Source: Candidatus Baltobacteraceae bacterium
GTDB taxonomy: Bacteria; Vulcanimicrobiota; Vulcanimicrobiia; Vulcanimicrobiales; Vulcanimicrobiaceae
NCBI GenBank assembly: GCA_035502855.1
Contig: DATJTX010000021.1
Coordinates: 248,001 to 312,000 of the forward strand
DNA length: 64,000 nucleotides
Direction: 5' to 3'
Shown here: positions 1 through 64,000 of the stretch, piece after piece
How the letters are laid out: the number at the start of each line of letters is the position of its first letter
How positions within the stretch are numbered: position 1 is the stretch's first letter
The notes under the pieces: model-generated
Seen by the model: the letters and a program-made list of their open reading frames with translations, nothing else
Told to the model about the DNA's origin: nothing
The model's database searches: none
Program-made: the position numbers and the translations under genes

Positions 1-124
1 TGCGCGCGGCTATCTCAGAGACAGCGGCCTCGACGTAATCTGCATCCCTTCGTTCATTACGATCGCGATCAGCGAGAATGAGCGAACCGCGATCTCGCTT
101 GCGATCGAGCGCCGCAAGTCGTGA
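1..124 (+). CDS. 3' end of an unidentified upstream gene
   Basis: The reading frame beginning at base 2 is open to a TGA at 122-124 and gives about 40 residues ending in IERRKS. Its stop overlaps the GTG of the next gene (GTGA at 121-124), so the two are probably translationally coupled. The visible tail is hydrophobic then charged (IPSFITIAISENERTAISLA) and I do not recognise the family. The gene begins outside the window. Confidence 0.55.
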   Translation, partial: ARGYLRDSGLDVICIPSFITIAISENERTAISLAIERRKS

Positions 125-924
125 TCGTCGACTTTCACAGTCACACCTCCGAGAGCGACGGCACCCTTACCCCGCAAGAGCTGGCCGAATTCATGGGCGA
201 GCGGCGGGTCGAAGTATTTTCGATCAGCGATCACGATACGCTCAGCGCCTACGGAAAATTTACGCCGCCGCACGGATCGGTGACGGTGAGCGGTGTCGAG
301 ATCAATACCACGTACCGCGGGAACGAAGTACATCTGCTCGGTTACGGGATGCAGGTGGATTCACCCGAGTTGCTGGCTGTGCTCGAACGCAATCGCCATG
401 CGCGCCGCGAGCGCGCGGCGCGCATGGCCGAGCAATTGCAGCGCGCGGGGTACGGCGTTACGTTCGACGACGTCCTGCGCGAGGCGCCGGACGCGAAGGC
501 CCTGGGCCGTCCGCACGTGGCACGGGCGCTGATCACGCGCGGGATGGCGCCGGATATCGATTGGGCATTCCGCAACCTGCTGCGCAGCGGCATGCCCGGT
601 TACGTGCCCTCACTCTACATCACGCCGCAACAGGCGATCGAGCGGATCACCGCGGCGGGCGGTGTCGCCGTTTTGGCACATCCGGGGCGTCTCAAAAACC
701 GCGCGCTGATCGACGAACTCGTTCCGGCGGGGCTGCGCGGTTTGGAAGTCTTTTATCCGCTGCACGATACCGAAGATATCCAAATTTTTCGCGCGACTGC
801 GGCGCGGTACGGCCTGGTGATGACGGCCGGCGCCGACTTTCATGATATACGTTACCATACCGGCGGCGTGGGAATGGAGGTGGAGCGCGAGGATATCACC
901 CCGTTTTTGAAAATGGTGACCTGA
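121..924 (+). CDS. PHP-domain phosphoesterase (TrpH/YciV-type)
   Basis: This 267-residue cytoplasmic protein is a PHP-family metal-dependent phosphoesterase. The metal ligands are in order: HSH at residues 6-8, D13, the SDHD block at 36-39, GVE with E60, H71 in HLLGYG, then HPGR and GADFH near the C-terminus. The closest characterised family is the RNase AM / 3',5'-nucleoside bisphosphate phosphatase group (YciV/TrpH), which trims RNA 5' ends or hydrolyses pAp. Which substrate applies here cannot be told from sequence. Length is normal for the family. The GTG start overlaps the upstream stop, and its own stop overlaps the next ATG by one base (TGATG), so this is an operon. There is no signal peptide. 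Confidence 0.88.
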   Translation: MIVDFHSHTSESDGTLTPQELAEFMGERRVEVFSISDHDTLSAYGKFTPPHGSVTVSGVEINTTYRGNEVHLLGYGMQVDSPELLAVLERNRHARRERAARMAEQLQRAGYGVTFDDVLREAPDAKALGRPHVARALITRGMAPDIDWAFRNLLRSGMPGYVPSLYITPQQAIERITAAGGVAVLAHPGRLKNRALIDELVPAGLRGLEVFYPLHDTEDIQIFRATAARYGLVMTAGADFHDIRYHTGGVGMEVEREDITPFLKMVT

Positions 925-3900
925 TGAAATCCAAGAGCTTTGCACTGATTGCGGCAACGCTCGTGATGATGGTCCTTCCCGCTGCCGCAAGCCCCGTCAA
1001 TCCCTCCGCGCAAACCTTGATGAGCGCCATGCATTGGCGCAGCGTCGGTCCCGGCATCGGCGGCCGCGTGGTCGCGGTCGACGGCGTTCCCGGATCGCCC
1101 GACACGTTCTATTTTGGCGGTGTCGACGGCGGCGTCTGGCGCAGCACCGACTACGGGCTGGTCTGGACGAACCTTACCGACGGGAAGTTGAACGCATCGA
1201 ACAGCATCGGTGCGATCGCCGTCGCGCCCTCGGATCCGCGCATCATCTACATCGGAACGGGCGAGAGCGACATTCGGGGCGACGTCGTCACCGGTGACGG
1301 CGTTTTCAAGTCGACCGACGCAGGCGAGACCTGGCGCTACGCGGGTTTGGTGCGAACGCATACGATCGGCAAGATCGTGGTAGATCCGCACAATTCGAGC
1401 GTCGTCTATGCAGTCTCGATGGGCCACGTCTTCAAGAGCAATCCCGACCGCGGCGTCTTCAAGTCGACCGACGGCGGGGCCACCTGGAAAAAAGTGCTCT
1501 TCGTCAACGATAAGACCGGCGCGATCGACCTGGTGATGGATCCGCACGACGCAAACGTGCTCTATGCCGCGATGTGGCAGGCCTACCGCACGCCCTGGAC
1601 CCTGCAGGACGGCGGGCCCGGCAGCGGGCTGTACAAGACGATCGACGGCGGTGCGCATTGGACGAACCTCTCCCGCACGCCCGGTTTTCCGAAGGGACTG
1701 CTCGGGCGCATCGGCGTTACGGTCGCGGCGAGCGACCCGCGCGTCGTGTACTCGATCGTCCAAGCCAAAGACGGAGGCATCTTCCGCTCGAGCAACGGCG
1801 GTGCGAGCTGGACGCGCGTGAACGACCACATGGAACTGCGTCAGCGCGCCTTCTATTATATGGCGATTTACGCTGACCCGAAGGATCCGAATACGGTCTA
1901 CGTTCCGCAGGTCGAGGCCCTTTGGGTTTCGCGAAACGGAGGCCGGAGTTTTACGCGCCTGCATACGCCGCACGGTGACAACCATATCGTTTGGGTCGAT
2001 CCACGCAACACGAACGTTCTTCTCGAGGGGAACGACGGCGGAGCAACCGTCTCCACCGACGGCGGCAAGACCTGGAGCGGCGACCACAATCAGGCGACGG
2101 GGCAGTTCTACCACGTCGCACTTTCGGACGATCGATTCCCGTTCCGCATTTACGGCGCGCAGCAGGACGAGGGTTCATTCGAAGGACCCAGCGCGAGCGC
2201 GGACGGCATCATTCCTACCACCGACTGGAAGCGCACCGCCTACGGTGAAAGCACGTTCATCGCGCCGCAACCCGGTGACTCGAAAGTGGCGTACGGCAGC
2301 GGCTATTTCAGCATCATGCTGCGCTACGATCGGGGCATCGATGAATATCAAAGTGTGAGCCCGTGGCCGCTCTACCGCGAAGGCGCGTCCTCCGGTGAAC
2401 TCAAGTATCGCTTCGGCTGGACGCATCCGATCTTGTTCTCGCCGGCCAATCCCAAAGAACTCCTCGTCGGCTCGCAGTACGTGCTGCGCAGCGACGACGA
2501 GGGGCAAACCTGGCAGAAGATCAGTCCCGATCTCACCCGCAACGTTGCGACGACGGAGGCGCCGAGCGGCGGTCCGATCGATCTGGATCAATCCAGCGCC
2601 GAAATCTTTCCCGATGTTTCGGCGCTGGCCGTCTCTCCGCTCGACGGTAACGTGATCTGGGCGGGGTCCGCCGACGGACTGGTGCACGTGACGACCGATG
2701 GCGGCGCGAACTGGTCGCTGGTTACGCCGCCGGCGTTGCCGCAGTGGGCCGAGATCTCTTCGATCGAAGCCTCGCACACCGAAAAGGGCACCGCGTATCT
2801 TTCGGCGTCGCGCTACATGTGGGACGACTTTCATCCGTACGTGTACGAAACGACCGATTACGGCAAGCATTGGTACACGATCACGAGCGGTTTACCGGAC
2901 GACCAATACGTGTTCACCGTGCGTCAAGATCCCGACGACGCGCAGCTGCTCTTTGCTACGACCAAGAGCACGGTGTACGTGAGTCTTGACGGGGCCGCGC
3001 GCTGGCAACCGCTCACGCTCAACCTTCCCAACGTCCAAGTGCGCGACGTTGCGATCGACACGCGTCAGGGTGAGGTCGTCGTCGCGACGCATGGGCGATC
3101 GTTTTGGGCGCTCGACAATCTCGCGCTTCTCGAGCAATTGACGAAATCGTCGGCGCAGCACGCGGGCGGAGCGCAGCTCTTCGCGCCGCAAGCGGCGTGG
3201 CTCACGCACGTGTACGGCTCGAGCCCCTACGGCGGGGGAACGGCGACCGGCAACGGCGAGAACCCGCCGTTCGGGGCGACCGTGTTCTTCTACGTGCCGA
3301 AAAGCTATAACGGCAGGACGCCGGTCACGCTGACGTTCCGCGACGAGAAGGGCAATCTGATCCGCCGTTTCGCGCTGCACCGCAAGCCGGCGCCGCGCAA
3401 GCCGCGGGAGCCGGACGAACGGTTCCGTCCCACGCAAGAGGCGGCAAAGGCCTACGAACGGCTCACCGCGATCGCGCCGGGAATGAACAGCTTCCAGTGG
3501 GATCTGCGCTATGCCGACGCGACCGAAGTGACCGGCTTTGAACCGCCGGTGGCGGCGGGTGGCCTCGACGATACCGTCGAGGGGCCGCAGGTCGTGCCGG
3601 GCAACTACACGGTAACGCTCGATTACGGCGGAGCGACCGCGACGACGAGTTTCACCGTTGCGCTCGACCCGCGTATCAAGCTGCCGGACGACGCGCTTGC
3701 GGCGCGCTTGGACCTCGGGATGAAGATCCGTTCCGCGTTGGATACGCTCGATCGCACGATCGACACCGCAATTGCGACTCGCGAACGTTTGCGCGCAGCG
3801 GTGGCCGCTCATAAGGTCAGCGCCGCCCGCGCGGCGGGTGCGCTGGCGCAGCTCGACGCCGCAATCGACGGGGTGGTGCAGCTCGACATCCACTCGAGCG

Positions 3901-4085
3901 AAGGCACGCTGCTGCACGAAGCCAAGCTGCGCAGTTACCTCGCGTATTTGGCGGCCGGGGTCGATCTGGCGTACGTGAAGCCGACGCCCGCACAGTACGC
4001 GGTCTTCGACCAGCTCAGCGGCCAGGCCACGACCGGCGAGGCGAAACTCAAGAGCGCAACGGCGGCGGGGAACGCGCTACTGTAG
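924..4085 (+). CDS. Secreted sortilin/VPS10-like beta-propeller protein
   Basis: This exported protein of 1053 residues begins with a signal peptide (hydrophobic run ALIAATLVMMVLPAAA, cleavage near residue 22). The first 700 or so residues are a many-bladed propeller of BNR/Asp-box repeats such as STDGGATW, SSNGGASW and STDGGKTW, as in the sortilin N-terminal domain family often labelled glycosyl hydrolase. Residues after about 750 form an all-beta region and a helical tail. No catalytic residues can be assigned, so a binding or processing role outside the membrane is as likely as glycoside hydrolysis. A paralogue of similar length lies on the other strand at 21667-24741. It is coupled to the PHP gene by a one-base overlap and its 3' end overlaps the convergent acetyltransferase by 9 bases. 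Confidence 0.85.
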   Translation: MKSKSFALIAATLVMMVLPAAASPVNPSAQTLMSAMHWRSVGPGIGGRVVAVDGVPGSPDTFYFGGVDGGVWRSTDYGLVWTNLTDGKLNASNSIGAIAVAPSDPRIIYIGTGESDIRGDVVTGDGVFKSTDAGETWRYAGLVRTHTIGKIVVDPHNSSVVYAVSMGHVFKSNPDRGVFKSTDGGATWKKVLFVNDKTGAIDLVMDPHDANVLYAAMWQAYRTPWTLQDGGPGSGLYKTIDGGAHWTNLSRTPGFPKGLLGRIGVTVAASDPRVVYSIVQAKDGGIFRSSNGGASWTRVNDHMELRQRAFYYMAIYADPKDPNTVYVPQVEALWVSRNGGRSFTRLHTPHGDNHIVWVDPRNTNVLLEGNDGGATVSTDGGKTWSGDHNQATGQFYHVALSDDRFPFRIYGAQQDEGSFEGPSASADGIIPTTDWKRTAYGESTFIAPQPGDSKVAYGSGYFSIMLRYDRGIDEYQSVSPWPLYREGASSGELKYRFGWTHPILFSPANPKELLVGSQYVLRSDDEGQTWQKISPDLTRNVATTEAPSGGPIDLDQSSAEIFPDVSALAVSPLDGNVIWAGSADGLVHVTTDGGANWSLVTPPALPQWAEISSIEASHTEKGTAYLSASRYMWDDFHPYVYETTDYGKHWYTITSGLPDDQYVFTVRQDPDDAQLLFATTKSTVYVSLDGAARWQPLTLNLPNVQVRDVAIDTRQGEVVVATHGRSFWALDNLALLEQLTKSSAQHAGGAQLFAPQAAWLTHVYGSSPYGGGTATGNGENPPFGATVFFYVPKSYNGRTPVTLTFRDEKGNLIRRFALHRKPAPRKPREPDERFRPTQEAAKAYERLTAIAPGMNSFQWDLRYADATEVTGFEPPVAAGGLDDTVEGPQVVPGNYTVTLDYGGATATTSFTVALDPRIKLPDDALAARLDLGMKIRSALDTLDRTIDTAIATRERLRAAVAAHKVSAARAAGALAQLDAAIDGVVQLDIHSSEGTLLHEAKLRSYLAYLAAGVDLAYVKPTPAQYAVFDQLSGQATTGEAKLKSATAAGNALL

Positions 4086-4621
4086 ACGAGCAAACGGGAT
4101 TGGTTCGGGCGGCTGCGCATCGCCCTCATCGGGGCCGACGTCGCGCCCGAGCCACATCACGTCGTACCAGCGTCCGGCTTTCCAGCCGACACGGCGATAG
4201 ATGCCGATGGGTTCGAAGCCCAGCGCGCGGTGAAGGCCAACGCTCGCGTCGTTCGGGAGCGCGACACCGGCATAGGCGCGCCGGAAGCCCTGTTGCTCGA
4301 GCAATGCGAGGAGACGATCGTAGAGCGCGCGCCCGATACCGCGACCGCGAAAACGTTCATCGAGATAGACGGACACGTCGACCGCCCAGCGGTATCCGGC
4401 GCGCTCGCGGTGTCGTCCCGCATAAGCATATCCTGCAATCGCGCCGTCGCACTCGGCCGCGAGCCAGGGTGTCTGCTCGAGGGTGCTGCGGATGCGCCGT
4501 TCCATCTCCGCGTCATTCGGCGGCTCGTTTTCGAACGATGCGTGTGTGCCCGCGACGATCGGCGCATAGATTGCGGCAAAGGCCTGCGCATCGTCTACCC
4601 TGGCTACGCGAATGATGAGGC

Positions 4622-4625
<4 letters not shown>
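4077..4625 (-). CDS. GNAT N-acetyltransferase, phosphinothricin acetyltransferase-like
   Basis: This 182-residue GNAT enzyme would transfer an acetyl group from acetyl-CoA to an amine. The opening IRVARVDDAQAFAAIYAP and the block THASFENEPP match the PAT/Bar subgroup acting on phosphinothricin, methionine sulfone or sulfoximine. The CoA pyrophosphate loop is RGRGIGRALYD near residue 95, and the late GLHRALGFEPIGIYRRVGWK block is typical of the same group. About 20 residues at the C-terminus exceed the usual length. The start overlaps the stop of the cyclodeaminase gene behind it by four bases (ATGA), so the two are co-transcribed. The physiological substrate is inferred only from family resemblance. 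Confidence 0.85.
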
Positions 4626-6588
<1,963 letters not shown>

Positions 6589-6589
6589 T

Positions 6590-7816
6590 ATGGCCGAATA
6601 TCGCAGACTCTTCACTTCGGAGTCGGTCACCGAGGGCCACCCCGACAAAGTTGCCGACCAGATTTCCGATGCGGTGCTCGACGCGCTGCTCAAAGACGAT
6701 CCGTACTCGCGCGTTGCGGTCGAAACGTTTGCCATCACCGGACAGATTCACATCGCCGGCGAGGTGACGACCAAGACCTACATCGACATCCCGCGGATCG
6801 TACGCGAGACGATCGCCGACATCGGCTATACGAAGTCCGCCGTCGGATTCGACGCCGAAACGTGCGGCGTGAGCGTCTCGATCGACGAACAATCGCCGGA
6901 CATCGCGATGGGCGTCGACAAGTCGCTCGAGGCGAAAGGCGGCCGCGACGACGAATTCGAGCAGACCGGCGCGGGCGATCAGGGCATGATGTTCGGGTAC
7001 GCCTGCAAGGAAACGGTGGAGCTGATGCCGCTCCCGATCGTGCTTGCGCACAACCTGACCCGTCATCTGGCCGCCATGCGCAAGAACGGCGACATCCCGT
7101 ACCTGCGCCCGGACGGCAAATCGCAAGTCACCGTCGAGTACGACGGCGACCGCCCGGTCCGCGTCGACGCCGTGGTCCTCTCGACCCAGCACGATCCGGA
7201 TATTTCGCTCGAAGTGATCCGAACCGAAGTCACCAACAAGATCATCAAGCACGTGATTCCGAACGGAATGCTCGATAAGAACACCCGTGTCTTCGTCAAT
7301 CCGACCGGCCGTTTCGTCATCGGCGGGCCCAAGGGCGATGCCGGCCTGACCGGACGCAAAATCATCGCCGATACCTACGGCGGCATGGCGCGTCACGGCG
7401 GCGGTGCGTTCTCGGGCAAGGATCCGACCAAGGTCGATCGCTCGGGCGCGTATGCGGCGCGCTGGGTCGCAAAGAACGTCGTCGCATCGGGGCTGGCGGA
7501 TCGATGCGAGATCCAGGTCGCCTACGCAATCGGCGTTGCCGAACCGGTGAGCGTGCTGGTCGAAACCTTCGGCACCGCAAAGATCGCGGAAGAGCTGATC
7601 GCGAAGGCCGTCAAAGAAGTCTTCGATCTGCGTCCGGCGGCGATCATTCACTACCTGAACCTGCGCCGCCCGCTCTACAAGCAAACCGCGGCTTACGGTC
7701 ACTTCGGGCGGCCCGACCTCGACTTGCCGTGGGAGCGGCTCGACAAAATCGATGCGCTCCGAGCAGCGACCGGGTTTACCGGTGAGGCCCTGCGCGTCCC
7801 GAACTTCGCGCAGTAA
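6590..7816 (+). CDS. metK: S-adenosylmethionine synthetase
   Basis: Methionine adenosyltransferase, 408 residues, makes SAM from methionine and ATP. The family signatures are all present: the ATP/Mg site [17 protein letters not shown] near residue 17, [12 protein letters not shown] near 125, and the P-loop-like [19 protein letters not shown] near 270. Length is close to the usual 385-410. ATG 6590 lies one base after the ahcY stop, and the gene's TAA overlaps the next ATG by one base. There is no room for a SAM riboswitch between ahcY and metK, so any control acts upstream of ahcY. Confidence 0.97.
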
Positions 7817-8388
7817 TGAACGTGTTCTCGGCGCTCGCCGCCGTCATCATCGCGATCACGACGGTCCAGCACCCGACGCTCCTGCGAGCCGGGACGCGCA
7901 TTCAGTGCGTGCTCGGCACGACGGTCGATTCGAGCACGGCGCGCAGCGGTGACGAGTTCATCCTGCGCGTCGCCGATGACGCCCACCCCTCGCTCTACGG
8001 TGCGGTGATCCAGGGCCACATTACGCACGTGCGTCAAGCGCGCGGGATCCTGCCGGCGGAGATTGCGTTCTGGTTCGACGATATTACGTTCTTAGATCGT
8101 ACGCGCGAGCCGATTCGAGCGTACGTCATCGCACCGAACGTGACGCAGCGCGTGGCGGTGCCGCCTCAGGCGGCCGTTCCGCCGCCCGGACCGCCGCGCT
8201 TGCCGAATACCCAGAGTGGTCCGCCGGCCCGTTCGACGATCGTGTGGCAGACGCAGATCGGCACACGCGCCGGGCAGACCGCGCAGACCGGCGGCGTTGC
8301 CTATGCCGCAAAGACCGGCGTGCCGCTGGTCGCTCGGCAAGGAATGCTGGTCACGATCGAACTCGCGAGCGACCTCACGACTCCTTAA
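7816..8388 (+). CDS. Exported protein of unknown function, related to next gene
   Basis: This 190-residue protein starts with a hydrophobic run (SALAAVIIAITTV) that could be a signal peptide or anchor. The remainder is predicted beta-rich: GTRIQCVLGTTVDSSTARSGDEFI, then GAVIQGHITHVRQA, then a proline-rich stretch near 120-135. The order of motifs (charged inlet, GDxF, IxGxIxxV, FxxDDIxFLD) parallels the protein encoded at 8443-9045, so the two are probably diverged duplicates. The start overlaps the metK stop (TAATG), which argues for co-translation, but no functional link to SAM is evident. I do not recognise a named family. Confidence 0.7.
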   Translation: MNVFSALAAVIIAITTVQHPTLLRAGTRIQCVLGTTVDSSTARSGDEFILRVADDAHPSLYGAVIQGHITHVRQARGILPAEIAFWFDDITFLDRTREPIRAYVIAPNVTQRVAVPPQAAVPPPGPPRLPNTQSGPPARSTIVWQTQIGTRAGQTAQTGGVAYAAKTGVPLVARQGMLVTIELASDLTTP

Positions 8389-8394
8389 TCTGGA

Positions 8395-8418
8395 CCGGAA
8401 CGCGGCGCGAGGTTCCGG
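8395..8418 (+). terminator. Short hairpin between the two paired exported-protein genes
   Basis: CCGGAAC at 8395-8401 and GTTCCGG at 8412-8418 form a perfect 7-bp stem with a 10-base loop just after the stop at 8388. Only three T residues follow, so it may be a weak terminator or an mRNA-stabilising stem that sets different levels for the two genes. This is read from sequence only. Confidence 0.3.
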
Positions 8419-8442
8419 CGTTTGGGTGGATAAGGAGGCGAC

Positions 8443-9045
8443 ATGAAGTTTCGTAACAGTTTCATGGCGGTGGTCGCCCTGGTTGCCTTCGTCGGCACGA
8501 CGCTGGTCGCGTCGGCCCAAGAGTCGCTGACGCTCTATCAGGGCGCGCAGATCAACGCGCGCATGCGCACTCCGATCGACACGGGCAAAGCGCACGTGGG
8601 CGACCGGTTCGTAATGGACGTCGTGCCGCCGTATCCGAGCGGCAACCCCGCTTTTCAGGGGGCGATCATTGCCGGTGAGGTTACGAGCGTGACGCCGGCG
8701 GGGCAAGGACGCAAGCCCTCGATCGGTTTGCAGTTCGATTATCTTCGCCTGGCGGACGGCAGCACGGTCGATATCTCGGCCACGATGACCCAAGACCAGC
8801 GCAAACAGGAAGAAAAGAGCGGCGTCAAGGTTGCACTCTCGACGCTTGGAGGCATGTTGCTCGGCAACGCGATCGGGAAGACGATCTTCCACACCGGCGG
8901 CGGCGGCATTCTGGGCGCGGCCGGCGGCCTGCTTTACGGAATAAACGGCAAAACGAACTTTACGTTACCCGCTGGATCAAACGTGCAGATCACGCTTAAC
9001 CAAACGGTGACGATTCGCCGCCAAGCGCCGAACACACAGCAGTAA
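8443..9045 (+). CDS. Exported glycine-rich protein of unknown function
   Basis: This 200-residue protein has a clear signal peptide (MAVVALVAFVGTTLVASAQE, cleavage near residue 24). The mature part begins with a beta domain (YQGAQINARMRTPIDTGKAHVGDRF, IIAGEVTSVTP, DYLRLADGSTVDI). A glycine-rich hydrophobic stretch follows (TLGGMLLGNAIGKTIF, GGGGILGAAGGLLYG) that resembles glycine-zipper segments, then a last strand LPAGSNVQITLNQTVTI. The glycine zipper suggests membrane or envelope association. A strong AAGGAGG lies four bases before the ATG, unusually good for this window, so expression may be high. It is related to the preceding gene. Confidence 0.75.
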   Translation: MKFRNSFMAVVALVAFVGTTLVASAQESLTLYQGAQINARMRTPIDTGKAHVGDRFVMDVVPPYPSGNPAFQGAIIAGEVTSVTPAGQGRKPSIGLQFDYLRLADGSTVDISATMTQDQRKQEEKSGVKVALSTLGGMLLGNAIGKTIFHTGGGGILGAAGGLLYGINGKTNFTLPAGSNVQITLNQTVTIRRQAPNTQQ

Positions 9046-9049
9046 CGAT

Positions 9050-9499
9050 ATGCTTCTCGACGTCGTGCTGGCGTGGTTGCATTTTCTGTGTATCTTCTTT
9101 CTCGTCAGCACGCTCGTTGCGGAGCTCGTGCTGTATCGGCAACGAATGGACCGCTTCCGGTTGGAGCAGCTGCGGCGGGTCGATACGCTCTTCGGTATCA
9201 GCGCGGTCCTGGTAATCATCAGCGGGATCTTGCGCGTGACCTTGGGCCTCAAAGGCGCCGCGTTCTACATGCACAATCCGTTCTTCTGGACGAAGATGGC
9301 GCTCTTTCTCGCCGTCGGGCTGCTCTCGATTCCGCCGACGGTTCACTACTTGCGCCTTAAGCCCGCGTCCGACGGGGCCGGAAGCGTCGAGATTCCTCCG
9401 CGGGCGTTTCGCGCCACCTGGACGTTCCTGAGTTGCGAGATCGTGCTTTTGGCCCTCATCCCGTTCTTTGCGACCATGCTCGCCCACGGGTACCAGTAG
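9050..9499 (+). CDS. DUF2214 family inner-membrane protein
   Basis: The 149-residue protein has four predicted membrane segments: residues 5-25 (LAWLHFLCIFFLVSTLVAELV), 45-62 (LFGISAVLVIISGILRVT), 80-98 (FWTKMALFLAVGLLSIPPTV) and 122-142 (WTFLSCEIVLLALIPFFATML). The early histidine in WLHF, the glutamate in AELVLYRQ and the arginine in GILRVTLG fit the DUF2214/CopD-like fold, whose function is not established. The ATG lies four bases after the preceding stop, so it is probably the last gene of the ahcY-metK transcript. Confidence 0.78.
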   Translation: MLLDVVLAWLHFLCIFFLVSTLVAELVLYRQRMDRFRLEQLRRVDTLFGISAVLVIISGILRVTLGLKGAAFYMHNPFFWTKMALFLAVGLLSIPPTVHYLRLKPASDGAGSVEIPPRAFRATWTFLSCEIVLLALIPFFATMLAHGYQ

Positions 9500-9501
9500 G
9501 G

Positions 9502-9571
9502 TTAACTAATTTCTTAGTTGACAAACCGGCGGCCGGGAAGTAGCATGGAGGTATCAACTAATTATTTAGGA
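9502..9571 (+). promoter_or_regulatory. Promoter flanked by two AACTAA/TTAG inverted repeats
   Basis: TTGACA at 9518-9523 and TAGCAT at 9541-9546 are 17 bases apart, a good sigma-70-type promoter. The inverted repeat AACTAA-tttc-TTAGTT (9504-9519) overlaps the -35. A second copy, AACTAA-ttat-TTAG (9556-9569), lies where transcription would begin and runs into the ribosome binding site TTAGGAG (9566-9572). The copies are 52 bases apart, about five helical turns, so a dimeric repressor could sit on one DNA face at both. The regulator is not encoded nearby. Confidence 0.6.
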
Positions 9572-9581
9572 GATACCGGAA

Positions 9582-9752
9582 ATGCTCGCTCGCTTCCTCG
9601 TCAGCTCGATCGCCGCCCTCGTGCTCGTTTTCGCCGGAATTGCGGCACTGGGGACTGCGATCACGCCGCCCGCGCTCAAGATCATCGCCACCGTCGTCGC
9701 ATGCCCCCATCCCGATTCGAGCTACGTGGCCAGCTACGCGCGCACCTTATAG
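9582..9752 (+). CDS. Small membrane protein (56 residues) under its own promoter
   Basis: ATG 9582 follows GGAG with nine bases of spacing and opens a frame of 56 residues ending at TAG 9752. Residues 3-28 form one hydrophobic helix (RFLVSSIAALVLVFAGIAAL). Then come TPPALKIIATVVAC and a short tail with CPHPDSSYVASYAR. It may be a membrane-anchored or exported peptide; the single cysteine at residue 41 could be functional. It overlaps a longer frame that has no coding signals. The promoter with paired operator-like sites and the ribosome binding site make this a real gene in my view. I know no family for it. Confidence 0.62.
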   Translation: MLARFLVSSIAALVLVFAGIAALGTAITPPALKIIATVVACPHPDSSYVASYARTL

Positions 9753-9821
9753 CCGCGGCCGACAAGGCTGCTTGCATCAACGCACCGCAATCCAGTAGAA
9801 TCCCGCAGTACCCCTGCGCGT

Positions 9822-9897
9822 TCCGGATTAGCTCAGTTGGTAGAGCAGCTGACTGTTAATCAGCGGGTCGCTGGTTCGAGTCCAGCATCCGGAGCCA
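9822..9897 (+). tRNA. tRNA-Asn (GTT)
   Basis: The full cloverleaf can be folded. The acceptor arms are TCCGGAT and ATCCGGA, the D arm is GCTC/GAGC, and the anticodon stem is GCTGA/TCAGC with loop CTGTTAA (anticodon GTT, asparagine). The T arm is GCTGG/CCAGC with loop TTCGAGT, and the discriminator is G. The CCA is encoded at 9895-9897. The last 21 bases are duplicated downstream, marking this tRNA as an integration target. Confidence 0.97.
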
Positions 9898-9941
9898 AGT
9901 AACAAACGACCACCCCACGATGGGGTGGTCGTTTGTTACTT
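9897..9941 (+). terminator. Perfect 21-bp hairpin directly after tRNA-Asn
   Basis: Positions 9897-9917 and 9921-9941 are exact reverse complements separated by the triloop CGA. The left arm begins in the last A of the tRNA CCA. Such a stem would stop RNA polymerase or protect the tRNA precursor end, but no T-run follows, so it is not a standard intrinsic terminator. It could equally be the recognition end of a mobile element. Confidence 0.45.
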
Positions 9942-9966
9942 CCACTCGTGATGCTGTGACGAGAAC

Positions 9967-10007
9967 CGTCATCCTGAGCGAGCGCAGGATGCGCGAGTCG
10001 AAGGACG
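9967..10007 (+). repeat. 41-bp dispersed repeat, copy 1
   Basis: This copy starts with CGTCATCCTGAG (9967-9978) and ends with TCGAAGGACG (9998-10007), with a 19-base self-complementary GC core between. A second copy of exactly the same length lies on the other strand at 58774-58814 with identical ends. It resembles REP/palindromic elements with GTCATCCTGAG...GAAGGA ends that I recall from intergenic DNA of several phyla. Confidence 0.65.
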
Positions 10008-10026
10008 AGTCCAGCATCCGGAGCCA

Positions 10027-10669
10027 TTTCGACCGGCAGAATCCTAGAGAAGCGGGGGATTCTGCCATTCCCCGGCGTGTCAACCTGCCGATTCTCGGTT
10101 TGGTGGCACAGAAGTGGCACGCCACGACCGAGGCGGCGGAAAGGTGCGCTATAAGGTGTCTTGTGGCACAGTGACGCTGGTCGCTGAGCCCCAAACAAGC
10201 TCCGATGCGCATTTCGCATCCTTACGGCGACCACAAGAACCTGTGACCCGATATCGTAACGATTGACCTACTCGACGGGTTTGCAAGGGGCCCATTTCCG
10301 TGGTGGCCGGCACTGGGTCGATATCCTCATCAGTCTTCTTGGCCGCCCCCTCGCGAATGCGATCCATATGTTAGTTGGTTTGAGTAATGTCGGCGTCCTC
10401 AGCAGTCGGCTAAGGAGGACGACGCGAGGCGCGAAAATGCCAACTTGTAAGACCCGCGTGTGGCATAATCCATTCGGCCCATAATTGGATTGACCACATT
10501 AAGTGTCGGCCCACCAAAAACGTCGCTCGCCAAGATTCATTTACTGGCGCGTGGATGCGCCGCAGGTGTCCTAATATTCGGCTGGAACAAAAAGTAACGG
10601 GTGTGGGCTTGGCAATTGTTTGCTCCCGCGCGCAATTCGTTAATCTTCACGTAACGGAGGATCGCTTTT
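10027..10669. other. Non-coding stretch between tRNA att copy and island operon
   Basis: I see no convincing gene in these 640 bases; the short open frames lack ribosome binding sites and familiar sequence. The stretch holds a 10-bp inverted repeat GGCAGAATCC/GGATTCTGCC (10035-10066) and three GTGGCAC motifs, one of them within the palindrome GTGGCACGCCAC (10114-10125). A nested stem-loop also occurs: GGTCGC/GCGACC at 10179 and 10232, with GATGCG/CGCATC inside. It reads like the decayed end of an integrated element. The end of the stretch carries the ribosome binding site ACGGAGG for the next gene. Confidence 0.5.
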
Positions 10670-11578
10670 GTGATTCGTGAGACTGCACGCAGAGACTTAG
10701 CACATCGTCTGATTCTGGCGTGGATCGTAGTGGTAGCGCTTCTCTTGACCTCCGTGGGAAGGGTTGCCGCCGTCACCGCGAGGTCTGCAGCAATTGGAAA
10801 ACCGGCGACCGAGGCAATCACGAGCCTCTCTCAATCCCGCGAGGGCCAAGCGCCCACGTGGGTCATCGCGTTTTCGGCGGCTAAACCGCTACACCGAGTT
10901 TCTAACCAGGCGAGTGTCACAGAGCTGTTTTTAAGCAATACTACGTGCCCTTCGACTGCAGCAATACGCACGGAAAGCGTTGCTCGCGTCTCACCTAGCA
11001 ATGCGGCGTACATCTCCTGTAGCGAGGAGGGAAACACTGCCGAGTTACAGTTTAGATCCGCGCTGAACGATCGAATATTACTTGCGCCGGGCGCTACGTC
11101 TCTTACAATTAGTATTCTTGCGGCACCCTCAATGGCCCAGAGGCGCCCTCACATCATTCCGAAAGGGACAACGCTGGGGAGGAATTTTTTCAACGTCGAG
11201 GGCCTGCAGCGAGCATCCGAAATGGAACAGTCTGCAGAGCGCGACAATCTCCAGCTCCTCATAAAGACCAACCGTGGCACGACCATCGCGAACAACGCGA
11301 CTACCAGACTCGCCTCGCTACCGAAGCCGTTTCGACCGATTTTTCTTAACAGCGGCCCGTTCGCTGGCGAGGCAAATGGAAGAGTCGTGAGCGGAACGAG
11401 GGTTGAATTCTTGGGGCACGGGGGCGACGAGCAGACCGCGCTGGAGTTAACGCGCGTGTACTACTTTGTCTATGACTCCAGGACCGGCTCGCTGCTATTG
11501 GCTGGGGATCAATTGGCACCCGACGACTTGGCAGTTCGCTATGGATTGACGCCAAATCGGCTCGCGGGGGTAAAATAA
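10670..11578 (+). CDS. Exported protein of unknown function, first gene of island operon
   Basis: GTG 10670 with ACGGAGG nine bases upstream gives 302 residues. The N-terminus is a signal peptide or anchor (LILAWIVVVALLLTSVGRVAAV, residues 14-35). The mature protein carries cysteines in SNTTCPST and AAYISCSEE and is otherwise polar and probably beta-rich; no family is recognised. The end (TRVYYFVYDSRTGSLLLAGDQLAPDDLAVRYGL) looks like a compact folded domain. The next gene starts one base after the stop. Base composition is visibly more AT-rich than in flanking housekeeping genes, as for the rest of this operon. Confidence 0.68.
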   Translation: MIRETARRDLAHRLILAWIVVVALLLTSVGRVAAVTARSAAIGKPATEAITSLSQSREGQAPTWVIAFSAAKPLHRVSNQASVTELFLSNTTCPSTAAIRTESVARVSPSNAAYISCSEEGNTAELQFRSALNDRILLAPGATSLTISILAAPSMAQRRPHIIPKGTTLGRNFFNVEGLQRASEMEQSAERDNLQLLIKTNRGTTIANNATTRLASLPKPFRPIFLNSGPFAGEANGRVVSGTRVEFLGHGGDEQTALELTRVYYFVYDSRTGSLLLAGDQLAPDDLAVRYGLTPNRLAGVK

Positions 11579-11579
11579 A

Positions 11580-13340
11580 GTGAGTCAACACTACGCATTT
11601 TCGACGGTGGCGCGGTGCGCTGTCATTCTGTCGGCCGCATTCATTCTGGTCGCGTGCGGCTCGTCGGCATCTGGATCGAGGAAGGCAACAACGGCTACTG
11701 GCACTGCGGGCATTATCGGTATTGACAATTACGACGGCTCACTAAATTGCCCACCCATTAGTCCGTATCCGGCACAGGCAGAAAGTGCTACGCAGCAGAC
11801 GTTTACGGCGGATGGTTGGGGCACGCAGACTCAAAATGACCCTCCGAATATGACCAACTCGATGTTTACCTCGATTATGAACAGTGTGAACGCGCTGTTC
11901 TATTTTGGACACGGTGCCACTGGTATTGTCGCGTTTCCTAACGCGTGCTCGTCCCTGGAAGGTGGCAACACACCACCGAGCAGCACATATTGGGGCATTG
12001 GTGACTTGGCAGGGCAATATCCTAAGGCAACCGGCGCGCTCAACTCGACTTTATATCTTGGCTGGATGTTCTTGTTTAGCTCAGACACTGTCGCACCGGA
12101 TGCCGAACAGGACTCCAGCGACGCGTCTAATGCGCCTGGTGCGGTCGCGAACCCGTGGGAACCCCTGTTTTACAACTCCGGCATACCCCTTCACGGCATA
12201 TATGGATATTGGCAATCACCCGGGGAGTGCACGGTAGAGGGAGCAGAAGACAACCGCGCCTGCGACGTCGAGTCAGAGGACAATCCGCCGGTGGCTTCGA
12301 TGCTACTTCAGCAAATCTGGAATCCGACTGCGAATGGCGGAGCGGACATCCTGGACGCTTGGCAACAATCGAATGAGGACAATAACGAGTCAACGTCGTG
12401 GTCGGCTGAAATGGATAACGATTACGCCGTTCTGGATACCTTTTCGGGAACGCCCAGCCGATCCCAGGGTGGCGTGTTGGAATTCGATAGCCCTTATACG
12501 GGCCTGGAATACACAGATATAGTCGTTAAACCCGTAGCTGGCGTTTTAAACCCGGTGGCTGATAACAATGAAACTTTGAATGTAGCCTCCGCGGTCGCCT
12601 CGGGAGATTCCGCCATGTCCGCCGGGTCGTACACGACGGTAACGAGCGGTGGTACCACCACTTACACGTCTGTCGGCGGTCTTCAGGTAACGTATTACCA
12701 AGGCACGTCGGGCGGCGTAACGTACCATGGACATGCGCTGGAGAATCCGATGGCAGTTTCACTTTCCACTGCCGAGACCGCCGCAACCGAGTTTGTTGAC
12801 AACTCCTTTGGCATGCCATCAGACGCGACGCTGTCGGACGTAATCTCATTCTACCTGAAGGTGACCGGCGGAACCAATATGTTAATCGGTTATGAGTTCG
12901 TGTGGACACATTCGAGCGGACCAGTGTTTGGCGGCGATGCAATCAAGGTTGATGTTGAGGATTATCACTACATCGGCAGTTCTACGTGCGAGGAATGGAT
13001 AGAGGACGGGTCGCACTTCATTTGCGGCAAGTACGTCTACACGTACGACGACGAGCCAAATGTCTCGTATGGCTATCGCTTATGGCGTAGCACCGGGGGA
13101 GGTGTGGGATCCACGATATCGCGCTATGACACGGGAACGAATACGATTGATGCCTACACGGCTTCGCTTGCGACACCCGAGTCGGGTAACATCGCATCGT
13201 ATGAGCTGGGATACTGGACAAGCTCGATATCGGTTCCGACCACCATTGCGGAACCGGCCTGGATCTTTACGTCGACGACCGGACGTACCTACGCCGTAGA
13301 TGCCGGTTCGGGAGCGCTTATCGGAACTGAAAGTCTTTGA
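11580..13340 (+). CDS. Large lipoprotein of unknown function
   Basis: This 586-residue protein has a type II signal peptide with lipobox LVAC at about residue 26 (AAFILVACGSS), so it should be lipid-anchored in the envelope. Two parts can be seen. Residues 90-260 contain NALFYFGHGATG and conserved-looking cysteine pairs (SPGECTVEGAEDNRACDVESED). Residues 330-586 are rich in Thr/Ser/Gly beta strands and end in an aromatic strand-rich domain. The FGHG string recalls His-Gly of caspase-like folds, but no matching catalytic cysteine is evident, so I assign no enzyme. GTG start, one base after the preceding stop. A sample line at 12841-12900 is 26/60 G+C, far below neighbouring genes. Confidence 0.68.
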   Translation: MSQHYAFSTVARCAVILSAAFILVACGSSASGSRKATTATGTAGIIGIDNYDGSLNCPPISPYPAQAESATQQTFTADGWGTQTQNDPPNMTNSMFTSIMNSVNALFYFGHGATGIVAFPNACSSLEGGNTPPSSTYWGIGDLAGQYPKATGALNSTLYLGWMFLFSSDTVAPDAEQDSSDASNAPGAVANPWEPLFYNSGIPLHGIYGYWQSPGECTVEGAEDNRACDVESEDNPPVASMLLQQIWNPTANGGADILDAWQQSNEDNNESTSWSAEMDNDYAVLDTFSGTPSRSQGGVLEFDSPYTGLEYTDIVVKPVAGVLNPVADNNETLNVASAVASGDSAMSAGSYTTVTSGGTTTYTSVGGLQVTYYQGTSGGVTYHGHALENPMAVSLSTAETAATEFVDNSFGMPSDATLSDVISFYLKVTGGTNMLIGYEFVWTHSSGPVFGGDAIKVDVEDYHYIGSSTCEEWIEDGSHFICGKYVYTYDDEPNVSYGYRLWRSTGGGVGSTISRYDTGTNTIDAYTASLATPESGNIASYELGYWTSSISVPTTIAEPAWIFTSTTGRTYAVDAGSGALIGTESL

Positions 13341-13382
13341 TGTTCTGCTCATCTTTAGAGTCGCAATAATCGTGTACTTGCT

Positions 13383-14885
13383 GTGGGTGATGTCGTAAAG
13401 ATCGGGGGATTGCTCCGGCTAGGGCGATGGCGGGCGCGCGCACTTGGTTGTGCGATTCTTTACACTGTGCTGTGCACAGGAGGCATCGCGCTAGGGGCAT
13501 CGGAGTTTGTTACGGGCGTTAAGGTCGAGGGTCTCGCCGGTGGCTACACGCGGGTCGACATAACCTTTGCCGGAAACGCGCCGCCTAATTTTCAGCTTTC
13601 CGGCGATGGCGGACAGACCGTGCTCGTTCAGATTCCAGATTCTTCTGCGAGTGGGGTTGTTCTCAATCACCCGTATCTCGGTGCCAACGGGGTCTCGTCT
13701 GTCACGGTTACTGACATCGGCGCGGTGACCGTGCGCATCGATCTTACTCAGCCGCTGCATGTTGTAGCGGTAGCCTCCGGGCATGATCTCGTCCTCGACG
13801 TCGATACGTCGCCAGCGCTTTCGTCCGCCCGGACGCAATCCACTTCTACCGGGCCAGCGATTGAAGGCGCCAGGACCTATGTCGTGGTGCGTCTTCAGTA
13901 TGCGGATGTCGGCGAGGTCGCAAACCTACTTGTAAGTGGGCAGCAAGTTCAGCCGACTGCTCCGTTCCAGCCCCAAGGGTCCATCTTTAGCCTGCCGACC
14001 TCCGCCGGTTCGCAGAGTGTAAATAGTGGTGGCATCAGTAGCCTAACCGGGCCGCAGGAACCGCTCGGAGCTAGGTTGAGCGATTCAGTCGCGTATGATC
14101 GTCGTCTCAACGCGATTATTCTGTCTGGAACCCCGGCGGAGATCGCCGCGATGCGAAATCTCATCGCGCAAGTAGACGTACCGGCGCAGAGCGTGATGCT
14201 TGAGTGCAAAGTCGTTGAGATGAGTGAGGCGACGGCCACTGACTTGGGGCTCGGTTTGAATGCGGGTGCGGGCACGCCTGTCGCGGTGGGGACAGTAGCT
14301 GCCGGCGGTACGCCGGGATCGAAGCCGCAATATAATTTATCAGCTCAGGCCAATCTTTACGCGACGATAGAGCGCGATGGCGGGAAGGTGCTCGCTTCGC
14401 CGAGTGTGCTCGCCACGGACAACGTGGCGGCGCAGATTCTGACCGGCGACGCGTTGCCAATCATCACAACGACTATCTACCCGGGAGGCACGGCAGTAAC
14501 GCAAAGCAGTGTTAATTACATTGCGGTTGGCGTAAATCTCCAGATTCAGCCACACGTAGCGAGCGATGGCTACGTTACTTCGGATATCTTTGCTGAAGTG
14601 TCTAGCGTGACCGCATATGTGACGACGTCGCAGGGAAGCGTGCCCGAGATTAGCCTTAGGCAGATCACTACACTGGCCCGCGTGAGAGATGGCCAGCCGT
14701 TTGTCGTCGGAGGTCTCTTTCTCAACGAGGAGATAACGTCTATGACCCGGATTCCTGTCTTATCCGAGCTACCTCTGCTCGGTGGGCTATTCCGAGCGCG
14801 TCACGACTCATCGAGTCTTTCAAATCTTTACGTCGTTGTCACTCCCCACATTTTACATTCGAGCGCGGACCAGGGGTCGCAGTAA
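13383..14885 (+). CDS. AMIN-domain secretin (outer-membrane channel)
   Basis: This 500-residue secretin of the PilQ/GspD superfamily would form a gated outer-membrane ring. After a signal segment (ALGCAILYTVLCTGGIALGA, about residues 20-39) come an AMIN domain (residues 42-140, VTGVKVEGLAGGYTRVDITF) and a short N-domain (YVVVRLQYADVGEVANLL ... LNAIILSGTPAEIAAMRNLI, about 160-260). The secretin core begins at MLECKVVEMSEATATDLGL. It ends with the signature VVGGLFLNEEI, IPVLSELPLLGGLFR and LYVVVTPHIL. AMIN domains bind peptidoglycan. It is shorter than typical PilQ (650-700). No pilus, pseudopilin or ATPase genes are nearby. The GTG start is the first plausible one. Confidence 0.88.
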   Translation: MGDVVKIGGLLRLGRWRARALGCAILYTVLCTGGIALGASEFVTGVKVEGLAGGYTRVDITFAGNAPPNFQLSGDGGQTVLVQIPDSSASGVVLNHPYLGANGVSSVTVTDIGAVTVRIDLTQPLHVVAVASGHDLVLDVDTSPALSSARTQSTSTGPAIEGARTYVVVRLQYADVGEVANLLVSGQQVQPTAPFQPQGSIFSLPTSAGSQSVNSGGISSLTGPQEPLGARLSDSVAYDRRLNAIILSGTPAEIAAMRNLIAQVDVPAQSVMLECKVVEMSEATATDLGLGLNAGAGTPVAVGTVAAGGTPGSKPQYNLSAQANLYATIERDGGKVLASPSVLATDNVAAQILTGDALPIITTTIYPGGTAVTQSSVNYIAVGVNLQIQPHVASDGYVTSDIFAEVSSVTAYVTTSQGSVPEISLRQITTLARVRDGQPFVVGGLFLNEEITSMTRIPVLSELPLLGGLFRARHDSSSLSNLYVVVTPHILHSSADQGSQ

Positions 14886-14894
14886 GGCCTGATC

Positions 14895-15554
14895 GTGCGG
14901 TATCTGAACGTAGTTGGATCGATCTTCACCATCGTTATTTTTGCGCTGGGCTGTACCCATCGGCAAACCGCAAATCAGCCAAGCGACATTCACTTCATGA
15001 GCCCTGGCGTGAAAGAAATCGTGGCAGCTTTGCTGCGCACTGCCTCCGAGCCGGCGAAAGCTCCACCGATGAAGAGCGAACGCTTACGCCAGCTTATCGG
15101 TCTGCCGCCGCCGCCGCCGCATTATGAGGCATTCGGGATCCCAGATCACGGCCACGGTTTTGTTTATCGCGAGATCATAGGCGAAAACGGTGACCGCTTC
15201 TTCATACGGCCGATCAATTGGTACGTTGGACGCGTACCTTACCGCTGGCAAGATGTACTTTCAGCGGCGTTACAGCTGGCTCGACCGCTGCTAGCTGGGT
15301 ACAAGGATCACCCTCTCGCGAGCGGCGCTCTATTTACTGCGCAAGGAAAGCCCGCTGTTGAATTTATCACAACGGTGGGCTCGAGTCCGGCTGGAATCGA
15401 TAGCGATTTTTTGGAAGTCCTCGTCTATCTGCCAGGATCGACGCTGTTCGATGTCATTGTGCCATGCCGCGGATGGACGACGCCGCTGCCGCGTCCGACG
15501 CCGGGTCCCAAAGACTGCGAGAGCCGGTGGGAGAAGCTTGCCGAGCGCACATGA
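14895..15554 (+). CDS. Small lipoprotein of unknown function in secretin operon
   Basis: This 219-residue protein starts at a GTG nine bases after the secretin stop. A lipobox FALGC near residue 20 (IFTIVIFALGCTHR) predicts lipid anchoring. A polyproline run (IGLPPPPPHYEAFGIP, residues 71-86) separates the tether from a C-terminal domain with GFVYREIIGENGDRFFIRPINWYVGRVPYRW and two late cysteines (VPCRGW, GPKDCES). Position suggests a pilotin-like partner or accessory of the secretin, but no pilotin family resemblance is visible. Its stop overlaps the next ATG (ATGA at 15551-15554). Confidence 0.68.
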   Translation: MRYLNVVGSIFTIVIFALGCTHRQTANQPSDIHFMSPGVKEIVAALLRTASEPAKAPPMKSERLRQLIGLPPPPPHYEAFGIPDHGHGFVYREIIGENGDRFFIRPINWYVGRVPYRWQDVLSAALQLARPLLAGYKDHPLASGALFTAQGKPAVEFITTVGSSPAGIDSDFLEVLVYLPGSTLFDVIVPCRGWTTPLPRPTPGPKDCESRWEKLAERT

Positions 15555-16222
15555 GGCGCCAGGCAGTCGGGACGATTATCGCTGCCGCAGTTCTAATCGT
15601 GTTAGCCTCAAATGCCCGGCCTCTTCAAGCGGAGGGAGACGCTAAGCGCGTCCTCTTTGTTGGTGCTAGCGAGACACTTGGTTTCGGGCTCAGGCCAGGA
15701 GAGGATGCTTACCCGCAAATACTTGAGCATACTTGCGGATTTAAACCCATCGTTAATGCAGCGGTAAATCGCCCAGTTCTCGGGCGAAACGTCTCGGCCG
15801 TGAACGTTGCTGCAACCGTAATCTTCATATCGCAGTTTGATGCGTCCAGCGATGTGACCATTAGCTCCATCCGGTATTGGCTTAAACGCTACGAACGGGT
15901 AGTAATTGTCGAGGCCCCTTTAACCGGCGAAGGTGGCCTGAGCTTTTCCGACTTACTATTCGCGCAGCGTGCGCTTTATCAGAAGATGCGTACGGTTGCA
16001 GATAGCCTGAGGATCCCGGTAGTGCTCCTTCGGCTTCCATACTCACCGAGTGAGTATCTGCAGGCGGATAAGATCCATCCTAACGCACTCGGCCAGCGGG
16101 AAATAGCGCGGCAATTGCAGCCGTATCTAGGGGAACTGGGCATCTGCAGAACGTCACCAGATCCAAGATTGTCGGTGGCGCCTGCTGAAAGCAAGACCAC
16201 AGCTCGGGGAGACTTGTCATGA
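15551..16222 (+). CDS. Exported SGNH/GDSL-type hydrolase
   Basis: This 223-residue protein begins at ATG 15551, overlapping the preceding stop, and has a signal peptide (AVGTIIAAAVLIVLASNARPLQAE). The SGNH blocks are visible: VLFVGASETLGFGL supplies the nucleophile serine (GASET, a variant of GDS) and DKIHPNALGQREIARQL supplies the catalytic Asp-x-x-His. The intervening ISSIRYWLKRYERVVIVEAPL fits the alpha/beta fold. It may deacylate a sugar, lipid or peptide modification in the envelope. The glycine-asparagine blocks are poorly conserved, so activity is likely but not certain. Last gene of the island operon. Confidence 0.72.
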   Translation: MRRQAVGTIIAAAVLIVLASNARPLQAEGDAKRVLFVGASETLGFGLRPGEDAYPQILEHTCGFKPIVNAAVNRPVLGRNVSAVNVAATVIFISQFDASSDVTISSIRYWLKRYERVVIVEAPLTGEGGLSFSDLLFAQRALYQKMRTVADSLRIPVVLLRLPYSPSEYLQADKIHPNALGQREIARQLQPYLGELGICRTSPDPRLSVAPAESKTTARGDLS

Positions 16223-16474
16223 TCGAACTCGTCTGCCGGCAGCGTCAAATCCTTGATGCCAGGCGCGCTTCACGCAATGCGAGGACGCTGTCGAGCGCTG
16301 GCACCGAATCGCGCGGAACCAATTGCACGCGCAACGCTTCCCCGCCTCAAGGTCGTCGCCAAGCGGCTCACCGCTCGACCGAGTCCAGCAACCCCGGTTG
16401 AATCGAATCCGGCGCGTCAAAACAGCGGCGGAAGCATCGCGGAAATTCACGCCATAGGCTCGAAGAGACAGCAG
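16223..16474. other. Junction region between island and CHASE2-TIR gene
   Basis: Base composition returns to GC-rich here. The frame of the downstream gene stays open back to ATG 16253, but the extra residues are Arg/Pro-rich and look non-coding. At 16380-16390, CGAGTCCAGCA repeats the first 11 bases of the 21-bp tRNA-Asn end, which may be a worn outer attachment site. Confidence 0.4.
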
Positions 16475-18190
16475 GTGAGGCGGCTTTCGGTACCGCGATG
16501 GCTGCGGCGAACACTGTTCCTCATCGCGGTATATGCTGCCGTGATGTACGTTTTCGTGCAGCTTCCCGGCGGCTGGCACGACTGGGATTGGGCAGCGTTC
16601 AACGTTCTCGACGCGTTGCAGCACGGGGGCCCGGCAAAGCCCGACCCGTCGATCGTCTACGTCGATTTCATGTACGACGCAAATAGCGCCGCGATACCTC
16701 AGCGAAGACGCGCCCTCGCGACGTTCATCACGACGGCGGTCTCACAGAAACCCCGCGCGATCGTCCTGGACTTCGCGTTTTCGAGGTGCCCGGATACGCC
16801 GTGTGACGCGCAGTATTCACGGGCGAACGAAGCGCTGCTCGTAGCCCTCAACGCCGCGCATCGTAGCGGGGTAAACGTGTTTGCTACGATCACCGAGCCC
16901 AACGCCGTCGACGATGAAGGGCTTCCCGACAATCAGCCCGCGAACAAGCTCGATCGCGCGATTTACGAAGCCCTCGCGAACTACGGACACAGCGGCATCG
17001 AGGTTCATTCCGGGGAAAAACCGCCCGCGTACGCCGGCGAACTCTACTATCATGCCTGCATCCCGTTCGATCGCTGGCCGCCGCTCTTTTCGGGAAGCAG
17101 CCTGCAGGAAGATATCTGGTCGCTCGTCGATGTGGCGGCCGATTCGGATCACGAATCATTCCCGCCGCCGCCGGGAAGCCCGCACGTTTGCAATATTCGC
17201 ATGCTGATACCCGCGCGTTACGGAGCAGTGATATCGGGAGCCGAAACGCATCGCATTACGGTGCAGCAGCCATTCCCGCCAGATGCGAACTTCGCGGGCA
17301 AGTTCGTCATCGTCGGTGCTGCCGAGCACGACGTGCATGAAGAGTCGCACCACCCCGGTCCGGATCTGCTCGCCTGGGCGATCGGCGATGAGCGCGCGTT
17401 TCTGCGGTTCGATCCGGCAACGCCCGACCGGCCCGGCGCGCTGCTCTTCCTCGTCATCGCGTTCTCGCTGATCACGGTCGGCGCATTCGTCGCGTTGTTT
17501 TTCGCATTGCGGCGACTGCCGCTCGGCGCGTTGCGCTCGGCATTGCCCTGGATTGCCGCAGGGCTCGCCTTGGGCTGCGGAATCGTAGTATTCATCGCTT
17601 TCGAAGTCGCGATGTTTACGATGGCGAATAAAATCCAACCGCAGGTCTCGCTCGTCGCGCTCGGTATGCTCCTGGCCGCAGTCCTCTGCGGCGTCTGGGG
17701 TGCCCGCATGGAGTTCGAGGTGTTGCAGCAGATCGGCGGCGACCCCACGCGCGAAGCATACGACTGGGACGTCTTCATCAGCTACGCGCATGAGGAGATG
17801 GATTGGGTCGTCGCCAACGTCTACGAGCCGCTGAAGCGCGCGCAGCCGGCAAACGGCAGAGCGTTGAAGATCTTCTTCGACAAAAATTCCATCCGGTACG
17901 CGGCCGTCTGGCAAGACAACATCGTGCATTCGATCGCCGGGAGCCGCTTCGTCGTTGCGGTTTTCTCGGAGGTCTATTTTAGCCGCCCGTATTGCAATTG
18001 GGAGATCCGCCGCGCGTACCGGAAGTTGATCGACCGCGGACTGGACTCGCGGGTCGTCTTTGGGGTGATGCGCGGAAAGGTCGCGGTCCCGAAGGCGATC
18101 GATGACATCCAGTACGAGAGCATCGAGGACAACCCGGGACTTATGGATCAGTTCATCGCTGAAATTACCGCGCGCCTGGAGCAAACCTGA
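16475..18190 (+). CDS. CHASE2-like membrane sensor fused to a TIR domain
   Basis: The preferred GTG at 16475 gives 571 residues; an in-frame ATG at 16253 would add 74 low-complexity residues. A membrane helix (FLIAVYAAVMYVFVQL, residues 12-28) leads to an extracytoplasmic region of about 290 residues with the CHASE2 pattern (PDPSIVYVDF, RALATFITTAVSQKPRAIVLDF, FAGKFVIVGAAEHDVHE). Three more helices follow at about 320-415 and then a cytoplasmic TIR domain (YDWDVFISYAHEEMDWV from about residue 428). KIFFDKNSI and SRPYCNWEIRRAY follow, the last holding a glutamate at residue 510 where NAD-cleaving TIR enzymes carry their catalytic Glu. CHASE2 normally feeds kinases or cyclases, so a TIR output is unusual. 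It is probably a sensor-controlled NADase or a signalling scaffold. Confidence 0.78.
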   Translation: MRRLSVPRWLRRTLFLIAVYAAVMYVFVQLPGGWHDWDWAAFNVLDALQHGGPAKPDPSIVYVDFMYDANSAAIPQRRRALATFITTAVSQKPRAIVLDFAFSRCPDTPCDAQYSRANEALLVALNAAHRSGVNVFATITEPNAVDDEGLPDNQPANKLDRAIYEALANYGHSGIEVHSGEKPPAYAGELYYHACIPFDRWPPLFSGSSLQEDIWSLVDVAADSDHESFPPPPGSPHVCNIRMLIPARYGAVISGAETHRITVQQPFPPDANFAGKFVIVGAAEHDVHEESHHPGPDLLAWAIGDERAFLRFDPATPDRPGALLFLVIAFSLITVGAFVALFFALRRLPLGALRSALPWIAAGLALGCGIVVFIAFEVAMFTMANKIQPQVSLVALGMLLAAVLCGVWGARMEFEVLQQIGGDPTREAYDWDVFISYAHEEMDWVVANVYEPLKRAQPANGRALKIFFDKNSIRYAAVWQDNIVHSIAGSRFVVAVFSEVYFSRPYCNWEIRRAYRKLIDRGLDSRVVFGVMRGKVAVPKAIDDIQYESIEDNPGLMDQFIAEITARLEQT

Positions 18191-18303
18191 GCAGACCTGA
18201 GAAAACCTGAGAATTTCGGGCGCGGCGAAGGAAGGAGGGCTCCCCCTCTTGGAGAGAAAGCGAGTTCGAGCCGGGTACGACTTTAGAGGGAGGTCCCCGA
18301 ACC

Positions 18304-18456
18304 GTGAAATCGTTCAAGCCAGTACTCGTGGCAGTCGCTGCCTTCGCTTTTATCGCCTGCGGACTCTGCGTTCAGGCGTCGGCCGGCACGCTCGTACCGC
18401 CTACGTGCGGCGGCTTCAGCAATGCCTGCGGCTCGTCCATTCCTGGCGGCCAATAA
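18304..18456 (+). CDS. Secreted cysteine-containing small peptide (50 residues)
   Basis: GTG 18304 follows a GGGAGG box at about 18287-18292. It encodes a signal peptide (KPVLVAVAAFAFIACGLCVQASA, cleavage after ASA near residue 27) and a mature peptide of about 23 residues with two cysteines eight residues apart (PPTCGGFSNACGSS) and a Gly-rich end. Such a layout fits a secreted signal, bacteriocin-like or structural peptide with one disulfide. It lies 113 bases after the CHASE2-TIR gene, after three tandem ACCTGAG units (18186-18212), and before the Sel1 protein, in the same direction. I know no family. Confidence 0.55.
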   Translation: MKSFKPVLVAVAAFAFIACGLCVQASAGTLVPPTCGGFSNACGSSIPGGQ

Positions 18457-18534
18457 GAGATAGGTCGCGGTAAGTCGCCCGCGGCTGCGCGGGGACACCA
18501 TCGAGGCAGCACGCTGCCGGCTGCGGCGGCTTGC

Positions 18535-20460
18535 TTGGTTTTTTGTGTTGCGGCCATCGGACCGGTGCGCGCCGACGGGCGCCTTCCGAGCGTGGTCGAT
18601 ATTCGGGTCGGAAGCCGCAGCGACGCCGATCATGTCGACGGTGTGACGGTTCGAACGGTCGCCGGTCAGGTATCGGAACGTCGCCTCGAATTGGGCGATA
18701 GGATCGGCAACGAAACGATCACCGTACCCGCGAATGACACGATCGTGCTGGGCGCGCCGGACGGCCGCGGCCGAATGACGCTCGAGCCCGGCGGCACGTA
18801 TTCGTTTCAAAACACGGGCAGGCTCGAGAAGACGACGGTGGAAGCCCCGGGGCGCGTCGAGGTCCACGATCCGCTCGGGTTCTTCAGTAACATAACGGCA
18901 GGGGGCGTCGCGGCTTCTTCCGAGGACCCCGACTTCTCGATCGCGGTGACCGCTACGAAGGTGACGCTCACCTCCGCGAAGGGCCTCGTCTATGCGGAGG
19001 CGCTTCCGGGCGTCAGCGTCGTCGCGAACGCGCCCTGCACCACGATGCCGCCCGCCTACGGCGTGCGCTACGACGAAGTTTCGCCGGATGCGCTTCGCAC
19101 GATCACCTATACTCGCGGGATACGCCCGGCGGCAAACGTAACGCTGGCCGACGACCAGCGTCTAGCAGCGACGGGCAACGCGTACGCCGAGTATAATCTC
19201 GGCTCGCGCTACGAAAACGGCCGTGGTGTCGCCAAAGACGATGCGATCGCATTGCACTGGTACCAAAAGGCCGCCGATCAAGGTCTTCCCGATGCCGAGA
19301 ACAAGCTCGGCGCCATCTACGATTCGGGACGCGGCCTCAAGCGCGACTATGGCAAGGCGCTGCATTACTACAAACTCGCCGCGGCTAAGGGCTTTGCCGA
19401 AGCCGAGAAGAACGCCGGTTCCGTCTACGACGACGGGCGCGGTGTGCCCGTGAACTACCCGACGGCGCTGCACTTTTACCGCGAAGCTGCCGCGCAAGGC
19501 CTTGCGAGCGCGCAGGACAAGATCGGGGTTCTCTATCGAGAGGGACACGGCGTCAGGAAGAGCTACCCGACGGCATTACAGTGGTTTCGCCTCGCCGCCG
19601 CACAGGGGTTGCCCGACGGACAGTTTGACCTCGGGCTGATGTACGCGGTCTACTTTGACGAAGCACGCGTGCCGCAGGACGAGGGAGCCGCGCTGCGACT
19701 GTTTCGTCTCGCCGCTGCCCAACGATATGCGCTGGCGCAAACCGAAATTGGCATCTTGTACTTGTACGGAGTGGGCGTGCCGCAAAACTACCTTGCGGCG
19801 CGGGAATGGACGAAACGTGCCGCCGATCAAGGATCCCAGTGCGGCGAGAGAAACCTCGGCATGTATTACGAACTCGGCTTGGGTGTCCCGCTGGACTATG
19901 CGGCGGCGTTGCATTGGTATTTGCTCGCGGCGGCCCAGGGCAATGCTCAGGCGGACTGGCGGATCGGAGCGTTCTACGAAAACGGCGACGGCGTTCCTCA
20001 AAGCTATGCAGCCGCGATGCACTGGTATCAACTCGGAGCGGCGCTGGGCTGGGCCGGAGCGAAGTTCGCCATCGGAGAGATGTATTATAACGGACGCGGC
20101 GTGACGCGGGACTATACGACCGCCATGAAGTGGTATCGGTCGGGGGCGGAAGATGAGTCCGAGGCGGCTGTGCTCCCCTCGGCGCGGCTCGGCGATATGT
20201 ATTATGAGGGGATCGGTGTACCGCGTGATTACTCCGCGGCGCTGCATTGGTATCTCATCGCAGCCTCGCCGCTCCCGCCGTATGCCACGATCTTTCCCGA
20301 CCTTTATCACCTGCTCGATCCGGCTCGCGGCCGCGCGCACTATCGGCTCGGCCTGATGTACTACTACGGCTACGGCGTGCCGCGCGACCGCGTGAAAGCG
20401 CTCCAGTGGTTCAAGCTCGCTTGGGCCGACGGCTATCCCGAGGCGAAGTTCGCTCCGTAG
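18535..20460 (+). CDS. Exported FecR-like/Sel1-repeat protein
   Basis: Two parts are visible. Residues 10-170 resemble a FecR-type beta domain (GVTVRTVAGQVSERRLELGDRI, TITVPANDTIVLGAPDGRGRMTLEPGG). Residues 195-640 hold eleven Sel1-like repeats of about 36 residues, each with the pattern LGxxYxxGxGVxxDYxxALxWYxxAAxQG, which form helical solenoids that bind partner proteins. The start is uncertain. TTG 18535 gives LVFCVAAIGPVRADG, only half a signal peptide. The same frame is open back to the TAA at 18454-18456 with a positively charged lead and no ATG or GTG. An upstream non-standard start or a sequence change is possible. Export with cleavage before DGRL is still likely. Confidence 0.78.
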   Translation: MVFCVAAIGPVRADGRLPSVVDIRVGSRSDADHVDGVTVRTVAGQVSERRLELGDRIGNETITVPANDTIVLGAPDGRGRMTLEPGGTYSFQNTGRLEKTTVEAPGRVEVHDPLGFFSNITAGGVAASSEDPDFSIAVTATKVTLTSAKGLVYAEALPGVSVVANAPCTTMPPAYGVRYDEVSPDALRTITYTRGIRPAANVTLADDQRLAATGNAYAEYNLGSRYENGRGVAKDDAIALHWYQKAADQGLPDAENKLGAIYDSGRGLKRDYGKALHYYKLAAAKGFAEAEKNAGSVYDDGRGVPVNYPTALHFYREAAAQGLASAQDKIGVLYREGHGVRKSYPTALQWFRLAAAQGLPDGQFDLGLMYAVYFDEARVPQDEGAALRLFRLAAAQRYALAQTEIGILYLYGVGVPQNYLAAREWTKRAADQGSQCGERNLGMYYELGLGVPLDYAAALHWYLLAAAQGNAQADWRIGAFYENGDGVPQSYAAAMHWYQLGAALGWAGAKFAIGEMYYNGRGVTRDYTTAMKWYRSGAEDESEAAVLPSARLGDMYYEGIGVPRDYSAALHWYLIAASPLPPYATIFPDLYHLLDPARGRAHYRLGLMYYYGYGVPRDRVKALQWFKLAWADGYPEAKFAP

Positions 20461-20503
20461 GAACCGCCAGGCGCGGATCGACGAGCCGTCGTAGCTGGAA
20501 CGC

Positions 20504-20815
20504 ATGGACGAGGAAGACGATATCCGCAAAGAGGTCGAGGCTGCCGACGCCACCGGAATGGTTGCAAACCAAGAATTGCTCGCGTCGTTCCCTGCCGCGG
20601 CGCTGCGCGGTGCGCTTCCTCCCTCGCACCATGCGCACCAGTCGATCGGGCGGCTGCAGGGCGAGCTCGCGAAGCCGCGTCCTAGCCGGGAAGCGCTCGA
20701 AGAACATGTGAACGCGCTGCGATCGGTTCGCGAACTCGAGGCGACGATCGCAAATTGGTGGGACAGCCCGATCACGCAGCGGATCGTTTTCGACCTCACC
20801 CAAATCGGGCTCTAG
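20504..20815 (+). CDS. Small acidic protein of unknown function
   Basis: ATG 20504 encodes 103 residues, largely helical and charged (MDEEDDIRKEVEAADATGMV, SREALEEHVNALRSVRELEATIANWW). No membrane segment or signal peptide is visible. The final G of its stop is the first base of the next gene's GTG, so it is translationally coupled to the dehydrogenase and probably belongs to its transcript rather than to the Sel1 gene 43 bases upstream. No family is recognised. Confidence 0.6.
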   Translation: MDEEDDIRKEVEAADATGMVANQELLASFPAAALRGALPPSHHAHQSIGRLQGELAKPRPSREALEEHVNALRSVRELEATIANWWDSPITQRIVFDLTQIGL

Positions 20816-21699
20816 TGAACGATAAGCCCGCCATCGGATTCATCGGAACGGGGACGATGGGCAAGCCGATGGCGCGCAACCTTCTGCGCGGCGGTTACCG
20901 CGTGTACGTGCACAATCGCACGCCCGAACGGCTGAGTTCGCTGGTCAGTGAAGGCGCGTACGCGCCGGGACCGCCCGCCGCGGTCGCCTCGCAGGCCGGG
21001 ATCGTCATCACGATGCTGCCCGGCGTCGACCAACTCGAGTCCGTGCTCTTCGGAGACGACGGGATTGCGCAGGGGCTACCGGCCGGCGCGCTCTTCATCG
21101 ACATGAGCACCATCCATCCGCAGGCCGCACGCGAGGCCGCGCACCGTCTGGCGGAACGCGGTATCGAAGCTCTCGACGCACCGGTGAGCGGCGGAGAGAT
21201 CGGGGCGCTCGAAGCCACGTTGGCGATCTTCGCCGGCGGTTCGCGAGCCGCGTACGATCGCGCCGAACCGGTGCTGCAGTGCATGGGCGCTCCCGCCTAC
21301 ATGGGCGCATCGGGAACCGGACAGATCGCAAAACTGTGCAACCAGCTCATCGTCGTCGCGACGGTGGAAGCGGTCGCCGAAGGATTGGCGCTCGGAAAAG
21401 CATGCGGAATCGACGTCGAGCGCCTGCGTGAGACGATGCTCGGCGGCTTTGCGGCAAGTCGCGTTCTCGACGTGCACGGTAAACGGATGATCGCGCGTGA
21501 CTTCACGCCCGGCGGCGCGCTGAAGCTTCATCTCAAGGATTGGGAATCGATCCAGTGGGCGATGACGCAGGCCGGCCTCGACTTGCCCGAAGCACGCGCC
21601 GTATTCGAACGTGTCACCCAAGCCGTCGCACGCGGATTGGGCGATCGCGATCAGAGCGCCCTGTACCTATTGCTCAACCAACCCGGGAATCACCGGTAA
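20815..21699 (+). CDS. Beta-hydroxyacid dehydrogenase (3-hydroxyisobutyrate dehydrogenase/tartronate semialdehyde reductase family)
   Basis: This 294-residue NAD(P)-dependent enzyme oxidises a 3-hydroxy acid, or reduces the semialdehyde. The Rossmann motif GFIGTGTMGKPMARNLL is at residues 8-24, the substrate-binding signature DAPVSGGEIGALEATL near 120 and the catalytic lysine in GTGQIAKLCNQL near 173. The dinucleotide loop VHNRTPERL, with Arg after the second strand, suggests NADP preference. The exact substrate (3-hydroxyisobutyrate, glycerate or glyoxylic semialdehyde) is not resolved. GTG 20815 gives the usual family length. Its last 33 bases overlap the convergent sortilin-like gene. Confidence 0.88.
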   Translation: MNDKPAIGFIGTGTMGKPMARNLLRGGYRVYVHNRTPERLSSLVSEGAYAPGPPAAVASQAGIVITMLPGVDQLESVLFGDDGIAQGLPAGALFIDMSTIHPQAAREAAHRLAERGIEALDAPVSGGEIGALEATLAIFAGGSRAAYDRAEPVLQCMGAPAYMGASGTGQIAKLCNQLIVVATVEAVAEGLALGKACGIDVERLRETMLGGFAASRVLDVHGKRMIARDFTPGGALKLHLKDWESIQWAMTQAGLDLPEARAVFERVTQAVARGLGDRDQSALYLLLNQPGNHR

Positions 21700-24600
21700 C
21701 GGGCGCAGCCCTGCGCGCGTGAGGGTGCCGTTGAGTTCCGGAATCGAACGTGCATACGCGTTGTACGCGCGTAGCGCGCTGCGGTACTCCGCATCGATGC
21801 GGGCGTAGAAGTTCGCCGCGGCGGGCGTGACGATGCCTTGCAGCGGGAACGTTCCCATCGTCGTGAAGGCCTGATCGAGATTCTCGCGCAGCGCGCCGGG
21901 CCGTGAGACCGAGTCCTCGCTGTTCGTATAATCCGCGGTGAGCGCAGCCATTACCGCCGCATGCGCACCACGCGCGCGCGCGAGCGCCGTCGCGCCGCTC
22001 GACCTCGCCGGTTCGGCGTCGAGCGCCTTTCGGATCGTATCGAGATGGTTGAGCATCGTGTCTACGCTCGAGTAGATGCGCGTGAGCTTCATGAAGGCGT
22101 CGTAACTCTGCTGCATCTGCGCGAGCGTTTCGGTCGCCTTCGGGTCCGCTTTCACCGCGAAGCGGCGCACGAACGTGCGGCCGTCGAGCGTGATGCGCGC
22201 CGCGTAGGTGCCGGGCACCACCATTGGGCCGTCGTCCGGACCTTCGAACGCCGGGTTCGCAGCGCCCGTCCATTTCACCGGCGGCGCAACGTCGAAATCC
22301 CACACGATGCGGTTGAGCCCGGCGGCGTTTTTGCCGGTGAGCGTGCGCAGCACGTGTCCGGCCGCATCGAGAATCGAAATGCGCGGCGCGGCAGCTTGCG
22401 GCGTGGCTTGATAGTAAGTAATCGGCACGCCGTACGGCGGATTGGCCGCAGCGTAGTTCGTGTACACGCCTTCGGTGTTGTTCGTGAGGTTGTATTCGTA
22501 CGAGGTACGCGGCTGGAACAGCCATGCGCGCGCCGCGACCGCGGTGGGAAGGTCTTGCAGCGGGCGGATGTCGTCCATCACCCAGATCGACCGACCGTGC
22601 GTCGCGAGCACGAGATCGTCGAATTGCGGTTGGATGCGGATGTCGCGAACCGAGACCGCCGGCATGTTGTTGCGAAGACTCTGCCAGTGCCTGCCGCGAT
22701 CGTACGAAACCCACACGCCTTCTTCGGTTCCGAGATAGACGAGAGCGGGATTGCGGTCATCGGGGCGAATCGAGCGCGTCCACAGATCGGGCGACAACCC
22801 GTTCACGATCGAACGCCAGTGCGCGCCGTAATCGCGCGTCACCCACACGTGCGGGGCGCCGTCGCCCATCAGGTGCGCGTCTTGTACCGCGTAGGCGGTA
22901 CCGCGCTCCAGCGGCGAAGGTGCGACGGTTTCGAACCGGCCATAGGTGTTGGCGCCCGGCGGCGTGACGTTCTTCCAGTGCGCGCCGCCGTCGCGAGTCA
23001 TCTGCACGTACCCGTCGTCGGTGCCCACCCAGATCTCACCGGGTGAAAGCGGCGAGCCTTCGATATCCAGAATCGTGTCCGAATACTCTGCACCGGTCAC
23101 GTCGTGCGTGATCGGACCGCCCGCCGGCTGCTGATGCGCTTTGTCGTTGCGGGTGAGGTCCGGGCTGATCGCGCGCCAGGTGTATCCGCCGTCGGTCGAT
23201 TGAAAGACGACGTTGGCACCGAACCACGCGACACGCGGATTCCACGGCGCAAACCCGAGCGGCGACTCCCAATTGAAGCGGTAGGGGCTCGTCGAGATAT
23301 CGTAATCTTGCTGCACGCTCGTCCAATATGGTTGGACGATCGTGTATTCACGCGAATCGCGCTTGTAGGTGAAGAGCGCGCCGTCTTGTCCGTCCGACCA
23401 GATCAGATTCGGATTGCGCGGATCGGGGATCGCCCACTGGCCGTCGTCGTCCCAAACGATCGCGTACCAGAACGCGTTCGTGTTGCCGGCGAGGTCGAGC
23501 GAATTCGACGGTCCGCAATAGGAGTTGTTGTCTTGCAGGCCGCCGCAGATCGTGTACGGGTTGTCGTTGCCCAGGCCGACGCGATAGAACTGTCCGATCG
23601 GGAGGCTGGCCCAAAACGTCCACGTCTTGCCCGCGTCGACCGTGAGCGCGTAGCCGCCGTCTTCACCCACGATCATGCGCTTGGGATCGTTCGGCGCGAT
23701 CCATATCGCATGAAAATCGCCGTGCACGTTGTCCGCAATCGCTTTGAACGTTTTGCCGCCGTCGGTGCTTTCGGCGAGCTGCGTGGAAGCGGTGAAGACG
23801 TGATCGGGGTTGCTCGGGTCGACTTCGACGTGCGAAAAGTAGAAGGGCCGCTCGTCGACCAGCGTATTCGAACTCACCAGCTTCCACGTCGCTCCGCCGT
23901 CGTCCGAGCGCCAGAGAATGCCGTGTTTCGATTCGATCAACGCGTAGACGCGATTCGGGTCGCTCGGCGCGACCGCGAGACCGATGCGGCCGGTGATGCC
24001 GCCCGGCAAGCCGTGACCGGTGAGCCGGCTCCACGTTTTGCCGCCGTCGGTCGAACGGTAGAGGCCGTCGCGCGCGCCGCCGCTGCGGAACGTCCACGGG
24101 CGGCGCTGGAACTCCCAGACGCCCGCATAGATCACGTTCGGCGCCCGCGGGCTCATCGCAAGATCGGAGACGCCGCTCGTTGGACCGATATCGAGCGTCT
24201 TGCGCCAGCTCTTGCCGCCGTCGAAGGTCACGTACGCGCCGCGCTGCGAGGAATTCGCGAAGACGTCGCCGAGCGCACCGACGATTACGTGTTGCGGATC
24301 GCTCGGGTCGATGAGAATGCGCGAGATGTATTTCGTTCCGCGCAAGCCCATGTTCGTCCAGGTTTTTCCGCCGTCCGTCGTTTTATAGACGCCGTCGCCG
24401 TAACTCACGTCGTTGCGCGGATTCGATTCGCCGGTTCCGACCCAGACCGTCTCGTCGTCGCCCGGATCGATCGCGACGGCGCCGATCGCACCGACGCCCG
24501 CCTTGTCGAAGACCGGCACCCAGGCCGCGCCGCCGTCGGTGCTCTTCCACACGCCGCCCCCGGCGGCGCCGATGTAGTAGAGGGCCGAATCGCGGCTCGA

Positions 24601-24741
24601 TCCGGCGACCGCGGTCACGCGGCCGCCGGCGATCGCGGGTCCGGACGCGCGCCAGTCGAGGTTCGACGTGGGGAGCTTTGCAGCGGCCGCGGCCGCCGGC
24701 ACGAGCAGCAGCGCGAGAATGACAATCAGGCAACGTCTCAT
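21667..24741 (-). CDS. Secreted sortilin/VPS10-like beta-propeller protein, second copy
   Basis: The preferred ATG at 24741 gives 1024 residues with a textbook signal peptide (MRRCLIVILALLLVPAAAAA, cleavage near 20-23); an open frame reaching 25161 runs through the divergent cytochrome gene and is not used. Asp-box repeats (STDGGAAW, TTDGGKTW, FDGGKSW, STDGGKTWSRL) define a sortilin-type propeller. The C-terminal third carries an Ig-like region (PRISILDAAGHVLRTLTGK, NRIVWDFDVAPP) and a helical segment. Domain order matches the protein at 924-4085, so the two are paralogues. Partners or substrates are unknown. The 3' end overlaps the dehydrogenase gene on the other strand. Confidence 0.86.
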   Translation of the reverse strand: MRRCLIVILALLLVPAAAAAAKLPTSNLDWRASGPAIAGGRVTAVAGSSRDSALYYIGAAGGGVWKSTDGGAAWVPVFDKAGVGAIGAVAIDPGDDETVWVGTGESNPRNDVSYGDGVYKTTDGGKTWTNMGLRGTKYISRILIDPSDPQHVIVGALGDVFANSSQRGAYVTFDGGKSWRKTLDIGPTSGVSDLAMSPRAPNVIYAGVWEFQRRPWTFRSGGARDGLYRSTDGGKTWSRLTGHGLPGGITGRIGLAVAPSDPNRVYALIESKHGILWRSDDGGATWKLVSSNTLVDERPFYFSHVEVDPSNPDHVFTASTQLAESTDGGKTFKAIADNVHGDFHAIWIAPNDPKRMIVGEDGGYALTVDAGKTWTFWASLPIGQFYRVGLGNDNPYTICGGLQDNNSYCGPSNSLDLAGNTNAFWYAIVWDDDGQWAIPDPRNPNLIWSDGQDGALFTYKRDSREYTIVQPYWTSVQQDYDISTSPYRFNWESPLGFAPWNPRVAWFGANVVFQSTDGGYTWRAISPDLTRNDKAHQQPAGGPITHDVTGAEYSDTILDIEGSPLSPGEIWVGTDDGYVQMTRDGGAHWKNVTPPGANTYGRFETVAPSPLERGTAYAVQDAHLMGDGAPHVWVTRDYGAHWRSIVNGLSPDLWTRSIRPDDRNPALVYLGTEEGVWVSYDRGRHWQSLRNNMPAVSVRDIRIQPQFDDLVLATHGRSIWVMDDIRPLQDLPTAVAARAWLFQPRTSYEYNLTNNTEGVYTNYAAANPPYGVPITYYQATPQAAAPRISILDAAGHVLRTLTGKNAAGLNRIVWDFDVAPPVKWTGAANPAFEGPDDGPMVVPGTYAARITLDGRTFVRRFAVKADPKATETLAQMQQSYDAFMKLTRIYSSVDTMLNHLDTIRKALDAEPARSSGATALARARGAHAAVMAALTADYTNSEDSVSRPGALRENLDQAFTTMGTFPLQGIVTPAAANFYARIDAEYRSALRAYNAYARSIPELNGTLTRAGLRPLPVIPGLVEQ

Positions 24742-24798
24742 GACGTTCAGGAATCGACGTTGCGTTACCGAAATACTTCGCCTGGGGGCGTTAGGCTC

Positions 24799-25164
24799 GT
24801 GAACTTCGTGATCTCGATCATCATTGGAATCATCGCTTCTGCCAACCTCGTACAAGCCGGGCCGTCGCCGACGCCGAATCCGTTCGTCGACGGGCCGACG
24901 ATTTACGCCGAAAAATGCATGGCCTGCCATGGCGATCAGGGCCAAGGCACCGCCGGTGTACCGATCCTCTCGGGCAACGGCGCGGTTACTGCCGCCAATC
25001 CCGACAACGTCATCGCGATCGTCAAGCACGGAAGACGCGCAATGCCGGGCTTCGAGAATCAACTCACCGAAGCCGAAATCGCAGGCGTCGTAACCTACAT
25101 CCGCACCGCCTGGGGCAACGAGGGCACCTCCGTTGCTCCGTATCAGGTCGAGGCGGTGCATTAA
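24799..25164 (+). CDS. Small exported cytochrome c
   Basis: This 121-residue protein starts at GTG 24799. An N-terminal hydrophobic segment (FVISIIIGIIASANLVQA) exports it or anchors it. The single heme site is CMACH at about residue 39-43, and the distal methionine is probably in RRAMPGFENQLTE, followed by the C-terminal helix IAGVVTYIRTAWG. This is the class I, cbb3-subunit-like cytochrome c fold used for periplasmic electron transfer. It is divergent from the second sortilin-like gene with 57 bases between starts, so the two may share a control region. Confidence 0.88.
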   Translation: MNFVISIIIGIIASANLVQAGPSPTPNPFVDGPTIYAEKCMACHGDQGQGTAGVPILSGNGAVTAANPDNVIAIVKHGRRAMPGFENQLTEAEIAGVVTYIRTAWGNEGTSVAPYQVEAVH

Positions 25165-25203
25165 CCTACCACACCGCGATAGCCCGGCAAGGGGTCGCCT
25201 GAA

Positions 25204-26136
25204 ATGAAACCGCGGCTATCAACGGGAATTTTCGATCGAACGCCTGCGATACATCGCGCGCGTCGTTCCGTTATCAGGTGTACCTCCATGACGTTTGACC
25301 AACGTGTCTATGCGCGACCGCTCGTTACCGAAGCGGTTCTTTCGCCTGCCCAGAAACTCGCCGCACAGGAGCCGCCGGCTGCCGCACATCTGAGCGAACA
25401 GGAGCGAGCGGCCGCCGAACTGCTCATCCGGCACCTGTTCGCGACCTCCGAACACCGGATCGACGGCGTGGAATACCACGCGGCGTACGCGCTTGCGGAG
25501 GGCGCGGTCGGCGGAGACATCGTCGACGTGTTCCATTTCGACAACGGAAACGTGGCGCTATCGATCGCCGATATTTCCGGCAAAGGTGCGGCGGCAGCGG
25601 TCCACGCCGCGGTCGTCAAGTACGGATTGCGCTGCTACGCGTCCGAAGGGCTGACGGCGGAACGCGTTCTGCGTTCCCTCGATCGCGTCTACATCGAGAA
25701 TAACGCATTCGAGCGAACGGAGTCGTTTGCGAGCGTGTTCGTCGGAATTTTAGACCGGGATCGCCGCTCGCTCGCGTACGCTTCGGCCGGGCACGAGCCG
25801 GTGATGTTATGCCGGCCGGGCGCGGCGCTCGAGGTGCTGCACCCGACGGCACCGCTGATCGGCGTATTCGACGACCAGAACCATCTCTTCAAGCAGCGGC
25901 ACATCGAGATCGAACCGGGGACCATCCTCGTCCTCACGACGGACGGCGCAACCGAGGCGCGCTCGCCGGGCGGTGAACTCTTCGGGATGGAGCGGCTTGC
26001 CGCGGCCGTATCGCACGCGGTCCGCTCGGCGACCACGATGGAGTACGTCGTCGGCGCCGTGATGCGGGAAGTCGAGCGATTTTGCGACGGACGCCTGCGG
26101 GACGACATCGCCGTGCTAGCGGTCAGGGTTTTCTAG
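25204..26136 (+). CDS. SpoIIE/RsbU-type PP2C phosphatase
   Basis: This 310-residue protein is a PPM-type serine/threonine phosphatase, as used to dephosphorylate anti-sigma antagonist (STAS) proteins. Metal-binding aspartates are visible in GAVGGDIVDVF, SIADISGKGAAAAV, LTTDGATEARS and the final RDDIAVLAV. The first 60-70 residues lack a sensor domain, so it would be activated through a partner or be constitutive. A second candidate start is ATG 25288 (MTFDQRVYARP). No anti-sigma factor or STAS gene lies next to it, so the target is encoded elsewhere. Confidence 0.85.
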   Translation: MKPRLSTGIFDRTPAIHRARRSVIRCTSMTFDQRVYARPLVTEAVLSPAQKLAAQEPPAAAHLSEQERAAAELLIRHLFATSEHRIDGVEYHAAYALAEGAVGGDIVDVFHFDNGNVALSIADISGKGAAAAVHAAVVKYGLRCYASEGLTAERVLRSLDRVYIENNAFERTESFASVFVGILDRDRRSLAYASAGHEPVMLCRPGAALEVLHPTAPLIGVFDDQNHLFKQRHIEIEPGTILVLTTDGATEARSPGGELFGMERLAAAVSHAVRSATTMEYVVGAVMREVERFCDGRLRDDIAVLAVRVF

Positions 26137-26214
26137 AGGCGAGGAAGGCCCCCATGAGCTTTTCCGCGCTCGACGCCCACGGCAAGCGCACCATGCTGGA
26201 CGCGGTGAACGGTC

Positions 26215-28026
26215 TTAGCGCAGAACCAGCGTGACGTTTCGAACCGTGCGCGCGTGTTGGATGCGAAGCACCAGCCGCGTGCCGGCGCGCGCGTCGACGA
26301 GCGAGATCAGATCGGCCCACGAGTAATTCGACGCATCTTTCCCGTTGATGGCGACGATTTGGTCGCCGGGAACGATGCCGGCAGCGGCACCCGCGGAGCC
26401 GGCGCGGACCAGAAGGATAATGAACGCGCCCGGAGTGTTTTTCACAAAGCCGAGTCCGGAGCGATTGACGCCGAAGGGCGTCACCCTCCGCTCGGGATCC
26501 AAATGCAGCGTCCCGTTCGCGTAATCGAACGTCGGAATGAAGCGCGAAAGAATGCTGAAACCCATGTTGCCGGCTTCGGTTCGCGAGGCGAACGAGCCAT
26601 AGGTCATTTGCGTGAAGTTCGCGGCAACGCGGCGCAGAACGTGTCCGTCGAGGCGGAAGCGCGCAAGTATCTGCGCGCGTCCTGCGTTGCTCCCGCCCGT
26701 TCCTTGACTAACGGTTTTCTGGCCGCCGGAATAGCGCTCGAGCAAACCGGTCTGCTTGAGAAAATCGCCGAAGAGAATCAAGATCCCCGCATTTCCGGTG
26801 TCGGTACCGAAGAGACCCGGATGGCCGTCGGCCGCAGCATCAACGACCGGCATGTCCTCTTGATACTCGAACATCAAACGAAGGGAGGAACCAATTCCGC
26901 GGTGGTGATATAACGCGAGCGGCGTGAAGGTCACGGTGCGCTCGCCATAGTCGAGGCGAACCGCAAAGCGCTCGAACCACTCGAGCCCGAGAATGCCGGC
27001 CAACGGCGTTTTTTTGCCGCGCTCGTAAAACGAGTATGGATACGGAATCACCAGGACATGTTGATCGAGCAGCTCCGCCTTGCCGATGCGCAGGCTCCGC
27101 ACGAACGTGTATTGAGTCGAGATCGTTCCGGAACCCGATCCGCCGCTCTCGCCCGCACCTTGCGCGTGTAAACCGAGTGCCTTCGCGGCCAGCGTGGTAA
27201 GAATCGCGTGTCCGCCGGTATCGAGGATGAACGGCATCGGCGTATGACCGTCGACCGATGCCCAGACGACGAGCTGCCGGCCTTCAAGCCTCATCGGAAC
27301 CCTCGTTGACGTCGCGCCGCCGATCATGCGCATGTCATTCGGCGCGGTGGGCTTCGCGAAGTCGGAGTTGCGCGCGCGCGGGCGCACGACGTAGCGCGTT
27401 ACGCTGAACGCGAACCCATCGCCGGGCGAACTTTGCGTTCCAACCGAGATCGAAAAGGGCAACACGCGCCCGCCAACGGTGCGATAGTCGGCGTACCGTG
27501 TGACCCCGTCATCCATCGGGAGCGGCAGTTGTTCGCTCACGCTCGCGAGCAAGTGCGTTCGCGTATCGATGGCCAGGTCGGCCGAGATGCCGCCCACCGG
27601 CCGAACGCGAATGACCACGACGGACCGGCCGTCCTCGACCCGCGTGCCGAGGCACGTGATCGTGGCTCGCGCGAGCGGATCGAAGTACTCGCGGCGATCG
27701 AGAAACGCGCTCGTAATTGCGCGTTCGCGCGCGAAGGGCGTGTCGTAAGGGTGGACACCGCCCGAAATATCTTGCGCCCAGGTCGTGGTGCCGTCGTATA
27801 CTTCGGCGCTCGGTCCCATGGCGGCGACGTTGAACTGCTCGGCATAGCGTCCGCGGGCCACGTCCGTATCGAGGCGACCGGTTCCGTGCAAGCCGGAGAT
27901 TGCGACCAGACCGTTCGCGGAGGTCTCGACCACGCCGTGCCATGTGTTGCCGCCGACAGCTACGCGCATCTGCGCGAACACATACGGCGCACGGCAGGCC
28001 GGCGGAGCCGATGGGGATGCAATCAT
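26215..28026 (-). CDS. Retropepsin-like aspartyl protease with C-terminal PDZ domain
   Basis: This 603-residue protein has an N-terminal beta region of about 240 residues resembling outer-membrane lipoprotein carriers (TYADYRTVGGRVLPFSISV). Two retropepsin-type halves follow, with active motifs FILDTGGHAILTT and LFGTDTGNAGILI. A PDZ domain ends the protein (NTPGAFIILLVRAGSAGAAAGIVPGDQIVAINGKD). The paired DTG motifs in one chain suggest a self-contained aspartic protease or a binding relative. The PDZ would recognise C-termini. The annotated N-terminus lacks a normal signal peptide, so the true start may lie further upstream or export may be atypical. A paralogue without PDZ is at 45739-47229. 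It lies 46 bases after the AraC gene on the same strand. Confidence 0.78.
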   Translation of the reverse strand: MIASPSAPPACRAPYVFAQMRVAVGGNTWHGVVETSANGLVAISGLHGTGRLDTDVARGRYAEQFNVAAMGPSAEVYDGTTTWAQDISGGVHPYDTPFARERAITSAFLDRREYFDPLARATITCLGTRVEDGRSVVVIRVRPVGGISADLAIDTRTHLLASVSEQLPLPMDDGVTRYADYRTVGGRVLPFSISVGTQSSPGDGFAFSVTRYVVRPRARNSDFAKPTAPNDMRMIGGATSTRVPMRLEGRQLVVWASVDGHTPMPFILDTGGHAILTTLAAKALGLHAQGAGESGGSGSGTISTQYTFVRSLRIGKAELLDQHVLVIPYPYSFYERGKKTPLAGILGLEWFERFAVRLDYGERTVTFTPLALYHHRGIGSSLRLMFEYQEDMPVVDAAADGHPGLFGTDTGNAGILILFGDFLKQTGLLERYSGGQKTVSQGTGGSNAGRAQILARFRLDGHVLRRVAANFTQMTYGSFASRTEAGNMGFSILSRFIPTFDYANGTLHLDPERRVTPFGVNRSGLGFVKNTPGAFIILLVRAGSAGAAAGIVPGDQIVAINGKDASNYSWADLISLVDARAGTRLVLRIQHARTVRNVTLVLR

Positions 28027-28072
28027 ACGCCGGTCAGGATAGCGCGCCGCGAGCTGCCGGTATTGAAGATCT

Positions 28073-28759
28073 TTAGCGAGCGAACGTGCGCCGGTAGGCG
28101 GCAGGCGAGAGACCGAGCGCGGCTCCGAACGCGCGCGTGAGGTGGCTTTGGTCGCTGAAGCCGCATTCTTGAGCGATGCGCGCGAGCGGTGTGCTGGTTG
28201 AGAGCAGCAGTTCCGAAGCGCGGCGTACGCGGGCCCGGCTCCGGAACCCGCTGGGCGTCATCCGGATGTAGCGGCGAAACTCGCGGCTGAAATGGGTTTG
28301 ATGTACGCCGGCAAGCGTTGCCGCCTCGCGCAGCGGCTGAGCGGTCGACCATCCGAAATATTCGATGGTCGCTTGGAGCCATGCGGGGAAGACCGGCAGT
28401 TGGGTTTGCCCGCGCGATTCCAGCAACAGGCGCAGGCGTGAAAGGGCCACGCGCGCTTCGGGCGTGCCGTCGCAGCGTGTGAGGTGGAGGGCGGCAGCTT
28501 CGACGAATCCAGGCGTCATCGTCTCGTCCAGCTCGACGTTGAGGCACCGCGTCGCGCTCGTGAAATAATCGGAATGCTCTTCGCTCGGCGGGTGGAGAAC
28601 GATGGACCCTTTCGAGTACGCACTCGGAACGCCGTCGCGGACTTCGGTATACGAACCCTCGAGGACGATCGTCGCGAAGGAGATTCCATGCCGGTGGTAC
28701 CGCAGCGAGCTGGCATCGCGGTGCACGCTCTCGAAAACGCCCGAGTGATCAGTGCGCAT
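28073..28759 (-). CDS. AraC-family transcriptional regulator
   Basis: This 228-residue regulator has an N-terminal cupin-like sensor (SLRYHRHGISFATIVLEGSYTEV, SIVLHPPSEEHSDYF). The C-terminal double helix-turn-helix of AraC/XylS comprises REAATLAGVHQTHFSREFRRYIRMTPSGF then PLARIAQECGFSDQSHLTRAFGAALGLSPAAYRRTF. The histidines in the sensor half could bind a metal or small ligand. The protease gene lies directly behind it in the same direction, so the pair may be an operon and the regulator may respond to envelope conditions; this is inference from position only. Confidence 0.9.
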   Translation of the reverse strand: MRTDHSGVFESVHRDASSLRYHRHGISFATIVLEGSYTEVRDGVPSAYSKGSIVLHPPSEEHSDYFTSATRCLNVELDETMTPGFVEAAALHLTRCDGTPEARVALSRLRLLLESRGQTQLPVFPAWLQATIEYFGWSTAQPLREAATLAGVHQTHFSREFRRYIRMTPSGFRSRARVRRASELLLSTSTPLARIAQECGFSDQSHLTRAFGAALGLSPAAYRRTFAR

Positions 28760-28818
28760 CGCCCGGAGTTCTCCGTGCCGGCGCCCGACCCTAGCCGGCG
28801 CGGGGTATGATGAGATGC

Positions 28819-29055
28819 ATGAGCGTTCACGTTTATGGAATCAACCACATAGCGATCGAGGTCGGCGACGTCGATAAGGCGGTCGCGTTCTACGAAGACG
28901 TGTTCGGACTAGAAAAGCTCGACGAGGGCGAGGGCGACGCGTTCTTCAAGATCGGCGAACATCAGTTCTTGGCAATCTTCGAGGTCGAGGAGACGCATCC
29001 CGATCGCACCCGCCACTTCGGGCTGATCGTGCAGGAGGCCGGCATCAGGTTTTGA
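28819..29055 (+). pseudogene. Truncated glyoxalase/VOC-family gene
   Basis: The frame from ATG 28819 encodes 78 residues that match the N-terminal half of a VOC protein: VYGINHIAIEVGDVDKAVAFYEDVFGLEKLD, FFKIGEHQFLAIFEV, RTRHFGLIV. Family members are about 120-135 residues and carry a second beta-alpha-beta-beta-beta half with the remaining metal ligand. Here the protein stops after QEAGIRF, and the stop is shared with the end of the convergent HxlR gene. The missing half and abrupt end point to a deletion joining the two genes. It may be non-functional, or survive as a half-domain dimer. Confidence 0.6.
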
Positions 29056-29554
29056 TGCGCTGCTTCCTGCGCACCACCGTTTCGTAGGCCTTCTGAAGCT
29101 CGAGCCGCACCGATCTCTTGCTACCGCGCCGCGGCTTGCCCAGATGCGACTCGCGCAGTTCGGCCATGAACGCGTTCCACGTCGGCGCGCCTCCCTTCTC
29201 GAGCAGCTCCGCGCGAATCGAAAGTTCTTCACTCACGGGAAGAAATCGCCGGCCCCATGCTCCGATCTGAGCGAGCACGGGCACGAGCGCAATCCCCGCT
29301 TCGGTGAGGCTGTAGATCACTTTTTGCTGGTGGGTCGCATCATGGCTGCGGGTGATGATGTCGTGCTCGACGAGCGTTTGCAGTCGCGCAGCGAGGATGT
29401 TTGAGGCAATTCCCTCTTCGGATTTCGTGAGGAGCTCGCGGAAGTGCCGGCGGTCGCCGAAGATCATGTCGCGGATCACGATTAGACTCCACTTGTCGCC
29501 GAGCACCTCCAGCGTGAGGTTGATCGGACAGCCGGAGCGTTGTTCGTTATGCAA
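29045..29554 (-). CDS. HxlR-family transcriptional regulator
   Basis: This 169-residue winged-helix regulator opens with the HxlR signature: cysteine 9 followed by PINLTLEVLGDKWSLIVIRDM, then FRELLTKSEEGIASNILAARLQTLVEHDII and the wing YSLTEAGIALVPVL. The cysteine at the start of the helix is the usual redox or aldehyde sensor of the family. About 50 extra residues beyond the usual core form a basic tail (GKPRRGSKRSV). A perfect 14-bp palindrome lies in the gap to the divergent operon, matching what such dimers bind. The C-terminal coding end overlaps the truncated VOC gene by 11 bases. Confidence 0.9.
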   Translation of the reverse strand: MHNEQRSGCPINLTLEVLGDKWSLIVIRDMIFGDRRHFRELLTKSEEGIASNILAARLQTLVEHDIITRSHDATHQQKVIYSLTEAGIALVPVLAQIGAWGRRFLPVSEELSIRAELLEKGGAPTWNAFMAELRESHLGKPRRGSKRSVRLELQKAYETVVRRKQRIKT

Positions 29555-29575
29555 AGTGCCAGCTCACTGTCTTCC

Positions 29576-29617
29576 TTGTAGGTTTCTAAATCCGGTGGTA
29601 TATTGCAACTAGTTGCA
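29576..29617 (+). promoter_or_regulatory. Promoter with palindromic operator, HxlR target candidate
   Basis: TTGTAG at 29576-29581 and TATATT at 29599-29604 are 17 bases apart and read toward the operon starting at 29666. The exact palindrome TGCAACTAGTTGCA (29604-29617) begins in the last base of the -10 and covers the transcription start, so a bound HxlR dimer would block initiation. It also lies about 50 bases upstream of the HxlR gene itself, allowing self-control. Confidence 0.62.
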
Positions 29618-29665
29618 TTTACATTGCCAGAACCGTGACACCCTGTCAACAACGGAGGAGTGAAC

Positions 29666-30148
29666 GTGAAGGTTTTCAGGTCCTTGTCGGCTTCGATCGT
29701 GGCCGCGTGTATGCTCGTTTTGCTCGGTTCGACCCCGGAAGCGCGTGCCGCCAATGCCGGGCCCACGGCTGAAAACGCCTATGCGGCTGAACGCGCGATC
29801 AACGCCGCTTGGCTCTCGAACAACGCGGACGCGCTCGGGCGGCTCCTCTCCGGCGATTGGGTGGTCATCAACTCACGGGGAAGCATCGGCGACAAGGCGG
29901 ACGTCCTCCAGGGTATCCGTGCGGGCGCATTCAGGCGAAAGACCATGGTCCTTTCCAACCCAAGAATTCGCCTGTACGGGAATGTCGCGATCGTAACGAC
30001 GCATCTCGAGACATCTGGTTTATTGGCGGGGAAATGCTTCCACGTAGCCGAGACGCAGACCGACGTCTTGAACTGGCAAGACCGCGCTTGGAAATCGGTG
30101 CTGTTGCACGAGACCAAGATCCCTGGGCCGGAAACCGGCTGCCGGTGA
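29666..30148 (+). CDS. Exported DUF4440/SnoaL-like protein
   Basis: GTG 29666 is preferred, with GGAGG seven bases upstream, giving 160 residues; GTG 29660 is too close to that site. The signal peptide (VFRSLSASIVAACMLVLLGSTPEARA) ends near residue 28. The mature part has the NTF2-like pattern of DUF4440: AERAINAAWLSNNADALGRLLSGDWVVINSRG, GDKADVLQGIRAG, VLSNPRIRLYGNVAIVTTHLE, then W-rich last strand DRAWKSVLLHETKI. Members bind small hydrophobic molecules or act as enzymes or immunity-like proteins. It is the first gene behind the palindromic promoter. Confidence 0.78.
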   Translation: MKVFRSLSASIVAACMLVLLGSTPEARAANAGPTAENAYAAERAINAAWLSNNADALGRLLSGDWVVINSRGSIGDKADVLQGIRAGAFRRKTMVLSNPRIRLYGNVAIVTTHLETSGLLAGKCFHVAETQTDVLNWQDRAWKSVLLHETKIPGPETGCR

Positions 30149-30161
30149 CGAAAGCTGCCGC

Positions 30162-30338
30162 ATGAAACTGGAGCGTTACGATCATGTGTTGATCAAGAAT
30201 CTGGGGGTCGAGGGGCAGGTCATCGAGGTCGACACGCGATCGATCGTCGTCCGCTACAAGAAAGCCGACGGCGAACTGGTCGAGCACCGCTTCAAAGCCG
30301 AGGACCTCGAATACCGCCGCAAACCGCAGATGGAGTAG
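30162..30338 (+). CDS. Small basic protein, predicted single beta-barrel (58 residues)
   Basis: ATG 30162 opens a 58-residue frame ending at TAG 30338: LERYDHVLIKNLGVEGQVIEV, RSIVVRYKKADGELVEHRF, AEDLEYRRKP. The strand pattern looks like a small SH3/KOW-type barrel. It lies 13 bases after the DUF4440 stop and five before the next GTG, in the same direction, with coding-like composition. Function is unknown; it may bind a partner of the downstream oxidoreductase. It is short enough to be missed by standard length cut-offs. Confidence 0.6.
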   Translation: MKLERYDHVLIKNLGVEGQVIEVDTRSIVVRYKKADGELVEHRFKAEDLEYRRKPQME

Positions 30339-30343
30339 ATGCC

Positions 30344-30577
30344 GTGCTGAGCTTTGCCAAAGACATCCGGCCGCTCTTTACCGACATGGACGTCGCGCAC
30401 ATGAAAAACGCCGGTATCGATCTCTCGAGTGCCGAGAGCGTCAAAGCGCACGCCGACGCGATCTACGCAACCGTGAGCCAAGGGACGATGCCGCCGCCGA
30501 GTTCCGGCGAAGCGCGCTGGTCACCCGAAATGTGCGAGCGTTTCAAACAATGGCACGCGCAGGGCGCTGCGCCGTGA
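30344..30577 (+). CDS. Small cytochrome-c-associated-type protein without heme motif
   Basis: This 77-residue protein, from GTG 30344, carries the block FAKDIRPLFTDMDVAHMKNAGIDLSS and ends with MCERFKQWHAQGAAP. Sequences of this kind occur as small stand-alone proteins or leading segments beside oxidoreductases, with a pattern like DIRPLF...MP...W...F..W...G seen in cytochrome-associated domains. No CxxCH is present, so no heme is expected. Its stop overlaps the GTG of the molybdo-enzyme (GTGA at 30574-30577), making a partnership with that enzyme likely. Confidence 0.68.
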   Translation: MLSFAKDIRPLFTDMDVAHMKNAGIDLSSAESVKAHADAIYATVSQGTMPPPSSGEARWSPEMCERFKQWHAQGAAP

Positions 30578-31182
30578 GCGAAGAGAAAATCGTTTCGCGC
30601 GGCTTTACCGGACGCCGCACGGCCGGCGAAACAAAGCTGCCGCCGGGACAATATCTCACCCACGATTTTCCCGTGCTCTCGGCCACGCCCACGCCCCACA
30701 TTCCGCTCGATACGTGGGAGTTCACGCTCACGACGGAGACCGGCGAGACGCGCCGTTGGAATTGGGCCCGGTTTCGTGCGCTGCCCAGCGTGAGCCTCAC
30801 GACCGACATCCACTGCGTCACGCGTTGGTCGAAATTCGACACCGGCTGGGAAGGTGTTGCGATCGATACGCTGCTCGAGGGCGTGGAGAGTTCGGCCGGC
30901 TATGCGATGGCGCACTCATACGGCGGCTACACCACCAATATTCCGCTTGCGGATCTGCGCGACGGCAAGGCGTGGATCGCGTTTCGTTACGCCGGAAAGG
31001 AGCTCGAACCCGAGCACGGCGGTCCGGCGCGCCTTCTCGTGCCCCACCTTTATTTTTGGAAGAGCGCCAAATGGTTGAACGGTCTGACGCTGATGCGCGA
31101 GGATGAACCGGGCTTCTGGGAGCGGCTCGGCTACAACATGTACGGCGATCCATGGCGGGAACAGCGCTACACGGGCGATTAG
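30574..31182 (+). CDS. Sulfite-oxidase-family molybdopterin oxidoreductase
   Basis: GTG 30574 gives 202 residues, the compact single-domain form of the sulfite oxidase/YedY (MsrP) family. The molybdenum-coordinating cysteine is C81 in TTDIHCVTRWSK, followed by the substrate and cofactor blocks VAIDTLLEG, MAHSYGGYTTNIPLADLRDGKAWIAF and GGPARLLVPHLYFWKSAKWLNGL. No Tat or other signal peptide is present, unlike periplasmic MsrP, so it probably works in the cytoplasm with the flavin reductase encoded next, whose start overlaps by 31 bases. The substrate (sulfite, nitrate-like or sulfoxide) cannot be told. Confidence 0.86.
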   Translation: MSEEKIVSRGFTGRRTAGETKLPPGQYLTHDFPVLSATPTPHIPLDTWEFTLTTETGETRRWNWARFRALPSVSLTTDIHCVTRWSKFDTGWEGVAIDTLLEGVESSAGYAMAHSYGGYTTNIPLADLRDGKAWIAFRYAGKELEPEHGGPARLLVPHLYFWKSAKWLNGLTLMREDEPGFWERLGYNMYGDPWREQRYTGD

Positions 31183-31910
31183 ACTGGCGGGAAAGTACGC
31201 TGGTCGAACGCAGGCGAGAATCGGTAAGCGCGTACACGCTCGTGCTCGACGTGCCGCAGTGGGCGGGACATGACGCCGGGCAGCACGCCGATGTCCGGCT
31301 CACCGCACCCGACGGCTACAGCGCCGCGCGTTCGTATTCGATTGCGAACGCGCCCAGCGGGAACCGCATCGAACTCACGATCGAAGAGCTCGCCGACGGC
31401 GAGGTCTCGCCTTATCTTGCGGAGTCGCTCGCGCCCGGTGATCCGCTCGAAATCCGTGGGCCGATCGGCGGATGGTTCGTATGGCGGCCCGAGCAGACCG
31501 AGCCGGTGCAACTGGTTGCCGGCGGTTCGGGCATCGTTCCGCTGATGGCGATGATTCGTACGCGCGCGCAAACGCGAAGCCGTGCCCCGTTTCGCTTACT
31601 CTACTCCGTGCGTTCGCCGCAAGCGGTCATTTATGCCGACGAACTGCGGCAGCGCGCGGCCGCGGATGCCGGTCTCGAGATCAGCTACATCTACACGCGC
31701 GGCGTTCCGGACGGTTGGCCGCGCCCGGCTGGGCGGATCGACGCGGAAACGATCGCGCAAGCGACGTTTTCAGCGCACATGCAGCCGGCATGTTACGTCT
31801 GCGGTCCGACGCCGTTCGTCGAGGCGGCGGCGAATTTGCTCATCGAAGCGGGTCACGACGCGGCGCGAATCAAGACCGAACGCTTCGGACCGAGTGGCGC
31901 CCCGGCCTAG
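31152..31910 (+). CDS. FAD/NAD(P)-binding ferredoxin-reductase-type oxidoreductase
   Basis: This 252-residue flavoprotein of the FNR superfamily would pass electrons from NAD(P)H, probably to the adjacent molybdo-enzyme. The FAD-binding barrel runs through residues 15-105, with GHDAGQHADVRL and the RxYS motif in ARSYSIANAPSG. The nucleotide-binding half has GGSGIVPLMAMIR near 125 and the last motif CYVCGPTPFVEAAANLL near 215. No 2Fe-2S domain is fused, so electron transfer partner contact must be direct. The TAG overlaps the stop of the convergent gene. This gene pair is a recurrent arrangement in bacteria. Confidence 0.88.
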   Translation: MAGTALHGRLDWRESTLVERRRESVSAYTLVLDVPQWAGHDAGQHADVRLTAPDGYSAARSYSIANAPSGNRIELTIEELADGEVSPYLAESLAPGDPLEIRGPIGGWFVWRPEQTEPVQLVAGGSGIVPLMAMIRTRAQTRSRAPFRLLYSVRSPQAVIYADELRQRAAADAGLEISYIYTRGVPDGWPRPAGRIDAETIAQATFSAHMQPACYVCGPTPFVEAAANLLIEAGHDAARIKTERFGPSGAPA

Positions 31911-32533
31911 GCGAACGTGCGCACGGCGTGGACGGGATAGAATACCTCACCCGGCGCGCGAAATGCGTCGATCTGCTCGCGCTGCTCGAACCGGTAGACG
32001 ATCGCGCTCGCGCGATCGTCGTCGGTGGTAAAGAGGCAGACGCCGCGAAATCCCGGCGCCTTCGCGGCTGCGTCGATTGCCGCTCGGGCCGCTTCACCAC
32101 CGATCAGCGCGTGCTCGAACGCATAGGCGTCGTGCGTGGCGGGATCGATCCTCCCTTCGCCGCTGCATGCGGCGAGTCGATAGAGTGCGATGGCATGTGA
32201 TTCGGCGACGGCATGGCGTTCGGTGAAGAGATGATGATCGTCCCATGCCGCGTTCAGATGCCGGAACGCTTCGTGACCGTCCAAATGCACGAGCACGATC
32301 ACCCGCCGGTGGTCGTGCGCGGCCAGCACGGCCGCCTCGCGCGCCCTCGTCCCGGAGGCGCGCGCCTTCTCGATGAGCGTCTCATACGAGGAAATAGCGG
32401 CGTCTTCGCGGTTCGAGGCGACATGCACGACGTCGATCGCCCACCACGAGCCGGGTGCAAACGCGACGACGGGTCCGCCAACCCGATGATCGGTTGGCGC
32501 ATGCCGCTGAAGATCTTCATGTGGGCGTGTCAT
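31907..32533 (-). CDS. Protein of unknown function, possible duplicated alpha/beta-barrel
   Basis: ATG 32533 gives 208 residues; a longer in-frame extension toward 33268 runs antisense to the AlkB gene and is rejected. Two comparable halves can be seen: WWAIDVVHVASNREDAAISSYETLIEKARASG ... VIVLVHLDGHEAFRHLNAAWDDH, then DAYAFEHALIGGEAARAAIDAAAKAPGFRGVCLFTT ... SAIVYRFEQREQIDAFRAP. The strand-helix pattern resembles dimeric alpha+beta barrel (ABM-like) domains. No cofactor site is visible. It is divergent from the AlkB gene with 60 bases between starts, which include the palindromic AGTATACT. Confidence 0.62.
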   Translation of the reverse strand: MTRPHEDLQRHAPTDHRVGGPVVAFAPGSWWAIDVVHVASNREDAAISSYETLIEKARASGTRAREAAVLAAHDHRRVIVLVHLDGHEAFRHLNAAWDDHHLFTERHAVAESHAIALYRLAACSGEGRIDPATHDAYAFEHALIGGEAARAAIDAAAKAPGFRGVCLFTTDDDRASAIVYRFEQREQIDAFRAPGEVFYPVHAVRTFA

Positions 32534-32593
32534 AGGACCCTTGAGTATACTCCGGAAACCGCAGAAGAGCGAGATGGGTCTAAACGATATGAG

Positions 32594-33172
32594 ATGTCGC
32601 AGCAACTCGCCCTTTTCGAGACGGATTCCCGCGTCGTCCTCGACGATGCAAGCGGATCGATCCTGTACTATCGGAACGTGCTCACACCCGCGCATACCCA
32701 GCGCGTCTTCGAAAGGTTGCTCGCCGGCGTGCCGTGGCGAAGCGAGCGCCGCATGATGTACGAACGCGAGGTCGACGTCCCCCGTTTGGTGGCCTCGAGC
32801 AGCGTCGACGAGGCCTTGTTGCCGCCGCTCGCGGAGGTGCTGCCGATCGTCGAGCGCCGCACCCGTTCGCGTTACACCCATATCGGCATGAATCTCTATC
32901 GCGACGGCCGCGATAGCGTTGCGCCGCACAACGACAAGCTCCACGAACTCATCGTCGGTCAGCCGATTGCCTTGCTCTCGTTGGGCGCGACGCGGAAGAT
33001 GACGATTCGGAGTAAGGGATTGCCGCGCCGGATTCTCGATCTCGATCTCGAGCCGGGCAGCGTGCTCGTGATGTCCTACCTCACGCAGTACGGCTACGAC
33101 CATGGAATTCCGAAGACAAGCGAATCGGTGGGCCCGCGGATCAGCCTTGCGTTTCGTGTACGTCCGCGTTAG
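32594..33172 (+). CDS. AlkB-like 2-oxoglutarate/Fe(II) dioxygenase
   Basis: ATG 32594 gives 192 residues of the AlkB family, which demethylates alkylated DNA or RNA bases oxidatively. The iron ligands are H112 and D114 in PHNDKLHEL, and H170 in YGYDHGIPK. The 2-oxoglutarate and substrate arginines are R182 and R188 in GPRISLAFRVR. The substrate-lid region RSERRMMYEREVDVPRLVAS fits the ALKBH2/3-type layout. Upstream in-frame sequence back to 32213 is antisense to the divergent gene and is not used. The 3' end overlaps the convergent lipoprotein gene by four bases. Confidence 0.85.
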   Translation: MSQQLALFETDSRVVLDDASGSILYYRNVLTPAHTQRVFERLLAGVPWRSERRMMYEREVDVPRLVASSSVDEALLPPLAEVLPIVERRTRSRYTHIGMNLYRDGRDSVAPHNDKLHELIVGQPIALLSLGATRKMTIRSKGLPRRILDLDLEPGSVLVMSYLTQYGYDHGIPKTSESVGPRISLAFRVRPR

Positions 33173-34218
33173 CGCGGAGGAGGAAGAGCCGACGCGCGGC
33201 GGCTCGTCTCCGCGGCGGTCCGCGCCGTCGTCGAATCGTACGACGTGACGCCGGCGTAGATCCACCACCCGGCGACGTTACTCGACGAAACGGCAGCCGT
33301 TGCGGATTCGCCTAGACCGACCCAGACCAACGAGTCCTGCGCGAGATTGATGTAATGCCCGGTGTTCTCTTCGAACGGACAACTCACCCAACTGCCGTTC
33401 GGCACGTCGTACTCGCTCTCGCAGTTTTCTTTTTCGTTCGCGAAGAACGCCGACTCCGCGGCTTGCCAGTCGTACGGCCCGGCGTTCGCGTCGGCGACGC
33501 CGCCGTTGCCGTCCTCGAAATAGCCGGTCTGTGACGACGCCTCGTCGCCGAAGACACCCTCGGTCGAATCACCGTACGGATATTGGCCGTCCGCGACGGC
33601 GGCCGCCTCGGCGCGCGCGGCCTCTTCGTCATACTCGTCGATCACCACCGGACCCGTCGCCGGAGTCGCGACCGAGGCGCGATCCGAATTGATCTGCGCG
33701 AGCCACGCCGACTCGTACGACGAGAGTTTCGAAATGTTGACTTCCCCGAGCGCGGCGTTTGCGCCGGCGATCGTCACGCTGCGGTGCAGGATGGTGTAGG
33801 TTTGCGCGAGGGCCGGATTGCCGTCCATGGCGATGGTGAGGAAGTAGCTGCCGTTGGTCAAGCCGCCGATACTCCAGCTTCCGTTCGCTGCGGTCGTCGT
33901 TGTTTGCCGCGGAGCAACCGGAGAGCCGCACGCTTCCCAGCCCACGCAATCCGAGGCAGGAAACGCGCCCAGCGTGACGGTCGCGCCGGCGATCGGCTTC
34001 TGCGTCACGTAATCGGTCAGCGTGCCGGAAACGACGTCGCCGGTCGTGATCGCGGGCGAACCGGTGGCGTTGGGTGTCGGCGCCGCGGGAAGGTAGCCGT
34101 TGGCGACCGCACCGCCGCCGGCGCTGCTGCCGGCCCCGCCGCTGCCGCCGCACGCAACCAGGCCGAAAAATGAAAGCGCCGCAACGCAGAAAATCGCACG
34201 CTGAGAGAAACCGCGCAT
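33169..34218 (-). CDS. Lipoprotein with carboxypeptidase-regulatory-like and CAP domains
   Basis: This 349-residue protein has a lipobox (FFGLVACGGSGG, cysteine near residue 23) and a Gly/Ser-rich linker. A single carboxypeptidase-regulatory-like beta sandwich follows (VVSGTLTDYVTQKPIAGATVTLGAF ... GSWSIGGLTNGSYFLTIAMDG). The C-terminal half is a CAP/SCP-type domain: YESAWLAQINSDRAS, PVVIDEYDEEAARAEAAAVADGQY, FFANEKENC, ENTGHYINLAQDSLVWVGLGES. It would sit on the outer or periplasmic face. CAP proteins bind lipids or act as proteases; the role here is unknown. Confidence 0.8.
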   Translation of the reverse strand: MRGFSQRAIFCVAALSFFGLVACGGSGGAGSSAGGGAVANGYLPAAPTPNATGSPAITTGDVVSGTLTDYVTQKPIAGATVTLGAFPASDCVGWEACGSPVAPRQTTTTAANGSWSIGGLTNGSYFLTIAMDGNPALAQTYTILHRSVTIAGANAALGEVNISKLSSYESAWLAQINSDRASVATPATGPVVIDEYDEEAARAEAAAVADGQYPYGDSTEGVFGDEASSQTGYFEDGNGGVADANAGPYDWQAAESAFFANEKENCESEYDVPNGSWVSCPFEENTGHYINLAQDSLVWVGLGESATAAVSSSNVAGWWIYAGVTSYDSTTARTAAETSRRASALPPPR

Positions 34219-34297
34219 GTAGCAAGAATCGGCAAAGAATCCGGACGGTATTAGAGCAAGCGGGCGTTCGGCACGGGCAAGAAAAGCGCTCGGATAA

Positions 34298-34317
34298 GGT
34301 ACCCCGGTAGGGTATCC
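34298..34317 (+). promoter_or_regulatory. Operator-like palindrome before rcnR-type gene
   Basis: TACCC and GGGTA flank a five-base centre within GGTACCCCGGTAGGGTATCC, 26 bases before ATG 34344. AT-flanked GC tracts of this shape are the known targets of CsoR/RcnR/FrmR-family tetramers, so this is probably the autoregulatory site of the next gene. Confidence 0.55.
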
Positions 34318-34343
34318 GAGCCGCGTGACGCAATCGACGCGCC

Positions 34344-34622
34344 ATGAGTCATACGATTCGTGAGAAAGCCAAACTCCTGGCGCGCGTGCACCGTATCGCA
34401 GGACAGGTCCAAGCCGTCGTTCGCGCCTTGGAAGCAGAAGCCGAATGCGGTGAAGTATTGCAACGGATCGCCGCCGCGCGCGGCGCGATGAACGGGCTGA
34501 TGTCCGAAGTGCTCGAGGATCACGTACGCGCGCACGTACTTTCGCCGCGATCGGTCAAGGCGGCGGACCGGGAACGCTTTGCCGACGACTTGACTCACCT
34601 GGTGCGTCGTTATCTGAAATGA
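34344..34622 (+). CDS. RcnR-like Ni/Co-responsive repressor
   Basis: This 92-residue all-helical repressor belongs to the CsoR/RcnR family. The residues used by RcnR to bind nickel or cobalt are all in place: H3, C35, H60 and H64 (SHTIREKAK, AECGEVLQ, LEDHVRAH). FrmR-type formaldehyde sensors and CsoR copper sensors differ at these positions, so a Ni/Co sensor is the best reading. It would hold down its own operon until metal binds. An operator-like palindrome lies just upstream, and the exporter gene starts inside its stop (ATGA at 34619-34622). Confidence 0.88.
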   Translation: MSHTIREKAKLLARVHRIAGQVQAVVRALEAEAECGEVLQRIAAARGAMNGLMSEVLEDHVRAHVLSPRSVKAADRERFADDLTHLVRRYLK

Positions 34623-35263
34623 TCCCGTCGGCCTCGCAAGCGCTGCTGCTTTTGGCCGCGGTGATCGTCGTGGGCATCCTGCACACGCTCGTACCCGATC
34701 ATTGGGCGCCGATCGCACTTCTCGCGCGTCAGCGCCGCTGGACGCGAACGCAGACGGCGCGCGCAGCGTTCGGGGCAGGACTCGGGCACACGGTCTCGAC
34801 TCTTGCGATCGGAACCGTTGTATGGATCGCCGGAATCGCATTTGCGGAGCGCTTCGGCCATGCGGTTGCGCTGATCTCCAGCGCCGCACTGATTGCCTTC
34901 GGCAGTTGGATCGCGGTCGGGGCGTGGCGTGAGTTACGCGAAGGGCACGACGGGCGCGACCGGCACACGACGGTATCGCCGCGCGGATCGCGCCTCACGC
35001 TGATGTTGATTCTGGGGTCCTCGCCGATGGTCGAGGCGATACCGACGTTCTTTGCCGCGGCCCGCTTCGGACTCGGGCTGATCGTCGCGATGTCGCTCTG
35101 CTTCGCGGTCAGTACGACCGCGACGTACGTCGCGCTGTGCGTGCTCTCGGATGCCGCACTGAAACGTCTGCACCTGGGACCGCTGGAACGCTATGGCGAG
35201 GTGCTCAGCGGCGGTTTCGTCGCCCTGATCGGGGTCGTGTTCCTGATATGGCCCGTGGCCTAA
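34619..35263 (+). CDS. RcnA/NicO-type nickel-cobalt exporter
   Basis: This 214-residue membrane protein has about six hydrophobic helices. The first contains HX4DH (H22, D27, H28 in LHTLVPDHWAPI), the metal-recognition motif of RcnA/NicO and NiCoT transporters. A short histidine-bearing loop (REGHDGRDRHTT) sits between helices 3 and 4, as in RcnA but much shorter. SSPMVEAIPTFFAAARFG is a second conserved block. Coupling to the RcnR-like repressor supports export of nickel or cobalt for detoxification. Confidence 0.83.
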   Translation: MIPSASQALLLLAAVIVVGILHTLVPDHWAPIALLARQRRWTRTQTARAAFGAGLGHTVSTLAIGTVVWIAGIAFAERFGHAVALISSAALIAFGSWIAVGAWRELREGHDGRDRHTTVSPRGSRLTLMLILGSSPMVEAIPTFFAAARFGLGLIVAMSLCFAVSTTATYVALCVLSDAALKRLHLGPLERYGEVLSGGFVALIGVVFLIWPVA

Positions 35264-35309
35264 CGGGGGCAGGATCAAGAAATCGGCGTCCCTGCCGAAC
35301 CCATAGATA

Positions 35310-35489
35310 ATGGCGTCAAACGCGATCTCGATTTCGGTTGCCTGGGCGATCGGGCAGTATCAGCAGGTGCTGCGCACCGTTACGTCGCGCTCGGGCGTCG
35401 GTCCGGTGCGCCTGCCGAAGGATCCGCCCGACGTCGTTCGCTACTTTCGCGCGATCGGCGTCGGACGGAACATCGACGTCTACGCATAA
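35310..35489 (+). CDS. Small protein of unknown function (59 residues)
   Basis: ATG 35310 opens 59 codons ending at TAA 35487-35489: ISISVAWAIGQYQQVLRTVTS, GPVRLPKDPPDVVRYFRAIGV. The composition looks protein-like and third positions are GC-rich, but no ribosome binding site is evident and no family is known. It overlaps the convergent transporter gene by 10 bases. It could be an isolated small gene or chance. Confidence 0.4.
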   Translation: MASNAISISVAWAIGQYQQVLRTVTSRSGVGPVRLPKDPPDVVRYFRAIGVGRNIDVYA

Positions 35490-36982
35490 TCCGCGGTGGT
35501 CGTCGCGTCGGCTCCACGCATGGTGGCGGCCGCGTTGAAGATCGGCGTCGCGATGACCGCGACGACGAGGTTCAGGATCAGCGCGTAGAACGGCCCGTAT
35601 CCTACCAGCGTGCCGCCGAAGAGATGCAGCGGGAAGGCGGCGGTGAAGTTGGTCTCAACCGCCATGTACGTTCCGGCGGCAATTCCGACGACCCAGCCGA
35701 GTAAGAGCGCTTTCGGATTGAGCCAGTTGGTGTAGAGCCCGACGACGAACGCCGGGAACGTTTGCAGAATCCAGGCGCCGCCGAGGAACTGGAAGCCGAT
35801 CGCGTACTTCGGCTTGATGAAGATGACGAAGAGCAGCGCGACCAGGCAGATCGCCAGCGTGACGATTTTTGCGGTTCGCGTCTCGACCGCGTCGCGCTGC
35901 GCCGAGAACTGCCGGAAGATGTTGCTGGCGAAGAGGTTCGCGCCGCCGATCGCCATGATCGCCGCGGGTACGAGCGCCCCGATGACGATTGCCGAGTAGC
36001 CGACGCCGGCGAACCAATCCGGAAAGATCTTCGCGAAAAGCGCCGGGATGGCAAACTGCGGGTTCGTCACCTTGACGCCGGCCGCGATGGCGGCGTATCC
36101 GAGCAGCGCCAAAAACCCGAGCAAGAGCGAATAGATCGGCAGCAGCGCCATGTTGCGCTCCACGACCGCCCGGCTCTTGGCCGAAAGTATCGACGTGATC
36201 GAGTGCGGATAGATGAAGAGCGCCAGCGCCGATCCGAACGCGAGCGTGCCGTACACGAAGTACTGCGGCTGGCCGAGGAGCAGCGATGCCGGTTTGGGTT
36301 TGGCGGCGAGCGCCTTACCGGCCGCATCGAAGATACCGGCCCACCCGCCGAACATGTGCGTGACCGCGACGATCGCGCAGATGATCGTGAGATAGATGAG
36401 CGTGTCTTTGACCAGCGCGATCAGCGCCGGCGCGCGCAAGCCGCTCGTGTACGTGTAGGCTGCGAGCAGAATGAATGAAATCGCCAGCGCCACCTCGCCG
36501 TGGCCGAGCGCGAAGAAACCGCCGAGCTGCTGGAAGACGACCTCCATGCCGACCAGTTGCAGCGCGATATACGGGACAATCGAGATCACGCCGGTGATGG
36601 CGGTGACGACCTCGAGCGAACGGTCGCCGAAACGGTCGCGTACGAAATCGGCGGCGGTGATATAGCCGCGATTGCGCGATACGCTCCAGAAGCGCGTGAG
36701 GATGAGAATACCGAAGGGATAGGCGACGATCGTATAGGGCAGCGCGAAGAACGCCATCGGCCCGGCCGCGTATGCCAGGGCCGGCACCGCGATGAAGGTG
36801 TACGCGGTGTAGAGGTCGCCGCCGATCAGAAACCACGAGATGATCGTGCCGAAGTTGCGTCCGCCGAGGGCCCACTCGTGCATGTGCTCCAGCGTGCCGG
36901 TCCTGCGCCAACTGGCTGCGGCAAAACCGAGAATCGTAATGCCGATGACGAGAACGATGACGATAATCGAACTAGCTTGCAT
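35480..36982 (-). CDS. MctP-like Na+:solute symporter (monocarboxylates)
   Basis: This 500-residue protein has about 13 membrane helices and the sodium:solute symporter fold. The N-terminal WALGGRNFGTIISWFLIGGDLYTAYTF, the GYITAADFVRDRFG block and the long C-terminal helix series match MctP of rhizobia, which imports lactate, pyruvate and related monocarboxylates. The preceding DUF3311 gene is the usual companion of MctP and overlaps its start by 11 bases. Uptake of carboxylates may feed the propionate and acyl-CoA pathways encoded elsewhere in the window, but that link is inference. Confidence 0.87.
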   Translation of the reverse strand: MQASSIIVIVLVIGITILGFAAASWRRTGTLEHMHEWALGGRNFGTIISWFLIGGDLYTAYTFIAVPALAYAAGPMAFFALPYTIVAYPFGILILTRFWSVSRNRGYITAADFVRDRFGDRSLEVVTAITGVISIVPYIALQLVGMEVVFQQLGGFFALGHGEVALAISFILLAAYTYTSGLRAPALIALVKDTLIYLTIICAIVAVTHMFGGWAGIFDAAGKALAAKPKPASLLLGQPQYFVYGTLAFGSALALFIYPHSITSILSAKSRAVVERNMALLPIYSLLLGFLALLGYAAIAAGVKVTNPQFAIPALFAKIFPDWFAGVGYSAIVIGALVPAAIMAIGGANLFASNIFRQFSAQRDAVETRTAKIVTLAICLVALLFVIFIKPKYAIGFQFLGGAWILQTFPAFVVGLYTNWLNPKALLLGWVVGIAAGTYMAVETNFTAAFPLHLFGGTLVGYGPFYALILNLVVAVIATPIFNAAATMRGADATTTADYA

Positions 36983-37175
36983 CGCGCTCGCCTCCGCGAA
37001 TGAGGGCGATATAGATTGCTAACACGATGCCCGAACCGATCGTCCAGGCCAGTTGATACCAGTAGAAGAACGGCATGCCGAACAGCGGCGGATCGAGCCG
37101 GTTGTACAGAGCCGGAAAGAGCGTCGCGATAAAGGGAACGAGCAAGAGCACGTTCCACCAAGAATTTCTTCTCAT
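36972..37175 (-). CDS. DUF3311 small membrane protein, MctP partner
   Basis: ATG 37175 gives 67 residues with two membrane helices: NVLLLVPFIATLFPALYN and FFYWYQLAWTIGSGIVLAIYIAL. The motif RLDPPLFGMPFFYWYQLAW between them is the DUF3311 signature. Such proteins are nearly always encoded just before an SSF transporter and probably help assemble it. A longer upstream frame is Arg-rich and not used. The stop lies inside the start of the symporter gene. Confidence 0.88.
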   Translation of the reverse strand: MRRNSWWNVLLLVPFIATLFPALYNRLDPPLFGMPFFYWYQLAWTIGSGIVLAIYIALIRGGERDAS

Positions 37176-37285
37176 GGGCCCCCATTGCGCGCGAGGTGCC
37201 GCGCCTCCCTGGAAGGCTCGCCGAACGCGCGCTTGGTCCCGTTTCCTAAGCCCTCTTTCAAGCACGTCATCTATGCTCGGTGACT

Positions 37286-38530
37286 ATGCACCCTGATCCC
37301 GCAGCGGAGCTCTTGAATTTCTCCGGCGCTACCCTTTGGAGCAGCGGTCGCGTGGACGACGCGATCGTCGCGTTTCGGCGCGCCCTCGATAGCGACCCCG
37401 CCTACGCGCAGGCGGCGCGCAATCTCGGCAACGCGCTGCGCGAAGTCGGCGATCTGGACGAGGCCGTGCGCTGGCTCCGGCGTGCGGTCGAACTCGACCC
37501 GCGCGATACCGTCGCCCATCGCTACTTGGTCGAGTCACAGCCGGCTGATGCGGCACAGCGAGCGCAGTTGGACGCGCTCACCCGCGATTGCGCGCTCGAC
37601 GACGCCGCCCGCATCGATCTCTTCTTCGCGCTAGCGACTGCGTACGCGAGCGAGCGTCCGGAGCTGGCATTCCAACATCTCTTGCACGCCAACCGGCTCA
37701 AACGCTCGACGATCGCCTACGATGAGTCGCCCGAGCGAACCCTATTGGGATCGCTGTGCGCGACGTTCAGCCCCACGCTCGTGCGCGCGATGCGCGGGTG
37801 CGGAAATCCGAGCACGCTCCCTGTCTTCGTCATCGGGATGCCCCGCGCGGGAAGCACGTTGGTCGAACAGATCCTGGCTGCTCATCGCGACGTCCATGCC
37901 GCGGGCGAACTCGAGCTCTTCGAGCGCGCGTTCGGTCTTTTCCCGCCGATGCTCTCCGATCCGCGCGATGCGCGCGCATTTGCGGCTGAACTGCGTGACG
38001 CCTTGGCAAACCTGGGCACGCGCTATCTCGAGCAGCTTCCCGCGGTGCAGGCATCGCGCATCACCGACAAGATGCCGTCCAATTTTCGCTTTGCGGTACC
38101 GATTCATCTCGCTCTGCCGAACGCGAAGCTGGTGCACGTGCGGCGAAATCCACTCGACACGTGCCTCTCGTGCTTTGCCACGCATTTCGTCGACGGACAG
38201 CTTTACACATACGACCTACGTGAGCTGGGCCGATACTACCGGCTCTACGAGAAGCACATGCAGTACGTTCGCGCGCTCGTTCCTTCCGGCACGCTGCTGG
38301 AGATCGAGTACGAAGCACTCGTGGCGGACTTCGAGGTGCAGGCGCGCCGGATCGTCGCGCACTGCGGACTCGACTGGGACTACGCGTGTTTGGAATTCTG
38401 GCGCGTCGATCGTCCGGTCCGGACGGCGAGCGCCGTGCAGGTACGCCGGCCGCTCTATTCGGAATCGGTGGGACGATGGCGCCGGTACGAAAGAGAACTC
38501 GCGCCGCTGATCGAAGCGCTGGCCGAGTGA
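37286..38530 (+). CDS. TPR-sulfotransferase fusion
   Basis: ATG 37286 gives 414 residues (an in-frame GTG lies six bases upstream). Residues 1-80 hold two tetratricopeptide repeats (SSGRVDDAIVAFRRALDSDP, EVGDLDEAVRWLRRAVELDP). The rest is a PAPS-dependent sulfotransferase: 5'-phosphosulfate loop VIGMPRAGSTLVEQIL near residue 180, the 3'-phosphate region VHVRRNPLDTCLSCF with its Arg and Ser, and the late basic ERELAPLIEA region. It would sulfate a hydroxyl or amine on a glycan, peptide or lipid, with the TPRs holding the acceptor. The next gene, also TPR-bearing, starts directly after the stop. Confidence 0.82.
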   Translation: MHPDPAAELLNFSGATLWSSGRVDDAIVAFRRALDSDPAYAQAARNLGNALREVGDLDEAVRWLRRAVELDPRDTVAHRYLVESQPADAAQRAQLDALTRDCALDDAARIDLFFALATAYASERPELAFQHLLHANRLKRSTIAYDESPERTLLGSLCATFSPTLVRAMRGCGNPSTLPVFVIGMPRAGSTLVEQILAAHRDVHAAGELELFERAFGLFPPMLSDPRDARAFAAELRDALANLGTRYLEQLPAVQASRITDKMPSNFRFAVPIHLALPNAKLVHVRRNPLDTCLSCFATHFVDGQLYTYDLRELGRYYRLYEKHMQYVRALVPSGTLLEIEYEALVADFEVQARRIVAHCGLDWDYACLEFWRVDRPVRTASAVQVRRPLYSESVGRWRRYERELAPLIEALAE

Positions 38531-39751
38531 TTGCGGTTGGAGACGACGCCTGAATCGATCGCGCGCGAGATCGAGCGCCTGCACCGGACGGGAAAGTCCG
38601 AGGATGCCTTCGCGCTCGCGCTCGAATGTGCGGCGAGCTTCCCACAAAGTTCCCTCGCGCTGACCAACGCGGGGTACTTTTATCTCCTGCGCGGCGAACC
38701 GTCGCTCGCGCTCGAAGCATACGAAGCCGCCATCCGTGCGAATTCGACCAACGCGGAGGCTCGCCGCGGCCTTGCCGTCGCGAAGACGCAGTGCGGTATC
38801 GCCGCGCAGGGCGATTCGACGACGGCGGTTCCATATCGCGGAACCGGCCGCCCGATCGAGGTGCTGGTCCCGATCACGCTGGGCAGCGGCAACGTCGTCA
38901 CCGAGCGGCTCTTCGACGAGCGCGTCTTCGCGGTAACCAAACTCGCGGTTGAATTGCACCCGCCCGACGCGCCGTTGCCCGGTCACGACGTCGTCTTCAA
39001 TGCGATCGGCGAAGCCGACAGTTCGGGCGCGGCGCTCGCGAAGGCGCGCGAACTGCTCGCGCGTTCGAACAAGCGCGTGCTCAACGACCCCGCTCGCGTG
39101 GCACGCACGGGGCGCTACGAGCAGACGCGGCGTTTTGCCGGGCTCGACGACGTGATCGTACCGAGGCTCGAGAGGGTCTCGCGAGCCCGCGTTCGAGATT
39201 TACCGATTCCGGTTCTACTGCGCGTTCCCGGATACCATGCCGGCGAACACTTCGCGCGCATCGAAGGCGCCGGCGACCTCGAGAGCGCGCTCTCGCGGTT
39301 ACCGGGCGATGATTTCTTTGCGTTCGAGTATCTCGACGTGCGCGAGCCGGCCGGTACGTTTGCGAAATACCGCGTGATGATCGTCGACTCGCAGCTCTAC
39401 CCGCTGCATCTCGCGATTTCCAACAACTGGAAGGTTCACTATTTCAGTGCGGCGATGGCGGAGGTTCCGACCTATCGAGCGCGCGAGGGAGCCTTCCTGC
39501 GCGATCCGCGGAAGACCGTCGGCGAACGCGCCTGGGCGGCGCTCGAGCGCGTTGCGAGCGCGACGGAGCTCGACTATGGCGGTATCGATTTCGCACTCGA
39601 CGCGCAAGGACGGGTCGTGCTCTTCGAGAGTAATGCCACGATGGCGGTTCGCTATCCGCCCGAAGATCCGATGTGGGCCTACCGCCGTCCGGCGGTCGAT
39701 CGCGTGATTGCCGCGATCAGCGCGATGCTGCGGCGCTATTCGTCGATCTGA
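38531..39751 (+). CDS. TPR protein with ATP-grasp-like C-terminal domain
   Basis: TTG 38531, immediately after the sulfotransferase stop, gives 406 residues. The first 90 hold TPR-like helices (KSEDAFALALECAASFPQSS, EPSLALEAYEAAIRANST). The middle has a nucleotide-binding-like alpha/beta region (NKRVLNDPARVARTGRYE). The C-terminal part resembles ATP-grasp: FAKYRVMIVDSQLYPLHLAISNNWKVHYF, then DYGGIDFALDAQGRVVLFESNATM, where the D, E and N would bind Mg-ATP. Such enzymes join a carboxylate to an amine. Pairing with a TPR-sulfotransferase suggests a two-step modification of one acceptor. Family assignment rests on motif shape. Confidence 0.7.
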   Translation: MRLETTPESIAREIERLHRTGKSEDAFALALECAASFPQSSLALTNAGYFYLLRGEPSLALEAYEAAIRANSTNAEARRGLAVAKTQCGIAAQGDSTTAVPYRGTGRPIEVLVPITLGSGNVVTERLFDERVFAVTKLAVELHPPDAPLPGHDVVFNAIGEADSSGAALAKARELLARSNKRVLNDPARVARTGRYEQTRRFAGLDDVIVPRLERVSRARVRDLPIPVLLRVPGYHAGEHFARIEGAGDLESALSRLPGDDFFAFEYLDVREPAGTFAKYRVMIVDSQLYPLHLAISNNWKVHYFSAAMAEVPTYRAREGAFLRDPRKTVGERAWAALERVASATELDYGGIDFALDAQGRVVLFESNATMAVRYPPEDPMWAYRRPAVDRVIAAISAMLRRYSSI

Positions 39752-40404
39752 ACGTTGCCGCCCTGATCGTCGAAGAGAAAGCGCGTATCGAACGCCTTGA
39801 CTTCGTGCGTGGCCGAATCGCGCACGCGCGAATGAATCGCGAGGCGATGCAGTGCGCGGCCGCTGCGCTTGACGACGCCGCCATACGCGTATTGCACGAG
39901 CGGTGTCTTGTCGTCGATCGGAGCCAATCGTCCCTTCTGCACCAGCATCGAGAGCATCGTGTCCTGCAGTTTCTTGGGAATCAAGCGCGCAACGTCGTCG
40001 GCCTTCAGGCGGACGAGTTCGAGTTCTTTCTGCGCCTTGTTCTCTACCGTGACCGCATCGTTGTTGGAGAACCGGACGACCGCGTCCCAATCGTCCGCGC
40101 TGATGCCGGTAAAGGTGAGCCCGTAGCGCCATGCCGGTTTGCCCTGCGCGGTTCCCGGCTGCTGCCACACGCGCTTGGCGCGAATGACGATGTTGCGGCC
40201 CTCGATCTGCACGCGGAAATTACACTCCTCCGGAAGGGCGGTTGGGGAGACGACTCCGAGGCCGCTGCCGGAGATGTCCAGGCACGCGCAATTTGCCCAC
40301 TGCGTGCCAATAGCGACCCACGCCGGGAAGGGTCCCGCGCGTCGTGCGTATTTTCGCCGGTTCTGTGGTGCCCCGGTGAAAAACGTGATGAGGTCGTTCA
40401 GCAT
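39736..40404 (-). CDS. PilZ-domain protein (cyclic-di-GMP receptor)
   Basis: This 222-residue cytoplasmic protein has a PilZ domain in its first 120 residues. The c-di-GMP signature is present as RRKYARRAG (RxxxR) near residue 16 and DISGSGLGV (DxSxxG) near 43. The C-terminal 90 residues are helical and of unknown function (KAQKELELVRLKADDVARLIPKKLQDTMLSMLVQKG). It should bind cyclic di-GMP and control an output such as motility, matrix or secretion. The GGDEF-EAL gene 3 kb away may be a source or sink of that signal. Its end overlaps the ATP-grasp gene by 16 bases. Confidence 0.85.
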   Translation of the reverse strand: MLNDLITFFTGAPQNRRKYARRAGPFPAWVAIGTQWANCACLDISGSGLGVVSPTALPEECNFRVQIEGRNIVIRAKRVWQQPGTAQGKPAWRYGLTFTGISADDWDAVVRFSNNDAVTVENKAQKELELVRLKADDVARLIPKKLQDTMLSMLVQKGRLAPIDDKTPLVQYAYGGVVKRSGRALHRLAIHSRVRDSATHEVKAFDTRFLFDDQGGNVQIDE

Positions 40405-40513
40405 CTACCTCTCTATCATCGACGCTCTGGGCCAGAATTTGCATGCTTGCCTGGTAAGTCCCCTCTTCGAGCGTCCCGGGCGGCAGGATTGCGGGCTTAC
40501 CCCGGCCGGATAG

Positions 40514-41290
40514 GTGCGCGTGCCGGCTTCGAGCTTTGAGATCGACGGAGCGACGCTGGAGGTCCTGCGGCTGCCCGGCGATTCGCCCGCGCGGCCGACC
40601 CTCGTCCTCCTCCACGAGGGGTTGGGATCGGTGGGTTTATGGCGCGACTTGCCGCAGCGCTTGCACGCGCGCACCGGCTGCGGGATTTTCGCATACTCGC
40701 GCCGCGGCAACGGATTTTCCAGCGTTCTCGAGGAGGCGCGCGCGCCCGACTATATGCATCGCGAGGCCCTGCAGACCTTGCCTCGTTTGTTGGACGCAGC
40801 CGGGATCGAACGTCCGATTCTCGTCGGACACAGCGACGGCGCGTCGATCGCGTTGATTTTTGCGGGTGCGCATCCGCGGGAGCCGCGCGCATTGGTGTTG
40901 CTCGCTCCGCACGTCTTCGTCGAGGAGATTTCGCTTCGCAGCATCGCCGCGATCGGCACAACCTATCGCGCCGGCGTGCTGCGCGAGCGGCTCGCCCGCC
41001 ATCATCGCGACGTCGACCACACGTTCTACGCCTGGCACGATATCTGGCTTGCGCCTTCTTTTCGCGACTGGAACATCGAAGAATACTTGGCTCGCATCGA
41101 AGCTCCGGCCGTGCTCGTGCAGGGCCGCCAAGACGAGTACGGAACGCGCGCGCAACTCGATGCGATCGAACGCGCAATGCTCGCGCCCTGCGATCGCGTC
41201 GTGCTCGATCGCTGCGGCCACTCGCCCCATCGTGATCGGCCGGCGGCGGTAGAAACGATCGTTGCCGCGACGGCGCAGGCGGGCTGGTAA
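40514..41290 (+). CDS. Alpha/beta-fold hydrolase
   Basis: GTG 40514 gives 258 residues of the alpha/beta hydrolase fold. The oxyanion region is LVLLHEGLGSVGLWRDLPQRL, the nucleophile serine lies in VGHSDGASIAL, the acid is probably the aspartate in GRQDEYGT, and the histidine is in CGHSPHRDRP. The HEGLG string in place of HGxxG is typical of a subgroup of uncharacterised esterases or MenH-like enzymes. The substrate is unknown. It precedes the histidine kinase by 20 bases and could share its transcript. Confidence 0.85.
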   Translation: MRVPASSFEIDGATLEVLRLPGDSPARPTLVLLHEGLGSVGLWRDLPQRLHARTGCGIFAYSRRGNGFSSVLEEARAPDYMHREALQTLPRLLDAAGIERPILVGHSDGASIALIFAGAHPREPRALVLLAPHVFVEEISLRSIAAIGTTYRAGVLRERLARHHRDVDHTFYAWHDIWLAPSFRDWNIEEYLARIEAPAVLVQGRQDEYGTRAQLDAIERAMLAPCDRVVLDRCGHSPHRDRPAAVETIVAATAQAGW

Positions 41291-41310
41291 CAGCACCAGA
41301 ACCAGCGCTC

Positions 41311-43248
41311 ATGGCGGATGCGTCAGCCTTGCGGCCCGATCTGTCACTGGTGCTCGAACGCATCACCGACGGGTTCTTCGCTCTCGATGCGCAGTGGCGC
41401 ATCGCCTACATCAATGCGCAAGCGCGCCAGCTCTTACACGCCCCGCACGACTGTATCGGCGAGTTCTGGCTCGACGTGTTTCCGAAAGCGCGCGGGCGCC
41501 TCTTCGAGCGAGAGTATCAGCGCGCGATGCGCGATCAGCAGCCGGTTCAATTCGTCGAATATTCGGCTACCGCCGACCTTTGGTTCGAAGTGAAGGCGTA
41601 TCCCTCGCCGGACGGGCTCTCGATCTATTTTCGCGACGTCAGCATGCGCATCCAAGCGCAGCGCGAGGTCGAACGGACGACCCGTCGCCAGCAGGCTCTG
41701 ATCGAATTCGGCCGAGGCGCGCTCACCGGCGCGAGCTTCGATCAGACGTTGGCCGAGGCAATGGAGCTGGTTCGCGAGTTTCTCGAAGCAACCGTCGTGG
41801 ATCTCTACGAATACGATCGTTCGCGGGGCGCGCTCGCGGTGACTCGAAGCTTTGGTTGGGACGTGCGCGCCGCCTTCGATCCGCAAAACCCGCCGCTCGA
41901 TCATCTTACCTACATTCTGCGGACCGGCGAGCCGTTCGTGTGCTCCGACGTCCGGATCGATCCGCGCGCGCGGTCGCTCGCGGCGCTCGAGTCCGGCGGC
42001 GTTCTCTCGTGCGTAGCGGTCTTGATCGGCACGGCTCGCGCGCCGATCGGCGGCCTCGTCGCCTACCATCCGCACGCGCGAACGTTTTCGGTTGGCGACG
42101 TGCGCTTCGTGCAGGCGATCTCGCAGACAATCGCCGAGATTGCTTCGGCCTGGGAATCGAATCAGCGCATGACCGAAGTGTTGGAAAGCATTCACGACGC
42201 GTTCGTCGCCGTCGACCGCGGTTTGCGCATCACGTACGTCAATCGCCGCATGGCCTCGTTTTGGGGCCGTATGCCCGCCGAACTGATCGGCATGCCCCTT
42301 TCCGCCTTCACCGACGAGTTCGGGGACGGCGGGCGAGCCTACGAACAGTTCCGTGACGCGCTGCACGAACGGCGCTCGATTACCTTTGAGACGCTCTTTG
42401 CCGGACGCTGGTACGAAACGCGCCTCTTTCCGTTCGCGGGCGGCGTTGCGGCGTACGTGCGTGACGTGACCGCGCGCAAGAGCGAGCAGCAGCGCGTGCT
42501 CGAGGTGAACGCGGAACTCGAGCGGCGCGTTGCCGAGCGCACGATGCAGCTCGAGCTTGCCAACAAGGAGCTCGAGTCGTTCTCGTACTCGGTCTCGCAC
42601 GACCTGCGCGCGCCGCTGCGGGCGATCGACGGTTTCTCGCAAGCGCTGCTCGAAGATTACGGCGAGGGGCTCGAGCCGCGCGGCCGGCGATATTTGGATC
42701 GCGTGCGGCGGGCAGCGCAGCGTATGGCCGATTTGATCGACGCGCTCCTGAAACTCGCCAAAGTCGCGCGCGCACCGATCGGTTACGCTAAGATCGATTT
42801 GAGCGCCATGGCCGCGGCAGCGATCGCGGAATTGCGCGAGGGCGAGCCGAAGCGCGCCGTCGCGGTCGAGATCGAGCCGGGTCTGCGGGCGCTCGGAGAG
42901 CCGCACCTGGTTCATATCATGTTAGTCAACCTGCTAGGCAATGCATGGAAATTTACACGGCGCACACAACACGCGCAGGTTTGCGTCGGCAAAAACAGCG
43001 AAGGCGAGTTCTATGTTCGCGACAACGGGGCCGGCTTCGAAATGGACTACGCGAACAAGCTATTTGGAGCGTTCGCGCGGCTTCACTCCAGCGACGAATA
43101 CGAGGGGACCGGAATCGGGTTGGCGACGGTAGCCCGCATCGTTCATCGTCACGGCGGCGTGATCCGCGCCGAGGGCGCGCCCGAAGCGGGCGCAACGTTC
43201 TACTTCACCTTGCCGGGAGAGGAAGCGCCGGAGACGCACGATGAGTAG
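41311..43248 (+). CDS. PAS-GAF-PAS sensor histidine kinase
   Basis: This 645-residue soluble sensor has an N-terminal PAS (LVLERITDGFFALDAQWRIAYINAQA), a GAF (about residues 130-285), a second PAS (VLESIHDAFVAVDRGLRITYVN), a coiled coil (EVNAELERRVAERTMQLELANKELESF) and the HisKA/HATPase core. The phospho-accepting residue is H430 in SYSVSHDLRAPLRAIDGFSQAL. The ATP-binding N box (HIMLVNLLGNAWKFT) and G boxes (VRDNGAGFEM, GTGIGLATVARIV) follow. The GAF lacks an obvious bilin cysteine motif. The following response regulator starts inside the kinase stop, as in phytochrome-Rcp pairs. Confidence 0.9.
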   Translation: MADASALRPDLSLVLERITDGFFALDAQWRIAYINAQARQLLHAPHDCIGEFWLDVFPKARGRLFEREYQRAMRDQQPVQFVEYSATADLWFEVKAYPSPDGLSIYFRDVSMRIQAQREVERTTRRQQALIEFGRGALTGASFDQTLAEAMELVREFLEATVVDLYEYDRSRGALAVTRSFGWDVRAAFDPQNPPLDHLTYILRTGEPFVCSDVRIDPRARSLAALESGGVLSCVAVLIGTARAPIGGLVAYHPHARTFSVGDVRFVQAISQTIAEIASAWESNQRMTEVLESIHDAFVAVDRGLRITYVNRRMASFWGRMPAELIGMPLSAFTDEFGDGGRAYEQFRDALHERRSITFETLFAGRWYETRLFPFAGGVAAYVRDVTARKSEQQRVLEVNAELERRVAERTMQLELANKELESFSYSVSHDLRAPLRAIDGFSQALLEDYGEGLEPRGRRYLDRVRRAAQRMADLIDALLKLAKVARAPIGYAKIDLSAMAAAAIAELREGEPKRAVAVEIEPGLRALGEPHLVHIMLVNLLGNAWKFTRRTQHAQVCVGKNSEGEFYVRDNGAGFEMDYANKLFGAFARLHSSDEYEGTGIGLATVARIVHRHGGVIRAEGAPEAGATFYFTLPGEEAPETHDE

Positions 43249-43687
43249 ACCGTACATTCTCCTGGTCGAAGACAATCCCGACGACATCGATTTGACCGAG
43301 CGGGCATTCTCCAAGAACCACATCGCGAACGAGGTGGTCGTCGTGCGGGACGGAGCGCAAGCCTGCGATTTCCTCTTCGACGAAAAGCTGATGGCGCAGC
43401 GCGGAATGCCGGCGCTGATCTTGCTCGACTTGAAATTGCCGAAGGTCAGCGGGCTCGAGGTGCTCGAGCGCATTCGTAACCACGACGGAACCCGTCTCTT
43501 GCCGACCGTCATTCTCACCTCGAGCAAACAGGAAGAAGATTTGCTCGAAGGATACCGTCTCGGCGTGAACAGCTACGTGCGCAAACCGGTCGACTTCAAC
43601 GAATTCGTCGATGCCGTGCGGCAGGTCGGGCTTTACTGGCTGGTGCTCAACGAAGCGCCTCCTCCGGCGGGAGGGGGAGGAATGTAG
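43241..43687 (+). CDS. Rcp1-like single-domain response regulator
   Basis: This 148-residue receiver domain has no output domain. The acidic pair is in LLVEDNPDDIDLTERAF, the phospho-acceptor is D63 in LILLDLKLPKVSG, the threonine in VILTSSKQEEDLLEGYRLGVN and the lysine in YVRKPVDFNEF. The extended wording between these and the 148-residue length match the Rcp1 class used by phytochrome-type kinases. It overlaps the kinase gene by 8 bases and leads directly into a REC-PAS-GGDEF-EAL gene, so a phosphorelay is likely. Confidence 0.92.
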   Translation: MSRPYILLVEDNPDDIDLTERAFSKNHIANEVVVVRDGAQACDFLFDEKLMAQRGMPALILLDLKLPKVSGLEVLERIRNHDGTRLLPTVILTSSKQEEDLLEGYRLGVNSYVRKPVDFNEFVDAVRQVGLYWLVLNEAPPPAGGGGM

Positions 43688-43691
43688 CGGC

Positions 43692-45782
43692 GTGACACTG
43701 AGGGTGCTCTGCATCGATGATTCGTCCGACGATGCCGAATTGAATGTCCTGGCACTCGAGCGTCATGGCTTCACGGTGGAAAGCGCGCGCGTCGACGAGC
43801 GGGACGCCGCGGCAAGCGCCTTGGCGGAACATTCCTGGGATCTGATCCTGTGCGACTATTCGATGCCCCGCTTCAGCGCGCAGGATATGTTGGAGATGTT
43901 GCGGCGGATCGGAGCCGACGTTCCTTGTCTGGTCGTTTCGGGTGCAATCGGTGAAGAAGCGGCGGTCGAGACGATCCGTCTGGGCGCCTATGACTACATC
44001 TTCAAGAACAACCTCAAACGATTGGGGCCGGCCGCCGAACGCGCGTTACGCGACGCGGAGCTGCGACGCGCCCGCGCGCTGATGGAGATTCAGCTGCGCG
44101 AGCGGGAGACGCGGCTGCGGCTGCTCTTCGAACAGCTTCCCGCGCTGGTGATCTCTTGCGACACGACGCTGACGGTGACGTCCGTAGAAGGAGCGCAGCT
44201 CGCACAGGTTCCCGACGATCCCGAGTCGCTGATCGGCATGCACGTCGCCGGGTCGGCACTGCTCGCCGACGAATCGCGCTTTCCGATCCGGCACGCACAT
44301 CTGCAGGCGCTGCAAGGCGGGTCGGCCGAGTATGAGATGATTTGGGGCGGCAAGACCTTCCGGGGTCACGTGGAGCCGTTGCGGGAGGTCGACGGGCGCA
44401 TCGTCGGAACGATCGCCGTGGCGTTCGACATCACCGAACGCAAGATCGCCGAACAGCGCATCGCCTATTTTGCGCAGTACGATCCGCTCACCGATCTGCC
44501 GAACCGTGCACTGCTCGAGGATCGTCTTACGCAAGGCATTGCGATGGCGAAGCGGCATCGCACGCCGGTACTCGTGATAACGACCGACATCGACGACTTC
44601 GTGGAGATCAACGAACTCTACGGATCCGCCAACGGCGACGAGGTCTTACGGTTGCTGGCCGCGCGTATGCGCCGGCTGGTCGACGCCGGCGCCACGGTTT
44701 CGAGAACCGGCGAGGATCAGTTCGTAACGCTGCTCGTCGACGCGGCGGATGCCCGTGACGGGACCGCGTTTCTCGAACGGCTTCACGCGATCTTCGAGGC
44801 GCCGTTCGTCATCGGCGACGTCGACGTCTACGTGAACGCGAGCTCAGGGCTGGCCGTCTTTCCCGACGACGGCGACGACACGCAAACGCTGCTGCGCTCG
44901 TCGGAGGCCGCGATGCAGGCGGCGAAAGCGGGCGGCGGGCACGGCTTCCGGCTCTTCCTGCCGAACATGATCGCCTCGTCGTCGGAACGGCTTGCGCTCA
45001 AACGCGACCTGCGCGGCGCCGCGGCGCTGGGCCAGTACCGGCTGCATTACCAGCCGATCTTTCGCACGTCGGATCTGTCCTTCACCGGATTCGAGGCGCT
45101 GGTGCGTTGGCAACATCCCGATCTCGGACTTCTGCCGCCCGAGCACTTCGTCCATCTCGCTGAAGAGTCGGGTGCGATCGACGACCTCGGCCTGTACGTA
45201 TTGCGTGAAGTCTGCAACCAGCTGGTGATATGGGACGCGCAAGGCATTACCGTGCCGCGCGTCAGCATCAACATCTCAGCGCGTCAATTCGAGCGCAGCG
45301 GATTGACCGAGTCGATCGCGCATACGCTCCACCAGCACGGCATCGCGCCCTCGCGCCTGGAGGTCGAGCTCACGGAAAGTTCGGTGATGCGGGATATTTC
45401 CGGCGGTATCGCGGTGCTGCACGAACTCAAGAGTCTGGGGGTACGCATCTCGGTCGACGATTTCGGCACCGGGTATACCTCGCTCAGCTATCTGCGCCGT
45501 TTTCCGATCGACGTGCTCAAAATCGACAAGAGTTTCTTACGCGATATGCTTCCCGGCTCGCAAGACGAGGCGATCGTCAAGGCGATCGTCATTCTGGCCG
45601 AAAATTTGGGCCTGACCTCGGTTGCCGAAGGCGTCGAATCGCGGGTAACGCTCGAACAGCTTCGCCGGATCGGCGCCTACGAAGTCCAGGGCTTCTTCTT
45701 GGGCGAGCCCGTCCCCGCCGAAGATGCGCTGGACGCGCTCAGTGATTTGCAGGCTGGTCCGCGTCGCTCGCGAGCGGAATGA
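43692..45782 (+). CDS. Response regulator REC-PAS-GGDEF-EAL (cyclic-di-GMP phosphodiesterase)
   Basis: GTG 43692 gives 696 residues; an in-frame upstream extension is antisense-free but covers the Rcp gene. Domains in order are the receiver with phospho-acceptor D55 in LILCDYSMPRF, a PAS (LFEQLPALVISCDTTLTVTSVEG), a GGDEF and an EAL. The GGDEF motif is degenerate (SRTGEDQFVTLL), so cyclase activity is unlikely. The EAL domain keeps FEALVRWQHPD, VELTESSVM, DDFGTGYTSLSYL and KIDKSFLRD, so phosphodiesterase activity is expected. Receiver phosphorylation may switch it on or off. Its C-terminal end overlaps the convergent protease by 44 bases. Confidence 0.92.
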   Translation: MTLRVLCIDDSSDDAELNVLALERHGFTVESARVDERDAAASALAEHSWDLILCDYSMPRFSAQDMLEMLRRIGADVPCLVVSGAIGEEAAVETIRLGAYDYIFKNNLKRLGPAAERALRDAELRRARALMEIQLRERETRLRLLFEQLPALVISCDTTLTVTSVEGAQLAQVPDDPESLIGMHVAGSALLADESRFPIRHAHLQALQGGSAEYEMIWGGKTFRGHVEPLREVDGRIVGTIAVAFDITERKIAEQRIAYFAQYDPLTDLPNRALLEDRLTQGIAMAKRHRTPVLVITTDIDDFVEINELYGSANGDEVLRLLAARMRRLVDAGATVSRTGEDQFVTLLVDAADARDGTAFLERLHAIFEAPFVIGDVDVYVNASSGLAVFPDDGDDTQTLLRSSEAAMQAAKAGGGHGFRLFLPNMIASSSERLALKRDLRGAAALGQYRLHYQPIFRTSDLSFTGFEALVRWQHPDLGLLPPEHFVHLAEESGAIDDLGLYVLREVCNQLVIWDAQGITVPRVSINISARQFERSGLTESIAHTLHQHGIAPSRLEVELTESSVMRDISGGIAVLHELKSLGVRISVDDFGTGYTSLSYLRRFPIDVLKIDKSFLRDMLPGSQDEAIVKAIVILAENLGLTSVAEGVESRVTLEQLRRIGAYEVQGFFLGEPVPAEDALDALSDLQAGPRRSRAE

Positions 45783-47229
45783 AGTGAATTTCGCTGGACG
45801 CGTAGTCGATCGTCACGTCGAAGCGCGAGAGCAGCGCCGCACCGAGATGACCGAGCGCCGTTCCCGCAAGAGTTTGGGTGGCGCCGATCGTCGATGAGCG
45901 AATCGAGAGATTGCCGATCTCGACCTGGGGAATCGTGCCGAGGATTTCGACGCTCGTTCCGCCGACGCCCTCGACGGGGCGCTCGCTGGTCGGCGGAAAA
46001 AGATCTCGATGTGCTTGGTAAAAATCGTAGGCGAGGTTGATGCTCGACTCGTCGCCGGTATCGAGGGCGAGTTGGGCCGGAAGCGACCCGAGCAGAACGT
46101 CGACGACCGGCACGAATTGTTCGAACGCCAACGGCACGGTCACGCTGCGCGGCGGCACCGGAGCGCCGAAAACGACTTGGTGCGAGGCGTTGTTCAACTC
46201 CACCGTCGTTGCGGCGAAGACGTCGGCGCCGAGCACGACCTGATAGCCGAACCGGTCGATATCGCGCAGCACGACATAGTTCGCAGGCGGCAGCGTCATG
46301 CTCCCCGCGCGCAATTCCCCGGCGTGCACGACCTCGGTCGTGTAGTTGCCCAGCCCGCGCACTTGAAATGAGCCGACCGCCTGCGCCCGGATCTGCTGCG
46401 CGAGCGACGGGCTAATTGCCATGCCGGAGTTTCCCGAATCGAGCAGGCATTTGGTGACGACACCAGAGAGCGTGCACGGGAAAATCGGGGTGACGTACTC
46501 TTGGTCCGTCGCGACCGTGGCGGGACGCGAGGAGAAGGTGGGAACCAGCCCACGCGGGAGTTCGAGATTGCCTTGCGCCGGTTCTCGCCGGTCGTAGCGT
46601 TCGAGCAAGGCGCCGTTTTGGTAAACTTCGAGCGGCAATTGGTAGCGCTCGCCCACGGGTACGTAATCGTCGTAGGCGATCGTGGTGTCAGCGTTGACGT
46701 CCCGCATGTACGCGACGGCGAACGTCTTCGGGTCCACGTACACCAGCATCGGCGTGGCGTCGCCGTTGGTTACGAGCAGCGTGCGGTAGGGAACGTTCGA
46801 AATCAGCGTGAGGCCGTCGTCGTAGACGTGCCCGCCGGTTTCGGCGAAGTCCGGCGCAAGGAAGGAGAGCGAGGCGATCGTGCGCTCCGCGCGCAGGAAC
46901 GGGTCGGCGCCGTGGGCCTGTGGGAGCATCGTGCCGTTGATGTTGATCGAGTAGAGCCGTTCGCCGTCGAAGTACGTGCCTTCGCACAGGCTCGCGGTGC
47001 AGTCGTAACTCACGAAGCGCAGGCCCTGCGACTCGCTCTTGAGGTCGACGGTCTCTCCGCTTTCGGTGACGTGCGAGACCGATGCCAGATGTGCGCTCCA
47101 GACCGGCCCGCTGTGTAGGCGCATCGCGGCCAGAAACTCGGCGAGCGAGTCGTGCGGCGGTGCGGCGCCGACCGTCAGGGCGGCGACCGCGAAGAGCAAA
47201 CCGAACCGCACGGCGAAGGCCATCGCCAT
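45739..47229 (-). CDS. Retropepsin-like aspartyl protease, exported
   Basis: ATG 47229 gives 496 residues with a signal peptide (AFAVRFGLLFAVAALTVGAA); a start at 47223 is equally possible. The layout mirrors the protein at 26215-28026: an N-terminal outer-membrane-carrier-like beta region and two retropepsin-type halves. The first active motif is altered to CLLDSGNSGMAIS and the second reads LALDTGDESSINLAYDF; no PDZ domain follows. The serine in the first motif (DSG instead of DTG) is tolerated in retropepsins. It may cleave or simply bind envelope proteins. Divergent small gene starts inside its own first codon. Confidence 0.78.
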   Translation of the reverse strand: MAMAFAVRFGLLFAVAALTVGAAPPHDSLAEFLAAMRLHSGPVWSAHLASVSHVTESGETVDLKSESQGLRFVSYDCTASLCEGTYFDGERLYSININGTMLPQAHGADPFLRAERTIASLSFLAPDFAETGGHVYDDGLTLISNVPYRTLLVTNGDATPMLVYVDPKTFAVAYMRDVNADTTIAYDDYVPVGERYQLPLEVYQNGALLERYDRREPAQGNLELPRGLVPTFSSRPATVATDQEYVTPIFPCTLSGVVTKCLLDSGNSGMAISPSLAQQIRAQAVGSFQVRGLGNYTTEVVHAGELRAGSMTLPPANYVVLRDIDRFGYQVVLGADVFAATTVELNNASHQVVFGAPVPPRSVTVPLAFEQFVPVVDVLLGSLPAQLALDTGDESSINLAYDFYQAHRDLFPPTSERPVEGVGGTSVEILGTIPQVEIGNLSIRSSTIGATQTLAGTALGHLGAALLSRFDVTIDYASSEIHFIPLASDADQPANH

Positions 47230-47536
47230 GCACTTCGAGTTGATCGATGAGTATCTTCTCACCGGGACGCCGCGCAAGTCCGAGGTGATCGAAGCTTTGC
47301 TTGCAAATCGCAGCGAGTTGGCCGCCGCGGCGCCGTTCTACGAGGGAATCCGGATGCTCGGAGCACGCACGCCGGATTTGACCTTGGTTGCTTTACGGCT
47401 CATCTTGGCCGGCAAACGGGCCGATGACGCCGGTGTGGTGGAATTGCGCGAGCTTGCGGAACGTTCTCGAAGCGGAGGGCTCGACGGCCTTTCGGCGCGC
47501 GAGGCCTATGTGCGTCTACTTGAGAACGGGGACTGA
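47228..47536 (+). CDS. Small helical protein of unknown function
   Basis: ATG 47228 gives 102 residues: FELIDEYLLTGTPRKSEVIEALLANRSELAAAAPFYEG, then DLTLVALRLILAGKRADDAGVVELRELAERSR. No signal or membrane segment is visible and it is probably alpha-helical. The upstream in-frame extension to 47039 runs antisense to the protease gene and is rejected. The start shares CATG with the divergent protease start, so the two messages overlap head to head. It leads into the exported DUF5666-like protein with a gap of three bases. No family recognised. Confidence 0.65.
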   Translation: MHFELIDEYLLTGTPRKSEVIEALLANRSELAAAAPFYEGIRMLGARTPDLTLVALRLILAGKRADDAGVVELRELAERSRSGGLDGLSAREAYVRLLENGD

Positions 47537-47539
47537 ATC

Positions 47540-47899
47540 GTGCAGGTCAAGCGAGCGGCAGTGATTTTTGTCTGTATCGGCGCGTGCCTCGCGTCGAGCG
47601 CTGCCGCTTTCGCACAGGCGCAGACGGCAACGCCGAACGTGTACCGCTCGCTCGACTCGGGGAGCAGAGCGCGCCCCGCCAACGAGATCCGCGGACGAAT
47701 CGAATCGGTCGATTATCCGGGCGGTATGCTCGTCGTGCGCGACGGCCCGCACCGCACGCTCGTGGCGGTCGTGCCGTCCACGACGATCTACCGCCGCGGC
47801 GGGTATGGCACGCTCTCCGATCTGCGGCGCGGAGAGCACGTCGATATCTCCGTCTACATGGTGGGCGGCCGGCTCGTCGCGCAAACGATCCGCATTTGA
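47540..47899 (+). CDS. Exported small OB-fold-like protein (DUF5666-like)
   Basis: GTG 47540 gives 119 residues with a signal peptide (AAVIFVCIGACLASSAAAFAQA, cleavage near 26). The mature domain IRGRIESVDYPGGMLVVRDGPHRTLVAVVPSTTIYRRG, then LSDLRRGEHVDISVYMVGGRLVAQTI, has the strand order of DUF5666/OB-type modules, which are short extracytoplasmic beta barrels of unknown ligand. Its TGA overlaps the TTG start of nagZ (TTGA), so it heads the muropeptide run. Confidence 0.7.
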   Translation: MQVKRAAVIFVCIGACLASSAAAFAQAQTATPNVYRSLDSGSRARPANEIRGRIESVDYPGGMLVVRDGPHRTLVAVVPSTTIYRRGGYGTLSDLRRGEHVDISVYMVGGRLVAQTIRI

Positions 47900-49371
47900 G
47901 AACGTCCTTGACCCTGCTCGAACTCGCGAGCGGCGTCATCGTCACGGGCTTCTCCGGCACTTCGATGGATGCGGAATTGGAGCATGCGCTGTGTCGCGTG
48001 CCGTTTGCCGGGTTCATTTTATTCGCGCGCAATCTCGAAGAGCCGCGGCAGGCGCGCGCGCTCACCGACTCTTTGCGCGCGCGCGTGGAACCGTCCCCGA
48101 TCGTTGCCATCGATCAGGAGGGGGGACGAATCATGCGTCTGCGCGCGCAGGTCGAAGGGCTCCCGTCGATGATGGCCGTAGGCGCGGTGGCCGATCAAGC
48201 GTTCGCGGCGTCAGCGGGCGAGGCGGTGGCGTACGATCTGCGGCGCATCGGCTGCACGCTCGATTTTGCTCCGGTCCTCGATTTGGCGATCGATCCGCGC
48301 AATACCGTAATCGGCACGCGCGCGTTCGGGTCTTCCCCGGATTTGGTGACGCGCCTGGGCGGGGCATTTGCGCGCGGCCTGATGCGCGGCGGAATCACCC
48401 CGACCTTCAAGCACTTTCCCGGTCATGGCGCGACTTCATTTGATACGCATCTCGGCGGCGCGCGGCTGGATGTCGATGAAGCGATGCTGCGCGGGCGTGA
48501 CCTGGTTCCGTTTCAAGCGCTCGCGCGCGAGGCCGATGCGATCATGGCGGCGCACGTCGCCGTGCCGTCCGTCGATGACGAGCGGCCCGCCTCGCTCTCA
48601 CGTCACTTTCTGACCGGTGTGCTGCGCGAAGCGTGGCGGTACGACGGCGTCGTCTTTACCGATTGCATGCAGATGGACGCGATTGCCAAGAGCGTGGGCA
48701 CGGTCCGCGGCGTGACCGAAGCGATCGCCGCGGGCGCCGATTGCGCCTTGGTCAGCCACGATCCCGAACTCGCATTCGAGGCAGCGCAGCACCTTGCGGC
48801 CGCGGTCGAACGCGGGGAGGTGCCGCTCGAGCGGCTGCAGGAGGCGCACGGGCGGGTGCAGCGATTGCGCGCGCGCGCGCAGCCGCCGCTCACCGACGAC
48901 GTTCCCGCGCCCCATCCGGGTATCGGACGACGCATCGCTCGGGATGCGATCACGCTCGTGCGCGGCGTACCGCGAGCCGATGCCGTTGCCGACATCGCTG
49001 TCGTATTCGGTGAAGGATCCCTCGCCGAACACGTGCCGGTGCTGGAAGAACGGCGCGTCGCAATCGATCCCGGCGAACGCGACCGAATGCACCTGCTCGA
49101 AGCGCTCGCCGCATCGAACTTGCGGCCGCTCGTGCTCGCTCACCGCGCGCATCTTCATGACGGGCAACGGCACGCGATCGAGGCGATCATCGATCAGGCC
49201 CCCGACACGTTGGTTGTCTCGACCGGCGAGCCGTACGACGTACCGCTGCTGCACCGAGCGCGTCACCTGCTCGCCGCATACGGCAACGACGCGACGAGTT
49301 TGGCCGGTTTAGCCGACGTGATCTTCCACGGTGTACCGTCGTTCGGGGTGTTGCCGGTTGCGCTCGCTTAG
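47896..49371 (+). CDS. nagZ: Beta-N-acetylhexosaminidase
   Basis: TTG 47896 overlaps the preceding stop and gives 491 residues. GH3 family NagZ removes GlcNAc from GlcNAc-(anhydro)MurNAc-peptides. Residues 30-330 form the TIM barrel, with AIDQEGGRIMRLR, LDFAPVLDLAIDPRN, the catalytic loop FKHFPGHGATSFDTH and the nucleophile aspartate in VVFTDCMQMDAIA. The C-terminal 150 residues make an extra alpha/beta domain as in two-domain Gram-positive NagZ rather than the about 340-residue enterobacterial enzyme. No signal peptide is visible, so it should act in the cytoplasm. First enzyme of the cell-wall recycling run. Confidence 0.9.
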   Translation: MRTSLTLLELASGVIVTGFSGTSMDAELEHALCRVPFAGFILFARNLEEPRQARALTDSLRARVEPSPIVAIDQEGGRIMRLRAQVEGLPSMMAVGAVADQAFAASAGEAVAYDLRRIGCTLDFAPVLDLAIDPRNTVIGTRAFGSSPDLVTRLGGAFARGLMRGGITPTFKHFPGHGATSFDTHLGGARLDVDEAMLRGRDLVPFQALAREADAIMAAHVAVPSVDDERPASLSRHFLTGVLREAWRYDGVVFTDCMQMDAIAKSVGTVRGVTEAIAAGADCALVSHDPELAFEAAQHLAAAVERGEVPLERLQEAHGRVQRLRARAQPPLTDDVPAPHPGIGRRIARDAITLVRGVPRADAVADIAVVFGEGSLAEHVPVLEERRVAIDPGERDRMHLLEALAASNLRPLVLAHRAHLHDGQRHAIEAIIDQAPDTLVVSTGEPYDVPLLHRARHLLAAYGNDATSLAGLADVIFHGVPSFGVLPVALA

Positions 49372-50401
49372 CGCGGCTAGCACCTTCGAGGCGGTCGACG
49401 ACGTCCTGCGTGCTGCGCTTGGCCGGCGCTTCACCGCTGCGGTGGCACGCATCGAGCGCGGCGGCGAACTCGTCTACGAGCGCGCGTTCGGCACGACCCG
49501 CCTCGATGCGTGCGGACGCCCGGTGTACGTCGATACGCGCTTCGACCTCGCGTCGATCACCAAACTGTACGTCGCAACGTTGGCGTTGGGGCTGGTTGCA
49601 TCGGGGTCGTTGACGCTCGATGCACCGCTCTCCGGCCACATTACGCAGTGGAAGGGCACGCCGCACGAAGCGATCACGCTGCGCATGCTGCTCGCGCACA
49701 CGTCGGGCATGAACTCGGGCGCCGACTATCGCGCGATCCTCAACGACGACGTGCGCAGCTTCGCGCTCTCGCGGCCGCTGGTCGCGCAGCCGGAAGCACG
49801 CGTGATCTACAGCGATCTCGGTTTCATCGCGCTCGGCGTCGTGCTCGAGCGGACGAGGTCGCGCTCGCTCGCCGCGCAAATCGGCCGCATTTGGGGAGGC
49901 GGCGTCGGGTTCAATCCCCACGAGCGCGAGCGGCTCGCTATTCCGGCGACCGAAGATGACGGCTGGCGCGGGCGCGTGCAGGGACGGGTGCACGATGAGA
50001 AGGCGTATCTGATGAACGGCGCCGCCGGTCACGCCGGGCTCTTCGCCGGCGCGCGCGACGTAGCCGCACTGGTCGAACCGTATCTGGCCTCGGCCTGCGG
50101 GCGCGCGCAAAGCGCGTTACCGTCCAGCCTCGCCCGCGAAGCGATCGCATGTGCGGCCGACGATCCGGTGCTGCGCCGCGGTCTCGGCTGGGCGCTCAAG
50201 ACGACCGACGAAAATTCATGCGGCGCGCGCTTCGGGCCGCGCAGCTTCGGGCACACCGGTTTTACGGGAACGTGCGTGTGGGCCGATCCCGATCGCGACC
50301 TCCAGGCAGTGCTGCTCACCAACGCCGTCTATTTCGGGCGCGAAGATTCCCGCCCGCTGCGAGCGGCGTTTTACGACGCGGTCATCGAAACGTTCGGCTA
50401 G
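49358..50401 (+). CDS. Serine beta-lactamase-fold hydrolase, AmiE-like amidase candidate
   Basis: TTG 49358 gives 347 residues (GTG 49331 is the furthest start, both inside nagZ). The class C beta-lactamase/transpeptidase fold is marked by FDLASITKLYVATLAL (SxxK), IYSDLGFIALG (YSD in place of YxN) and SFGHTGFTGTC (HTG). In Bacillus subtilis the equivalent gene next to nagZ encodes AmiE (YbbE), an N-acetylmuramyl-L-alanine amidase of this fold. The neighbours NagZ, AnmK and MurQ support that role here, removing peptide from MurNAc. No signal peptide is visible, so it is predicted cytoplasmic, unlike the secreted Bacillus enzyme. Confidence 0.78.
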   Translation: MRSLSAASTFEAVDDVLRAALGRRFTAAVARIERGGELVYERAFGTTRLDACGRPVYVDTRFDLASITKLYVATLALGLVASGSLTLDAPLSGHITQWKGTPHEAITLRMLLAHTSGMNSGADYRAILNDDVRSFALSRPLVAQPEARVIYSDLGFIALGVVLERTRSRSLAAQIGRIWGGGVGFNPHERERLAIPATEDDGWRGRVQGRVHDEKAYLMNGAAGHAGLFAGARDVAALVEPYLASACGRAQSALPSSLAREAIACAADDPVLRRGLGWALKTTDENSCGARFGPRSFGHTGFTGTCVWADPDRDLQAVLLTNAVYFGREDSRPLRAAFYDAVIETFG

Positions 50402-50409
50402 GGGGTCTG

Positions 50410-51561
50410 GTGATTGCCATCGGTTTGATGAGCGGTACGTCGCTGGACGGTATCGATGCGGCACTGGTGCGCATTGCGCCGCGCGATGACGGCTATGCGA
50501 TCGGCCTGATGAACTTCGTTACGCTGCCGTACGATCGGGAGCTGGCGGGCGCGCTGCGGGCCGCGCTTCCGCCCAACGAGGCGAATGCGCCGGCGATCGC
50601 GGATTTGCACCGGCGGCTCGGGTCGGCCTACGCGCGGGCTGCGCGCGCCGCGTGCGGATCGCTCACCGTCGACTATATCGCTTCGCACGGACAAACGATC
50701 TTTCACGACGGCGCCGCGCACGTGACCATGCAGATCGGCGATCCGTTCGTCTTGCGTGAGGCTCTGCAAGCCACCGTTTGTTACGACTTCCGCAGTGCCG
50801 ACTGCGTCGTCGGCGGAACCGGCGCGCCGCTCGTGCCCTACGTCGATGCGATGCTGCTCGCGGACGCGAACGAGGATCGCGTTGCGGTGAACATCGGAGG
50901 CATCGCGAACCTCACCGCGCTGCCCCGGGGCTGCACGCCGCACGACCTGACGGCATTCGATTGCGGACCGGGCATGATGCTGATCGACGCCTTCGTGCAG
51001 CAGCGTACGGAGGGCGCGCTCCGATACGACGAGGACGGCGCGCTTGCCGCGGCAGGGACGGCGAACGAGGCCGCCTTGATCGCGATGCTCGGCGATCCGT
51101 ACTTTGCGCAGCCGCCGCCGAAGTCGACCGGGCGCGAGCGTTTCGGCGCGCAGTTTCTGCAGGCATACGCGCAGGAGTTGGATCGGCTCTCGATCGAGGA
51201 CGGCGCCGCAACGTTGACCGAACTGACCGCGATTGCCGTTGCCGGTGCGATCGCGTCGCTCGGCCTGGCGCAAGCGCGCGTCCTGTGCAGCGGCGGCGGT
51301 GCGCGGAATCTTGCCTTGATGCGCCGCATCGCGGAGCGGCTTCCGCAGGCTCGCGTCGAACCGAGCGACGTCGTGGGGTTGCCGGGCGACGCCAAAGAGG
51401 CGATCGCCTTCGCCGTCCTCGGCTACGAAACGCTGCGCGAGCGCGCTGCAAACGTGCCGCGCGTCACCGGTGCGTCGCGAGCGGTGCCCCTGGGTGCGAT
51501 CGCGCCGTTCGAATTGCGCCGGCTGATCTCGGAGGTGGAGAAGGAGTGCCAATCCTCGTAG
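50410..51561 (+). CDS. anmK: Anhydro-N-acetylmuramic acid kinase
   Basis: GTG 50410 gives 383 residues. AnmK hydrolyses the 1,6-anhydro ring and phosphorylates anhydroMurNAc to MurNAc-6-phosphate with ATP. The N-terminal block IGLMSGTSLDGIDAALVRI is the family signature, followed by YIASHGQTIFHDG, RSADCVVGGTGAPLVPY, VNIGGIANLTAL, FDCGPGMMLIDAFV and the C-terminal VLCSGGGARNLALMRRI. The product is the MurQ substrate. Presence of AnmK implies lytic transglycosylase products, as in diderm recycling. The next gene starts 15 bases inside its 3' end. Confidence 0.95.
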   Translation: MIAIGLMSGTSLDGIDAALVRIAPRDDGYAIGLMNFVTLPYDRELAGALRAALPPNEANAPAIADLHRRLGSAYARAARAACGSLTVDYIASHGQTIFHDGAAHVTMQIGDPFVLREALQATVCYDFRSADCVVGGTGAPLVPYVDAMLLADANEDRVAVNIGGIANLTALPRGCTPHDLTAFDCGPGMMLIDAFVQQRTEGALRYDEDGALAAAGTANEAALIAMLGDPYFAQPPPKSTGRERFGAQFLQAYAQELDRLSIEDGAATLTELTAIAVAGAIASLGLAQARVLCSGGGARNLALMRRIAERLPQARVEPSDVVGLPGDAKEAIAFAVLGYETLRERAANVPRVTGASRAVPLGAIAPFELRRLISEVEKECQSS

Positions 51562-52445
51562 GCATCGATGCCGGAGGAACGTCGATCGAGTGCATCGTCG
51601 AGCGTGACGGTGCGCGCACGCAGCATCGGGGCGACGGGGCCAACGTGCGAACCGCCGGTATCGAGTGGTCGGCGCAGCGTATCGCGCAAGCCGCACTCGA
51701 GGGATTGGCGGGCTTGGCGCTCGACGTGCTCGCGGTCGGCGCGGCCGGCGCCGGGGATCCGTCGCGGGCGCAGGCGCTCCAGGCGGCGCTGCGCGGTCAT
51801 TTTCCCGGTGCGACGATCGCGGTGTACGATGATGCCGAGATCGCGCTGCGCGCCGCGATTCCGCACGGTGACGCCGCCGTGCTCATTGCCGGAACCGGAT
51901 CGATCGCGTATGCACGGATCGCGAACGTCGCCTACCGCGCCGGCGGGTACGGCTATCTGCTCGGTGACGACGGCTCGGGATTTACGATCGGGCGCGCCGC
52001 GCTGGCGCAGCTCTTGCGCAACTACGACGGACGGACGGCGCACGAGCCGCTCTTTACCGCGATCGAGGAGCGTCTCGATGCACGCGACGGCCAAGCCATC
52101 CTGGATCGCATCTATTCCGGCGGCGACTCGGTCAGCACGATCGCATCGATCGCGCCGCTGGTGATCGAACGTGCGAGCGCGGGGGAGCGGCTCGCGACCA
52201 AGATCGTGCAGGCGGCTGCGCTCGAACTGGTCGATCTGATCAAGGCACTGGTGCGCCGTGCGCAGATCGAGGGACGCGAGTTACCGCTCGTCTTTGCGGG
52301 GGGACTGCTGCGCGAGAACTCGGTGCTTTCGTTTCTGATCGAAACGCGTCTGGGGAGTGACTTTCCGCTGCTGCATCCGATCAAATCACCGCCTTCGCCC
52401 GCGCACGGCGCGCTCGAACTGGCCCGGCGGCTGCACGCACGGTGA
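51546..52445 (+). CDS. BadF/BadG/BcrA/BcrD-family N-acetylhexosamine kinase
   Basis: GTG 51546 is preceded by GGAGGTGGAG at 51531-51540 and gives 299 residues. The ASKHA ATPase blocks are phosphate-1 LVGIDAGGTSIECIV, AVGAAGAGDPSRA, the adenosine and phosphate-2 region VLIAGTGSIAYAR, GGYGYLLGDDGSGFTIGR, and the late VFAGGLLRENSVL. In this setting it most likely phosphorylates GlcNAc released by NagZ, or MurNAc as in clostridial MurK. Its stop overlaps murQ by four bases (GTGA), so stoichiometric translation is likely. Confidence 0.88.
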   Translation: MPILVGIDAGGTSIECIVERDGARTQHRGDGANVRTAGIEWSAQRIAQAALEGLAGLALDVLAVGAAGAGDPSRAQALQAALRGHFPGATIAVYDDAEIALRAAIPHGDAAVLIAGTGSIAYARIANVAYRAGGYGYLLGDDGSGFTIGRAALAQLLRNYDGRTAHEPLFTAIEERLDARDGQAILDRIYSGGDSVSTIASIAPLVIERASAGERLATKIVQAAALELVDLIKALVRRAQIEGRELPLVFAGGLLRENSVLSFLIETRLGSDFPLLHPIKSPPSPAHGALELARRLHAR

Positions 52446-53320
52446 GCGAAACGCTGCCGCCGACCGAGGGCCGCAACGCCCGAAGCGAAGGGCTCGATCT
52501 CCTACCGACGCGCGAATTGGTCGATTTGCTTGTGCGCGATCACGCCGACGCGGTGGCTGCGGTGCGCGCTCAAAGCGCCACGATTGCGCGCGTCGTCGAT
52601 GCCATCGCCGCGCGCCTAGAGGCCGGCGGGCGGCTCCACTACGTCGGCGCCGGAACGAGCGGGCGTCTGGCGACCCTGGATGCCGCGGAGATGCCGCCGA
52701 CGTTCGGCACCCCGCCCGAGTTGGTATGCGCGCACATCGCCGGCGGCGCCGCGGCGCTTCGCACCGCGATCGAGGGTGCAGAAGACGACGCGGAAGCGGG
52801 CGATGCGGAGATGCGCGATCACGTGCGAAGCGCCGACGTGGTGATCGGACTCTCCGCGAGCGGCGGCGCGCGCTTCGTCGTCGCGGCGCTCGAGCGCGCT
52901 CGAGCGATCGGCGCGCTCACGATCGCGATCACCAGCAGCGCCTCATCGGCGCTCGCGCGAATCGCGGACGAAGCGATCACCGTACCGACCGGCGCCGAAG
53001 TGGTGAGCGGTTCGACCCGTTTGAAGGCCGGAACCGCACAGAAGATCGCGCTCAACGCGATCTCGACCGCCGTCATGGTTCGGCTCGGAAGAGTGTATGA
53101 CAACCTCATGGTCGACATGGTCGCGACCAACGAAAAACTGCGCGCGCGCGCCGTGCGTTTGGTGCGCGCGCTCACCGGTGCCGACGAGATACGGGCGCGT
53201 GAGGCGCTGGCTGATGCCGGCGGCCGCGTGAAGGTCGCCGCCGTGATGATCGCACGCGGGGTGCGTGCCGATGAAGCGCGAGCACTCTTGCAGGGGGCGA
53301 CGCTCCGATCGCTGCTCTAG
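52442..53320 (+). CDS. murQ: N-acetylmuramic acid 6-phosphate etherase
   Basis: This 292-residue SIS-domain lyase removes D-lactate from MurNAc-6-phosphate to give GlcNAc-6-phosphate. Visible signatures: TEGRNARSEGLDLLPTRELV near the start, YVGAGTSGRLATLDAAEMPPTFG (sugar-phosphate site with catalytic Glu), IEGAEDDAEAG, VIGLSASGGARFVVAALERA, and the MurQ-specific VVSGSTRLKAGTAQKIALNAIST. The GTG start overlaps the kinase stop. Length and blocks are standard, so it is probably active. It completes the run from muropeptide to central amino-sugar metabolism. Confidence 0.96.
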   Translation: MSETLPPTEGRNARSEGLDLLPTRELVDLLVRDHADAVAAVRAQSATIARVVDAIAARLEAGGRLHYVGAGTSGRLATLDAAEMPPTFGTPPELVCAHIAGGAAALRTAIEGAEDDAEAGDAEMRDHVRSADVVIGLSASGGARFVVAALERARAIGALTIAITSSASSALARIADEAITVPTGAEVVSGSTRLKAGTAQKIALNAISTAVMVRLGRVYDNLMVDMVATNEKLRARAVRLVRALTGADEIRAREALADAGGRVKVAAVMIARGVRADEARALLQGATLRSLL

Positions 53321-53343
53321 CTTGCTTCATTCGCCTGCTCGCG

Positions 53344-54834
53344 ATGATCGTCGCGCCGATCGTGTTCGTACCGATGGACGATCGTCCGGTGACGCTGCAG
53401 CTTCCGCTCATGCTGGGACCCATTGCGGGCCGTCCCGTCCTGGCACCACCGCGAGCGTTGCTCGGAAACTACTTACAGCCCGGCAAACCCGACGCGATCA
53501 TCGCCTGGCTCAACGGCACGGCGCCGCGCGGAGGAGCCTACGTGCTCTCGAGCGACATGCTCGCATACGGCGGACTGACGGCCTCGCGGGTTCCGGGTCC
53601 AAGCTATCTCGACGCATATCAACGGTTGCGTGAACTCGATGCGTTGCATTCGCGGTATTCCGGCGCATGGATCGGCGTGTTCGGGACGATCATGCGTTTG
53701 GCTCCGACCGGAGTACCCGCCTGGACACCGTACTTCGCGCCCTATCCGGCCTGGGCGTACCTGCAGCAATACGCCAATCTTCACGACCCGCTCGAACCGT
53801 CGGAAGAGGCCGAAGCGGCGCATCTGCGCGAGCTGATCGGCGCACCGCTACTCGAGGCGTATCTGCAGACGCGCGCCCGTGATTACGGCGTCGATCATCT
53901 ATTGATCGACAAAGCCAAGGCCGGTGCGATCGATCGCCTCGTGCTTGGCCAAGACGATGCCAAACCGTACGGGCTGCACGTTCCGGAAGTCGATGCGCTG
54001 CAGCGGTATTTGGCGAGCGCCGATCTCGGTTCGCGCGCCTCGATCGAACCGGGCGCCGATGAACTTGGGATGTCGCTGGTGGCGCACGCGCTTGCGCGCG
54101 CCGCGCACTGGACGCCGCACATCGCCGTGCGGTACTCGACGCCGCTGGGCGCGCAATATCAGGACCCGCTCGAGTTCACGCCGATCGGCGTGACGATCGA
54201 CGACCTGATCGCACTCTGCGGCGGCGTGCGCGACGATGCTGCCCCGCAGATCGTCCTCTACGTGCATCTGCCGAACACCGGCCCCGCGCTCGATGACGCG
54301 TTCATGGCGGCGATGCGCGGCGATCTCGATGATGGACGTTCGGTCGCCGTGGTCGATCTCTCGTTCGAAGGAAGCTATGCGCAGCAGCAGGCCTTTGCTC
54401 AAGCGCTCTTGAGCTCGGGTTTGGCGCGCCGTCTCGATGCGTACGCGGCCTGGAATACCGACGCCAATAGCACGGGAACCGCACTGGCCGAAGCGATCGC
54501 GGCCGGAGCCGGGCGGCGCTTACACAGCTACGACGCGCTTGCGCACGAAACGTTCACGTTTATGCGCTTCGTCGACGACGTCGACTTTCACGACGCCGTG
54601 CGGCCCGACCTCAACGATTGGCTCGCGGCACAGGGCGTGACCGATCACTCGCTGCTCGCTCCCGCGATCGCCGCACCGACCGCGCAGCGCGACCGCGCAC
54701 TACTCTGGAACGACGCGGAAGCAACGCTCGCGCAACTCTATCCGAACTTGCACATCACCGCGATCGCGATCACCCTTCCTTGGGATCGCACCTTCGAGAC
54801 CGGTCTCGACGTTCGGCTGGCGCCCAATCTCTGA
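53344..54834 (+). CDS. DUF4127 family protein
   Basis: This 496-residue protein matches the DUF4127 family through its opening IVFVPMDDRPVTLQLPLMLG, the block AYVLSSDMLAYGGLTASRVPGPS, VFGTIMRLAPTGVPAW and the late DLSFEGSYAQQQAF, YAAWNTDANSTGTALAEAI and FVDDVDFHDAVRPDLNDWL. The pattern of D/E/R/N residues suggests an alpha/beta enzyme acting on a sugar or peptide, but no activity is established. It follows murQ by 23 bases in the same direction, so a role in cell-wall fragment metabolism is plausible. No signal peptide. Confidence 0.84.
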   Translation: MIVAPIVFVPMDDRPVTLQLPLMLGPIAGRPVLAPPRALLGNYLQPGKPDAIIAWLNGTAPRGGAYVLSSDMLAYGGLTASRVPGPSYLDAYQRLRELDALHSRYSGAWIGVFGTIMRLAPTGVPAWTPYFAPYPAWAYLQQYANLHDPLEPSEEAEAAHLRELIGAPLLEAYLQTRARDYGVDHLLIDKAKAGAIDRLVLGQDDAKPYGLHVPEVDALQRYLASADLGSRASIEPGADELGMSLVAHALARAAHWTPHIAVRYSTPLGAQYQDPLEFTPIGVTIDDLIALCGGVRDDAAPQIVLYVHLPNTGPALDDAFMAAMRGDLDDGRSVAVVDLSFEGSYAQQQAFAQALLSSGLARRLDAYAAWNTDANSTGTALAEAIAAGAGRRLHSYDALAHETFTFMRFVDDVDFHDAVRPDLNDWLAAQGVTDHSLLAPAIAAPTAQRDRALLWNDAEATLAQLYPNLHITAIAITLPWDRTFETGLDVRLAPNL

Positions 54835-54845
54835 CGTCGACTCGG

Positions 54846-55247
54846 CTACGTGTGGTCGCGCTGGCAGAGCTCGATCAGCACGCCGCCGGTCGACTTGGGA
54901 TGAAGGAAGGCGATCAGATTCCCGTGCGCGCCCTTGCGCGGATGCTCGTCGATCAAACGCACGCCCTTGGCCTTATAGTCGGCCAACGCCGTAACGAGAT
55001 CGTCGACGCGGTAGGCGGTGTGGTGGAGCCTCGTCTCCGCTTCGCCGCGAAAGCGCGCGATCGGCGAATTCGGGTCGAGCGGACGCAGGAGTTCGATCGC
55101 TGAGTCGCCGGCTTGCAAACCCACCGCTTCGACACCTTGGTCCGCGATCGTCTCGCGGTAGATCGGTGCGAAGCCAAGTGTTTGCACGTAGAGCTCGAGC
55201 GCGGCATCGAGGTCTTTGACGACGATCGCGATGTGATCGATGTTCAC
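54846..55247 (-). CDS. mce: Methylmalonyl-CoA epimerase
   Basis: This 133-residue VOC-fold enzyme interconverts (S)- and (R)-methylmalonyl-CoA. Metal and catalytic residues are visible in [19 protein letters not shown] (H), [18 protein letters not shown] (E), [16 protein letters not shown] (H) and VLIELCQ (E), and [18 protein letters not shown] is the typical epimerase loop. Length fits. Its ATG overlaps the stop of the mutase gene (ATGA at 55244-55247), confirming co-operation in the propionyl-CoA route. Confidence 0.92.
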
Positions 55248-56821
55248 GCGACGACCTCTTTGGCGCGATAGACGCCGAAGACGTCGCGCAAGACGTTGCA
55301 GATCTCGCCCAGTGTTGCGCCGGCATCGACCGCTTCGATGAAGGGCGGAATCAGATTCTCGCCGCTGCCGGCGGCAGACCGCACCTCGGCCAGCCTTGCT
55401 TCGAGCCGCGCCCGATCGCGCGCTGCACGGAAGGCCTGGAGCCGCGCGATCTGTTCGCGTTCGATCGCATCATCGATCCGTTGCAGTGGAATCGACGCGC
55501 TGCTCTCGCTCTCCCCGAACGCATTGACGCCGACGACGATGCTCGTTCCGCGCTCGATCGCCTGCTGCGCCTCGTAGGCGGAGTCGGCGATGCGGGATTG
55601 CATCCACCCGCTTTCGATCGCGGCGATGCTCCCGCCCAGATCGTCGACTTCTTTGATCAGCGCGCGCGCCCGCTCGATCAGCTCGTTGGTCAGCGTTTCC
55701 ACGTAGTACGATCCGGCCATCGGGTCGACCACGTCGGCAACGCCGGATTCGTAACCGATGATCTGCTGGGTTCGCAGTGCGACCTTAGCGCTCTCCGCCG
55801 TCGGCAGTGCGAGTGCTTCGTCTTTGCCGTTGGTGTGCAGCGACTGTGTTCCGCCGAGCACGGCAGCCAGCGCCTGCAGCGTGACGCGCACGACGTTGTT
55901 ATCCGGTTCTTGCGCGGTGAGCGTCGACCCGCCGGTCTGGGTGTGGAAACGCAGCATCTGCGAGCGCGGATCGGTGCAACCGAATTCGTCGCGCGTGATG
56001 TGCGCCCACAGATAACGAGCAGCGCGGAATTTGGCGATCTCTTCGAAGAAGTCGTTGTGCGCGTTCCAGAAAAAGGAGATGCGCGGCGCGACCAGGTCGA
56101 GATCGATCCCGGCCGCGCGCGCGGCTCTCAGATACGCCTTGGCATTGGAGAGGGTGAAGGCGATCTCTTCGACCGCGGTCGATCCGGCCTCGCGAATATG
56201 ATAGCCCGAGATCGAGATCGTATTCCACTGCGGAACCTCGCGCGCACAGTAGGCCATCACGTCGGTGACCAATCGCATCGAGGGGCCGGGCGGGTAGATG
56301 TAGGTTCCGCGCGCGACGTATTCTTTGAGCACGTCGTTTTGAATCGTGCCGCCGAGCTCGTCGAACGAAATGCCCCGCCGGCGCGCAACTGCGAGGAGCA
56401 TCGCAAGCAGAATCGAAGCCGGCGCGTTGATCGTCATCGAAACGGTGACGCTCTCGAGCGGAATGCCGTCGAAGAGCGTTTCCATGTCGGCGATCGAGTC
56501 GATCGCGACGCCGACCTTTCCCACCTCGCCGCGGGCGAGCGGCGCGTCGGAATCGTGGCCGAGCTGAGTGGGCAGGTCGAATGCGACCGAGAGTCCGGTC
56601 GTCCCATGCGCAAGCAGATAGCGGTAGCGCGCGTTCGATTCGGCGGCGGTTGCAAAGCCGGCGTATTGCCGCATCGTCCAGAGCCGACCGCGGTACATGT
56701 CGGCGCGGATACCGCGCGCAAACGGAAAGTCGCCGGGCTCCCCCAGCTCGTGAGCTTTGCCTTCGATACGATCGTAGCGAGGTTCCAGGGGAATGCCGCT
56801 GGCGTTGAACTTGCGTGCCAT
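55244..56821 (-). CDS. Methylmalonyl-CoA mutase large (catalytic) subunit, without B12 domain
   Basis: This 525-residue protein is the TIM-barrel part of acyl-CoA mutase. [24 protein letters not shown], where Tyr follows RQ as in methylmalonyl-CoA mutase rather than Phe as in isobutyryl-CoA mutase, is the substrate block. [38 protein letters not shown] and [18 protein letters not shown] are also present. The chain ends near residue 525 and lacks the cobalamin-binding DxHxxG domain, so a separate small B12-binding subunit must exist; it is not in the window. Together with the epimerase and carboxylase it turns propionyl-CoA into succinyl-CoA. Confidence 0.9.
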
Positions 56822-56911
56822 ACAGACAGCTTTCGTCGCCCGCCGCGGTGCCTCATCCGCTCGGCGCTCGGTCAGAACCTAGCTGAGATAACCGACGGGA
56901 CCTGATCGTCT

Positions 56912-58720
56912 CTACTCGACCGTCACGAGCGGTGCGCGCGACTCGATCGTCGCGCCCGCCGCCGCGTGAACGGCGCTGACCGTGCCGCTCTTGTGCGCGC
57001 GGATCTCGTTCATCATCTTCATCGCCTCGACGATCGCCACGACCTGACCTTCGGCAATCGAGTCCCCGGCACAGACCTTCATCTCGACGACGACGCCGTG
57101 CATCGGCGAAACGACGTCGTTTCCGCTCGCTGCGCCGCGCTGTTTCTTCCCGGTCGATCGCGGCGCCAGCCGCTGCGCGCCATTTTTTGTGGGCAATGAA
57201 CCACGCTGCGGCAAATCGAAAACGCGAACTCGATACAGTTTGTCGTTGACCTGCACCCGTAGGTCTTGCGGCGGCGAAGGTTCAGCGCCCCCTCCGTAGC
57301 CGAGCGCGAGTTCGATGGTCCCTCCTCCGGCTCGCTGAGTCTTGTTACGCTCGCCTGCGGAGGAACCATCGAACAATTTCGCGGCGAAAGATTCGAGTGT
57401 CGCGGTACCGTACGAAGCGTCGCGAACGCTCGGCTCATCGCACAATGCGCGCAGCAGCGGCAGCGTCGTCGGCACGCCTTCGATCGCATACTCGTCGATT
57501 GCGCGGGCGAGACGTGCAATCGCCTGCGCGCGCGTCGGCGCCCAGACCACGAGTTTGGCGATCATCGAGTCGTAGTCGGGTGAGATCGTGTAGCCCGGAT
57601 AGGCAGCGGAGTCGACGCGCACGCCGAGCCCGCCCGGTTCGTGATAGGCGGTGACCGTGCCGGGGGCCGGGCGAAAGTTGTCGGCGGGATCCTCGGCGTT
57701 GACTCGGCCTTCGATCGCGGCGCCGTGGAAGGTGACCTCGTCTTCAGTGAAGCCGAGTTCGTCGCCGGCGGCGACGCGAATCTGCTCGCGAATCAAGTCG
57801 AGGCCGGAGATCATCTCGGTGACGGTGTGCTCGACTTGTATGCGCGTGTTCATCTCCAGGAAGAAGAAGTCGTCGCCTTTGACCAGACACTCGATCGTGC
57901 CGACCGAGTCGTAGCCGATCGCTTGCGCGGCGCGCACGCCGGCTTCGCGCATCGCGCGGCGCACTTTGAGCGGAATCTGCGCGGGTGCCTCTTCCCAGAG
58001 CTTTTGGTGACGCCGCTGTAGCGAGCAGTCGCGCTCGCCGACGTGCAGCACGTTGCCGTGCTTGTCGGCGAGAATCTGCAGCTCGACGTGTTTGGGATTC
58101 TCGAGATAGCGCTCGGCGTAGATCGTGCCGTTCTTGAAGTACGATTCGGCCTCGCGCCTCGCGGTGGTGAAGGCGGATTCGATCTCGTCGAGCGTGCGCG
58201 CGACCTTGAGCCCCTTGCCGCCGCCGCCGCCCGAGGCTTTGAGCGCGAGGGGTAACCCGTAGGCGAGCGCGGCTTCACGCGCGCCGGCCACGTCCGCGAT
58301 CGCTTCGGTTCCGCCGGGAACGAACGGCACGCCGGCCTTGGCCATCGCTTGCCGCGCGCGCAGCTTGTCGCCCATCGCGTCGATCGCATCGGGATGCGGG
58401 CCGATCCAGGTCAATCCGGCGGCGATGATGCGCCGCGCGAACGCCGCGTTTTCGGCGAGGAAGCCATATCCCGGATGAATCGCTTGCGCACCCGCGCGTC
58501 TGGCCGTCTCGAGAATCGCGTCGATGTTGAGATAGCTCGCGGACGGCGCAGCGGGGCCGATAAGGTAGGCTTCGTCGGCCATCCGCACGTGTATCGCGTC
58601 GCGATCGGCCTCGGAGTAGACGGCGACGGTCGCGATCGACATCTCGCGCGCCGTGCGGATGATGCGCACCGCGATCTCGCCGCGGTTGGCGATGAGGATT
58701 TTAGCGAAGGGCGCGGACAT
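56912..58720 (-). CDS. Acyl-CoA carboxylase alpha subunit (biotin carboxylase plus BCCP)
   Basis: This 602-residue protein carries biotin carboxylase in residues 1-450: ILIANRGEIAVRIIRTAREM, the ATP-grasp loop ASGGGGGKGLKVART, the HHLE-region variant NPKHVELQILAD, ERDCSLQRRHQKLWEEAPA and FLEMNTRIQVEHTVTEMI. A Lys/Arg linker and a biotinyl domain with VEAMKMMNE near the C-terminus follow. This is the PccA/AccA3 layout that partners with carboxyltransferase PccB (62227-63780). It would carboxylate propionyl-CoA or acetyl-CoA. Its start overlaps the small epsilon-like gene by 20 bases. Confidence 0.93.
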   Translation of the reverse strand: MSAPFAKILIANRGEIAVRIIRTAREMSIATVAVYSEADRDAIHVRMADEAYLIGPAAPSASYLNIDAILETARRAGAQAIHPGYGFLAENAAFARRIIAAGLTWIGPHPDAIDAMGDKLRARQAMAKAGVPFVPGGTEAIADVAGAREAALAYGLPLALKASGGGGGKGLKVARTLDEIESAFTTARREAESYFKNGTIYAERYLENPKHVELQILADKHGNVLHVGERDCSLQRRHQKLWEEAPAQIPLKVRRAMREAGVRAAQAIGYDSVGTIECLVKGDDFFFLEMNTRIQVEHTVTEMISGLDLIREQIRVAAGDELGFTEDEVTFHGAAIEGRVNAEDPADNFRPAPGTVTAYHEPGGLGVRVDSAAYPGYTISPDYDSMIAKLVVWAPTRAQAIARLARAIDEYAIEGVPTTLPLLRALCDEPSVRDASYGTATLESFAAKLFDGSSAGERNKTQRAGGGTIELALGYGGGAEPSPPQDLRVQVNDKLYRVRVFDLPQRGSLPTKNGAQRLAPRSTGKKQRGAASGNDVVSPMHGVVVEMKVCAGDSIAEGQVVAIVEAMKMMNEIRAHKSGTVSAVHAAAGATIESRAPLVTVE

Positions 58721-58877
58721 CTTCGATCTCGAGTTCGGGATTGCGATCGGCGAGCTTCCAGCGCGATCCTTCGCGTCCTTCGAGGCTCGCTTGCGCTCGC
58801 GCCTCAGGATGACGTCGATCCGCGATCAACATAGCCAGCGCAGCAGCGATGGCCGCGAGCTCGTCGTCGCTGATCAC
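58701..58877 (-). CDS. Small protein, candidate acyl-CoA carboxylase epsilon-like subunit
   Basis: GTG 58875-58877 overlaps the fabI stop (GTGA) and encodes 58 residues ending at TAA 58701-58703, inside the carboxylase start. The N-terminus ISDDELAAIAAALAMLIAD and C-terminus SRWKLADRNPELEI have the layout of the short epsilon-type subunits of actinobacterial acyl-CoA carboxylases (helix, linker, W-K/R-A end). The linker (RRHPEARAQASLEGREG) is encoded by the 41-bp dispersed repeat, in frame. Coupling to the biotin carboxylase gene supports a role in the same complex. Too short for routine gene finding. Confidence 0.6.
   Translation of the reverse strand: MISDDELAAIAAALAMLIADRRHPEARAQASLEGREGSRWKLADRNPELEIEDVRALR
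58774..58814 (-). repeat. 41-bp dispersed repeat, copy 2, inside a coding gene
   Basis: Read on the minus strand, this copy has the same 12-base head CGTCATCCTGAG and 10-base tail TCGAAGGACG as the copy at 9967-10007, and the same total length of 41 bases. The middle 19 bases differ in part but are also self-complementary. It adds about 14 residues to the linker of the small carboxylase-associated protein. Confidence 0.65.
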
Positions 58878-59662
58878 GAGCCGAAGTCGGGTGGGTACAT
58901 GCCGACCGCGTGGTATCCGGCGTCGACGAAGTGCACGTCGGCGGTGACAGCCGCGGCGAGGTCGGACGCGAGGTACACAGCGGTGTTGCCGACGTCTTCG
59001 GCGGTCACGTTGCGGCGCAGCGGCGCGACCTGCGGTACGACGTCGAGCATTTTCGTTGCGCCCGCGACTTGCCGCATGCTCGCGGTCTTGATCGGACCGG
59101 CCGAGATCGCGTTCACGCGAATGCCGCGCCCGCCGAGATCGTAGGCCAAATAACGTACCGATGATTCGAGCGCCGCTTTCGCGATGCCCATGAGATTGTA
59201 GTTCGGCACGATCTGCGTAGCGCCGAGATAGGTCATCGCGACGATCGACGCGTTGTCATTGAAGTCCTCACGCAATGCGGAAACGAGCGCGATCAACGAG
59301 TAGGCCGAGACGTCGAGTGAGAGCGCGAAGCCCTTGCGCGAGGTGTCATAGACCGTGCCGCGCAGATCGTCCTTGTCGGCAAAGGCGATTGAATGGACCA
59401 GCGCATCGAGTGCACCGAAATGCTGCCCCACCCGGTCGCGCATTGCTTCCAGCGACGCGTCGCTGGAGACGTCGCATTCGATGACCGGACCACCACCCAG
59501 TTCCGCGGCGAGCTTCGCAACCTCGTCGCGCACCCGCTCGCCCTGATAGGTGAACGCGAGCTGTGCGCCGTGTTCGTGCATCTTGCGCGCGATGCCGGTC
59601 GCGATCGACCAGCGGTTGGCAACGCCGGTTACCAGGGCGCGCTTTCCTTCGAGCAGTTTCAC
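58874..59662 (-). CDS. fabI: Enoyl-[acyl-carrier-protein] reductase (FabI)
   Basis: This 262-residue short-chain dehydrogenase performs the last step of each fatty-acid elongation round with NAD(P)H. FabI features are the N-terminal GKRALVTGVANRWSIATGIA, where the usual glycine triad is replaced by GVANxxSIA, the HSIAFA block, and the catalytic YLGATQIVPNYNLMGIAKAAL with Tyr and Lys in the Y-x6-Y-x6-K arrangement. The C-terminal GPIKTAS region follows. Sensitivity to FabI-directed inhibitors would be expected. It leads the operon carrying the small carboxylase-like subunit and biotin carboxylase. Confidence 0.94.
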   Translation of the reverse strand: MKLLEGKRALVTGVANRWSIATGIARKMHEHGAQLAFTYQGERVRDEVAKLAAELGGGPVIECDVSSDASLEAMRDRVGQHFGALDALVHSIAFADKDDLRGTVYDTSRKGFALSLDVSAYSLIALVSALREDFNDNASIVAMTYLGATQIVPNYNLMGIAKAALESSVRYLAYDLGGRGIRVNAISAGPIKTASMRQVAGATKMLDVVPQVAPLRRNVTAEDVGNTAVYLASDLAAAVTADVHFVDAGYHAVGMYPPDFGS

Positions 59663-59719
59663 GTGGGGTTAGATACCAGCGCAAGGGCCCTCGTCCTCTC
59701 GCGCGAATCGGAAAGCCTC

Positions 59720-59989
59720 ATGTTCGTACTGATTTCGCGCTACCTCAAACCCCTCGACGAGGTGGATCGCTGGGTGCCCGAGCATCGGGCCTTTCTCGAA
59801 CGCCATTTCGAGGCGCATCACCTGTTGACGTCAGGTCCGCAGAATCCCCGGACCGGCGGCATCATCGTGACGCACGATATGACGCGCGAGCAGGTCGACG
59901 CGATGCTGGCTGAAGATCCCTTCGTGCGGGAAGGCATCTCCGAGTATCAGATCATCGAATTCAACCGGACACGTCCGATCAATCCGTAG
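59720..59989 (+). CDS. YciI-family protein
   Basis: ATG 59720 gives 89 residues of the YciI-like dimeric ferredoxin-fold family: MFVLISRYLKPLDEVDRWVPEHRAFLERHFEAHHLLTSGPQ, with the conserved histidine in PEHRAFL and an aspartate in FVREGISEYQIIEF. Proteins of this family may act as small lyases or dehalogenases, but most are uncharacterised. A longer in-frame start is antisense to fabI and not used. The GT39 gene follows three bases after the stop. Confidence 0.82.
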   Translation: MFVLISRYLKPLDEVDRWVPEHRAFLERHFEAHHLLTSGPQNPRTGGIIVTHDMTREQVDAMLAEDPFVREGISEYQIIEFNRTRPINP

Positions 59990-59992
59990 CGC

Positions 59993-61537
59993 ATGAGCAG
60001 GGGTGCGCGCTGGGCCGCCGGCATCGTTGCGGCGGTGGTGGCGATCGTTCATTTGGCGACGGCCGGAGCGTACCACCTCTTCGCCAACGAACTCTACTTC
60101 ATCGTCTGCGGCCGCCATCCGGCCTTCGGCTACGTCGACCAGCCGCCGCTCGTGCCGCTCCTCGCGGCGCTCATGCAGATCGGCGGCGTGAACGTCTGGC
60201 TCGAGCGTCTTCCCGGCGTCCTCGCTACGATCGCGCTGGTCCCCTTGACCGTCGCCTTCGCGCAATTGCTCGGTGCCAGTACGCGCGGGGCATGGCTTGC
60301 CGCGGTTGCCGTCGCGAGCGCGACGCTCGTCACCGCCATGTCGGGGACGCTCGGTACCTCGACCTTCGAGCCTCTCGGGTTCACCGCGGTTGCCTACTTG
60401 ATCGCGCGCGCGCTGCGTCGCGATGAGCCGCATCTATATTGGTGGGCCGGCCTCGTCGGAGGCCTTACCTTCGAAACACGGTACGGGATCCTCATGTGGG
60501 GTGCCGGCATCGCGATCGGCCTGTTGCTCTGCGGTCCACGTTCGGTGTTCCGGTCGCGCGATCTCTGGATCGGCGCTGCAATTGCCGCGGCGATCGCACT
60601 GCCCAATGTGATCTGGCAAGCCGCGCACGGCTTTCCGTTTCTGGAGTTGGTGCGCAACGACAACTCGGGCAACTTCACCGGCGGCCCGATCGGCTTTACG
60701 CTCGGGCAGATCTTTCTGTTGAACGTCGTGCTCGCGCCGCTCTGGATCACCGGCATCATCGCGCCGTTCGTTCAAGGTCGCCTTGCACCGTTTCGTTTTC
60801 TCGCCGTCACCTTCGTCGTGACGGGCGCGCTGATCGTGATCACGCACGGCAAGGCGTATTATTATGCGGGCGCCTATCCGACGATCTTTGCGCTCGGTGC
60901 GGCTGCCTGCACGATGGTGCCGCGCGCGCTGGTCGCGCTCTGGGCCGTTCTCGCGGCTGCGAATGCTACGCTCGCGCTCCCGTACGTGCTCCCCGTCATG
61001 CCCGTCGCGCGCTTCAAGGCGATGCTCGATCGCAGCACGTTCAAGCCGCCGCCGATGGAGCGCGCCGGCATTGGCGCGCCGCTGATGCAGGTCTACTCCG
61101 GCGAGTTCGGCTGGCGCGAACTGGCCCGGATCGTCAGCGACGTGTATGCCTCGCTGCCGGAGGGCGATCGCGTCAGGGCGGCGATCTACGCACCGACCTA
61201 CGCCGACGCGAGCGCGATCGACATCTACGGCACGAACCTGCCGCCCGCGATCAGTGGCAACAACCAATATTACCTGTGGGGTCCGCGCGGGTACGACGGT
61301 TCGGTCGTCATCGCGGTCAATGCCGATCCGGCCTATTGGGCCGGGATCTGCGCCTCGGCGCGCGTCATCGCGCACACGGAAGAGTCTCCCTACGCAATGC
61401 CCTATGAAGTGAACCAGCCGATCGTGCTCTGCCGCGGCATGCACCCGCCGCTGCCGCAGCAATGGGCGAATTTCAAACACTACGGTATCGAGAATCCGGG
61501 CGTCGGTGCTCCATCATGGGAGCATCGGCGAGCTTAA
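59993..61537 (+). CDS. GT39-type membrane glycosyltransferase
   Basis: This 514-residue protein has about nine membrane helices and the C-type glycosyltransferase layout of the ArnT/PMT (GT39/PMT_2) superfamily. The first periplasmic loop carries YHLFANELYFIVCGRHPAFGYVDQPPLVPLLAAL, whose acidic residue and PPL are the catalytic-loop signature. A long C-terminal soluble part after residue 350 contains AIYAPTYADASAIDIYGTNLPPAISGNNQYYLWG, common in this group. It probably transfers a sugar from a polyprenyl-phosphate donor to lipid A, a protein or a glycan. The exact acceptor is unknown. The stop overlaps the next, convergent gene by four bases. Confidence 0.82.
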   Translation: MSRGARWAAGIVAAVVAIVHLATAGAYHLFANELYFIVCGRHPAFGYVDQPPLVPLLAALMQIGGVNVWLERLPGVLATIALVPLTVAFAQLLGASTRGAWLAAVAVASATLVTAMSGTLGTSTFEPLGFTAVAYLIARALRRDEPHLYWWAGLVGGLTFETRYGILMWGAGIAIGLLLCGPRSVFRSRDLWIGAAIAAAIALPNVIWQAAHGFPFLELVRNDNSGNFTGGPIGFTLGQIFLLNVVLAPLWITGIIAPFVQGRLAPFRFLAVTFVVTGALIVITHGKAYYYAGAYPTIFALGAAACTMVPRALVALWAVLAAANATLALPYVLPVMPVARFKAMLDRSTFKPPPMERAGIGAPLMQVYSGEFGWRELARIVSDVYASLPEGDRVRAAIYAPTYADASAIDIYGTNLPPAISGNNQYYLWGPRGYDGSVVIAVNADPAYWAGICASARVIAHTEESPYAMPYEVNQPIVLCRGMHPPLPQQWANFKHYGIENPGVGAPSWEHRRA

Positions 61538-62208
61538 GCATTCGGCGCCAACGACGTCTGCAGCAGCGTGAAGCGCTGCTCTTGGATGGCGTGAATCGCC
61601 CATACGCCTGCCGGTACGAGCATCGCGTTCGGCACCAGGTGGCGGGTGAGATCGTCGTACACGGTGTCCTCCGGTTTATCGACCGTTCGCGCGAACATCG
61701 CGGCGAAGCCGTGCGCGGCATTGTTGCAGATAAAGAAGTACGCGCCGGCGTCGGCGATGAGCGCGCTGATCGAGGCGTCGTTTTTTCCGCCCTGGCGACG
61801 TAGGCACGGGTTGCCGGTCCCGCCGTCGCTGCGCACGGAGGCAATCTGCTTCCCTAGCCTGTTTGCCAGGTTCTTTTGCTCGAACGGAATGACGTAGCGA
61901 TTCCAGATCCAATCGTCGAAACCCAACAGAATCGCAGGGCCGTGATAGAGCACCGCGACCGGAAAGACGTCGCCGGACGCAACGCCGACGTCGTGATATG
62001 CGCTCAGCGTGTTGCGCATTGCGCCGAAAACCTCGCCGCCGTCAATCTCGACCGAGGCGAAGAGATGTTTGTGCGACTGCGCTCCATCGAGCAGTTCGGT
62101 AAACGCCGTTAGATCGAAATCGAGCTTCGCGCCTTTGGCCCCGGCCGCGACCGGTATCGCCGCGGCGGCTAACGTGCCGGCGATGAGAAAATCCTTACGC
62201 GAGGTCAT
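61534..62208 (-). CDS. Tat-type exported protein, DsrE-like candidate
   Basis: This 224-residue protein begins MTSRKDFLIAGTLAAAAIPVAAG, a twin-arginine-like signal with RK in place of RR. The mature part has SHKHLFASVEIDGGEVFGAMRNTLSAYHD, FPVAVLYHGPAILLGFDDWIW and AGAYFFICNNAAHGFAAMF, where a cysteine followed by NN resembles the active cysteine loop of DsrE/F-type sulfur-relay proteins. Two further cysteines are absent. The link is tentative. It sits between the glycosyltransferase and the carboxyltransferase gene, on the latter's strand, and may share its transcript. Confidence 0.6.
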   Translation of the reverse strand: MTSRKDFLIAGTLAAAAIPVAAGAKGAKLDFDLTAFTELLDGAQSHKHLFASVEIDGGEVFGAMRNTLSAYHDVGVASGDVFPVAVLYHGPAILLGFDDWIWNRYVIPFEQKNLANRLGKQIASVRSDGGTGNPCLRRQGGKNDASISALIADAGAYFFICNNAAHGFAAMFARTVDKPEDTVYDDLTRHLVPNAMLVPAGVWAIHAIQEQRFTLLQTSLAPNA

Positions 62209-62226
62209 GCGTGCTCCTTGACGGGT

Positions 62227-63780
<1,554 letters not shown>

Positions 63781-63829
63781 CGAATCGGACTTGCACGAGA
63801 AATGAGGTTGCCCCTGGCGGTGGCTCGGA

Positions 63830-64000
63830 TCATTCCGCGCCGATGGCCACCGGCGCGGGAGCGCCGTGAGCGACCCGCGCGGGACGCAGCAAGAGCACGA
63901 GCGGGGTGAGAATGAACGTCACGACGCCGAGGAAGTAGAATGCATCCGCGAATGCCATCGTATTCGCTTGCTGCGCCACCAGCGCGGCCACGCTGGTGAG
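63830..64000 (-). CDS. C-terminal end of a DHA2 (EmrB/QacA-type) MFS transporter
   Basis: The minus-strand frame runs from the window edge to a TGA at 63830-63832 and gives 56 residues: [35 protein letters not shown] and a short tail. The [12 protein letters not shown] block before the last helix is the end of 14-helix DHA2 drug/proton antiporters, where AxxxAxxDAF precedes helix 14. The gene continues beyond the window. Confidence 0.72.

Follow-up and report, generated by a model that had tools for sequence, protein, structure and literature searches.

A CHASE2-TIR membrane protein family of Candidatus Eremiobacterota with a predicted exported FecR-like partner and recurrent SLOG-SLATT neighbours

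Results

Organization of the locus and of the CHASE2-TIR protein

The window, that is, the whole stretch of DNA that was analysed, comprises 64,000 nucleotides from the genome of a soil bacterium of the uncultured Candidatus Eremiobacterota (GenBank assembly GCA_035502855.1, contig DATJTX010000021.1, positions 248,001 to 312,000). An uninterrupted open reading frame in it translates into one protein that combines a membrane-bound sensor with an intracellular TIR domain. The features of the locus, all on the forward strand and given in positions of the window, are as follows.

15464-16222 (+): SGNH/GDSL-like protein, predicted to be exported and encoded immediately before the receptor gene; Pfam match below cut-off, membership in the locus doubtful
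16475-18190 (+): CHASE2-TIR receptor gene, 571 amino acids; the start may lie further upstream (candidates ATG 16256, ATG 16277, and GTG 16475, of which homologues favour a start near 16475)
16496-16561 (+): transmembrane helix 1, residues 8-29 (AlphaFold helix and hydropathy)
16568-17431 (+): extracytoplasmic CHASE2 sensor, approximately residues 32-319 (Pfam and profile-profile comparison)
17432-17731 (+): three transmembrane helices, residues 320-346, 351-384, and 391-419 (AlphaFold and hydropathy)
17762-18187 (+): cytoplasmic TIR domain, residues 430-571 (Pfam TIR_2 and Foldseek TIR matches)
17990-18004 (+): segment Y506-C507-N508-W509-E510, in which the invariant Tyr506 and Glu510 align with Trp and Glu of TcpB and TLR2
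18304-18456 (+): small open reading frame of 50 amino acids between receptor and partner, with a strong Shine-Dalgarno sequence (GAGGGAGGT), a signal-peptide-like N-terminus, and a Cys-containing tail
18535-20460 (+): predicted exported partner, whose N-terminal region is FecR-like (scored at 55 bits by the family model and not detected by Pfam) and is accompanied by ten or more Sel1 repeats; its true start codon is possibly upstream

The protein encoded at 16475-18190 belongs to the CHASE2 and TIR superfamilies. The Pfam CHASE2 model matches residues 23-288 with 33.8 bits (cut-off 26.3), and TIR_2 matches residues 433-550 with 51.1 bits (cut-off 28). The predicted inside loops are positively charged, in agreement with the usual CHASE2 topology of one N-terminal transmembrane helix and three after the sensor. 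The AlphaFold model is of moderate quality (pLDDT 74, pTM 0.53), and its transmembrane layout agrees with hydropathy. When the model was compared with solved structures by Foldseek, TIR domains came first, the top matches being those of Hydra TRR-2, MAL, MyD88, AbTir, RPP1, and SPARTA. Thus, the initial annotation of this gene as a CHASE2 sensor and a TIR output on one protein is borne out by the open reading frame, Pfam, the topology, and the family of 14 proteins described below.

Two further genes lie upstream. A Secretin like those of type II/III secretion or of type IV pili is encoded slightly upstream, at 13383-14885 (+), and is recognized by Pfam with 133 bits. The SGNH hydrolase was considered as a fixed member of the locus and rejected: such a gene is present at two loci only, in the window and, after the receptor, at locus L029, and the two proteins are mutually unrelated by phmmer.

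The CHASE2-TIR family and its distribution

A whole-genome search yielded 13 more full-length homologues, two of which are encoded in the same genome (contigs C24 and C16), giving three receptor copies in the source organism. The complete architecture is kept in all 14 members, although the others share only 32-42% identity with the window protein. Since the same architecture recurs in homologues of independent genomes, the fusion is neither a chance event nor a chimera. Three cysteines of the sensor (Cys105, Cys195, and Cys239) are invariant across the alignment of the 14 sequences, as are Tyr506, Cys507, and Glu510 of the TIR domain, Tyr506 having been checked by eye. The window copy carries Ala476 in the BB-loop region, at a position occupied by Gly in more than 90% of the family.

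The family is patchily distributed within Candidatus Eremiobacterota: it is present in 10 of 149 genomes, which represent one taxonomic family and five genera. A search of 1338 genomes of four other phyla (292, 350, 347, and 349 genomes), in which few candidates were scored per genome and which a very different CHASE2 or an N-terminal TIR would escape, returned TIR-only matches or none, and no full-length fusion. A search of plasmids with the receptor gave no match, nor did a scan of named genomes with the single protein as the query. When the alignment was used for the latter scan, full-length fusions were found in Eremiobacterota/WPS-2 only, the remaining matches covering the TIR part alone.

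The sensor of the family is divergent, with just 7 of the 14 members reaching a Pfam E-value of 0.01 for CHASE2. Profile-profile comparison of the family with 19 ordinary CHASE2 proteins of the phylum aligned the CHASE2 region alone, with a probability of 92% and an E-value of 5e-7. By these sequence comparisons, the sensor is a divergent but real CHASE2. The C-terminal output of the ordinary proteins is a cyclase domain in 18 of the 19 cases; in the family described here, therefore, the TIR domain takes the place of the cyclase as the output. We found no description of a CHASE2-TIR fusion in the open-access literature, and an earlier mention is possible; where both terms occur together, CHASE2 appears alongside caspase proteins.

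Conserved residues of the TIR domain

All 14 TIR domains have a catalytic-type glutamate preceded by an aromatic residue four positions earlier (Tyr506 and Glu510), as in NAD+-cleaving TIRs. The initial annotation had singled out E510 as the glutamate of NAD-cleaving enzymes. Its invariance is in line with that assignment, but TLR2 has Trp and Glu at the aligned places, so Glu510 by itself is little proof of NADase activity. It should be noted that the match scores do not tell enzymatic TIRs apart from scaffolding ones. The solved TIR nearest by single sequence is that of TLR2 (27.5 bits), and the NAD hydrolases TcpB and AbTir are also among the solved matches. The sequence of the receptor thus permits NAD cleavage, and we infer an enzymatic activity of its TIR domain in part from the genes found beside the family.

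A predicted exported FecR-like partner

Clustering of open reading frames revealed a second conserved gene at the receptor loci, which the initial annotation had missed. Its product is predicted to be exported, with a signal-peptide-like start and a FecR-like domain, followed in most cases by TPR or Sel1 repeats. With a family model, it was detected at 13 of the 14 loci and is the most constant companion of the receptor; the sole locus without it is L029, where the SGNH hydrolase mentioned above takes its place. The FecR domain exceeds the Pfam cut-off only in L020, L022, and L031.

At eight loci, the stop of the receptor gene and the start of the partner gene overlap by 4 bp (a GTG start at 1883 in L027 is counted), a classic arrangement that suggests translational coupling. 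In the window, 344 bp separate the receptor from the partner downstream of it, and the small exported-looking reading frame falls in this interval. At L019, the paralogous locus on contig C16 of the same genome, the partner is upstream of the receptor, and the gene between the two (9351-11048 (-)) encodes an RHS-repeat protein with DUF6531. At L025, the receptor operon adjoins a gene (3326-5743 (+)) whose product joins a protein kinase to a LanC-like lanthionine synthetase domain.

An operon of a FecR-domain protein and a CHASE2-kinase is known in Burkholderia (PMC5192318) and provides a precedent for the sensor pair, though with a different output. Whether FecR partners generally accompany CHASE2 in the phylum was also considered, and the idea was rejected: 31 ordinary CHASE2 loci, which extend only about 1.5 kb out, gave one weak match.

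Genome G094 contains, at L090, a short open reading frame (5650-6000 (-)) that matches only the N-terminal ~100 amino acids of the CHASE2-TIR family, and a FecR/TPR partner gene (11070-13877 (-)) located 5 kb from it. The pair is perhaps a decaying second copy of a receptor locus.

SLOG-SLATT and patatin neighbours

At 7 of the 14 loci, in four genera, a membrane protein combining SLOG and SLATT regions is encoded within about 5 kb of the receptor. Its position varies by genus, being upstream, downstream, or divergent. The other half of the loci, the window among them, have no such gene close by. In the source genome it is located on contig C5, apart from all three receptors, and so would act in trans.

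These proteins consist of an N-terminal SLOG-type domain and SLATT/DUF4231 transmembrane regions. DUF4231 is found above the Pfam cut-off in the L025 protein (28.7 bits) and in the copy of the source genome (27.6 bits), while SLATT_3, SLATT_1, and SLOG families are found below the cut-off only. The AlphaFold model (pLDDT 84.5, pTM 0.85) has an N-terminal domain for which Foldseek returned DprA, ShosA, and TM1055 folds with a probability of 1.0, TMt up to 0.50, and a weak E-value of about 0.01; TRPM8 and TRPM2 channels also match the model, with lower probability. Sequence comparison with the PDB and comparison with PADLOC gave no match. SLATT proteins have been predicted to be nucleotide- or ADPr-regulated pore formers or membrane effectors that recur with TIR genes (PMC7159879; PMC9503650).

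Four of the seven SLOG-SLATT loci (L021, L022, L023, and L028) also encode a patatin phospholipase, which matches the CBASS-type phospholipase effectors of PADLOC with 139 bits. Among 99 genomes of the taxonomic family, SLOG-SLATT is present in 10 of 10 with the receptor versus 21 of 89 without it (Fisher p 3e-6 by genome and 5e-4 by genus, both values ignoring shared ancestry). An exclusive association with the receptor is rejected: in the 21 receptor-less genomes, SLOG-SLATT genes stand beside patatin, other TIRs, and TPR-S, and are thus not dedicated to the receptor.

At L106, L110, L111, L112, and L113, SLOG-SLATT and patatin genes are neighbours without a CHASE2-TIR receptor, and the pair looks like a stand-alone conflict module. 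Proteins combining TIR and DUF4062 are encoded at L020 (2299-3765 (-)) and L110 (1665-3230 (+)), a few kb from FecR or SLOG-SLATT genes.

Discussion

A possible circuit and its alternatives

The architecture of the receptor and its neighbourhood are observed, and every step of the chain that we draw from them is conditional. In our opinion, the chances are about even that CHASE2-TIR is the membrane receptor of an outside-in conflict circuit, serving defence or suicide. In such a circuit, the exported repeat protein, by itself or together with a ligand, would engage CHASE2 upon a disturbance of the envelope by phage, a competitor, or damage, and this would cluster the TIR domains inside the cell. 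The clustered TIRs might then cleave NAD+ by means of Tyr506 and Glu510, yielding an ADP-ribose-type signal to be read by the SLOG domain of SLOG-SLATT, whose SLATT helices would permeabilise the membrane; the CBASS-like patatin phospholipase would be a second effector where present.

Several observations favour this circuit: a conserved family with an invariant Tyr/Glu pair, a FecR-like partner at nearly every locus, SLOG-SLATT adjacency in four genera together with its constant co-occurrence with the receptor, and patatins similar to known phospholipase effectors. Against it count the occurrence of SLOG-SLATT beside other genes in receptor-less genomes, the half of the loci that have no SLOG-SLATT nearby, Ala476 of the window copy, and the uninformative TIR scores.

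The TIR domain might instead kill by itself through direct depletion of NAD+, SLOG-SLATT and patatin being separate genes of a defence-rich region. The invariant Tyr and Glu, the NAD hydrolases TcpB and AbTir among the solved matches, and the 21 genomes that have SLOG-SLATT without the receptor all suit this explanation, but repeated adjacency in four genera with varied gene order and 10 of 10 co-occurrence would not be expected of independent genes, and we consider it unlikely. The initial annotation had left the choice between NAD depletion and a nucleotide signal. The presence of SLOG-SLATT and patatin genes near members of the family favours the signal over plain depletion, and it makes an NAD-derived signal likelier to a greater degree than the glutamate does.

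We find it similarly improbable that the TIR acts as an assembly module without enzymatic activity, like those of TLRs and MyD88, such that clustering nucleates a TIR platform recruiting another protein. The proximity to TLR2 by single sequence, the top folds (Hydra TRR-2, MAL, and MyD88), and the TLR-like layout of outside sensor, membrane, and inside TIR are what one would expect of such a module; yet the receptor has no constant neighbour gene for a second TIR adaptor, and the SLOG-SLATT neighbours indicate a small-molecule signal. Finally, ordinary envelope signalling, in which an NAD-derived second messenger would regulate biofilm or cell wall rather than cause death, has a parallel in the biofilm effect of the Burkholderia FecR-domain and CHASE2-kinase operon (PMC5192318) and could accommodate as many as three receptor copies per genome, but appears very unlikely given that membrane damage is typical of SLATT and patatin effectors and that presence in 10 of 149 genomes is more like that of conflict genes.

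The conflict circuit may be specified further as a surface-triggered, Thoeris-like path, running from the exported FecR-TPR/Sel1 protein through CHASE2-TIR and an NAD-derived signal to a SLOG-SLATT pore and a patatin lipase. Such a path would parallel the TLR layout in a prokaryote, its output being an enzymatic one. This version is tentative, and we place it below an even chance.

Comparison with known systems

The sensor pair resembles in organization the BiofilmReg operon of Burkholderia, in which an exported FecR/LysM protein and a CHASE2-histidine kinase likewise form a core of exported FecR-domain protein and CHASE2 membrane receptor (PMC5192318). Here, the output is a TIR rather than a kinase, the repeats are TPR/Sel1 rather than LysM, and the receptor gene comes first. 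The CHASE2 adenylate/guanylate cyclases of the phylum share with the family the sensor domain, the 1+3 transmembrane layout, and a nucleotide-signal output (as proposed for the TIR), and differ from it in the output domain, the sensor subfamily, which is divergent here, and the coupled FecR-like partner.

Toll-like receptors resemble the family in having a sensor outside, a membrane passage, and a TIR inside, and TLR2 is its closest solved TIR by sequence. Unlike them, the present proteins have CHASE2 in place of LRRs and four transmembrane helices in place of one, and the likeness in layout comes without a sign of common receptor origin.

On the effector side, the TIR-SLATT pairs and SLOG-SLATT systems described by Burroughs and Aravind (PMC7159879; PMC9503650) likewise pair a TIR gene with one for a 2TM protein of the SLATT type, for which ADPr-type gating is predicted. 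In the present case, the TIR is linked to CHASE2 and to a FecR-like partner that is predicted to be exported, so that the trigger probably lies outside the cytoplasm. With CBASS the likeness is confined to the type of phospholipase effector, no CD-NTase having been found among the neighbours scanned.

Thoeris consists of the TIR protein ThsB and ThsA, the latter being SIR2-SLOG or TM-macro. The systems are alike in that a TIR adjoins a SLOG protein and in the proposed path from a TIR product to a SLOG sensor and an effector. Unlike in Thoeris, the TIR is here carried by a membrane receptor whose sensor is extracytoplasmic and whose partner is predicted to be exported, and the effectors are SLATT and patatin; the PADLOC ThsB model matches the receptor in the TIR part only (13.7 bits, E 0.006). 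Pfam scans of the neighbours examined found no SIR2 or macro domain; without a SIR2-SLOG or TM-macro ThsA, the system is not Thoeris. Most TIR systems known from prokaryotes are cytoplasmic and respond to intracellular cues. The genes described here extend the known FecR/CHASE2 sensor pair by a TIR as its output and form a defined set with which to ask, in a testable way, whether a TIR/NAD alarm can be raised from the surface of a bacterial cell. If the proposed circuit is true, it would amount to a Thoeris-type pathway fed from outside, with a cell-surface trigger instead of intracellular cues.
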